IMG/VR virus record: IMGVR_UViG_3300044798_000551
Coordinates: 1 to 28,278 of that record
Origin: a virus
Reading direction: 5' to 3' (one strand)
DNA length: 28,278 nt
A program made the translations under genes and the position numbers. Of this stretch, positions 1-28,278 are shown one piece after another. The notes under the pieces are model-generated. The model made no database searches, was not told the origin of the DNA, and worked only from the letters and a program-made list of their open reading frames with translations. Numbering within the stretch: the stretch's first letter is position 1; every line of letters begins with the position of its first letter.

Positions 1-489
1 TCCTGGTCTTTCCCATTCCTCCTGCAATACCCTTTGCATATGTTCTCTATAGACTGGGCTTAACCACATTTCTTTAGTTCTAATAGACATAGCATTTGCC
101 ATTTTCTTACGATATTGTGGGTCAGTCCATTTTTTTAACAGTGATTGACTAATTCCTGCAGACAATTTTTCTCTACCACCAATCCACTGTTGCCTTGCAT
201 TATCTGACTTTAATTTGGCATAGTTTGGATTGGTCCAACGATTTTTTATTATACCACTAATTTTAGCACGATATTCTGGAGATTTCTTAACACATTTTGA
301 ACATTTATATTCTTTCCCAGTCCTACAGAAAGATATGTGTGCCCTCAATTTAATAAAATTGGTTTGATCGCAAATAGGGCATTTTACTGGCACTTTATCA
401 TGGCATCCTGGGACACAATCTAACAAATGTTTTTGTATATATGGAGACTCACACACATATGGTGATTCAATTTTCCAATCAATGCCCAT
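1..489 (-). CDS. Homing-endonuclease-like protein, N-terminal part (runs off the left edge)
   Basis: Open from an ATG at 489 to the window edge (163 codons, no stop), so the C-terminus is missing. The ATG overlaps the stop of the upstream gene as TAATG, suggesting translational coupling. The N-terminus (MGIDWKIES) resembles that of the upstream gene (MIDWHLTE). Both then have a Cys-rich segment (here CPIC and CSKC pairs) and NUMOD3-like repeats with Trp-Asp/Asn-Pro-x-Tyr cores (RWTNPNY, KWTDPQY, MWLSPVY). NUMOD3 repeats are DNA-contacting modules of homing endonucleases. No nuclease domain is visible in the part present. A TATAAATA motif lies about 60 bases upstream (minus strand, 548-555), inside the previous coding region. 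The gene is probably a paralogue of its neighbour; the nuclease type is inferred. Confidence 0.7.
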   Translation of the reverse strand, partial: MGIDWKIESPYVCESPYIQKHLLDCVPGCHDKVPVKCPICDQTNFIKLRAHISFCRTGKEYKCSKCVKKSPEYRAKISGIIKNRWTNPNYAKLKSDNARQQWIGGREKLSAGISQSLLKKWTDPQYRKKMANAMSIRTKEMWLSPVYREHMQRVLQEEWERPG

Positions 490-1874
490 TAATTTATCCT
501 CAATGGCATGATATATCTCAATTTTTCATCTCCGAAGAGTTTCCTATATTTATATTTGGTAGCAAATTCTCGTTCAGTCATTCTTAAAGAAGTAGCATGG
601 TTCCATAATGTTTTCTTGTGCATCACCCATCCCTTGTCATCAACATACCAATAGGAGGGTGGGACTTTGCCATCCAACTTGAAACCAGAAGCTTTATAAA
701 CAGTACCTTGATGTCCAAAAGTGGTGTCAGCAAAAGCAATAATCATTTTATACTTGTTTTTCAATAATTTCCTGGTTCTATTGATAAACCAAGATGCAAA
801 GTTCTTTTTGTGCCTGTGATCTGCTATTGCTAGTCTTGATATTTCTATTATTTCTGTTGTTTTCAATCCTTGTTTGATTGCTACTTCTTTTCTAATTATT
901 GGTGAGTAAACTATTGCCGCTAGCAATTCTTCTCCAAGGTAAGCTCCATAAATTATTCCACCTCTGCCTAAGGAACCACTGTAATGATATTGTGTAAAGA
1001 ATATCCTTGCTTCTTTTGCTGAAAGTGATTTAATTTGAACTTGCTCTATTTCAAAATCCTTATATTCTATTTTATCAATTCCTAACCATTGCCTTATCTT
1101 GCTTTCTACCCTTCCTTTGGTGTAGAATTCAAATTCCCACAAAACCTTAAAATCATAAAGTTGTGATAAATTGTTTGTTGCGTAAGTTGCTTTCTTCCTG
1201 TCTCTTTCTATTGAGGACTTCAGGCTGTGCCAGTAGTCTCCATTTATTTCTACCAATATTGGCTTCTCTGCCTTTACTAAAAAATCAAAGGCATAGGGGC
1301 CTACTACGTATTCTGGAGTGTATTGGATGTTATGTGTGTCTAAGATTGAGGAAAATACTGTGTGAAGTGAGGAAGGCTGTTTGCCCGTTAAGACTAGAGA
1401 CGCACTTGTGCCCTTTATTACTCTTTCTCTATAGACTGGATCTTGCCATCTTATAATTGATTGTTGCTTTCTATCTTCTCTATATTGTTTGTCTTTATAT
1501 TTCTCTGAATAATATTCACTTAACTTCTCTCGCTTTTCAGGTTCCAACCATTGTTTTATTGCTATCTCTGATATCTTGTTTCTATATTCTTTATTTCCCC
1601 ATAGTTTTTTGCTTGATGCTTGCCTTTCTTTTTTATATTCTTCTTGCTTCCATTGTGTTGTCATTTGCTGACTATGCTGAGCCTTTACTTCTTGTTTATT
1701 CGTTGCGCATTTATAACATTCCCATGGAAGTTGGTTATCAATTATCCTTGATTTTACTCTGATTGTTAAAATTGTTTGTTTGCCACAACTATCACATTTT
1801 GCTATTACTTTTGGCCGATAAGTATCAAAAGACACGGAGCCATATGTTGCTTCAGTGAGGTGCCAGTCAATCAC
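489..1874 (-). CDS. NUMOD3 + Vsr-like nuclease + Mom/GNAT-like domain fusion (putative homing endonuclease)
   Basis: 461 aa starting at GTG. Order of parts: zinc-ribbon-like segment (CDSC at 27-30, CYKC near 53-56); NUMOD3-like repeats about 75-150 (QWLEPEKR, RWQDPVYR); a PD-(D/E)XK/Vsr-type domain about 165-265 with E188, D197, E209 and the NGDYWH core at 211-216, resembling the EDxHD homing nucleases such as I-Bth0305I; and a C-terminal domain about 285-430 with YHYSG and TTFGHQGTVYKASGF motifs typical of the phage Mom-like GNAT fold. Homing activity is inferred from the nuclease and NUMOD parts. The Mom-like domain could modify or only bind DNA. The start lies six bases past the conserved end of a TnpB/omega-RNA relic, and an in-frame TAA just upstream limits extension. 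The gene is intact and shares TAATG with the next gene. Confidence 0.75.
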   Translation of the reverse strand: MIDWHLTEATYGSVSFDTYRPKVIAKCDSCGKQTILTIRVKSRIIDNQLPWECYKCATNKQEVKAQHSQQMTTQWKQEEYKKERQASSKKLWGNKEYRNKISEIAIKQWLEPEKREKLSEYYSEKYKDKQYREDRKQQSIIRWQDPVYRERVIKGTSASLVLTGKQPSSLHTVFSSILDTHNIQYTPEYVVGPYAFDFLVKAEKPILVEINGDYWHSLKSSIERDRKKATYATNNLSQLYDFKVLWEFEFYTKGRVESKIRQWLGIDKIEYKDFEIEQVQIKSLSAKEARIFFTQYHYSGSLGRGGIIYGAYLGEELLAAIVYSPIIRKEVAIKQGLKTTEIIEISRLAIADHRHKKNFASWFINRTRKLLKNKYKMIIAFADTTFGHQGTVYKASGFKLDGKVPPSYWYVDDKGWVMHKKTLWNHATSLRMTEREFATKYKYRKLFGDEKLRYIMPLRIN

Positions 1875-1970
1875 TCTTTATGGCTCAGCTTACTCTTGCG
1901 TTGACAGTTCCTTGAGTTGTGTTTCCCCAACTCTCCCTGTCCGTGGATTTCGGTCAGCCCGACCGTATTT
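1865..1970 (-). ncRNA. Orphan omega-RNA-like sequence of the TnpB relic, with possible guide
   Basis: In TnpB elements the guide (omega) RNA overlaps the 3' end of tnpB, ends at the right element end, and takes its guide from flanking DNA. Read on the minus strand, this segment keeps the structural elements of the intact copy: hairpin CGGTC-gggct-GACCG, an outer GACAG/CTGTC helix, and an inner helix. The inner helix is GAGTTG/CAACTC here but GAGA/TCTC in the intact copy, so both sides changed together. The shared block ends in GCTGAGCCA at 1881. The next bases (about 1880-1865), which would be the guide, cover the GTG start of the gene at 489-1874. Retained structure without the protein suggests it could still work with the TnpB at 9301. 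Expression and function are inferred. Confidence 0.5.
1890..1970 (-). pseudogene. tnpB: tnpB C-terminal relic
   Basis: 26 codons in frame, reading NKYGRADRNPRTGRVGETQ followed by LKELSTQE and stop. They align with the last residues of the intact TnpB encoded at 9301-10542 (EYGRADRNLWTGRERAGSS, then LIELSKQEVS). The conserved block starts abruptly: upstream bases show no resemblance to TnpB, so the rest of the gene is gone. DNA similarity continues past the stop to 1881 (TAAGCTGAGCCA in both copies). This is what remains of a second IS605-family TnpB element of the same subfamily. Confidence 0.8.
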
Positions 1971-2146
1971 GTTAACTTCACAGTTTGGTGTTTTAACCGT
2001 TTGGCTCTCGCGGTTAATCACAACTTCCTGCTGATTTTACGCTGATGGATTTTTCAGCAACCTCATATCAGACTTGTCAAAGAGCACTACGTGGCTTGGT
2101 TCTCACCACTTTTATATCTACTTTAGTCAACCAAGTGAGATCATGC
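1971..2146. other. Non-coding stretch between the tnpB relic and the 2147-2473 gene
   Basis: No open frame worth calling. On the minus strand there are short hairpins (GCTGA/TCAGC around 2050-2065; AACCG/CGGTT around 2000-2020) that could extend the omega-RNA-like structure 5'-ward or be the left part of the decayed element. The intact TnpB copy shows no similarity here, so the boundary of the relic cannot be set. A group I intron was considered and not supported. Confidence 0.4.
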
Positions 2147-2473
2147 TTATATTTCATCTTCAATCCTTTCGGCGATTGTTTTCCAGTAATTATCTTCTTT
2201 AACAACCTTTTCAATCAATGATGAATTTCTAAAGGGAGATGATGAGCCAATTAGCAACACAGGACGGAGTAAAGTACGAACATGGCTAAAATTCTTTACA
2301 TAAAACTTCGTGCCCCATGGGTAGCTCCAAGAAATATGAAACTCATAGATGTTTTTGCTGTTCCAGTAATCTTTCAAACGTTGAAAAACAGGTTCTTGAT
2401 CTTCCTTACCAGGCTCATACTTTTGAAATACCCTGGGCCACAGTCTTAAACCTAGGTAATTTATGTGAAACAC
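2147..2473 (-). CDS. Hypothetical protein, 108 aa
   Basis: Open from a GTG at 2473; in-frame TAA lies 24 bases upstream. No good Shine-Dalgarno is visible, so the start is uncertain. The product is rich in aromatic residues (SWSYPWGTKFYVKNF, LGLRLWPRVF) and ends acidic (ERIEDEI). No family is recognised. It is divergent to the lipoprotein gene at 2510 and sits alone upstream of the TnpB relic, so it may be a fragment of a larger gene disturbed by past insertions. Confidence 0.5.
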   Translation of the reverse strand: MFHINYLGLRLWPRVFQKYEPGKEDQEPVFQRLKDYWNSKNIYEFHISWSYPWGTKFYVKNFSHVRTLLRPVLLIGSSSPFRNSSLIEKVVKEDNYWKTIAERIEDEI

Positions 2474-2509
2474 CGGGATTGATATGAGACCATCTTACCT
2501 GGGAGGAAT

Positions 2510-2719
2510 ATGAATAAGGACATATTGGGTTTGTTTTTCATCTTGTTTGGTTGTGTTAGCTGTGATCAAGAAGAAAAACCAGAAAAACTGGAGAAGCCAG
2601 AAAAACAGTCAACCAAGCCTGATAAACCAAAAACCACCAATACACCAGGAGTGTACTACGAACCTATTCCTAAATCTTCTCCAGGTGTTTATTATGAACC
2701 CTGCAAACCCAGCGGGTGA
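2510..2719 (+). CDS. Small putative lipoprotein with GVYYEP repeats
   Basis: 69 aa, start supported by GGAGG five bases or so ahead of ATG. The N-terminus has a short basic/polar head, a hydrophobic stretch (ILGLFFILFG) and cysteines at 15 and 18 that fit a type II signal peptide (LFGC or CVSC lipobox). The mature part is highly charged and Pro/Lys-rich (EKPEKLEKPEKQ) and carries GVYYEP twice near the C-terminus. Lipoprotein processing is inferred from the lipobox. An outer-membrane spanin or an exclusion lipoprotein would fit this size, but nothing specific points to either. Confidence 0.65.
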   Translation: MNKDILGLFFILFGCVSCDQEEKPEKLEKPEKQSTKPDKPKTTNTPGVYYEPIPKSSPGVYYEPCKPSG

Positions 2720-2762
2720 AAAAATGATCACATGTGAGCCTGTGGCTTGCTAAAAGGGAAAT

Positions 2763-2969
2763 ATGTTAAGAGTTGGAGATTTAGTGCGCTACCACCAATA
2801 TTTTGGCATTGTCATAAATCCCTCTGGTGGAGAAATCAGCATCAAACATAAAGTAGAAATATTACTAGGCAACGGCCTAGTTATGAAAATAGAACCAGGG
2901 GGACTAACAGTGATAAAACTACCAAACAGCCAAGCCACCCAGAACTTCCACGAAGCAATAAAGAATTAA
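2763..2969 (+). CDS. Hypothetical protein, 68 aa, small beta-rich
   Basis: ATG preceded by AGGGAA. The start VGDLVRYHQYFGIVINPSGGEISIK and the following alternation of hydrophobic and polar residues suggest a small beta-barrel (SH3/KOW-like) domain. This is a shape guess only. It lies between the lipoprotein gene and the sigma gene on the same strand. Transcripts that run from here into the sigma gene would contain the hairpin at 2979-3010 that covers the sigma ribosome binding site. Confidence 0.6.
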   Translation: MLRVGDLVRYHQYFGIVINPSGGEISIKHKVEILLGNGLVMKIEPGGLTVIKLPNSQATQNFHEAIKN

Positions 2970-2978
2970 TTGCTAATC

Positions 2979-3010
2979 GCCTCCACTTATAAATAGTATG
3001 AAGCGGAGGC
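2979..3010 (+). promoter_or_regulatory. Hairpin hiding the sigma-gene RBS, with a late promoter in its loop
   Basis: GCCTCC (2979-2984) pairs with GGAGGC (3005-3010), and inside it, after one mismatch, CTT (2986-2988) pairs with AAG (3001-3003). The 3' arm contains the GGAGG Shine-Dalgarno of the ATG at 3017. The loop contains TATAAATA (2988-2995), the exact T4 late -10 sequence. A transcript starting about six bases past that motif would lack the 5' arm and leave the RBS free; a read-through transcript would fold and hide it. This logic is known for T4 genes e and soc; here it is inferred from sequence. Confidence 0.65.
2988..2995 (+). promoter_or_regulatory. T4-type late promoter (TATAAATA) for the sigma gene
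   Basis: Exact match to the T4 late promoter -10 box, 21 bases before the sigma-factor ATG, with an expected transcription start around 3001-3003 just ahead of the GGAGG. If active it would make the late sigma gene autoregulated. Confidence 0.6.
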
Positions 3011-3016
3011 AAATCC

Positions 3017-5191
3017 ATGCCCACAACAGAAATAGCAAAAACTCCTACAGAAATTCCTAATACGGATGTGCTTGCGAAAAGGATGGAAATCCAACCTCGT
3101 TCTTATTATTTCGACAATGAAGTATGCGAGCGCTTAATGCACAAATATGTCAAGGGAAGTTGCACAGACGTGAAGATACGTGATGAAATAATGAGCCACT
3201 CCGTAGAATTAATTAATCAAATCATCAAAACATATAATCTTGGGCACATCTATTCTGGAAAGGAAGAAAGTTCCATAATGGATTTATTTCAGTGCGCATG
3301 GATTCAGTTGGAGAGTATGTTATATAAATATGAGGCTAGACCACATTGTGCAAAGTGCTATAATAACTTACGTCCAAATAATTCAATACTATCAGAAGAT
3401 TACATTTTCGAAGAGCAATTAATTAAGAAAATAAAAACCTGCCCAAATTGTGGTGTAAAGTTAACAATTGATGGAATATATTATAAAGGGAAATCTAAGA
3501 TATTTAACCTTTGGTGCGTCAACCCAAACACAAAAGTATTAACTGATCAAGGAATATCTCCAATAAGTGGAGTATTAGATTGTAATAGGAAAGTATATGG
3601 GTTAGATCAACTGCAGAAAATAAATGGTAGTATTAAAAAACCAAAACAAAACACTCTAAAAATAACAACAAGACTTGGATATAACATCGAATGCACACCT
3701 GAGCATGGTCTCTACAAATTGGATCAAAACGGTCCAATTTGGGTTAAAGCTCAAGATATTATATTAGGTGATTTAGTCGGAATACAATATTCTCAGCAAT
3801 ACTTCGGCAATGATGACGACATTAGCGACATAATTCTAACTAAACCAAATGATTGGACACCACCAAAGAAAATAACCGAGGATTTAGCATATATCTTTGG
3901 ATTATATCTGGCAGAAGGATCATATAATCCTGATATGGTCAGTATTTACAACATCGAAGATGAGGTAAAAGAGTTTTTTGCAAATAAGCCATTAGGATTG
4001 AAATGGGGATTTTATCCCAGGATTTGTGTCAATTATAACTGTTGCCAGAGATTTAGTGAGTTTTTGGATAAAATGGGTTTTGGCGATTGTCATGATTGCC
4101 ACACCAAGAAAATACCATCAAGATTACTTAAGATGTCAAAACAAAATATAAATGCTTTGTTGCGCGGAATGTTCGACGGCGATGGCCATTCTTCTAGACA
4201 TTTGGGTTATGTTGGCTACACTTCAACATCAATAGAGCTTATCGAACAAATCCGCATGTTATTGTTGAATATTGGTATCCTCTCCAAAATCACCAAAGAC
4301 AATCGCAAGGTGCGAATGTTCAAAAAACCAAATGGTAAAATTTATAATTCAAATCTAGCCGGTGCCTACCAAATAAACTTATCAAGCTTTGATTCTCTGT
4401 TGTTCTACGATAGAATTGGATTTAAAGCAAAAAGAAAACAAGAAAAGATGAAACATGTAGTAGCACCACAACCAATACTATTGGGATTAAATTCAAAGTT
4501 TAATAATCTATATAAAGCTCATGGACCAGCAGGACATTACGATGACATTCGAAAAGTACGAACAGGATCTCGCATATCTCTAGAAGTTGCCAAAAAATCA
4601 TTGGCCTTCTGGGATAATTATGAAGATAACCAGAATTATGTTTTCATTAGAGATAGAATAGAAGAATTAACTCGCGCTAGAGATAAAATCACTTGGCTAC
4701 CAGTCATAAACATAGAAAAATCGAGTAGTGAAGTTTGTGATATCGAAGTTAACTCTCCTAAACACTCTTATATTGCGAATGGATTTATATCACATAATAG
4801 CCAGGTCGCACGGACAGTAATCCTAGCTTATATTAAAAAAGACAAACGTGATCATAAGAATGGAGGAACTTTTAAGACACATGTTGAGGGTAGGATATTG
4901 TACCCCCATTGTGCTCTAGAAAGGTTTTTCCTAGAAGCCACAGAATTAAGCAAATACAACGAACAACACTTAAAAATATTAGAAGCAATCAAAGAATTAT
5001 ACAAGACAGATGAAAGACCACACGAGGGATTAATAACCAAATTGATGGATAAAACTGGTTTCCAAAGAACTATTATAAATGACTTCTTCCAAATGATTAA
5101 ACTGCGAGGCGCAGAACTCACTGATAGCCCAATCAACAATAAACCTGACACCATGAAAGATAGGATGGAAGACGAGGACGATTTATATTAA
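3017..5191 (+). CDS. Late-transcription sigma factor (gp55-like) interrupted by an intein
   Basis: 724 aa precursor; removal of the intein (residues 167-594) leaves 296 aa. The exteins join as KIFNLW-SQVARTVILAYIKK, a region-2-like helix matching the core of T4 gp55-type late sigma factors, which direct host RNA polymerase to TATAAATA promoters together with the sliding clamp. Before the intein there is a zinc-ribbon-like insertion (C111, C114, C142, C145) not present in the short T4 protein. After it comes a helix-turn-helix-like C-terminal domain (about 650-700) and an acidic tail ending EDEDDLY, which could be a clamp-binding tail (inference). GGAGG lies seven bases before the ATG. The intein should splice, because its terminal residues are intact. 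Identification as late sigma is supported by the promoter motifs in the window. Confidence 0.8.
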   Translation: MPTTEIAKTPTEIPNTDVLAKRMEIQPRSYYFDNEVCERLMHKYVKGSCTDVKIRDEIMSHSVELINQIIKTYNLGHIYSGKEESSIMDLFQCAWIQLESMLYKYEARPHCAKCYNNLRPNNSILSEDYIFEEQLIKKIKTCPNCGVKLTIDGIYYKGKSKIFNLWCVNPNTKVLTDQGISPISGVLDCNRKVYGLDQLQKINGSIKKPKQNTLKITTRLGYNIECTPEHGLYKLDQNGPIWVKAQDIILGDLVGIQYSQQYFGNDDDISDIILTKPNDWTPPKKITEDLAYIFGLYLAEGSYNPDMVSIYNIEDEVKEFFANKPLGLKWGFYPRICVNYNCCQRFSEFLDKMGFGDCHDCHTKKIPSRLLKMSKQNINALLRGMFDGDGHSSRHLGYVGYTSTSIELIEQIRMLLLNIGILSKITKDNRKVRMFKKPNGKIYNSNLAGAYQINLSSFDSLLFYDRIGFKAKRKQEKMKHVVAPQPILLGLNSKFNNLYKAHGPAGHYDDIRKVRTGSRISLEVAKKSLAFWDNYEDNQNYVFIRDRIEELTRARDKITWLPVINIEKSSSEVCDIEVNSPKHSYIANGFISHNSQVARTVILAYIKKDKRDHKNGGTFKTHVEGRILYPHCALERFFLEATELSKYNEQHLKILEAIKELYKTDERPHEGLITKLMDKTGFQRTIINDFFQMIKLRGAELTDSPINNKPDTMKDRMEDEDDLY
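3515..4798 (+). mobile_element. Intein with LAGLIDADG homing endonuclease in the sigma gene
   Basis: 428 aa, from C167 (CVNPNTKVLTDQG, block A) to N594 (FISHN), followed by Ser as the +1 residue. A block B-like ECTPEHGLYKL lies at 225-235. Two LAGLIDADG-like motifs are present: LAYIFGLYLAEG (290-301, acidic E300) and ALLRGMFDGDG (380-390, acidic D389). The end reads CDIEVNSPKHSYIANGFISHN, the usual block F/G pattern. All residues needed for class 1 protein splicing (Cys1, block B His, penultimate His, terminal Asn, +1 Ser) are visible. It sits in the conserved region-2 helix of the late sigma factor, an unusual host gene for an intein. Confidence 0.9.
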
Positions 5192-5205
5192 CTCAAAGAT
5201 AGGGA

Positions 5206-6777
5206 GTGATTACTGAATCTCGAACCTCAAATTATCTCAACAAACTTGGTTGGCGTATCCATGAAGCAGATGGCAGCGAGTATTGTCCTGCTTGTGCTCT
5301 AAGAAATGGGGCGAACCAATTAATTACTGGAGACATAATTAAAAGCTATCAAATAGGGGCAATTACTTTCATCCAGTGTCAATCACTCAACTGTACAAAT
5401 AGCCTTATTATTCCTTTGCACGGACCTGAAGCAACACCTAGGATGGAAGAAGTGAATAATCTAAATCCTAACACCTGTCCAGAATGTGGTGAAAGAGAAG
5501 AGACTAGATGTAGATGTAGGATTGGCGATAAAGAATGTAAAAACCACCATCATTGGGCAATGTGTAAAACTCATGGCAAGGTTAGTTGCACCCAGCCACC
5601 TAATGGCTCATATCCAATCCCTAACTGCCCCTGCTACCAGAAAGTGCAAACAGAGGGTATCACCAACTCTCGCGACCCATTACCATATCATCAACGACTA
5701 GGATCTGATAAACATGAACAGAAGATGTATGATTTTTTGTGTAGCCAAACAAAGAGTGCAATAGATTACTATCATGGCGCATTAAAGTCTGGTGATGATG
5801 GCTTACTCAAAAATGCAAGCGACCTTTTGGGACGTATCCGGAGAGTACATGGTAAATATATAGACGATCATTACAAAGATGTACAAGCATTGCGTACAGC
5901 AAAAGAAAGATTCTCACACTATGCACAAGCAGACCACCACAAGCAAGTGTCTGACTTCCTTCAGAAGTTAGAAGACCATGTAAATAGAATGCGGGGAATT
6001 CAGGTGAAAGTAGAAGACATCGCTACTGGCCTAGAGGCCCATCTCCGCCACCTATTTGAAGGTAGTAATAGAAGCCAGCGAGTAGGAGAGCGAGTAGCTA
6101 GACATATAGGAAGAGCCACAGGAAAATATGAAAAGAAGCCTGGAGCAAAAATGGTTCCAGACCCTGACAAAGTAATAGCTCGAAAATCTGTTGGCCTATC
6201 TGGAAAGAAATTCGGACGCTTCCACGGACAGCAAATGTCTGACAGCAAGCAAAAGCTCGTTCTAGCCGCACAATTCTTGAAAGACAACTATAACAAAGAC
6301 GAGCAAGAACTAGCAACTCTTGTAAAAACCTTTCCTTACAAACATGAACTCACCAGCATTGTTGACCACATGATAGCCACAACTTTAGGAGGTTGGAAGA
6401 AAGAAGGCACCCAGCTCGTAAATGAGACAGAACACATTGCCAACCCCAATAACTGGATATTCAATGAAGATGGAACAATCATCACTAGAAATAGAAAAAA
6501 ACTTAGCAGCATAGATAATTTATTAGTGATTAAAAGACTAAACGAAGCTTCAAGCCCACAACGGCAACAAGAATTTATCAATAATTCACCCAGTATACAA
6601 GGGAAAACTATGAGTAAAGAAGAACATGATAGGATTATTGCTGATGCTCTCAGTTTCATTGATTGGACAATTGAACCTGCTGGAAATAAAGACATAAATC
6701 GCAGGAAATTAGAAGTAGTTGATAACTTGCGATGTATTATGTTTATCAACAAATTCCAATTATCCACTGATAGATAA
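5206..6777 (+). CDS. Hypothetical protein with N-terminal zinc-binding clusters, 523 aa
   Basis: No known family recognised. The N-terminal 140 residues hold several Cys/His clusters: CPAC near 26-29, a CxxxxxC pair around 65-70, then CPEC, CRCR and a KNHHHWAMCKTHGK segment around 94-126. This looks like two or three zinc-binding modules. The remainder is charged and mostly helical with no membrane segment. It lies 15 bases after the sigma gene and just before the small terminase, so it may be co-transcribed with the packaging genes. The start is provisional: the GTG at 5206 is the first possible one after an in-frame stop, but the AGGGAG sequence ends on it, too close to serve as its Shine-Dalgarno. 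Confidence 0.7.
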   Translation: MITESRTSNYLNKLGWRIHEADGSEYCPACALRNGANQLITGDIIKSYQIGAITFIQCQSLNCTNSLIIPLHGPEATPRMEEVNNLNPNTCPECGEREETRCRCRIGDKECKNHHHWAMCKTHGKVSCTQPPNGSYPIPNCPCYQKVQTEGITNSRDPLPYHQRLGSDKHEQKMYDFLCSQTKSAIDYYHGALKSGDDGLLKNASDLLGRIRRVHGKYIDDHYKDVQALRTAKERFSHYAQADHHKQVSDFLQKLEDHVNRMRGIQVKVEDIATGLEAHLRHLFEGSNRSQRVGERVARHIGRATGKYEKKPGAKMVPDPDKVIARKSVGLSGKKFGRFHGQQMSDSKQKLVLAAQFLKDNYNKDEQELATLVKTFPYKHELTSIVDHMIATTLGGWKKEGTQLVNETEHIANPNNWIFNEDGTIITRNRKKLSSIDNLLVIKRLNEASSPQRQQEFINNSPSIQGKTMSKEEHDRIIADALSFIDWTIEPAGNKDINRRKLEVVDNLRCIMFINKFQLSTDR

Positions 6778-6781
6778 TATT

Positions 6782-7372
6782 ATGGAACCAAATACTGAAG
6801 CTGATGTTGAAGAATTGCTAGCCTCCTTACCTGATACTCCTGACTTATCAAAAGAAATTGCTGAAGTAGCAAAAATTACCCAACCTATACCACCTGCGCC
6901 TCCGAAGCCAATACAGCCTGTGCAAGAACCTGTACTAGAGAAAGATGTTATAAAAATAGCCTCTTCTGATTTATTGGTGCCAGGTGGTGAAGCAACAAAT
7001 CTGACTGCACCCTTCCTGGAATTATTGAAGACTTTCCCAACAATTGCCAATAAGATTATTGCAAATCATGCCTCTGACCGGGAACAAGTTGAGCAAGCAA
7101 TAAAATTTTTAGAAACTCAAATGAAGAATATGGGAAACAAATTGCCCGCTGTGATATTGGAGACTTGGGCTAAATTATTAGCAACTAAAGCAGAAATTAA
7201 TGCCAACGCCAACGGGGTCCTTGATTCAAGTGCTAAACTCCTAGCTGCCGCCAAGAACAACAACATCATAATCAATGTTGGAGATGACAATAAGTCTATT
7301 GGCGGACTTGACCTTGCTGCTTTGCTTGCGCAGCCTCAAAGAGATGATGAAGCACTAACCAGGAAGAAGTAA
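6782..7372 (+). CDS. Probable small terminase subunit (gp16-like)
   Basis: 196 aa from the ATG at 6782, which follows the previous stop by four bases; a longer frame begins at 6719 but overlaps the previous gene. The N-terminal third is acidic and then Pro-rich (PIPPAPPKPIQPVQEP). The middle and C-terminal parts are helical and Ala/Asn-rich (KFLETQMKNMGNKLP, KLLATKAEINANANG). Small terminases recognise phage DNA and stimulate the large subunit. The assignment rests mainly on position directly ahead of the large terminase (stop and next ATG one base apart) and on size and helical character, not on a motif. Confidence 0.6.
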   Translation: MEPNTEADVEELLASLPDTPDLSKEIAEVAKITQPIPPAPPKPIQPVQEPVLEKDVIKIASSDLLVPGGEATNLTAPFLELLKTFPTIANKIIANHASDREQVEQAIKFLETQMKNMGNKLPAVILETWAKLLATKAEINANANGVLDSSAKLLAAAKNNNIIINVGDDNKSIGGLDLAALLAQPQRDDEALTRKK

Positions 7373-7373
7373 T

Positions 7374-9263
7374 ATGGATCCACAAGTAGTAGCATTAATT
7401 AAAAGATGTCAAAGCAGTCCAAGTTTTTTCATTGAAAACTTTTGTATGGTGAAACATCCCAAAGCTGGAATTATCCCATTTAAATTATTCTCATATCAAA
7501 AAAGTTCAATTAAAGACTTCTTATCTTATAGGTTCAACATTTATAGAAAATGTAGGCAGTCAGGGATCTCGACAATTGCTGGGGCATTTGCTTTGTGGTA
7601 TACAATGTTTTTCCCTCATAAAACAGTGTTAATAGTCTCTAAAAGAGACACAGATGCTAAAGCTTTTCTAAAGAAAAACGTAAAGTTGGTGTATGACAAC
7701 CTTCCATCATTGTTTAGGAAAATTTGGGGTAATCCACCCCCTATTTATAGTGAGCACGTAATAGAGTACCCGAATAAATCTCATATAACAAGCCTAACCT
7801 CTTCACCAGACACAATGAGATCTTATTCATCGTCTCTCAATATCATAGATGAAGCTGCACACATGCCCTTTATGGAAGAAATGTGGTCAGGAGCTGCTCC
7901 GACAATATCACATGGTGGGAATGTCATAGTAATCAGCACGAGCTTCGGAGTAGGCAATTGGTATCACACTACTTGGGAAGATGCAATAGCTCAAAGAAAT
8001 GATTTCCATCCAATTGTTGTCAACTGGTGGGAAATGGACTGGGTTATTGAATATGAAGATGAACTTTCTGGTAAAAAATGCAGGATAGCACCCAGAGATG
8101 GCTTACGAGATTGCAAAACAAAAGAAGAAATAGAAAAATGGGGTCCATATTATAGTCCTTGGTTGGAAGAACAATATAGAATGTTGCAGGAACGCGGTGA
8201 ATCACATCTCTTTAGACAGGAGGTGTTAAGTGAATTTTTAGGAAGTGGCAACACTGTCCTTACTCGTGATCAATTACTTTATATTCAGAGCACCTTGGAT
8301 GACAATTTCTCAACAGTTGGACAAGTTGATTATATTCATCCTGTGAGGGGTGAGAAGCTCACTCTTGATTTTGAACATAATTTACGTGTCTGGAAGAAAC
8401 CTGTTAGGCCACAACCAGATGTTATAGAAAATGGAAGAATTATTAAGCGAGGAGACCCTGGGCACATTTATTCCCTTGGTATTGATATTTCCTCATCGGA
8501 AGCAAATGATTATTCTTCAATTTTTGTGCTAGATTGCACAACTCGTGAACAAGTTGCTGAACTTAACATTAAAGTTTTCCCTATGACTTTGGTTATGATG
8601 GCTGATTATATTGGCAGATGGTATAATGGAGCCTTCCTGGTTCCAGAACGTACAGGAATGGGCACACCAGTAAGCCAATCAATTTATCATGACACTGCTT
8701 ATTCCAATGTTTACAGGATGAAAAATGAGAATGGGAAAATCAGTAGGAAAGTTGGCTATCCTACTTCCCCCACTTACAAGCCCGCCTTGGTTAAGTGTTT
8801 GCTGGATTATCTGGGTGAAGAGGGTGTGAAAATTGTTAGTAGAAGGCTCTTTGAACAGCTCTCTATTTTCATCCACCTAGGTAATAAGCAAACTGGCAAT
8901 GTTAAGGGTCCTGGTAATCATGATGATTTGGTTATTTCTTGTGCTTTGGCTCTCGTTGGCTTCCCAGAGGCGATGCAAGCAGATATTAGCTCCCTGATAC
9001 CCAAGAAGAATAAGATGGATGATGAGGAAACTGAACCACAGTTAAGCAAGAAGGATTATAATGACATACTAACCAGTGGTGGTAGTGGCTGTCTTGCTCC
9101 TCTTATCCTTGGGTCCAATAATATGCCAATTATGCAATCCCCTGAAGAAGAAATACGTAATTTCCAAGCCCAGATGGGTGGGATCTCCATGAAATCACAA
9201 TTTGCAAATCCAACTATGAGAAAGAGAAATATAATTTTACCATATAATAGAACCACAAATTAA
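7374..9263 (+). CDS. Large terminase subunit (gp17-like ATPase/nuclease)
   Basis: 629 aa, normal for T4-type TerL. The ATPase domain shows a variant Walker A (RQSGIST, 61-67), Walker B IIDE (D159/E160, then AAHM) and the coupling motif VIVISTS (184-190). The RNase H-like nuclease domain has D371 (LGIDISS), E425 (VPERTG) and D517/D518 (NHDDLV). The protein pumps DNA into the prohead and cuts concatemers. AGGAAGAAG lies ahead of the ATG. The last 28 codons (from 9177) have a diverged second copy at 10549-10638 beyond an inserted TnpB element, so the present 3' end is probably not the original one. The frame is intact and the enzyme should be functional. Confidence 0.93.
   Translation: MDPQVVALIKRCQSSPSFFIENFCMVKHPKAGIIPFKLFSYQKSSIKDFLSYRFNIYRKCRQSGISTIAGAFALWYTMFFPHKTVLIVSKRDTDAKAFLKKNVKLVYDNLPSLFRKIWGNPPPIYSEHVIEYPNKSHITSLTSSPDTMRSYSSSLNIIDEAAHMPFMEEMWSGAAPTISHGGNVIVISTSFGVGNWYHTTWEDAIAQRNDFHPIVVNWWEMDWVIEYEDELSGKKCRIAPRDGLRDCKTKEEIEKWGPYYSPWLEEQYRMLQERGESHLFRQEVLSEFLGSGNTVLTRDQLLYIQSTLDDNFSTVGQVDYIHPVRGEKLTLDFEHNLRVWKKPVRPQPDVIENGRIIKRGDPGHIYSLGIDISSSEANDYSSIFVLDCTTREQVAELNIKVFPMTLVMMADYIGRWYNGAFLVPERTGMGTPVSQSIYHDTAYSNVYRMKNENGKISRKVGYPTSPTYKPALVKCLLDYLGEEGVKIVSRRLFEQLSIFIHLGNKQTGNVKGPGNHDDLVISCALALVGFPEAMQADISSLIPKKNKMDDEETEPQLSKKDYNDILTSGGSGCLAPLILGSNNMPIMQSPEEEIRNFQAQMGGISMKSQFANPTMRKRNIILPYNRTTN
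9177..9263 (+). repeat. Terminase C-terminal tail, copy A (in frame with TerL)
   Basis: Encodes the last 28 residues of TerL (GGISMKSQFANPTMRKRN, then IILPYNRTTN). It resembles the sequence at 10549-10638 in codons and protein: both start GGTGGGATC and end ACCACAAATTAA, with many base changes between. About 18 of 28-29 residues are identical, and copy B has one extra codon. Divergence rules out a simple target-site duplication made on insertion. Confidence 0.85.
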
Positions 9264-10548
9264 ATAAAAAATTTACACTTTATCTAAGCAAACATACCTT
9301 ATGAAGATTAGTAAGGCTTATAAAATTCGGATCTATCCCACCTGTAAGCAGAGAAATCAGTTTGCCAATCATTTTGGTGCTGCTCGCTTCATTTACAATT
9401 ATTTCCTGGAAAGGAAAGAAAAACAATTTAGAAAAACCAAAAAATCGGAAAGTTTCTTGAAGATGTGTAAACATCTTACAGAGTTAAAGAAACAAGAGGA
9501 CTATTTATGGTTAAATGAACTTAGTAGACAGAGCCTAGCAAACGCAATTGCAAATTTGGATGATGCTTATAATAAATTCTTTAAAAAGAAAGCAGAATGT
9601 CCAAGTTTCAAAAATAAATACTCAAAACAAGCATTTAAAATTTGTAGTCCAATTTGTTCGGTTAGAGGCCAATTTATTCATCTTCCGCTCATAGGAGATA
9701 TCAAATGTGAACACAATTTACCTGAAGAATATAAGTTATTCTCAATAACAATAGTTAAAACTCCAACAGATAAGTATTTTGCTTCAATAAATGTAGAAGA
9801 GGAAATACCTGATCCAGTTGTTAACCCAAAGAAACCTGAAATAGGGATAGATTTTGGTCTTAAAACTTTCATAACTATTTCAGATAGCAGGAAAATAGCA
9901 CATCTTAAACCCTTCAAAAAATTACTAAAGAAAGTCCAGAGATTTGCAAGAAGAGTGGATAGAAGAAAATTAGAGAAAATACAGGTTCCAAACAACAAGA
10001 AATTAAGCAAACAAGAGAAAAGTGAAAAACACAGATGCGATACAATTACCAGAACAGTGGTTTCCGCAAGGAGGGCAGTTGCACGGAGAAAATTGGCAAT
10101 TCTCCATGAGAAGATCAGCAATTTGCGTTTAGATTTCCTTCATAAGTTGTCTTCCAAGATGGTTGACGAGAGCCAAGCAATTTATCTTGAAGACTTAAAC
10201 TTGAAGGGAATGATGAGCAGATATGGGAAAGGGATTTGTGATAGTGGGTGGTATGAATTTACGAGACAACTCACTTACAAAGGAAAATGGTATGGTTGTT
10301 ATGTTGGTAAAATTGACAGGTTCTATCCAAGTTCTAAGATGTGTAATAAATGTAAAAATATAAACCAAGGTCTTGAATTAAAGGATAGGACTTGGGTTTG
10401 CAGTTGTGGTGCTCATCACGATAGGGATCTAAACGCTGCTAAAAACATTCTTGAATACGGTCGGGCTGACCGGAATTTATGGACAGGGAGAGAAAGGGCT
10501 GGAAGCAGTCTCATTGAACTGTCAAAGCAAGAAGTAAGCTGAGCCAAG
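9264..10548 (+). mobile_element. TnpB-only IS605-family element inserted at the 3' end of the terminase gene
   Basis: The element runs from just after the TerL stop to the GGGTGGGATC junction at 10548. It contains one gene, tnpB, and no tnpA transposase. The right end is defined by comparison with the relic at 1881-1970, where similarity stops at GCTGAGCCA (10546 here). The left end is not visible as a repeat; only 37 bases separate the TerL stop from tnpB. If copy A of the terminase tail travelled with the insertion, the mobile unit begins near 9177. Mobility is probably by guided cleavage and recombination (homing) or by a TnpA in trans. Confidence 0.7.
9301..10542 (+). CDS. tnpB: TnpB, RNA-guided nuclease (IS605 OrfB)
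   Basis: 413 aa, full length. The N-terminus (KAYKIRIYPTCKQRNQFANH) is typical of the family. RuvC motifs: GIDFG with D184, YLEDLNL with E297, and HDRDLNAAKN with D374/D376. A zinc ribbon lies between the last two (C348, C351, C367, C369). All catalytic residues are present, so the enzyme should be active. TnpB cuts DNA next to a short TAM, guided by omega-RNA made from its own 3' end. No clear Shine-Dalgarno precedes the ATG. The guide expected from this copy is terminase sequence, so its likely target is a terminase gene lacking the insertion. Confidence 0.93.
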   Translation: MKISKAYKIRIYPTCKQRNQFANHFGAARFIYNYFLERKEKQFRKTKKSESFLKMCKHLTELKKQEDYLWLNELSRQSLANAIANLDDAYNKFFKKKAECPSFKNKYSKQAFKICSPICSVRGQFIHLPLIGDIKCEHNLPEEYKLFSITIVKTPTDKYFASINVEEEIPDPVVNPKKPEIGIDFGLKTFITISDSRKIAHLKPFKKLLKKVQRFARRVDRRKLEKIQVPNNKKLSKQEKSEKHRCDTITRTVVSARRAVARRKLAILHEKISNLRLDFLHKLSSKMVDESQAIYLEDLNLKGMMSRYGKGICDSGWYEFTRQLTYKGKWYGCYVGKIDRFYPSSKMCNKCKNINQGLELKDRTWVCSCGAHHDRDLNAAKNILEYGRADRNLWTGRERAGSSLIELSKQEVS

Positions 10549-10563
10549 GGTGGGATCATGCTG
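10456..10563 (+). ncRNA. omega-RNA of the intact TnpB, with guide from the terminase tail
   Basis: Overlaps the end of tnpB. It contains hairpin CGGTC-gggct-GACCG (10458-10472), then GGACAG pairing with CTGTC, enclosing a GAGA/TCTC helix. The same plan, with the inner helix changed on both sides, occurs in the relic at 1881-1970. The scaffold ends near GCTGAGCCAA (10547), so the guide would be about 16 bases from 10548, beginning GGGTGGGATCATGCTG. The first ten of these also match terminase copy A and the rest do not. Exact ends are estimated to within a few bases. Confidence 0.55.
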
Positions 10564-10638
10564 AATTCTAAGTTTGCAAACCCAGCCATGAGAAAAAGAA
10601 ATATTCTAACTATACCTTTCAATAAGACCACAAATTAA
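10549..10638 (+). pseudogene. Displaced terminase C-terminal tail, copy B
   Basis: Thirty codons reading GGIMLNSKFANPAMRKRN and ILTIPFNKTTN, then TAA, homologous to the end of TerL but cut off from it by the TnpB element. Its stop overlaps the stop of the convergent gene at 10635-11045, which looks like the original gene junction. Copy B therefore is probably the ancestral end of the terminase gene and copy A the one brought in. It has no start codon or RBS of its own and is unlikely to be translated. Confidence 0.85.
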
Positions 10639-11045
10639 CTTGTCAACTCCAATTTAGGATCAATTGCCCAATAATCATCGGCAGTGATCTCTATATTTGG
10701 ACAGTCGCTATTCATCTTTGCTAGGTGAAGAATTTCATTAATGTCATCATATAACTTGACAAATTTATTCTTAATTATTTTATATTCAACAAAATGTTGT
10801 GGGTGTGGCCGGTCTTCAAAAAATTGGCGAACTTTCTCTCTAGTGTCTAAATACACCTCTTTACCAAATAAGAATTGATACCACTTGTGTTTTGTCTTAT
10901 CTTCAACCCTGATAAACGTATCAAGAAACGCATTGAGATCTTTCTCCTGCCTTTCTTTGATTATTTTGAGGCTTGCCTCACACATCTCTATTACACGAGA
11001 GGCTAGAATTGCTCTAGTCGAATGGCAATCGCTCAAATCGCTCAT
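10635..11045 (-). CDS. Hypothetical protein, 136 aa
   Basis: Helical, charged, no signal peptide or membrane segment; no family recognised. Notable segments are KIIKERQEKDLNAFLDTFIR and a Trp/Phe-rich KHKWYQFLFGKEVY. Its ATG overlaps the stop of the upstream 233-aa gene (ATGA), so the two are translationally coupled. Its stop overlaps the stop of the displaced terminase tail on the other strand. Confidence 0.7.
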   Translation of the reverse strand: MSDLSDCHSTRAILASRVIEMCEASLKIIKERQEKDLNAFLDTFIRVEDKTKHKWYQFLFGKEVYLDTREKVRQFFEDRPHPQHFVEYKIIKNKFVKLYDDINEILHLAKMNSDCPNIEITADDYWAIDPKLELTS

Positions 11046-11743
11046 ATCGCCCCCATCATTTCTTCCACCACTTCTTCTAGGTTCACATCTGGAGACTTTG
11101 AGGCTACCCCTATTCTTCCCTTGGTGTTAATCGAAATCATCGTATCTTTCTTATCTTTCAGAGTAATTTCCATGCCCACAACTTCACTTTCTGTTTCTGC
11201 CTTCTCTGTTTCTTCTAGAATTTTCTTAACGCCATCATAGTTGTTGGAGGTTTTAATAGTGCAACTATCAATACTACCTATACTTACTTCCATATTCTTG
11301 ACTTTCAACTTATTAACATTTTGTACCACTCCTTTTTGCTCATACTTTCCTAAAATCAAGTCTAAATTTATAATCAAGGGAGCAAAAATGAACTGATCAG
11401 CTAACTTCCCATCTCCACAAAGCGCCACCAAATAGGTGTTTAGTTCTACTATTTGTCTTTTTCCCCCAACTATCATTACTTTATCGTCTGGAACTAATTT
11501 GAACTTCGCTGCCTTGATACCATCAATTTCTTCACTTTCATCTTCCCAGGTCAAGTGGTCAAATTTGCTGTATTTATAGGTCTGAAGGTAGGTGAGAGCA
11601 AGCCAATCTCCTTTTTTCAATATCATACCTGGTGTCAAACCACCCAACGCTGCCACATCCTCAACGACTTTAACCAACAAGGCTTCTTTTAAAGTAGTGT
11701 TGAGCCAAAGTTTTTGGGCTGTAATCGCTAATTTGAATGACAT
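11042..11743 (-). CDS. Hypothetical protein, 233 aa
   Basis: Start supported by AAGGAG seven bases upstream of ATG. The length is close to that of T4-type sliding clamps, and beta-rich stretches are visible (GMILKKGDWLALTYLQTY, VGMEITLKDKKDTMISI). No clamp motif is convincing, so no function is assigned. An acidic helical segment sits near 175-192 (EETEKAETESE). It lies between the 141-aa gene and the 136-aa gene in an operon that begins with the UvsW-like helicase. Confidence 0.7.
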   Translation of the reverse strand: MSFKLAITAQKLWLNTTLKEALLVKVVEDVAALGGLTPGMILKKGDWLALTYLQTYKYSKFDHLTWEDESEEIDGIKAAKFKLVPDDKVMIVGGKRQIVELNTYLVALCGDGKLADQFIFAPLIINLDLILGKYEQKGVVQNVNKLKVKNMEVSIGSIDSCTIKTSNNYDGVKKILEETEKAETESEVVGMEITLKDKKDTMISINTKGRIGVASKSPDVNLEEVVEEMMGAI

Positions 11744-11769
11744 GTTATCTCCTTGTTTCTCTTAAAATA

Positions 11770-12195
11770 CTAAAACGGTTCAATGCGTTGGGCTACCACT
11801 AAACTCTTTTTGACTATATTGCAAGTTGATAATCTTTCTGCTTGTTTAACCATTGTGTTGTTTATATCATTTGAAGCTACACAAAGTGCTCTCATAATAG
11901 GAGTAAGGTTATCTCTTTCAATAAAGCATTCTTGAAACTCCCCTAAATCATAAATCGTCCTATCCTTCGGGACCAATTTGGAAAGATAATAATAGGCTTC
12001 AACAAATCCAAGAAAGTCTGGTTCAATATCACATTCATCTAACTTCAAAATGCGATTAATCTGTTTAGAATAATAAGGATCAGCCTTAAGCGAATAATAC
12101 AAGTTCAAACTTGTCATGGCAGCCATATCGCTCATATAACTCCGCCTGGTATCAAGATGGCCATAATGCTTTCCCTTTTCTTGTGCCTTAATCAT
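11770..12195 (-). CDS. Hypothetical protein, 141 aa
   Basis: ATG preceded by GAGATGATGTA (weak Shine-Dalgarno). The product is soluble, mixed helical, with Tyr-rich segments (LNLYYSLKADPYYSK, FVEAYYYLSKL). No family recognised. It follows the UvsW-like helicase gene by 19 bases on the same strand and is probably co-transcribed with it. Confidence 0.7.
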   Translation of the reverse strand: MIKAQEKGKHYGHLDTRRSYMSDMAAMTSLNLYYSLKADPYYSKQINRILKLDECDIEPDFLGFVEAYYYLSKLVPKDRTIYDLGEFQECFIERDNLTPIMRALCVASNDINNTMVKQAERLSTCNIVKKSLVVAQRIEPF

Positions 12196-12214
12196 TACAT
12201 CATCTCAAATCAAA

Positions 12215-15200
12215 TCATATTCTGAACCTCTTTTTCACAAAACTTATACCATCAATCTGCTTGTCGCCAATTATTACCTTCACCGGATAGCCAGTGTCAA
12301 TCGCGGCTTTCAATTGCTCTCTGCTATGAGAATAAAGATAACGATTGGAGAGATGAAAGAACGCATATACTCTAGCAAAGCCACGTTCATTAATTCTAAC
12401 AGCACGACCAATTACTTGAGTAAAATCTGATCTCATTTTACCACCGCCTATGATTATAAGGTTCTCAGTACCCGATAAAATATCGAACCCCCGACGTAAA
12501 ATTTTGCTTCCTATTAAACATTTTAATTCACCACTCTCAAACTTTAGTATAGCCTCATTTCTCTTCTTCCTTGGAGTTTCACCAAACAGAAATTGTGAGT
12601 TTGGAATAAGGCTTTCAAGTTTCACCCCCAAAGGCTCTATAGGGGAGGTATCTATAAGAATAAGAACTCTCTCACCTTTCTCCATCAAAGAGCGAGCAAG
12701 TTTTGCTGTCATATTCTGGAGTTTCTCATTATCGACAATATCCTCCTTCATTGCTATGTCATAAGTCCTACTATCCTGTCTGTCGCCCTCCATCCCCACT
12801 CCAATAAAACAACACCTAACTGGGATAATTCTACCAGTTGCTTGCACTTCTGCCCTACTTGTTTTATAAATCACACTTCCAAGATTTTCTTTAAGTATGA
12901 GGTTCTGGACAGGCTTCTTGGTATCCCAAGGAGTACCCGAATGACCATATCTTCTACGCCCTTTGAATATGTACCGTAGTAAATAAGCATATTGTTTGCT
13001 AGTACAAAGGTCGCAATTGTGTACAATAACACCATTAGCATCAAATGATTGTGCACCATCAACAGAAAAATCAAGTAGTCTCCTATATGCATCTAATTCC
13101 ACCTTCTTTACCAATTCAGTAGTAAAACCAGTAAGTTCGTCTATTTCAGCGACATATCCTAATAATTCCTTCTTTAGATGATCAACAAAAGCAAGCCATT
13201 GGCCATCATCCTTTTTATTAACTCTTTTTCCCCAAGCAGTCATCACGCCACAACCAATATGTTTTGCGACCTTTGTATCAGATATTCCGAAAAATTCCCT
13301 TGCCTGGCTATAAGTGGTTATGTCCATGGTAGCCAATTCATTAATATCATGTCTCCATCTCATTAAGGTGTCTAAACTCACCATACCAGTAGGAAAATAC
13401 CCATTCAAACCCAATATTTTCAATAATCTGTCTTGGGACAAACCAGAAGATAACCATTTTCTTAAAAACATAGAAGCATAAATATGGCGATTTCCTGACA
13501 ATTTAACTCTTTGCGATTGTGATCTCGCCAATTTTCTTTCAAATCTAAACCCAGCCAATTCACAAAACTTAACATAATCCTCACCATGAATTTTTACCCT
13601 CCAAGTGTTTGCATGTTTTGGAGATTTTCTCTTATTCTCTGTGGTTACATACGAACTTATCCCTAAATAAGATAAGAAGATCTGCGATTGTCTAACGACT
13701 TCATAATCAGTACAACCAAACTTGCAATAATGCTGATAGGCCGTTCCTTCTGAATCAAACAAGCCCGATAATAAACCAGCAGCGCAATTGTGATTTGGAA
13801 TTGTAATGCCAAGTTTGATATTACCCATCTTACGTCCTTTTTTGAACCCTAATTCCGATATCCAATCAATAAACTTCTCCGAATTAAGACAGATCACAAG
13901 ATCATCACGAATATTGCTACGACAAGTGGCAAGTCCATCCCAAAGGAGAGCCATTTCCTTTGTCATTTTAATCCAATCTTGTCTGTCTTTTCTAACTCCA
14001 TATCTGATCTGTTTATCACTCAAAAAATGTCCATCGCCTATAAACAAACCAAGATGATACCATCTCTTGAAATCGTCTGATTCACGATTGGTGCTAATTA
14101 TAGGAGCAGAGCATAAAAGCACATCATCAACCAATAAATCTTTAGCGTATTTATCAACACGTCTGCCTTCAACCAAAGTTGCTATTTTATGTTCTTTTGA
14201 ACATATTAGGGTACGATTATTACCAGTAGTTATCTTCAGTGAATCAGAATATTTTTCAGCACAACTAGTTATCGGATATGATCGATTTCCAACAACAGCG
14301 CTGACATTATCGCCTCTAACAACTATCTCATATAGCGTTTTCGCTGGCATCAACCCTCTATTTGTAGAAATCAAAGTATCCTCAGCAACGCATTCATCAC
14401 AAATCAACATATCACACTTTGAGATAAGTTTCTGGATAAGCCTAGCCTTCTTAATTCTAGTAGAATACCACTTCAATCTTCTATTCCATTCCTGCTCGCG
14501 ATAATAAGTGGTGAAATATTCAATATAATCATCAATCTGATCAACCCAATTTTCAGTAATCAATAACTTATCAGCAATATGCTTGGGGAAGATATCAAAA
14601 ATTTTCTGGTCCTGGGTCTCAACAATATCGAATAACATCTTTGAGGCTTTAGCCTTACCTATCTTGATATCTTCCTTCTTTGGCTCTTTAGGCAGGGATA
14701 CAGATTGAATGCTGCCAACTATCACCAAATTATTGTTAGGTAAGAAACCATAACAAAATTGCCCTATATCATCCTTATGAACAACACCTCGAAGTTTCAA
14801 TTGCCTTATTATTTGATCTAGAACGATTATTTGCTCTGTTATTATGACTGTCGGACACCTAAACAACTTGACTTGCCCACAAATCAAAAGCGTCTTTCCA
14901 CTTCCTGTGGGAGCATCTATAATACCTATTTCGTTGTCGCAACTTGCCTGTAAAGCCTCTACTTGATAATTTTCTAGGGTCATTCCTTCTATGAAATCTT
15001 TGGTTATTTGATCCTTCTGTGGAGCAGGATAATTCGGAGCCATCCTCTCATCTACTACTTCTAACGGTATATGATGCTTCTCACAACAAATCTTCAATTC
15101 TTCAAGGAAAGGAAGAGCTAGACGTTGCAATTTGGCGTTATATTTCCGATAAACCCCATCCCATTCCCCATCTGTGTCAATGTAAAAATGTCTAGGATCA

Positions 15201-15292
15201 ACCACACTGAAATGCTTTGCCAGCGTCTCATCGCAATCAGGAGTTATTTGTTCCAAATAGATGTGATGATTGTCGCGGATATAAGCAAGCAC
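12215..15292 (-). CDS. uvsW: UvsW-like SF2 DNA/RNA helicase interrupted by an intein
   Basis: 1025 aa precursor; splicing out residues 301-759 leaves 566 aa, close to T4 UvsW (587 aa). The N-terminal domain is followed by Walker A (APTGSGKT, 127-134), motif II completed only after splicing (LICDE-CDLC), motif III-like GHSGTPW, and C-terminal helicase motifs including SKILRRGFD and QVIGRAVR. UvsW branch-migrates and unwinds recombination and R-loop intermediates in T4 and helps the switch to recombination-dependent replication. The start is GTG at 15292 without a Shine-Dalgarno. A TTAAATAG late-promoter-like box lies 13 bases upstream, so late mRNA may have a very short leader. Helicase activity should need intein removal because motif II is split. 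Confidence 0.88.
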   Translation of the reverse strand: MLAYIRDNHHIYLEQITPDCDETLAKHFSVVDPRHFYIDTDGEWDGVYRKYNAKLQRLALPFLEELKICCEKHHIPLEVVDERMAPNYPAPQKDQITKDFIEGMTLENYQVEALQASCDNEIGIIDAPTGSGKTLLICGQVKLFRCPTVIITEQIIVLDQIIRQLKLRGVVHKDDIGQFCYGFLPNNNLVIVGSIQSVSLPKEPKKEDIKIGKAKASKMLFDIVETQDQKIFDIFPKHIADKLLITENWVDQIDDYIEYFTTYYREQEWNRRLKWYSTRIKKARLIQKLISKCDMLICDECVAEDTLISTNRGLMPAKTLYEIVVRGDNVSAVVGNRSYPITSCAEKYSDSLKITTGNNRTLICSKEHKIATLVEGRRVDKYAKDLLVDDVLLCSAPIISTNRESDDFKRWYHLGLFIGDGHFLSDKQIRYGVRKDRQDWIKMTKEMALLWDGLATCRSNIRDDLVICLNSEKFIDWISELGFKKGRKMGNIKLGITIPNHNCAAGLLSGLFDSEGTAYQHYCKFGCTDYEVVRQSQIFLSYLGISSYVTTENKRKSPKHANTWRVKIHGEDYVKFCELAGFRFERKLARSQSQRVKLSGNRHIYASMFLRKWLSSGLSQDRLLKILGLNGYFPTGMVSLDTLMRWRHDINELATMDITTYSQAREFFGISDTKVAKHIGCGVMTAWGKRVNKKDDGQWLAFVDHLKKELLGYVAEIDELTGFTTELVKKVELDAYRRLLDFSVDGAQSFDANGVIVHNCDLCTSKQYAYLLRYIFKGRRRYGHSGTPWDTKKPVQNLILKENLGSVIYKTSRAEVQATGRIIPVRCCFIGVGMEGDRQDSRTYDIAMKEDIVDNEKLQNMTAKLARSLMEKGERVLILIDTSPIEPLGVKLESLIPNSQFLFGETPRKKRNEAILKFESGELKCLIGSKILRRGFDILSGTENLIIIGGGKMRSDFTQVIGRAVRINERGFARVYAFFHLSNRYLYSHSREQLKAAIDTGYPVKVIIGDKQIDGISFVKKRFRI
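13016..14392 (-). mobile_element. Intein with LAGLIDADG homing endonuclease in the helicase gene
   Basis: 459 aa from C301 (CVAEDTLISTNRG) to N759 (GVIVHN), followed by Cys as the +1 residue. A block B-like CSKEHKI lies near 364-370. LAGLIDADG-like motifs are HLGLFIGDG (413-421, D420) and LLSGLFDSEG (507-516). A later helix-turn-helix-like segment (LSQDRLLKILGLNGYFPT) may help DNA recognition. Splicing residues are all present. The insertion point is inside the DExx (Walker B) motif of the host helicase, a conserved active-site position of the kind inteins favour. Confidence 0.9.
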
Positions 15293-15305
15293 ATTATTAA
15301 AATAC

Positions 15306-15312
15306 TATTTAA
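15306..15312 (-). promoter_or_regulatory. Late-promoter-like TTAAATA box ahead of uvsW
   Basis: Minus-strand TTAAATAG, TAAATA core, 13 bases before the GTG start at 15292. The expected transcription start would leave a leader of about seven bases and no Shine-Dalgarno. One of several similar boxes in the window. Confidence 0.4.
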
Positions 15313-15320
15313 GGTTTTCG

Positions 15321-15623
15321 TTAAGTGGGCGTCCCAAACTTACGATCTGTTTCTCGAAAACCTTTTACATTTTGTTTACTTAATGGGCTTAATTGCTTTT
15401 CCCCTTGGCGACGAAGACTTTTATGAATTGCTGCTATTGGCTTATTACCTGCCTTCGCATATGCCCTAGCCTGTTTGTCATGGTGTAATGTATCAAAATA
15501 CTTTGGTAGAGTTATCTCCCTCTCTTTTGATGGTCTCCCACTAGTTACAAACCTCTCCATATCTGACACTTCCCTAATGGTACGCGTTGGGAAAGATACA
15601 ATTTTTGCTTGTCCTGGGATCAT
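15321..15623 (-). CDS. Hypothetical basic protein, 100 aa
   Basis: The ATG at 15623 has GGAGG five bases upstream; the longer frame from 15635 would place the start inside that Shine-Dalgarno, so the shorter form is chosen. The product is basic and hydrophilic (HKSLRRQGEKQLSPLSKQNVK) with no recognised domain. It lies between the 153-aa Pro-rich gene and the UvsW-like helicase on the same strand. Confidence 0.7.
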   Translation of the reverse strand: MIPGQAKIVSFPTRTIREVSDMERFVTSGRPSKEREITLPKYFDTLHHDKQARAYAKAGNKPIAAIHKSLRRQGEKQLSPLSKQNVKGFRETDRKFGTPT

Positions 15624-15655
15624 GTTAGCCTCCAAGTATTCTCATGATTTTTGAT

Positions 15656-16117
15656 TTAGAAAGGCACCTTTGCTTTAATTGCCTTACCAATCAATTGTAG
15701 GACTTTGGCACCATCGGCAGAAGTAGGTTTGGCGTTCGGAGAATTAATCTTCTCCAATGGGTTTGAGGGCTTACCTGCGGGTGGGAGCTTATCTGCGTCA
15801 TCTACATTCATCTTCATTGATGGTGCAGGAGTTGCTGGTTTGGGTGGAGTAGATTGTTGAGGCTTCGGTTGTGTTTTAATTTCAACTGATTTCTGAATAG
15901 GTGAAGGTTTTGTTTCTGGACCCATAGGAACTGCTTCCGTAATTGTCTTATCAACTCGTACGAACATTTCGATATGTTCCCCAATAGTAATCCTATTACC
16001 AGAAATAACCATAACTTCCTTGATGCCGGGGTAATGCTTGTCGAGATATTGCACCACACCCTGTAAAGCATTCTTGCCCAAGAAAACCTTCTCGTTCATA
16101 TTATATTTTTGAACCAC
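15656..16117 (-). CDS. Hypothetical protein with Pro/Lys-rich linker, 153 aa
   Basis: The first 65 residues look folded (KNALQGVVQYLDKHYPGIK, MVISGNRITIGEHIEM), then a Pro/Ser/Lys-rich linker (about 70-110) and a short helical end (AKVLQLIGKAIKAKVPF). No family recognised. Start uncertain: GTG at 16117 has AGAGAAG upstream at a suitable distance, while the ATG six codons later has no Shine-Dalgarno. A TTTAAATAC box lies 14 bases before the GTG. First gene of the minus-strand run that includes uvsW, divergent from the 127-aa gene at 16180. Confidence 0.65.
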   Translation of the reverse strand: MVQKYNMNEKVFLGKNALQGVVQYLDKHYPGIKEVMVISGNRITIGEHIEMFVRVDKTITEAVPMGPETKPSPIQKSVEIKTQPKPQQSTPPKPATPAPSMKMNVDDADKLPPAGKPSNPLEKINSPNAKPTSADGAKVLQLIGKAIKAKVPF

Positions 16118-16131
16118 CCGACTTCTCTTGT

Positions 16132-16140
16132 GTATTTAAA
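16132..16140 (-). promoter_or_regulatory. Late-promoter-like TTTAAATAC box
   Basis: Minus-strand TTTAAATAC placed so that transcription would start just ahead of the AGAGAAG that precedes the GTG at 16117. Same TAAATA core as the exact TATAAATA at 2988. Confidence 0.4.
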
Positions 16141-16179
16141 GGGATATAAGGAAGGATCACCAGACAACCGAGGATTTCA

Positions 16180-16563
16180 ATGACAAACTGCCAAGTACTA
16201 CCTGTGCGAGTGATTGCTGATTCTCGCACAGCCAATTCTGGCGATGTAATAAAAATATCAATCTCCCTTGTTGGAACAGGACCATTCGACGACCCCTCCA
16301 CTACGGTCTTTATCCAATGCAATTTCTGGGTAAAAGTACTAGACAAGCCTCCTGATAAAATCTGGAAAAAGACCCATGGTGGTTACCTAGCTCCCATATT
16401 CGGAGTATTATATAAGAACAAAGAATTCTACAAAAGCAACAAAATAATAAAACTAAATGGCAGCAAGAAGTTGATGCAAATCATTGAAGACGCCATGGAA
16501 AGCTTGCAACAAGAAAAGAAAAATGATCTAAAAACACCTAAACATTGCTATGGAAGTTGCTGA
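16180..16563 (+). CDS. Hypothetical protein, 127 aa
   Basis: GAGG lies six bases ahead of the ATG. The N-terminal half is beta-like (VRVIADSRTANSGDVIKISI) and the C-terminal half basic and helical (NKEFYKSNKIIKLNGSKKLM). No family recognised. An antisense frame at 16101-16346 was judged a shadow because this one has the RBS and overlaps the RarA start in the same direction. Probably co-transcribed with RarA. Confidence 0.65.
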   Translation: MTNCQVLPVRVIADSRTANSGDVIKISISLVGTGPFDDPSTTVFIQCNFWVKVLDKPPDKIWKKTHGGYLAPIFGVLYKNKEFYKSNKIIKLNGSKKLMQIIEDAMESLQQEKKNDLKTPKHCYGSC

Positions 16564-17743
16564 ACTGGAACACACAGATAACATGAACAAATATATTCCC
16601 CTAGCCAAAATCCTAAGACCAAAAACGCTATCAGATGTTATTGGGCAACAACATCTTATCGGTCCAGGAGCACCTTTAAGAAAACTAATAGAAAGAAACA
16701 AACTAAAAAGTATTATATTATTCGGCCCGCCAGGTTTAGGTAAAACAACTCTAATGGAAGTAATAGCGAGAACCACAAAATCGAAATGTATATCACTAAA
16801 TGCGACATCTTTAACAATAAAAGATTTACGAAGGGAAGGTAATATAGCAAAGGAAAGTAACACAAACGTAGTAATTACGTTAGATGAAATATATCGCCTC
16901 ACACGTCCACAATCCGACGCTCTTCTCCCTTTTGTTGAAGATGGGGATATTATTTTCATAGGATGCTCAAGCGAAAATCCTTACCACACTGTAAGTTCTC
17001 CCCTCATTTCGCGAAGCCAAATCTTTGAGTTAGAACCACTTAAGCCCATCGATATCATCAAAATAATACAAAAAGCAATCCAATATTATCACTCAAACAA
17101 TAAAAACATAACAATAGAACCGGAAGCAACAAAATATATTACCAAAATGTGTTGTGGAGACGCTCGCAAAGCCCTAACAATACTAGAAATGGCAGTTGAA
17201 ATAACTGATAAAGACAAAATAACTCTGGAGTGTGTAAAAATAGCATGCCCAAGCAAATACCCAATATTCAGCGCAGACAATCACTTCGATTATGCATCTG
17301 CTTTACAAGGCTCTTTGCAACATTCAGATCCTGACGCTGCTGTTTACTGGCTTGCTAAATGGTTGGAAGCCGGAGAAGACCCCAGATATGTCGCTCGAAG
17401 GTTGGTCATTGCTGCCAGTGAGGACTGTTGTTCTACCCCAGAAGCGGCTATTATTGCCCATTCTGCTTACATTGCTGCCAAAGAAATTGGCAGACCAGAA
17501 TGTGATATTGTCATGGCTCACGCAGTAGTTGCTATTGCCACAGCCAAACGCGATAAAGCCGCTGCCATGGCGATTTGGGGAGCTTTGAAAGATGTCCGTG
17601 AAGGAGCTAATATAGAAGTTCCGAAAGAGATGAAGGACGGACACTACGAGGGAGCGGCAAAATTGGGCAATGGCGCATACAAAGACGGGATGAACCAAGA
17701 AGCATATATCGGTATTAATAAAGTATATTTCAAACCGTGGTAA
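16550..17743 (+). CDS. rarA: RarA/MgsA-like AAA+ ATPase (replication-associated recombination protein A)
   Basis: 397 aa with the full RarA layout: N-terminal PLAKILRPKTLSDVIGQQHL, Walker A GPPGLGKT (59-66), Walker B ITLDEIYR (D112/E113), sensor segment FIGCSSENPYHTVSS with the SRSQ arginine finger, lid, and the C-terminal tetramerisation region (SDPDAAVYWLAKWLEAGEDP and YVARRLVIAASED). RarA acts at stalled replication forks; clamp-loader small subunits share the N-terminal part but lack this C-terminus, so RarA is the better call. The ATG at 16550 overlaps the upstream gene by 14 bases; the ATG at 16583 (MNKYIPLAK) fits the family's usual beginning equally well. Neither has a clear Shine-Dalgarno. 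Confidence 0.92.
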   Translation: MEVAELEHTDNMNKYIPLAKILRPKTLSDVIGQQHLIGPGAPLRKLIERNKLKSIILFGPPGLGKTTLMEVIARTTKSKCISLNATSLTIKDLRREGNIAKESNTNVVITLDEIYRLTRPQSDALLPFVEDGDIIFIGCSSENPYHTVSSPLISRSQIFELEPLKPIDIIKIIQKAIQYYHSNNKNITIEPEATKYITKMCCGDARKALTILEMAVEITDKDKITLECVKIACPSKYPIFSADNHFDYASALQGSLQHSDPDAAVYWLAKWLEAGEDPRYVARRLVIAASEDCCSTPEAAIIAHSAYIAAKEIGRPECDIVMAHAVVAIATAKRDKAAAMAIWGALKDVREGANIEVPKEMKDGHYEGAAKLGNGAYKDGMNQEAYIGINKVYFKPW

Positions 17744-17745
17744 CT

Positions 17746-18093
17746 TCACTTTAGTACTCCTGTGAAAACATCAGTAATAGTCCTGAACAAACTTGTCAAC
17801 TCAAAATTTGGATTTGCAAATTCAAATTCAGTATCCGTTCTACTTGCGAGGTTTTTAACAATAATGCTGTTTTCAGTATATTGCAACTCACATAATATCT
17901 TATGTCCGGAAAACAAATAAAAATTTGGATAATTGCCATTAATAATTATAAACTTTGGCAACTCCCTCTTGATATGTTTCATAATAAGTAAAGCAGACTT
18001 TTCACCAGGAAGGAACTTATAATGAATTCCGCACACAGGACATTTGCTGTGCTTCTCTTCATTAAATTGATTCAAGCATTTCTCGCAAAGCAT
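17746..18093 (-). CDS. Zinc-ribbon hypothetical protein, 115 aa
   Basis: The ATG at 18093 is used because GAGG lies about eight bases upstream; the frame opens at a TTG two codons earlier. The N-terminus is a zinc ribbon (CEKC at the start, then CPVC with HSK before and GIHYK after), and the rest is a mixed alpha/beta domain (KFIIINGNYPNFYLFSGHKI). No family recognised. The gene is convergent with RarA, two bases between stops, and follows the 58-aa gene on the same strand. Confidence 0.7.
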   Translation of the reverse strand: MLCEKCLNQFNEEKHSKCPVCGIHYKFLPGEKSALLIMKHIKRELPKFIIINGNYPNFYLFSGHKILCELQYTENSIIVKNLASRTDTEFEFANPNFELTSLFRTITDVFTGVLK

Positions 18094-18095
18094 TA

Positions 18096-18272
18096 TCAAA
18101 ACCTCAGATATTTGTTAGCTGCTCTGTCCATTTCATCAATTGTGTCATGCATGTTGTGTAAAGACTTACAAGCATCACTCAAACAACTTTCAGCCTGTTC
18201 CAACAAAGAAATCATCTCCCGCAATTTCTTTATACGCTCTTGCTCAGTCTTTTGAGTTGTTCGATTTAGCAT
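18096..18272 (-). CDS. Small coiled-coil protein, 58 aa
   Basis: The ATG at 18272 follows AGGAGG by four bases; a frame extending to 18296 would start inside that region's hairpin. The product is almost entirely helical with heptad-like hydrophobic spacing (RIKKLREMISLLEQAESCL, MHDTIDEMDRAANKYLRF). The RBS is part of an inverted repeat. Function unknown. Confidence 0.65.
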   Translation of the reverse strand: MLNRTTQKTEQERIKKLREMISLLEQAESCLSDACKSLHNMHDTIDEMDRAANKYLRF

Positions 18273-18277
18273 ATTGC

Positions 18278-18308
18278 CTCCTGTAAGTAATATCACTTAT
18301 TAAAGGAG
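18278..18308 (-). promoter_or_regulatory. Hairpin covering the RBS of the 58-aa gene
   Basis: On the minus strand CTCCT (18308-18304) pairs with AGGAG (18282-18278), which is the Shine-Dalgarno, and an inner TAAGT/ACTTA stem (18299-18295 with 18288-18284) closes on a six-base loop. It is a third example of a hidden RBS in the window, but no good TAAATA box is in it. Confidence 0.4.
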
Positions 18309-18323
18309 AATAAATCAAGAGAT

Positions 18324-18581
18324 TTACATTCCATCAACTAGAATATCATCTAATAACCTACCTTCTCCGTTGCGTGCCTGACGGCGAGCTTCCGCTAAAC
18401 GAGGCCAATCAGCTACCAAACTACCAATAGCAGCCTCAAGTGCTCGTTCCATTTGTTCGGCACTGATGTTAATAATGTGCGTTTTGAGTTGCTTTATTTC
18501 TGGCAACTCATATTTTGGTAGTTCGAAGGTGCAAGAAGCAGGTCTGAAAGTAGAGACAAAATCACCATCATTATCTCTCAT
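18324..18581 (-). CDS. Hypothetical protein, 85 aa, in the tail module
   Basis: The ATG at 18581 has AGGAG six bases upstream and avoids overlap with the preceding gene; the longer frame from 18641 overlaps it by 47 bases. The product has a beta-like N-terminal half (FVSTFRPASCTFELPKYELP) and an Ala/Arg-rich helix at the end (LVADWPRLAEARRQARNG). It follows the 270-aa structural protein. No family recognised. Confidence 0.65.
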   Translation of the reverse strand: MRDNDGDFVSTFRPASCTFELPKYELPEIKQLKTHIINISAEQMERALEAAIGSLVADWPRLAEARRQARNGEGRLLDDILVDGM

Positions 18582-18594
18582 GGCATCTCCTATC

Positions 18595-19407
18595 CTAGGA
18601 AATTTGCAGAATAAATTGCGGACTGCTTCTTGTTTCACCATTGGGTAATTGAATAAGGCATGAGTAAGTGTAAGAGCCTTTCAAAAATTTGGTAGTGTCA
18701 ATCAATGTTTGCAAAGTAAATGGATTGCTCCGATACATACCAGCCCTTAAACCAATTTTCATAGGCTGTTTCACAATTATCGGCTCACAGTGCTCAGTAG
18801 AAATGGAAATAAAAGCCTTCAAGAAAGGGATAATTGGCATAATCTTATTATAGTCAAAGTCATATAGAGGCAAAGGCATCAAACCAACTTCCAAAGTCCG
18901 AACTTCAGGTTGATGGAATTTGATGTCAATAGGTTCAAAACCAAATCTAATAGTTGTCAAATCATCTGTACAACTAAATCCCTCTGGATAAAGCCAGAAC
19001 TCATTGCAACATCTCCGTTGCAGGCTCTCATCATTCAACAAATTTTCTTCCGCTGTTATCCCAAGTGAACTACTAATCCCAGGATTGTCAGGAAGATAGT
19101 TCCATACATCAAAGAAAATATTCGGGACAGTTATATTGGTAGGCACATCCCAAATTAGATGAAAAACACCTGGTTTTGCCCCTGAACTACCCTCATCTCT
19201 ACTCAAGGGGCTTGGGTAATTAGGATCCCAAGGGAAACTAATAGGTATGACTGTGATGAGGTTTTCTCTCTTCACTGCAACGCTATAAATGGAAACATTA
19301 ACAATAGCATAAGGATCAGTTGGAATACCATTTCTAAAGAAAGTGGTGTTAAGATCTATTGGCTGCCCAAGCCTGCCACTAATGCGAGTTAAAATATCAG
19401 TGCCCAT
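18595..19407 (-). CDS. Putative virion structural protein, 270 aa
   Basis: Beta-rich throughout, with an N-terminal Ig/fibre-like segment (GRLGQPIDLNTTFFRNGIP, then DPYAIVNVSIYSVAV) and a proline-rich middle. The pattern (FFRNGIPTDPYAI, then PGVFHLIWDVP) is familiar from structural proteins of large contractile-tailed phages, where the exact role is usually unknown. It starts three bases after the upstream stop without a Shine-Dalgarno, so coupled translation is likely. Position downstream of tube and gp26-like genes supports a tail or baseplate role. Confidence 0.65.
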   Translation of the reverse strand: MGTDILTRISGRLGQPIDLNTTFFRNGIPTDPYAIVNVSIYSVAVKRENLITVIPISFPWDPNYPSPLSRDEGSSGAKPGVFHLIWDVPTNITVPNIFFDVWNYLPDNPGISSSLGITAEENLLNDESLQRRCCNEFWLYPEGFSCTDDLTTIRFGFEPIDIKFHQPEVRTLEVGLMPLPLYDFDYNKIMPIIPFLKAFISISTEHCEPIIVKQPMKIGLRAGMYRSNPFTLQTLIDTTKFLKGSYTYSCLIQLPNGETRSSPQFILQIS

Positions 19408-19410
19408 AAC

Positions 19411-19623
19411 TTATTTTTGAGCAGTTGTTCTCACAATGGGATAGCAAAAACCTGGCCACTGATGAGGGTTATCAGGGATTTCCTCATCTAGAACAACAGG
19501 ACCATAGCCATATCGCCAGTCGCGGCATGCAGCCTTCGCTTTCTCCTCAGTAGAGAAAACTCCCTGGAACTCGTCCTGAGTGCCATTATCCAAAATCTTA
19601 AAACAAGCCCAAAGCTTAATCAT
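19411..19623 (-). CDS. Hypothetical protein, 70 aa
   Basis: A GAAGAGAT stretch precedes the ATG. The sequence GVFSTEEKAKAACRDWRYGYG followed by PVVLDEEIPDNP resembles small phage proteins built on one beta-alpha-beta unit with a GVFSTEEKA-type motif. Function unknown. It begins three bases after the stop of the frameshift-extension frame at 19626. Confidence 0.65.
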   Translation of the reverse strand: MIKLWACFKILDNGTQDEFQGVFSTEEKAKAACRDWRYGYGPVVLDEEIPDNPHQWPGFCYPIVRTTAQK

Positions 19624-19625
19624 AA

Positions 19626-19826
19626 TTATCTCTTCGACGGCATTTGACTATGTGCTTCATTTTGTGCTTTGTGCTCCTCACCTAAACGTTTGAGTATCCA
19701 AGCACGCTCCTCAGCAGTCTTAAACCTCAATTCATCAAAGCTATAGCCACCATAATATTTTAATTGAAATTCTTGCTCTTCTAGGTGTTCCCACCTAGCC
19801 TGACACTCCTCCGCCGTTGGTGGGAC
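19626..19826 (-). CDS. +1 frame extension of the gp26-like gene (probable frameshift product)
   Basis: The frame codes for VPPTAEECQARWEHLEEQEF, QLKYYGGYSFDELRFKTAEE and RAWILKRLGEEHKAQNEA, ending at TAA (19626-19628), a helical charged protein like the small partner of tail-assembly chaperones. It has no ATG, GTG or TTG between the upstream in-frame stop (near 19858) and the TTG in DELRF, so it cannot start by itself in the ordinary way. It overlaps the end of the gp26-like gene in the +1 frame, over TTT-TTT-CGT-CCC. Reading both frames would add 66 residues to the gp26-like protein. A sequencing error in the run of six A/T bases would give the same picture. Confidence 0.6.
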   Translation of the reverse strand, partial: VPPTAEECQARWEHLEEQEFQLKYYGGYSFDELRFKTAEERAWILKRLGEEHKAQNEAHSQMPSKR

Positions 19827-20829
19827 GAAAAAAGCTCTCCGTAACCGGCAAGCTTATCTTCATTTCATTATTACAATCAGGACACTTAACAATAATTCGC
19901 AAATCAATACCTGGTTCAGCATCTTGCAAAGTCTCTCTAATAGTAGAACTATCCCTACTATGGAATTTTGCGATAATCTTCTGAATTTTAGTCTTATCAG
20001 ACACACCATTAACATTAAGAATAAGAAGATTGAGATTTTCCTCAATAGTAGTATCAAGATTAATTTCATTTCTCCCAATAATATCGCCCGTCCTTACACT
20101 CCTAACTTTTGCACCTTTGAGCTTCTCAGTAAACTTTTGTTTTCTCAAGATGACTTCGATGTCTCTGCCACGCATAAAGCGAACTTCAACCCACATATCC
20201 TTCTTAGTAATTTCAGAAAGGTAAGGAAGATGAATTCTCAAAGGCTCTTTCTGCACTTTTGGACTCTTAATATTTTCTGCAAGCTGATTAAGATCATAAG
20301 TCTGCAAGCTCTGTTTCTGACACTCCTCATTGTTACAGGTCAATTGAAACTCATAATTATTGCCATGTGTAATGCCACGCAAATAAAACAACAGGAAACT
20401 TCTATCTCCGACTAGCAAATCAAGAGCATTAAAAGTTGCATCTGGAAATCTAACACAATTCTTATACACCCACTCAATAGACTGCCCCGTCTGTGCCAAT
20501 CTAGCAGTAGCCAAAATCTTATCAACATCTAAACCAAAAGGACGAACCTCAATCCAGCCATCCGGCAACCTGCCCTCATAATATAAACCCTGGCTCGGAA
20601 GCCTAATCTTTTCCCAGGGAAGCAAATTCTCTGCTGTTTGAGAAATAATCAAATCTACCAACTCTTCATTACTGGTGGTAGCCTTTGCTGCTTCTGATAA
20701 ATCAACTTTAGGAACAGACAAGTCCCTTACGTCCCGTACCTTGTCTGCCTCTGGATTAACTGTAAGTTCCGGCTGTGTCCTCTGACCGGACTGTCCAGGA
20801 AGTGGGGATAATGATACTTCTTTTGCCAT
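19795..20829 (-). CDS. gp26-like baseplate hub / tail-assembly-chaperone-like protein
   Basis: 344 aa. After a Pro/Asp-rich N-terminal leader comes the typical core: IRLPSQGLYYEGRLPDGWIE, VRPFGLDVDKILATARL, and a zinc-binding pair (C in LTCNNEEC and IVKCPDC) flanking the helical middle, ending SLPVTESFFRPT. This matches gp26-type proteins of T4-like phages. AGGGAG sits about eight bases ahead of the ATG but inside an inverted repeat that also spans a GTAAATAC box. The gene follows the tail tube gene, the usual place of tail-assembly chaperones, and a +1 frameshift near its end would produce a longer form. Role as hub component or chaperone cannot be told from sequence alone. Confidence 0.75.
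   Translation of the reverse strand: MAKEVSLSPLPGQSGQRTQPELTVNPEADKVRDVRDLSVPKVDLSEAAKATTSNEELVDLIISQTAENLLPWEKIRLPSQGLYYEGRLPDGWIEVRPFGLDVDKILATARLAQTGQSIEWVYKNCVRFPDATFNALDLLVGDRSFLLFYLRGITHGNNYEFQLTCNNEECQKQSLQTYDLNQLAENIKSPKVQKEPLRIHLPYLSEITKKDMWVEVRFMRGRDIEVILRKQKFTEKLKGAKVRSVRTGDIIGRNEINLDTTIEENLNLLILNVNGVSDKTKIQKIIAKFHSRDSSTIRETLQDAEPGIDLRIIVKCPDCNNEMKISLPVTESFFRPTNGGGVSG
19822..19833 (-). other. Candidate +1 frameshift site
   Basis: In the zero frame the minus strand reads TTT-TTT-CGT-CCC-ACC, and the extension frame is entered by skipping one base. The P-site tRNA could slip from TTT to TTC, or from CCC to CCA; both re-pair well. The zero-frame stop TAG follows ten codons later (19795-19797). 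No stimulatory structure was established. Confidence 0.45.
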
Positions 20830-20834
20830 GGGTA

Positions 20835-20869
20835 AATCTCCCTTGATGAAGTATTTACTCTAGGAGATT
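20835..20869 (-). promoter_or_regulatory. Hairpin hiding the gp26-like RBS, with a late-promoter-like box in its loop
   Basis: AATCTCC (20869-20863) and GGAGATT (20841-20835) are perfect complements on the minus strand. The second arm overlaps the AGGGAG Shine-Dalgarno, and the first overlaps the stop codon of the upstream tube gene. Minus-strand GTAAATAC (20858-20851) lies in the loop. Read-through RNA from the tube gene would fold; RNA started at the box would not contain the first arm. Same design as at 2979-3010. Confidence 0.6.
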
Positions 20870-21494
20870 AAGCAAGGTTTCCTGGACCAGAAATACCCAG
20901 GCTTGGCACCAAATCAGGAGCACGACTTAAAGAATTCGGATCGTTTGATAAACCAGTTTGGAGAGAACCAATCTTCTTAACAACAGCCCAATCATAAGCA
21001 AGTGTGAATTCAACCACTTTAATGGAAGTGTCAGTATAGGACAACTTACCCCAATCAATATTGCGAGGCCAACCGCCAAAATAGGTAGCCTCTGTCCTAA
21101 TATGGCCAGCACCATCCAACTCATTGAAAACCTGAATACCCTTATAATCATCATGGATCATCAAACCATTGTTATCATCATAAATGGAATTACGCCAATC
21201 TGTAAGATAACCAGTAATATTCTGATTATCATACATCACTATCTGCACATCATCCCACTTAACATTTTTGACATACTTATAAACCTTGGTGCCACCCATT
21301 ATTTCTATAGTCTCTGGCCTAAACTTGGGGAGGCCAACTTCCTTAGCTATTAGTTTGGCAGTTCTATCCATCCAAGGAGCCTTACTCGGTCCTATTTGAG
21401 AGATTAACCATCTATGAGAACGCAAAAACTCCATGGTATTTGGGATACCAGCACCAGCATCACTGCCCACGGAATTAATAATGAAGCCCGGCAA
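20868..21494 (-). CDS. Tail tube protein 1 (gp19-like)
   Basis: 208 aa. Begins PGFIINSVGSDAG and ends with an AYDWAVVKK region, matching T4 gp19-type tube proteins (FxxxHRW, GWPxxxDW, VEFTLAYD). Tube subunits stack as hexamers inside the contractile sheath. Start is TTG at 21494, nine bases after AGGAGG; no ATG or GTG is better placed. A TTTAAATATAG box lies just upstream. It is a paralogue of the tube protein at 21830-22429 (shared LPGFxI, HRW, GxWPxxxxW). Confidence 0.85.
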   Translation of the reverse strand: MPGFIINSVGSDAGAGIPNTMEFLRSHRWLISQIGPSKAPWMDRTAKLIAKEVGLPKFRPETIEIMGGTKVYKYVKNVKWDDVQIVMYDNQNITGYLTDWRNSIYDDNNGLMIHDDYKGIQVFNELDGAGHIRTEATYFGGWPRNIDWGKLSYTDTSIKVVEFTLAYDWAVVKKIGSLQTGLSNDPNSLSRAPDLVPSLGISGPGNLA

Positions 21495-21515
21495 GAAGAA
21501 GAACCTCCTATTCTA

Positions 21516-21525
21516 TATTTAAATA
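21516..21525. promoter_or_regulatory. Palindromic TATTTAAATA, possible bidirectional late promoter
   Basis: A perfect 10-base palindrome between divergent genes gives a TTTAAATA box on each strand. On the minus strand it is placed right before the AGGAGG of tube protein 1. On the plus strand it is about eight bases before the ATG at 21534, implying a nearly leaderless message there. Confidence 0.4.
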
Positions 21526-21533
21526 AATACAGC

Positions 21534-21725
21534 ATGAGCAAAACAGAAAAGTTAATCCTCAATGAAATAGTTCTACTCTACAAACAAGATAAATGCTATT
21601 ATAAACATTTAATTCAGAAATTAATTGAAAAAACGAAATTGGACAGAAAAACAATATTATCATTCTTCACGAAATCCAGGAAAAGCAATGCCTTCTCAAA
21701 AGAAATAGAGAAGGCATTCAACTAA
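21534..21725 (+). CDS. Free-standing homologue of the late-sigma C-terminal domain, 63 aa
   Basis: From the ATG at 21534; the same frame is open to 21414 but that part overlaps the tube gene antisense. The segment ILNEIVLLYKQDKCYYKHLI and QKLIEKTKLDRKTILSFF aligns without gaps with the C-terminal domain of the late sigma (ILEAIKELYKTDERPHEGLI and TKLMDKTGFQRTIINDFF), about 18 identities in 49 positions. The pattern fits a helix-turn-helix. The acidic end of the sigma is missing. It lies alone on the plus strand between two tube genes. It could compete with or modify late sigma; it may also be a leftover fragment. No Shine-Dalgarno is visible. Confidence 0.65.
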   Translation: MSKTEKLILNEIVLLYKQDKCYYKHLIQKLIEKTKLDRKTILSFFTKSRKSNAFSKEIEKAFN

Positions 21726-21803
21726 CCCGTCCATCATCGTCCATTATATCATAATCTTTCTAACCAAACTTCTATTGTCTTATATTCCTCCAACTAACTC
21801 TCC

Positions 21804-21830
21804 CATTTGTGTCATTTGTGTCATTTGTGT
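21804..21830 (+). repeat. Three perfect tandem copies of CATTTGTGT
   Basis: Copies at 21804-21812, 21813-21821 and 21822-21830, adjoining the stop codon of tube protein 2 (minus strand). No spacers and only three units, so not a CRISPR. Probably a slippage repeat. Confidence 0.8.
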
Positions 21831-22429
21831 TATTGCATCTTCATAGCGCGATCGAAGCGCATTGAACACTCAATTGTTGCGAGGTCCGTAGAAGTGTAAT
21901 TCAGGTCCTGCCAATTTGTTTCCTTTGGCCAAGCCCCATATATAGCCCACTGTTCATTAGCGTTTCCAGCGCCATCCACCATACTAAGGTCGGCTTCCGC
22001 CTTATACTTAGATGGCAAATTAACAGGCAAATTACCCTGGAATTCAGCGACACTTTGCACCCATTTCCACATCTCAGCAGAACTATCAACATTCTGCTCA
22101 AGATCATACCACACAAGCTTAATGGGATCCCAACTCTGCTTGCCAGCAAAGTAGACTTGCTCCTGATTATGGTGCATATCAGGCTCTTCAAATTTGAAGT
22201 TAGGGCGGCTAGCTTCCCGCAACACAAGCAAAATTGGCGCTTGCATTGTGTAGCCCTGGCTAGCAATGGTCTCGAACCTCCAGCGATGCTTCCTGCGAGG
22301 CTCAACTACATTGGACGGGCCTTGTCCATTATCTTGGCCAACTCCCGAAATGAGGAATCCAGGCAACGAAGTCAAGCCTCCAAAAAGTTCCGTATTATTT
22401 TTGCATGGAACTATGTGGGCAAACTCCAT
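21830..22429 (-). CDS. Tail tube protein 2 (gp19-like)
   Basis: 199 aa from the ATG at 22429, which has AAAGGG about five bases upstream; a frame extending to 22459 lies inside the HNH gene. It shows the tube signatures: GGLTSLPGFLISGVGQDNGQ, RRKHRWRFETI, GAWPKETNWQDLNY and SMRFDRAMKM. It is a diverged duplicate of the tube protein at 20868-21494, longer at the N-terminus. Phages with two tube-like genes may use one for the tube and one for a terminator-like or baseplate-proximal ring; which is which cannot be decided here. Its start codon lies within the last codons of the upstream HNH gene. Confidence 0.85.
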   Translation of the reverse strand: MEFAHIVPCKNNTELFGGLTSLPGFLISGVGQDNGQGPSNVVEPRRKHRWRFETIASQGYTMQAPILLVLREASRPNFKFEEPDMHHNQEQVYFAGKQSWDPIKLVWYDLEQNVDSSAEMWKWVQSVAEFQGNLPVNLPSKYKAEADLSMVDGAGNANEQWAIYGAWPKETNWQDLNYTSTDLATIECSMRFDRAMKMQ

Positions 22430-23210
22430 ATAACCCTTTGGCTTTATTGCAGTTGCCACAAAGCAACTGCAAATTATCAGGGAAATTATTCTTAATAACC
22501 CATCTTACATCTATCTTCACAGTCTTTCGTTGTATGTTCCCATCATTATTGATATGATCAAGCTCAAGAAACCATTGATTACTCTCTCCGCAACATTTAC
22601 ACTTTCCTCCATAGTGTTCTATTACCTTCTTGCGACATTTTCTACAACGCTTACCATCTTTTGATTTTGCTAATTCTGGTTCTTTATGGTGTGGGCAAAT
22701 ACCATAATGTCCAACACCTCTATTGCAGTTTGCACACAGTATTCTTAAATCAGTTGGGAAATTATTTCTTATTATCCACGTCGTAAAATGCCCATTTCCT
22801 CGTGCTTTGCGTTGTTTGGTTCCTCCTCCATTTATATGATCAACTTCTAGGAACTCATACACATCTTCACCACAGCACACACATTTGTGTCCATAGTGAT
22901 TTAGGACTGTTTTGCGGTCTCTCATCCATTTTGCTCTTGATCTTTCTTTATGAATTTCACTACAGATTTTACATCTATATTTCTCATCTATTTGTAATTT
23001 ATTACCGCAACCAACACACTCATTTTGCTTTATACGATTTCTATGCTTTGCTAGATATCTATCGCTCGCTTTGGTGCTGCATATATCACATGCCACCTTC
23101 CCATTTGTTGTCGGTCTACTGCAATTTACACAAAGTCCTCTTGCCTTACGCCTCAACTTAATTTGATGTAGTTCTGCACTGGTGTATCTGTGTCTTTGTG
23201 GAGAAATCAT
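22395..23210 (-). CDS. Double-HNH endonuclease with zinc fingers
   Basis: 271 aa from the ATG at 23210, supported by GGGGAGG just upstream; the longer frame has no RBS. Two N-terminal zinc-binding modules (C27/C30/C41/C44 and C65/C68/C80/C83) are followed by two tandem HNH domains with nearly the same text: NHYGHKCVCCGED-EFLEVDHINGGG-LCANCNRGVGHYGICPH and EHYGGKCKCCGES-FLELDHINNDG-LCGNCNKAKGLYGVCPH. The DH pairs (124-125, 218-219) and downstream Asn residues (163, 255) are present in both. HNH proteins of this kind in phages act as free-standing homing endonucleases. The end overlaps the start of tube gene 2 by 35 bases. A GTAAATAG box lies upstream. Confidence 0.85.
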   Translation of the reverse strand: MISPQRHRYTSAELHQIKLRRKARGLCVNCSRPTTNGKVACDICSTKASDRYLAKHRNRIKQNECVGCGNKLQIDEKYRCKICSEIHKERSRAKWMRDRKTVLNHYGHKCVCCGEDVYEFLEVDHINGGGTKQRKARGNGHFTTWIIRNNFPTDLRILCANCNRGVGHYGICPHHKEPELAKSKDGKRCRKCRKKVIEHYGGKCKCCGESNQWFLELDHINNDGNIQRKTVKIDVRWVIKNNFPDNLQLLCGNCNKAKGLYGVCPHSSMQK

Positions 23211-23229
23211 TTGTCCTCCCCTTTCTCTT

Positions 23230-23238
23230 CTATTTACG
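23230..23238 (-). promoter_or_regulatory. Late-promoter-like GTAAATAG box ahead of the HNH gene
   Basis: Minus-strand CGTAAATAG, with GGGGAGG and the ATG at 23210 following at the spacing seen for the sigma gene. One of a set of similar boxes. Confidence 0.35.
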
Positions 23239-23273
23239 TTAGTAAATTTGACGAAAAACATAGGGCGATAAAT

Positions 23274-23423
23274 ATGATTATGAATGAAGGACTTACTAGA
23301 TATAAGAAAACTGAAAAATATAAGTCATATATGAAAGAATATATGAGGAATTATAGGAAGAAGCAAAGGAAGATACTTTTGGATTTGAAGCGAAGAGTAA
23401 AAGAATTGGATGGCAAAAAATAA
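23274..23423 (+). CDS. Small basic protein, 49 aa
   Basis: ATG preceded by AGGGCG at about seven bases. The product is strongly basic and helical (KKTEKYKSYMKEYMRNYRKK, LDLKRRVKELDGKK), a composition typical of small nucleic-acid-binding proteins, and the KEYMRNYRKKQRK stretch recurs in phage NUMOD-like and HTH proteins. No firm function. The frame opens upstream at 23190 but the RBS favours 23274. Confidence 0.55.
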   Translation: MIMNEGLTRYKKTEKYKSYMKEYMRNYRKKQRKILLDLKRRVKELDGKK

Positions 23424-23458
23424 CGCATGTTGAGGGAATAGACTAGTGAGGAGGGATT

Positions 23459-24121
23459 ATGAAGCGTCGTGTTTGCCCTAACTGTGGTAGGGAGACTTCT
23501 ACTGTAGATGTTCGTTGTGTTCAGTGCAATAGTTATTTGGATTCAGCATCTGAAATTAGAAAATCGGAGAAAGTGGTTTGGCGATTTAGTTCAAATTTGA
23601 CAATGCTGATTATTTTTATAGCCCTTTTGGGATTGGGCTTTTATCTGAAGTGTGAATACACAGAATGGGCACAGAAACAAGAGCAAATCAGACAGGAAGA
23701 ATTGCATAAGCAGGAAACATTAAGGGAAGCAGAGTTACAAAAACAAGAAATAGAAAAGCAGAGACAGGAAACATTAAGGGAAGCACAAAAACTAAAGCAA
23801 GAAACAGAGTTGCTAGCTAAAAAAGAAGATAGAAGAGACGTTCTTGCAATGCAAATTGATGCTATAGGTCAAAATCTCGATAATTTAAAACAAACCAAAA
23901 TTTATGCCGAAAGGGAAATCAAGAAATGGGAAAGTAAAGCGAAATCGGATTCAGCAGCCGTTTCATATGCCAATACCAAGTTGATTAGTGCTAATAGAGA
24001 TTTTATAGCCGCGAAAGCACGGGTTGGGAATATCTCACCTGTCGTGGGCGGGCGAAATGTCCCAAGTGCCTTCTTTCAAAAAGCAATAGAAGAACGAGAC
24101 CGTGCTTCCCAACACTTATGA
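23459..24121 (+). CDS. Zinc-ribbon / membrane / coiled-coil protein, ended early by an in-frame TGA
   Basis: 220 aa with a strong GAGGAGG ahead of the ATG. Parts: zinc ribbon (CPNC at 6-9 and CVQC at 20-23), one membrane segment (NLTMLIIFIALLGLGFYL, about 46-64), then a long Gln/Glu/Lys coiled coil with a repeated KQETLREAE-type unit (about 72-120), and a helical C-terminus. After the TGA at 24119 the same frame continues for 29 sense codons (EAQMSYNEKIAKFDNSVQES, then GFRAKFVYP) to TAA at 24211, so the original protein was probably 250 aa. Likely a host-membrane protein; function unknown. Confidence 0.7.
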   Translation: MKRRVCPNCGRETSTVDVRCVQCNSYLDSASEIRKSEKVVWRFSSNLTMLIIFIALLGLGFYLKCEYTEWAQKQEQIRQEELHKQETLREAELQKQEIEKQRQETLREAQKLKQETELLAKKEDRRDVLAMQIDAIGQNLDNLKQTKIYAEREIKKWESKAKSDSAAVSYANTKLISANRDFIAAKARVGNISPVVGGRNVPSAFFQKAIEERDRASQHL

Positions 24122-24211
24122 GAAGCACAAATGTCTTACAATGAAAAAATAGCAAAATTTGATAATTCTGTTCAAGAATCAGGTTTTAGAGCAAAATTTG
24201 TTTATCCTTAA
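24122..24211 (+). pseudogene. Severed C-terminal end of the 23459 gene
   Basis: 29 codons in frame with the gene at 23459, separated from it only by TGA. They could be translated by stop read-through (TTA-TGA-GAA). An internal ATG (24131) has no RBS. Confidence 0.5.
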
Positions 24212-24285
24212 CCAAGAATTAGAGAGACAATAAACTGTGCAGTGCGTCTGAGGAAATAGTATTTGACGTGTAGGAGGATGATCGC

Positions 24286-24489
24286 ATGCCAGAGAAACCT
24301 GCAGAAAAAACAGTAGAGCAAACTCCCAAGAGTTTGGCAATTGGTGATGTAAAGTGGGCGCTCAATATGGCTCAAGGCATGTTATCCAAGAACAATGTTA
24401 ACCAGAATACTATAGCCCTAGCTCATTTGCTCCTCAAAGCACATGATATAAGAGCACATGACAGCCTAGACGCCTCACAGAAAGCTTAA
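24286..24489 (+). CDS. Hypothetical protein, 67 aa
   Basis: AGGAGG lies eight bases ahead of the ATG. Helical and soluble, with a charged N-terminus (MPEKPAEKTVEQTPKS) and repeated Ala/Leu helices (ALNMAQGMLSKNNVNQNTIA). No family recognised. One of a string of small plus-strand genes with strong ribosome binding sites. Confidence 0.65.
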   Translation: MPEKPAEKTVEQTPKSLAIGDVKWALNMAQGMLSKNNVNQNTIALAHLLLKAHDIRAHDSLDASQKA

Positions 24490-24559
24490 TTATAAGGGAA
24501 TTTTTGAATTTAAAGTAAAGGATAATTAGAAGTACGTCTCATTCATCATAGGAGGAGAA

Positions 24560-24826
24560 ATGATAGTTAAGAAAGGTCCAGAGACTGACCGTGCATACCA
24601 GTGTTTGGGTGTAGAGTGTAGGCATGCGGCGGAGAACCTAGAGCAAAAAGTTTGCAGCACCCCACCAGGGCAACTTACCAAAAAAGATGACTTGCGCCTA
24701 GCCGCCGCCAACAATTTGCGCATGGCGGCAAAATCTTTACAGATGTTGTATGGAGAACCGGAAAAGAAGGGAAGACGACGAGTTGCAGAAAACCCAATTT
24801 ATTTAGCTTGCAATAAAGTCCAGTAG
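24560..24826 (+). CDS. Hypothetical protein, 88 aa
   Basis: GGAGGAG directly ahead of the ATG. Helical, Ala/Lys-rich, with four scattered cysteines and a basic patch near the end (EPEKKGRRRVAENP). No family recognised. The end overlaps the 3' end of the convergent glycosyltransferase gene by 24 bases. Confidence 0.65.
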   Translation: MIVKKGPETDRAYQCLGVECRHAAENLEQKVCSTPPGQLTKKDDLRLAAANNLRMAAKSLQMLYGEPEKKGRRRVAENPIYLACNKVQ

Positions 24827-25861
24827 TTTTCTGAATACTACATCTGGAGCATATTGCTTTGAGCAGATTTTAGCATTCGCCCCCAGTTGTCTGACTTTTT
24901 CAGGATTTTCAAGTAAGTACGCCAAATAATTATAAAAATCATCTAGACTTTCACATAGATACCCGTTGTTCCCATGAATAATTTGATCATTGTTCCCACC
25001 TTTTTTGGTGGCCAACACAGGGCAACCAGCAGCCATGCCTTCAGCAACAGCGCGAGACCATGGCTCACTTCTATTATAATCAATGAAGAATAGGAAAATA
25101 TCAATGTCCTTCAAGTAATCAGGAACATCAATTGAGAACTCCTTCCTAATGATAACGTTTGGAATATCAGATAATTCAGCAACCCTGTCCTTTGGCACTC
25201 CCATGAAGTCCCAAGTAATTTGGTCTTGGAAACGATAATTGATGGCATTTATCAGGGTTTTATGGTCAGAATTGAATTTATATCCCATGGTTTTGGAGTG
25301 TTTGCCAATGCGAACTTTGGGGGAATAATTTTTATCTGAAATAATTGGACCTATGGGACTGTCTAGAATAATTCTTGGAAAGTGCCTAACAGGCTCAAAT
25401 AATTGTCTTTCCGTTATGAGGTTAAAATAATTTCTATTGCTGCAAATAATTCTAACATCTCTACATCTTGTGCGGATTGTGTTTAAGGTAGCGGCTTGTG
25501 CTATCCCATAATTAAACAGAAATACCATCTGCTTGATGCGGTGTATATCAACTTCAAATTTGTGATGTTCTGTTTTTCCTTGCCAATAATCTAACGTGGT
25601 GAAAGATTGGCTGTCTGTATTTATGATTAGTAAAGTATCGACTTCATACAACTTCAATAAATTGGTGCCCTTCTCTCCAAGAACATCTGTGAAGACTTTC
25701 ACTTCAGGTAGCAATCTACTTCTGACAAGTTCATTGAGGCCGTTCTCACAAAGGAGGTAGCATTCATGGCCTGATTTGATTATGATAGAAGAAAGCTCGG
25801 CGGCGCGCATTTCGCTGCCACCTGCATGGCCCAACTTGGAGAAAATGCCGATTTTCATCAT
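24803..25861 (-). CDS. GT-B fold glycosyltransferase (GT4-like)
   Basis: 352 aa. N-terminal Rossmann half begins KIGIFSKLGHAGGSEMRAAE. The C-terminal half has the E-x7-E donor-binding motif (E266 to E274, EPWSRAVAEGMAAGCPV) followed by KKGGNNDQIIHGNNGYL, which is typical of retaining family-4 transferases. It could glycosylate phage DNA, virion proteins or host surface sugars; nothing decides which. Two ATGs are adjacent (25861 and 25858); the second gives the usual family beginning. There is no Shine-Dalgarno, and a GTTAAATAC box ends only three bases before the first ATG, so the late message may be leaderless. The GC-richer segment on its upstream side is described separately. Confidence 0.88.
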   Translation of the reverse strand: MMKIGIFSKLGHAGGSEMRAAELSSIIIKSGHECYLLCENGLNELVRSRLLPEVKVFTDVLGEKGTNLLKLYEVDTLLIINTDSQSFTTLDYWQGKTEHHKFEVDIHRIKQMVFLFNYGIAQAATLNTIRTRCRDVRIICSNRNYFNLITERQLFEPVRHFPRIILDSPIGPIISDKNYSPKVRIGKHSKTMGYKFNSDHKTLINAINYRFQDQITWDFMGVPKDRVAELSDIPNVIIRKEFSIDVPDYLKDIDIFLFFIDYNRSEPWSRAVAEGMAAGCPVLATKKGGNNDQIIHGNNGYLCESLDDFYNYLAYLLENPEKVRQLGANAKICSKQYAPDVVFRKLLDFIAS

Positions 25862-25863
25862 TA

Positions 25864-25872
25864 GTATTTAAC
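25864..25872 (-). promoter_or_regulatory. Late-promoter-like GTTAAATAC box next to the glycosyltransferase start
   Basis: TAAATA core immediately ahead of ATGATG. With the T4-type distance to the transcription start, RNA would begin at or about the second ATG, giving a leaderless message, consistent with the missing RBS. Confidence 0.35.
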
Positions 25873-25874
25873 TT

Positions 25875-26183
25875 ATGAAAGCGCACGAACTGACTAGACT
25901 AGGAGCGCACCATGAAGCAGGATGTGATAAATGCAATCCAGACTGAACGGACTACCAGGAGAGCAAGTGGCCGAACCACCAACATCCTGTGGGCGAGTGG
26001 ATTTTAATAATGGAAAAGTGCTTACATGATGCTCGACTAGCTTGGGTGAATGGTCACGGAGAAAACTACAATGCGCTCCATCCGCCAGGTAGTGGCTGTG
26101 GGCGTTGGCGCAATGGAACAACACGGCGCACCACAGAGAATTACGTTAGGTTAGGTGTCAAAATGAATTCATGCGTAGCTTGA
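25875..26183 (+). pseudogene. Possible broken small gene in a GC-richer stretch
   Basis: One frame runs from ATG 25875 (MKAHELTRLGAHHEAGCDKC, then NPD), is stopped by TGA at 25944-25946, then continues as TDYQESKWPNHQHPVGEWIL and IMEKCLHDARLAWVNGHGEN to a stop at 26183. The Cys/His/Trp content on both sides of the TGA looks protein-like, so this may be a zinc-binding gene interrupted by one mutation; the part from ATG 26010 could also stand alone (57 aa). No RBS supports either start. This covers the longest gene-poor stretch of the window (25862-26234). Confidence 0.3.
25912..26007 (+). CDS. Possible 31-aa peptide
   Basis: ATG with AGGAG about seven bases upstream, open for 31 codons (MKQDVINAIQTERTTRRASG, then RTTNILWASGF). 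Basic, no similarity seen. It overlaps another frame described at 25875-26183. Low confidence because it is short. Confidence 0.3.
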   Translation: MKQDVINAIQTERTTRRASGRTTNILWASGF

Positions 26184-26234
26184 AAGCATCACTAAAACGA
26201 CATGACACAGCCTTAACAAAGAAACAAATTAGCC

Positions 26235-26978
26235 ATGAAAGACGATAAAGATCAAGAATACTTCAGTTTTGATATCACAAATAAACCTAGACCCTCTACC
26301 TTGCCAGTTCCAGCCTTGGACATAGATGAATTATACAAGAAAAGGCAAAAAGAAACTTGGCAAGAACGATGCTTAGGGATGTTAAAAAATGTGAAATATT
26401 TCTGCCAATCTTGCAGCATGTGTGAGCTAGGAAGGAAAGCCTGCACAGAAAGAGACACAACCTTCGACCCACATGTTTTCTCAAATATGCAACCAAGTCA
26501 ATTTATGGTGGTTGGACAAGGACCAGGCTTCAATGAATGTTTAAAAACAGAGCCATTTATAGGAGATGCAGGAAAATTCTTTGACAAACACTTGGCAATG
26601 GGAGGAGTAAAAAGAGAACAATTTTATATAACAAATGCAACCAAGTGTCATGTCCTCAACAACGAAGCCCCCACTCCAGAACAACTAATTAGGTGTGAAC
26701 CAATCTTAAAATTGGAAATAGGAATATTAAGGCCAAAGTTGATAATAACTCTGGGAAATGCAGCTTTCTCAACTTTCTGTCCGGACCAACAAATGAATAA
26801 GTGCTTCGGGAAAATAATCACATCAGCAAAATTCTCATTCATCGGTTATATAGCAAAAGTATACCCAGTATACCATCCATCCCCAAGAAACATGCAAGCT
26901 GAGGAGAGAAAAACTCAATTTACAAAAGATATGGCTATGTTATGTAAGATAATTAGGAAGCTGACTCAAAGCCACTAG
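26235..26978 (+). CDS. Family-4 uracil-DNA glycosylase (Fe-S)
   Basis: 247 aa. The iron-sulfur ligands fit the family: C60 and C63 (CSMC), C138 and C154 fifteen residues apart. Catalytic-site segments are GQGPGFNE (94-101), PFIGDAGKFFD (107-117), ITNATKCH (132-139) and HPSP (214-217). It removes uracil from DNA. In phages it may protect the genome after cytosine deamination, and implies that the phage DNA does not contain uracil in place of thymine. No clear Shine-Dalgarno is visible. The N-terminal 45 residues are an extra, poorly conserved extension. Confidence 0.9.
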   Translation: MKDDKDQEYFSFDITNKPRPSTLPVPALDIDELYKKRQKETWQERCLGMLKNVKYFCQSCSMCELGRKACTERDTTFDPHVFSNMQPSQFMVVGQGPGFNECLKTEPFIGDAGKFFDKHLAMGGVKREQFYITNATKCHVLNNEAPTPEQLIRCEPILKLEIGILRPKLIITLGNAAFSTFCPDQQMNKCFGKIITSAKFSFIGYIAKVYPVYHPSPRNMQAEERKTQFTKDMAMLCKIIRKLTQSH

Positions 26979-26995
26979 CAACTTTTGTGATATAT

Positions 26996-27217
26996 TCATT
27001 GACTTTGTTGGTGGGTATCGTCAACAGGAATAATAAAAATGCGCTTTTCGCTTGCTGGAACTAATTTTAATTCTTTTTCTATCTCAACCTGTAGCTCAAC
27101 TGCTTCTTTCCTTACACTTTCATCCCATGTGCTCCACGCTGTGCCATCGGCGTGCCAACCATCTAAAAGTTGCGTGATATTACAAAGCGTATTACAAGCT
27201 TTTATTAAGTCAATCAT
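26996..27217 (-). CDS. Hypothetical protein, 73 aa
   Basis: Start overlaps the stop of the 66-aa gene (ATGA), so translation is coupled. The central LDGWHADGTAWSTWDESVRK segment resembles a motif seen in small conserved phage proteins of unknown role. The rest is helical. An antisense frame of similar length was judged a shadow. Confidence 0.65.
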   Translation of the reverse strand: MIDLIKACNTLCNITQLLDGWHADGTAWSTWDESVRKEAVELQVEIEKELKLVPASEKRIFIIPVDDTHQQSQ

Positions 27218-27414
27218 TTCTTAAACCCTTGCCCGAACATTATTGTTGGCATTCTTTGAATATCTTCTTTGTGAGTGAAGTGTCTAATTTGCTTTTTAGA
27301 CATACTCTTTGCCATTTTAGCAGAAGGGCTGCCAGGCTTGGCTATGGCCTCACCCTTCTTAACCGCTAAAGCAATTATAGCGGCAACTGCTTGTTTATCT
27401 GATTCCGCTGGCAT
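27214..27414 (-). CDS. Hypothetical protein, 66 aa (DUF3008-like)
   Basis: Basic, Ala/Lys-rich, with KMAKSMSKKQIRHFTHKEDI near the middle, the kind of pattern seen in small DUF3008-type phage proteins; the match is by eye. AGGAG lies about eleven bases ahead of the ATG. Coupled to the next gene by ATGA. Confidence 0.6.
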   Translation of the reverse strand: MPAESDKQAVAAIIALAVKKGEAIAKPGSPSAKMAKSMSKKQIRHFTHKEDIQRMPTIMFGQGFKK

Positions 27415-27477
27415 TAGCTCATAACTCCTGTAAAGGATCCAGGAGATGTTTGTCTAGGACTTGCTGGACTTGCTTTC

Positions 27478-27654
27478 CTAAAAGTTCTCACAAATCGCTA
27501 AACACTCCGTGCGTGCCTGCAATGCTCTCTTAATGCCTTCTTTCGCCCTATCTCTAGCACCTTCATCACCTGACATAAAAATTTGGAAAGTGTTTGATAG
27601 AGAAGCATGGAAAGCGGCATTAATCCCTTCCTCAAGTAAGTCTTTAGTAGTCAT
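27478..27654 (-). CDS. Hypothetical protein, 58 aa
   Basis: The ATG at 27654 has AGGAGG four bases upstream; a longer frame to 27747 would put this RBS inside the gene and is rejected. The product is helical and acidic to basic along its length (MTTKDLLEEGINAAFHASLS, RDRAKEGIKRALQARTECLA). No family recognised. Confidence 0.6.
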   Translation of the reverse strand: MTTKDLLEEGINAAFHASLSNTFQIFMSGDEGARDRAKEGIKRALQARTECLAICENF

Positions 27655-27764
27655 TAATCCTCCTGGAGCGTGCAGTCCTCGTCCAGAGACCTCTCCTAGC
27701 TGGGAAGCTAAGTGCATCGGGAATGTTAAACAATGCTTTGCACGCACTTATAAAATACTATTTC

Positions 27765-27953
27765 TTATATAAACATTGATTTCAGGGATGGAATAATTTC
27801 CTTGGTTCGAAAGAACACAGTATAGAGCACATAAAACCAGCCGAGGAAGAAATGAAGCAAGCCCCACCAAAATGAGTGGTTTAAGGCTGCACTGATGATA
27901 ACAGCACAAACACCGCCGATGGTAAAACAACCTACATTTCTCTCATTACTCAT
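27765..27953 (-). CDS. Small membrane protein, 62 aa
   Basis: ATG at 27953 with GGGAG about eight bases upstream. Two hydrophobic stretches (CFTIGGVCAVIISAAL and WWGLLHFFLGWFYVLYTVFF) make a likely two-pass membrane hairpin with a basic end. The start overlaps the stop of the upstream gene by eight bases. No family is recognised; size fits holin-like proteins but also many other small phage membrane proteins. Confidence 0.6.
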   Translation of the reverse strand: MSNERNVGCFTIGGVCAVIISAALNHSFWWGLLHFFLGWFYVLYTVFFRTKEIIPSLKSMFI

Positions 27954-28278
27954 CCCTAAATCTCCCAAATTGTTTCCTTGCTTCAGTGTTTGTGGCCCAA
28001 TGGACATCAGCCTCAATGGAACAATTTGCTTTGTTAACCTTCAGCCTGGAAAGCAACTTCCCTTCATCCCAGCCTGGAGGATATTCACCAATTCCAATTC
28101 TCCATTCTCCCAACTTATCCGCTACCTCCATCCTACCACGTGGAAAAGCATCGTATAAATCCAATAACTTGTTTGGATCAAGCCCAAAATGATCAGCGAC
28201 CAATGGTGCAACATGCTTGTTCCATAATTCTAGATGAGACATGGTATCAGTTGGATTATATTGCTCTTCGGGAAAGAA
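27946..28278 (-). CDS. Hypothetical protein, C-terminal part (runs off the right edge)
   Basis: The frame has an ATG at 28242 but no RBS there and stays open for twelve more codons to the window edge (FFPEEQYNPTDT), so the gene may start outside. The visible part is acidic with Trp-rich patches (LGEWRIGIGEYPPGWDEGKL, DVHWATNTEARKQFGRF). No family recognised. It overlaps the start of the small membrane protein gene, suggesting coupled translation. Confidence 0.6.
   Translation of the reverse strand, partial: FFPEEQYNPTDTMSHLELWNKHVAPLVADHFGLDPNKLLDLYDAFPRGRMEVADKLGEWRIGIGEYPPGWDEGKLLSRLKVNKANCSIEADVHWATNTEARKQFGRFRDE

Follow-up and report, generated by a model that had tools for sequence, protein, structure and literature searches.

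What is a presumed late promoter box doing inside a hairpin that covers the ribosome-binding site (RBS) of a putative late sigma gene? The question is raised by a short segment of a 28,278-base virus record from an uncultured T4-like phage, analysed here at its full length and called the window. The features concerned are as follows.

2510..2719, plus strand: 69-residue open reading frame (ORF) upstream of the sigma gene, from the ORF list; no family match.
2763..2969, plus strand: 68-residue ORF, a possible source of read-through RNA, from the ORF list; no family match.
2979..2984, plus strand: 5' arm GCCTCC, from sequence and fold; predicted to be missing from RNA begun near 3001.
2988..2995, plus strand: TATAAATA, the presumed late promoter box, with the core TAAATA at 2990-2995; from sequence and from the enrichment of TAAATA before genes.
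3001..3002, plus strand: start of transcription, placed by prediction roughly one helical turn past the box on the model of T4 late promoters, as described in the available part of PMC2988020.
3005..3010, plus strand: 3' arm GGAGGC, holding the Shine-Dalgarno sequence GGAGG; from sequence and RBS opening cost.
3017..5191, plus strand: putative gp55-like late sigma precursor, with N-extein 3017-3514, intein 3515-4798 and C-extein 4799-5188 plus stop; from Pfam (intein), the relatives and the predicted fold of one relative (L030).

An earlier note on this DNA, made from the letters alone, described GCCTCC and GGAGGC arms pairing over the Shine-Dalgarno sequence of the sigma gene with an exact TATAAATA between them, and sequence and computed fold bear this out. 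Both 6-base arms are perfect, the box between them lies at 2988-2995, the whole element (2979-3010) spans about 32 bases, and the ATG of the sigma ORF follows at 3017, 7 nt past GGAGG. The hairpin folds with -14.0 kcal/mol (z -3.5), and none of 200 dinucleotide shuffles was equally stable. Shuffling restricted to the bases 5' of the promoter hid the RBS equally well in 3 of 200 cases; the first shuffle test, covering 35 sites, gave p 0.015 for the window site. The RBS opening cost was computed as the free energy needed to open the 14 nt before the start together with the start codon. It falls from 13.8 kcal/mol in read-through RNA to 6.3 in RNA begun at 3001, values that do not change when the RNA start is shifted by 2 nt either way, and both the cost and the gain are the largest of the 25 window genes computed. 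The note had further held that read-through RNA folds and loop-started RNA does not. The first half stands; the second is too strong, since a weaker 4-pair hairpin, GGCA/UGCC (-5.9 kcal/mol), persists in RNA from 3001 and reaches the end of the Shine-Dalgarno sequence and the AUG, and the site is thus opened rather than free.

Gene e of T4 is a proven case of a hairpin-gated late gene. Its two late promoters served as a yardstick and gave computed costs of 15.0 falling to 4.0 and 14.2 falling to 1.2 kcal/mol, so the opening costs are alike in size, whereas the late RNA of the window is opened less (6.3 versus 1.2-4.0 kcal/mol). In T4, the RBS of each of the genes e, soc, 49 and I-TevI is hidden by a hairpin that encloses a late promoter (PMC3014915, in the part available). 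The window resembles this class in that the Shine-Dalgarno sequence is hidden in read-through RNA, by computed folding only, and the position of TATAAATA would leave late RNA without the 5' arm. The assignment of this layout to the sigma gene is therefore well supported as a statement about sequence and computed folding. In the window, unlike in T4, the device guards the putative late sigma gene itself and would thereby complete a loop.

The same device was sought across viral contigs with the pattern CCTCC-TATAAATA-GGAGG, which occurs in at least 119 stretches. Among the matches listed, 31 of 95 distinct sites precede an ORF, compared with 10 of 60 for a reversed-box control, a rough comparison because the reversed pattern overlaps TATAAATAT and those sites were removed. 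The 31 sites (among the matches listed) have a median opening cost of 15.7 kcal/mol that falls to 4.3. They precede proteins resembling homing endonucleases and T4 structural proteins, as named by eye, and none of these 31 ORFs fits a sigma or gp55 profile.

The identity of the guarded gene was examined separately. The ORF comprises 166 residues, an intein and 130 residues, giving a joined extein of 296 residues; the intein carries splicing and LAGLIDADG domains in frame (PF14890, PF14528), and intein-free relatives read W-S across the extein joint. The joined extein gave no match by phmmer in phages, PHROGs or PDB and no PHROG below an E-value of 0.08. Alignment of nine gp55 sequences with the sigma family by hhalign (E 0.17, 0.074 and 0.13) provided no gp55 link, and ten family members showed no phrog_234 match; one relative had a marginal hit (E 0.0055) to a PHROG annotated as RNA polymerase sigma factor. 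The structure predicted for L030 is of moderate quality (pLDDT 70, pTM 0.41). Its best PDB match is T4 gp55 in a promoter complex (7d7c_F; Z 12.2, rmsd 2.9, 118 of 137 aligned), and Foldseek gave a probability of 1.00 for gp55, with sigma factors as the best-ranked PDB rows. The model, which is of L030 and not of the window protein, has a sigma domain 2 fold. The designation "late sigma" in the earlier note is thus upheld by the predicted fold of a relative, and finds no sequence-family backing for the window protein. These results support a gp55-like sigma rather than a gp55-family (phrog_234) member, a name chosen because the fold matches without any sequence-profile link.

The proteins also differ in extent. 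T4 gp55 lacks sigma domain 4 and has about 185 residues, whereas L030 has 253, with helices 156-220 beyond the gp55-aligned part, and the window extein has 296 with a CxxC insertion. A C-terminal motif that binds the sliding clamp (gp45) is a trait of the T4 gp55 family. In the sigma alignment (A3), a CxxC...CxxC insertion lies within sigma domain 2 in some members, including the window protein, and all members have a C-terminal helical part absent from gp55. Inteins occur in the sigma genes of the window and apparently at least four relatives (L037, L038, L039 and L040); a shared FN(M/L)W/F motif precedes the intein in the window and in L037-L039, and in L040 the intein is located earlier. 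Interruption of the long domain 2 helix by the intein probably leaves the unspliced precursor inactive. Elsewhere in the window, a UvsW-like helicase gene at 12215-15292 is split by a long intein-looking insert with matches on both sides, 489-1874 encodes a Mom-like protein (PF25680) preceded by a weak nuclease-like match (PF18741), 9301-10542 is an IS605 OrfB/TnpB-type gene with TAAATA 40 nt upstream, and 11042-11743 has no family match.

Whether the box is a late promoter depends on more than its exact form. The window holds five copies of TATAAATA against 2.45 expected, a number reached in 10 of 100 shuffles and hence not significant, and only the copy at 2988 precedes a gene. The core TAAATA lies within 40 nt upstream of 7 of the 34 window genes (0.59 expected, p 1.4e-6) and is the top hexamer there. 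For the late promoter of the earlier note, the exact octamer is by itself weak evidence, and the enrichment of the core before genes is strong evidence. Related contigs behave similarly, with 11 gene-preceding copies of TAAATA against 2.47 expected in G001, 15 against 5.03 in G007, 15 against 4.77 in G019 and 38 against 4.89 in G020, a 370-kb relative (p 7e-23, again the top hexamer). Enrichment was also found in G008 and G014 and was not significant in G009, G010, G013 and G016. The gp26-like genes of the window, G008 and G014 have TAAATA 26-30 nt ahead. In the available portion of PMC2988020, T4 late promoters are described as an 8-base box about one turn ahead of the start, and those of Aeh1 as varying at the first two box positions, which fits a fixed TAAATA core. 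As the most enriched hexamer before genes in both the window and the 370-kb relative, TAAATA is probably the late-promoter core. Genome-wide, inverted repeats flank TAAATA no more often than other A/T hexamers, which indicates that a hairpin effect is limited to few genes. In many genes of G007 (L056-L063), TAAATA lies 10-14 nt before the ATG, a spacing at which late RNA would begin nearly at the start codon and give near-leaderless late messages.

Two further window sites combine TAAATA with a possible RBS effect.

23231..23236, minus strand: TAAATA at -26 of an HNH-like gene (named by eye) starting at 23210; 12.3 falling to 5.7 kcal/mol.
20852..20857, minus strand: TAAATA at -28 of a gp26-like baseplate gene (19795-20829), with the flanking stem AATCTCC/GGAGATT.

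The first is weaker than the sigma site, with 21 of 200 shuffles equally good. The second was considered as another full-strength gate and rejected (6.9 to 5.6 kcal/mol, 82 of 200 shuffles equally good), and a candidate at G007:69262 was weak (7.3 to 6.3 kcal/mol). At G007:135008, perfect 9-base arms, GTACCTTTG and CAAAGGTAC, surround TAAATA just ahead of a gene of unknown function (10.4 to 0.9 kcal/mol). The tail tube-like gene at G019:31518 (L376) has its box in a tight RBS-hiding hairpin, CAACTG-TAAATATA-CAGTTGGG (14.0 to 3.4 kcal/mol).

Relatives of the sigma gene allow the arrangement to be viewed in a wider sample. No close relatives of the full precursor or the terminase were found in viral contigs; a query with the tail tube gene reached related contigs and, through them, a sigma homologue of 46% identity. 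Two alignment searches of viral contigs then returned 22 and at least 94 sigma relatives, 80 of which were kept, and bacterial genomes yielded none. Sixty-eight of the 80 loci were used, the others (L303, L304, L313, L331, L343, L344, L345, L348, L351, L352, L360 and L374) being copies or missing the N-terminus or upstream part. With L037-L040 the 72 loci gave 55 distinct upstreams; L302 was exchanged for its copy L031, which has a better start, and addition of the window gave 56. Start codons were assigned with a simple rule and may be incorrect in some cases, and the loci are not phylogenetically independent, with relatedness uncorrected. A same-strand UvsW-like helicase gene immediately precedes the sigma gene at 54 of the 57 loci examined. 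The window departs from this pattern: its helicase gene is on the opposite strand, at a distance of 9 kb.

Among the 56 upstreams, 31 belong to sigma genes whose start lies within the preceding gene, and these show near-chance numbers of TAAATA (2) and TATAAT (3). The remaining 25 carry TAAATA within 80 nt in nine cases (0.95 expected, p 1.9e-7) and TATAAT also in nine (1.29 expected, p 2.4e-6), both p values being uncorrected for kinship. Three of the nine TAAATA-bearing genes, those of the window, L305 and L306, have the box in an RBS-hiding hairpin, and the layout thus recurs in two relatives. The computed cost falls from 13.1 to 4.5 kcal/mol in L305 (1 of 200 shuffles of the 5' part equally good) and from 20.1 to 4.1 in L306, where the stem consists of TTGCAA/TTGCAA and more (0 of 200). 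The three stems have no sequence in common. When the evaluated TAAATA genes of each contig are ranked by gain, the sigma gene comes first in G020, the contig of L306, and second, after the tail tube gene, in G019, the contig of L305. The other six (L029, L031, L301, L307, L310 and L311) show little or no RBS gain, which indicates that the lock is not universal.

We propose that positions 2979-3010 act as a two-layer gate that controls the late sigma gene and gives a self-reinforcing switch, a reading that we hold, with some reservation, to be the probable one. In transcripts running in from upstream, GCCTCC would fold onto GGAGGC and hide the Shine-Dalgarno sequence, so that little sigma would be made from such RNA. 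The first sigma would come from leaky read-through translation or from weak use of the box, as TATAAA, by a host sigma factor. This sigma would read TAAATA and steer RNA polymerase to the late-type promoter in the loop. RNA begun near 3001 would lack the 5' arm, and its ribosome site would be exposed. The sigma factor would in this manner boost its own translatable message, producing a delayed, self-reinforcing switch. No early promoter stands out upstream of the sigma gene.

Another reading keeps the gate and changes its reader: the box would be used by a host-type or an early or middle sigma. The late sigma would then be produced well from a nearby promoter of the early or middle class, whose RNA would be trimmed in the same way, and no feedback would arise. 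We consider this reading unlikely, though a serious competitor. The TATAAA of the box agrees with five of the six positions of the -10 hexamer, and TATAAT, in addition to its nine occurrences among the 25 sigma genes of the window family, lies within 80 nt of 13 of 21 gp55 genes. TATAAATA itself is found within 200 nt of the start in none of these 21 genes, T4 included, and TAAATA in six. T4 gene 55 is transcribed by early read-through from Pe40.4 and from the middle promoter Pm55 (PMC6024815, in the part available). At this gene (L002, locus 6601-7158, minus strand) the computed cost falls from 15.5 kcal/mol in read-through RNA to 4.3 in RNA from the TATAAT at -35, with none of 200 shuffles equally good; a Klebsiella phage gp55 gene gives 14.1 to 3.3 kcal/mol. 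These costs suggest that the same gate may guard T4 gene 55 with another promoter class, an arrangement for which no report was found in the portions of the literature examined. Gene 55 thus resembles the window in being a late sigma gene with a computed RBS-hiding fold relieved in proximal-promoter RNA, and differs in that the proximal promoter is of the middle type (Pm55), not late. However, the last T of TATAAT is absent from the window box, which has no good -35 and is the full 8-base T4 late box, and in G020 and G019 it is TAAATA, not TATAAT, that is enriched before genes. In the Vibrio phages VH7D (L287) and K491 (L008), the gp55 gene lies 8 nt past a same-strand head gene and may be made from late RNA; unlike the window, this is a simple operon without its own promoter or hairpin.

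It is less probable again that the late promoter is real and the hairpin incidental, with read-through RNA rare or translated anyway and the stem without a role. A computed gain as large as that of the sigma gene occurs in 4.4% of 615 control genes (without TAAATA, cut at -16), the window stem is not conserved in most relatives, and the two short ORFs just upstream could keep ribosomes on the RNA. On the other hand, the same layout with different stems at the sigma genes of L305 and L306, and a predicted start that falls between the arm to be lost and the arm to be kept, argue for a function. That the hairpin works by RNA processing or as a transcription stop is very improbable, since a stable intergenic stem is all that favours it, no T-run follows on either strand and the hairpin is absent from the terminator scan output.

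The gated, self-reinforcing reading has a precedent for each of its parts. In phage 7-11, which is phiEco32-like, a late promoter lies ahead of the late sigma gene (gp47), and a positive feedback loop begun by early read-through has been proposed; a stem-loop was also noted between genes 47 and 48, for which a role in aiding production is suggested (PMC8948821, in the part available). The sigma factor and promoter type differ from those of the window, and the role given to the stem-loop in the available part of that source is not RBS hiding in read-through RNA. A literature search, mainly of open-access papers, turned up no report of a phage sigma gene whose RBS hairpin contains a late promoter. 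Thus, the hairpin and late-promoter device (T4) and the proposed late-sigma feedback (7-11) are already known; their joining on the late sigma gene in three phages was found in no paper searched and is apparently new.

A broader generalisation is possible, if doubtful. Across a large T4-like family of uncultured phages, late sigma genes may repeatedly have come under a two-key lock, consisting of a hairpin that blocks read-through RNA and a promoter for the sigma factor between the arms. At least three phages would have built this lock anew, each from a stem unrelated to the others, and T4 gene 55 would be under the same lock with a middle promoter. Lineages would then differ only in promoter class, and the timing and sharpness of late transcription would be tuned by a swap of the box. 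Relatives that differ by such a swap would allow feed-forward and feedback control of one gene to be compared in a natural experiment. For T4, a gate of this type predicts that gp55 is translated poorly from Pe40.4 read-through RNA and well from Pm55 RNA. If the proposal for the window is true, the early-to-late switch would consist of a self-reinforcing circuit combined with a translational block on early firing, encoded in about 32 bases, and this would explain how a late sigma gene can be kept in an early-transcribed region without premature expression of the late genes.

Follow-up and report, generated by a model that had tools for sequence, protein, structure and literature searches.

The window, meaning the whole stretch of DNA analysed here, comprises 28,278 nt of a virus (IMG/VR record IMGVR_UViG_3300044798_000551, a single metagenome contig) and contains a large terminase (TerL) gene followed by a TnpB RNA-guided nuclease (Table 1). 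A sequence-only reading had claimed that the end of the terminase is present twice, once joined to the gene (copy A) and once displaced beyond TnpB (copy B), and this was borne out by several comparisons. A repeat search of the window returned direct repeats at 9176-9232 / 10548-10604 (79%) and at 9232-9263 / 10607-10638 (78%), and codon alignment set copy A, MGGISMKSQFANPTMRKRNII-LPYNRTTN*, against copy B, KGGIMLNSKFANPAMRKRNILTIPFNKTTN*, the latter being in frame and diverged from the former (75.6% nt and 66.7% aa identity, codon-aligned). The two ends match by blastn at E = 9e-15; a control of 391 permuted upstream/downstream pairs, drawn from other TnpB loci, gave 0 below E 1e-5. The claim that the stop of copy B overlaps that of its convergent neighbour was likewise correct (10636-10638 vs ORF 10635-11045). 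The description of copy A as a recoded end had to be abandoned, since the difference is not mainly synonymous (15 codons identical, 5 synonymous, 10 non-synonymous); copy A looks like the allele of a diverged relative, i.e., the result of an allele swap and not of synonymous recoding.

Alignment-based scans identified about 45 TerL relatives, 40–62% identical, none of which (0 among ~45, at identities of up to 62%) was accompanied by a TnpB. The nearest contig stops short of the tail, no close uninterrupted relative of the window terminase was found, and the tails of the TerL relatives are too diverged for a choice between A and B; pattern searches with the terminase C-terminal peptide and single-sequence TerL searches found no relative. 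At another locus, L016, an HE gene lies directly after the terminase stop.

Table 1. Features of the terminase–TnpB locus and the standalone scaffold (window coordinates).
Feature	Position	Strand	Basis and remarks
Large terminase ORF (TerL), ending in copy A	7374..9263	+	629 aa; Terminase_6N and phrog_2 matches
Copy A, putative replacement terminase 3' end	9176..9263	+	opening bases GGGTGGGATC common with target, then diverged
Short left side of element	9264..9300	+	sequence; without tnpA
TnpB RNA-guided nuclease, 413 aa	9301..10542	+	domains and catalytic residues intact
omega-RNA scaffold, 3' part	10450..10546	+	alignment with L007, L008 and standalone copy; overlaps tnpB end, terminates GAGCCA
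Expected guide, ~16 nt, start of displaced end	10547..10562	+	sits behind conserved right end; length from PMC8612924
Copy B, displaced, putatively native-type terminase 3' end	10548..10638	+	repeat and codon alignment; native status from sister loci
Convergent neighbour gene	10635..11045	-	its stop overlaps copy B stop
omega-RNA scaffold standing alone, no tnpB; possible guide RNA in trans	1881..1973	-	repeat and alignment evidence

The window TnpB and its guide

The window TnpB possesses OrfB_IS605 and TNB domains, the RuvC D-E-D residues and a zinc ribbon, and comparison of its gene with that of L007 gave a dN of 0.20 and a dS of 1.18; judged from these data, it is selectively constrained and intact. 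The end of the omega-RNA scaffold is conserved in the window, L007, L008 and the standalone copy, with the stem retained despite base changes. Its folding energy was not clearly better than that of shuffled sequences (z of -0.5 to -1.4), so the evidence for the omega-RNA is conservation and not energy. An adjacent tnpA (Y1 transposase) is absent, as the stop of copy A and tnpB are just 37 nt apart and the right end is abutted by copy B; going by the presence of an adjacent tnpA, the element would not be classed as an autonomous IS200/IS605 transposon. An IStron was rejected because no group I intron ribozyme was found; Rfam gave no intron match at E up to 1, the sole result being a sub-threshold snoRNA match. 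A weak match between 27850-27879 and the 5' part of tnpB was dismissed as chance, there being no surrounding TnpB frame.

Read from 10547, the guide is AGGGTGGGATCATGCTGAAT, and the corresponding place in copy A reads TGGGTGGGATCTCCATGAAA, with mismatches at positions 1, 12, 13, 14, 15 and 20 and matches at positions 2-11, in accordance with the earlier claim of a mismatch between replacement and guide. The same reading had stressed that the guide matches copy B fully. This is correct, but copy B opens at the omega-RNA right end, and a TnpB takes as its guide whatever sequence comes next to that end; the first ~16 nt of copy B therefore form the guide, and the perfect match is true by construction and uninformative. 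Information comes only from the mismatch of copy A and from what the empty alleles look like. Within the first 16 guide nt, the joined copy has 5 mismatches in the window, the L152 group, L167 and L391, and 9 in L105; empty alleles have 0-1 in ten L152-type loci and 1 in Vibrio phage 424E50-1. The displaced copy has lost its TAM side. At the sequence level, the carrier would thus be shielded from its own nuclease, and partial self-cleavage of copy A is possible if TnpB tolerates distal mismatches, because copy A retains the TAM side and the first target bases.

Recurrence of the layout and empty alleles

The same architecture was found at four further phage TnpBs, namely L167 (a cytidylyltransferase-like gene, 3' end replaced), L105 (3' end replaced), Vibrio phage 501E54-1 (3' end replaced) and the L152 group (an antisense gene, 5' end replaced). 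The end replaced is always on the element's left (TAM) side, i.e., 3' in sense and 5' in antisense genes, and the displaced copy is flush with the omega-RNA end in every case, the right-end boundaries at L167, L105 and L391 having been placed by eye. In the TnpB tree, the window, L167, L105/L152 and L391 occupy four separate places. Most surveyed phage TnpBs do not show a duplication at E < 1e-5 (57 of 61 viral clusters, 16 of 18 phage records), and the architecture was present in 0 of 52 bacterial and archaeal genome TnpBs. Several candidates were not counted as cases: L387, where a 246-nt repeat of 89% identity surrounds TnpB without an evident coding frame; L384 and L390, which gave AT-rich matches; and L155, whose right end resembles that of L152 without an adjacent gene-end copy.

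Presence/absence polymorphism with empty alleles that match the target was seen both in the L152 group and between Vibrio phages 501E54-1 and 424E50-1. In the T4-like L152 group, seven carriers have head A plus TnpB (vs 39 relatives of the gene without TnpB), and the TnpB-free L283-L286 have head B, starting with MSNPSSAIIESESDHLFICYCSFVNHLKG like the displaced copy (95.6% nt), with gene bodies just 84.5% identical to the carrier's. Among the Vibrio phages, 501E54-1 is the carrier and 424E50-1 has no TnpB (empty allele); the gene of the latter ends in KPYLTQRKEERKVARALKKAKQASGSEGTHITR, which is nearly the displaced copy of the former. To the right of the junction the two are identical at 609 of 616 nt, and in the gene body at 84%. 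The uninterrupted alleles L283-L286 (at the head) and 424E50-1 (at the tail) thus resemble the displaced copy of their own locus, the outcome that the sequence-only reading had expected for the terminase, and at both sister loci it is the displaced copy, not the joined one, that is ~95-96% identical to the empty alleles. These comparisons of carriers with empty alleles support the earlier proposals that copy B is the original, native kind of end and that copy A is a replacement, here an allelic one, carried with TnpB.

They also bear on other origins of the layout. If the terminase 3' end had been duplicated locally long ago, with TnpB later inserted between two drifting copies, the copies would be alike in length and position, as they are. 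However, since only the displaced copy matches the empty alleles at L152 and in Vibrio, the joined end there appears foreign and not a drifted duplicate, which refutes an old duplication at these two sister loci; for the window we regard it as very improbable. That assembly or binning fused two phage strains is a concern for the window, being one metagenome contig, but L152-type junctions were found repeatedly in several differently named contigs from different metagenomes, and Vibrio 501E54-1 is a deposited phage genome assembly, leaving an artefact scarcely credible.

A further alternative is that ordinary recombination swapped the gene end beside a resident TnpB, with no cutting by TnpB and the displaced copy left as debris. 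Phage genomes are mosaic, and copy A resembles ordinary allelic divergence. The two Vibrio phages share a 2-kb tract of high identity starting at the junction, which is only suggestive of homing because further patches of 97-100% identity occur elsewhere between the same phages, as such passive exchange would leave. It would, however, hardly be expected to give flush junctions at every locus, replacement on the TAM side alone, a layout common to independent TnpB lineages, and none of it among genome TnpBs, and we consider it unlikely.

Proposed homing with rescue and its relation to known systems

We find it quite probable, from the features described above, that the window contains a homing element guided by RNA, with a tnpA-less TnpB at its core, that rescues the gene it invades. 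The mobile unit would consist of the replacement gene end, the short left side and tnpB with its omega-RNA scaffold, seated in the target's native end. After co-infection, phages lacking the element would be cut by TnpB at the gene end that fits the guide. The break would then be repaired with the carrier as template, so that the replacement end is copied along with the element; this would restore the gene and at the same time abolish the cut site. On its left side, the carrier would retain the TAM side with roughly the first 6-10 bases of the target and lack the remainder; on its right side, the target sequence would be retained, with the omega-RNA scaffold standing where the TAM side had been. 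With the rest of the target missing on the left and the TAM on the right, neither side should be cut well. Copy B would be retained as guide and right homology arm, and in an antisense gene the same layout would work with the 5' end replaced (L152 group). The earlier notion that the target is an essential gene stands for the terminase, and among the targets we limit it to the terminase.

The wider proposition, which we regard as evenly balanced, is that phage TnpBs make up a recurring class of natural drives that combine RNA-guided homing with rescue. They would invade gene ends and bring an allelic end with two effects, rescue of the gene and prevention of further cutting, and the displaced native end would serve them both as guide and as homology arm; resistant element-free alleles (e.g. 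L278) would arise against these drives, and TnpB-free guide-RNA genes (such as that at 1881-1973) would add trans targets.

Engineered homing-and-rescue gene drives combine a nuclease with a cleavage-resistant replacement of the target gene's end. The phage element would work in the same way, but it is natural, and its replacement is an allelic end and not a designed recode. A previously described TnpB drive likewise targets element-free copies and biases inheritance; it was described as neutral for the host, whereas the element in phages is directed at a phage gene and brings a replacement end with it. IS200/IS605 TnpB (OMEGA) systems, e.g. ISDra2, derive the omega-RNA from the right end and the guide from flanking DNA (PMC8612924), and the window has these traits and the TnpB family in common with ISDra2-type elements. 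Unlike them, it has no adjacent tnpA and is located within coding sequence, accompanied by a replacement gene end, and the phage TnpBs show presence/absence at a fixed gene site. Free-standing phage homing endonucleases likewise adjoin terminase and other core genes, with exchange tracts at the site, but their cut sites are specified by protein; the words 'TnpB' and 'recoded' are absent from the text (PMC10448857).

The closest layout is fungal. One report (PMC3630166) describes mobile endonuclease ORFs in fungal mitochondria that carry a C-terminus, in atp6 of Allomyces macrogynus and in atp6, atp9, cox2 and nad3 of Glomus sp., giving 'gene hybrids' whose inserted gene end clusters with other lineages. 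Both cases have a nuclease ORF within a gene, an in-frame foreign C-terminal and a native C-terminal displaced beyond the nuclease, the fungal nucleases being protein-specified LAGLIDADG or GIY-YIG enzymes, mitochondrial, with C-terminal replacements in the examples considered (PMC3630166). The phage layout would thus work like a fungal endonuclease ORF with a carried gene end, its foreign and native parts being assigned from the sister loci; having TnpB as its nuclease, the phage element does not belong to the LAGLIDADG/GIY-YIG class. It further differs in being RNA-guided, in taking the displaced native end as guide, and in that 5' ends are replaceable too. In the TnpB and phage homing literature covered, which included few subscription papers and preprints, we came across no account of this layout in phages with an RNA-guided nuclease.

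Synthetic gene drives have been designed around homing-and-rescue, a strategy that an RNA-guided nuclease appears to have reached repeatedly in phages. The layout suggests a route by which tnpA-less TnpBs may spread in coding-dense genomes, and the matched carrier/empty pairs (Vibrio 501E54-1 / 424E50-1; L152 group) make drive, rescue and resistance directly testable. At least one small 'hypothetical' phage ORF adjoining TnpB would also be explained as a displaced gene end.

Two ends of one terminase gene

The end of the large-terminase gene is present twice in this linear virus record of 28,278 bases, once joined to the gene (copy A) and once, diverged, beyond tnpB (copy B). The sequence-only reading had described this duplication, and its coordinates and description were right, including the overlap of the copy B stop with that of the convergent neighbor. 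Codon-aligned, the copies share 75.6% DNA and 66.7% protein identity, and they match with a blastn E value of 9e-15; among 391 permuted upstream/downstream flank pairs from other TnpB loci, 0 fell below 1e-5. The joined end had been called recoded; the copies do differ, and with 15 codons identical, 5 synonymous and 10 non-synonymous, the differences of copy A read as those of another allele rather than as synonymous recoding.

Features of the window bearing on TnpB and homing
Feature	Position	Strand	Remark
Large-terminase ORF, reading in frame into copy A	7374-9263	+	
Copy A, joined terminase tail	from 9176, stop at 9263	+	
tnpB, intact	9301-10542	+	starts 37 nt past copy A stop
omega-RNA scaffold	to 10546	+	conserved end ...GTAAGCTGAGCCA
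Copy B, second diverged terminase tail	directly 3' of omega-RNA scaffold end	+	own open frame
Convergent gene	10635-11045	-	stop overlaps copy B stop
Second omega-RNA scaffold, without tnpB	1881-1973	-	80% identical to tnpB 3' end
ORF, homing-endonuclease-like N-terminal half and Mom-type DNA-modification C-terminal half	489-1874	-	
Start of second ORF, after ORF 489-1874	1-491	-	similar beginning (IDW...)
Intein-bearing gene	3017-5191	+	LAGLIDADG domain
Intein-bearing helicase gene	12215-15292	-	LAGLIDADG domain

Judged by its sequence, the element belongs to the TnpB family, with HTH_OrfB_IS605, OrfB_IS605 and Cas12f1-like TNB domains, sequence matches to the solved TnpB chains 8h1j and 8bf8, and retention of D184, E297, D374 and the zinc ribbon. 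Its nearest relatives (L007 and L008, 72% aa) are found in other phage contigs, where they directly abut the stop codon of a baseplate gene in convergent orientation, and the comparison with L007 (dN = 0.20, dS = 1.18) places tnpB under purifying selection. About 29 residues (approximately 224-252) are absent from these two relatives. The predicted guide, read from 10547, is AGGGTGGGATCATGCTGAAT, and the corresponding place in copy A is mismatched at positions 1, 12-15 and 20, as the claim of a mismatched joined copy would have it; the match to copy B, which had also been put forward, is automatic and hence uninformative, leaving the mismatch of the joined copy and the state of empty alleles (target genes without the element) as the informative points.

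Duplicated gene ends at other TnpB loci

TnpB is found in none of about 45 terminase relatives (40-62% identity), whose tails are too diverged to choose between copy A and copy B, and the closest terminase contig, L301, ends before the tail. Since the terminase tails are uninformative on the native end, the architecture was sought at 163 TnpB loci (viral contigs plus bacterial or archaeal genomes) and in 18 phage records, a case being a gene end that recurs in diverged form on the other side of the element (E < 1e-5), counted after clustering. Such ends occur at 4 of 61 viral loci and 1 of 18 phage loci, and at 0 of 52 loci in bacterial or archaeal genomes (E < 1e-5). Besides the window terminase, the cases are a cytidylyltransferase-like gene (L167, 61% aa between copies), a small phage gene (L105, 64%), a gene of the T4-like L152 group (60%) and Vibrio phage 501E54-1 (L391), with right-end boundaries at L167, L105 and L391 placed by eye on the alignment or on a TTCAC-like end. 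The L152-group gene is antisense to tnpB and is replaced at its 5' end, as the geometry requires, because the side opposite the TAM side must be guide and replacement is therefore confined to the TAM side. The five case TnpBs occupy four separate places in the TnpB tree; those of L105 and L152 are mutually related, yet sit in different genes. A second phage match, in Lactobacillus phage Lpa804 (L387), was excluded as a repeat without evident coding frame; it spans 246 nt, 89% identical, on both flanks of TnpB.

Element-free alleles at sister loci

The empty-allele comparison is drawn at two sister loci, the L152-group gene and the Vibrio gene, rather than at the window terminase. A gene scan of the L152 group found 46 loci, 7 with TnpB and 39 without. 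Head A (MIYDPSSNIIENEQNHLFLCYCTFVNNIKGK) is present in 7/7 carriers; in the TnpB-free L283-L286 the head is MSNPSSAIIESESDHLFICYCSFVNHLKG, that of the displaced copy (95.6% DNA identity), with gene bodies only 84.5% identical to the carrier's, and the upstream side TTTCTTAC is common to both. Over its first 16 positions the guide has 5 mismatches to the carrier's own joined copy, 0 to L283-L286, and 1 to each of three further empty allele types. The element-free L278 (250-504) joins a native-like start to a carrier-type target region with the carrier's guide mismatches; recombination could have produced it as a resistance allele, or copy A could stem from an allele of this kind.

Vibrio phage 424E50-1 shares this gene and its neighborhood with 501E54-1; its version is TnpB-free and ends ...KPYLTQRKEERKVARALKKAKQASGSEGTHITR. 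In 501E54-1 the displaced copy is KPYLTQRKEGRKVARELKKAKQASGSESTHITR and the joined copy KPYLKDRALSRKIARESKKSKSTGTIYTVR. Rightward of the junction the two phages are identical at 609 of 616 nt, compared with 84% in the gene body and mostly 82-90% over 30 kb. A tract of ~2 kb at 95-100% identity starts at the TnpB junction (18719-20800 of L399, the 501E54-1 record, against L400, that of 424E50-1), and, given the other high-identity patches present, is no more than suggestive. Annotated as a hypothetical gene of its own, VP501E541_P0119 (L399 18678-18821) is the native-type end of VP501E541_P0117 in its displaced position. At both sister sites, sequence comparison shows that the displaced copy has the native kind of gene end and that the joined one is foreign.

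Proposed working and related homing elements

At the level of sequence, these loci show a gene completed by a foreign allelic end, a native end serving as predicted guide, and a constrained nuclease; the carrier's sequence mismatches its putative guide on one side and is without the TAM side on the other, and at sister loci element-free alleles exist and fit the predicted guide. TnpB is directed by a guide of ~16 nt with a TAM on one side, and makes a double-strand cut open to homology repair (PMC8612924), with a mismatch sensitivity that varies with TAM strength (PMC11043419). Homing with a carried gene end is the most likely working, its cutting and repair steps being drawn from this biochemistry. 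During co-infection TnpB would cut alleles ending like copy B, repair off the carrier template would install the element together with the replacement end, and the repaired gene would be working again and not readily re-cut. That copy B is intact over 30 codons, past the guide, suggests that contact with empty alleles was recent or has recurred.

In architecture the nearest match is to endonuclease ORFs of fungal mitochondria, which bring along the C-terminal end of a gene and leave the native one displaced (Allomyces atp6; Glomus atp6, atp9, cox2 and nad3; PMC3630166). TnpB drive has been reported in plasmids, without rescue (PMC11870625). Searches of an open-access library, with only a minority of subscription papers and preprints, turned up no account of an RNA-guided nuclease that carries a gene end. 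By its presumed way of working, the window element, a TnpB by family, is filed as a new form among the homing endonucleases that bring a gene end with them.

Inteins with LAGLIDADG domains in two window genes bring several homing-type features together within the 28-kb contig. The second scaffold, with its GAGCCA end kept, its inner hairpin changed yet paired, its coding frame lost and an expected guide of TAAAGAGTGATTGACTGG, may act in trans as a guide RNA for the TnpB at 9301. It is well established that phage homing endonucleases occur near core genes, terminase among them (PMC10448857). In contig L016 a homing endonuclease gene (6501-7883), related by family to the window ORF at 489-1874, lies directly 3' of an intein-bearing terminase, starting at its stop, the place occupied by TnpB in the window.
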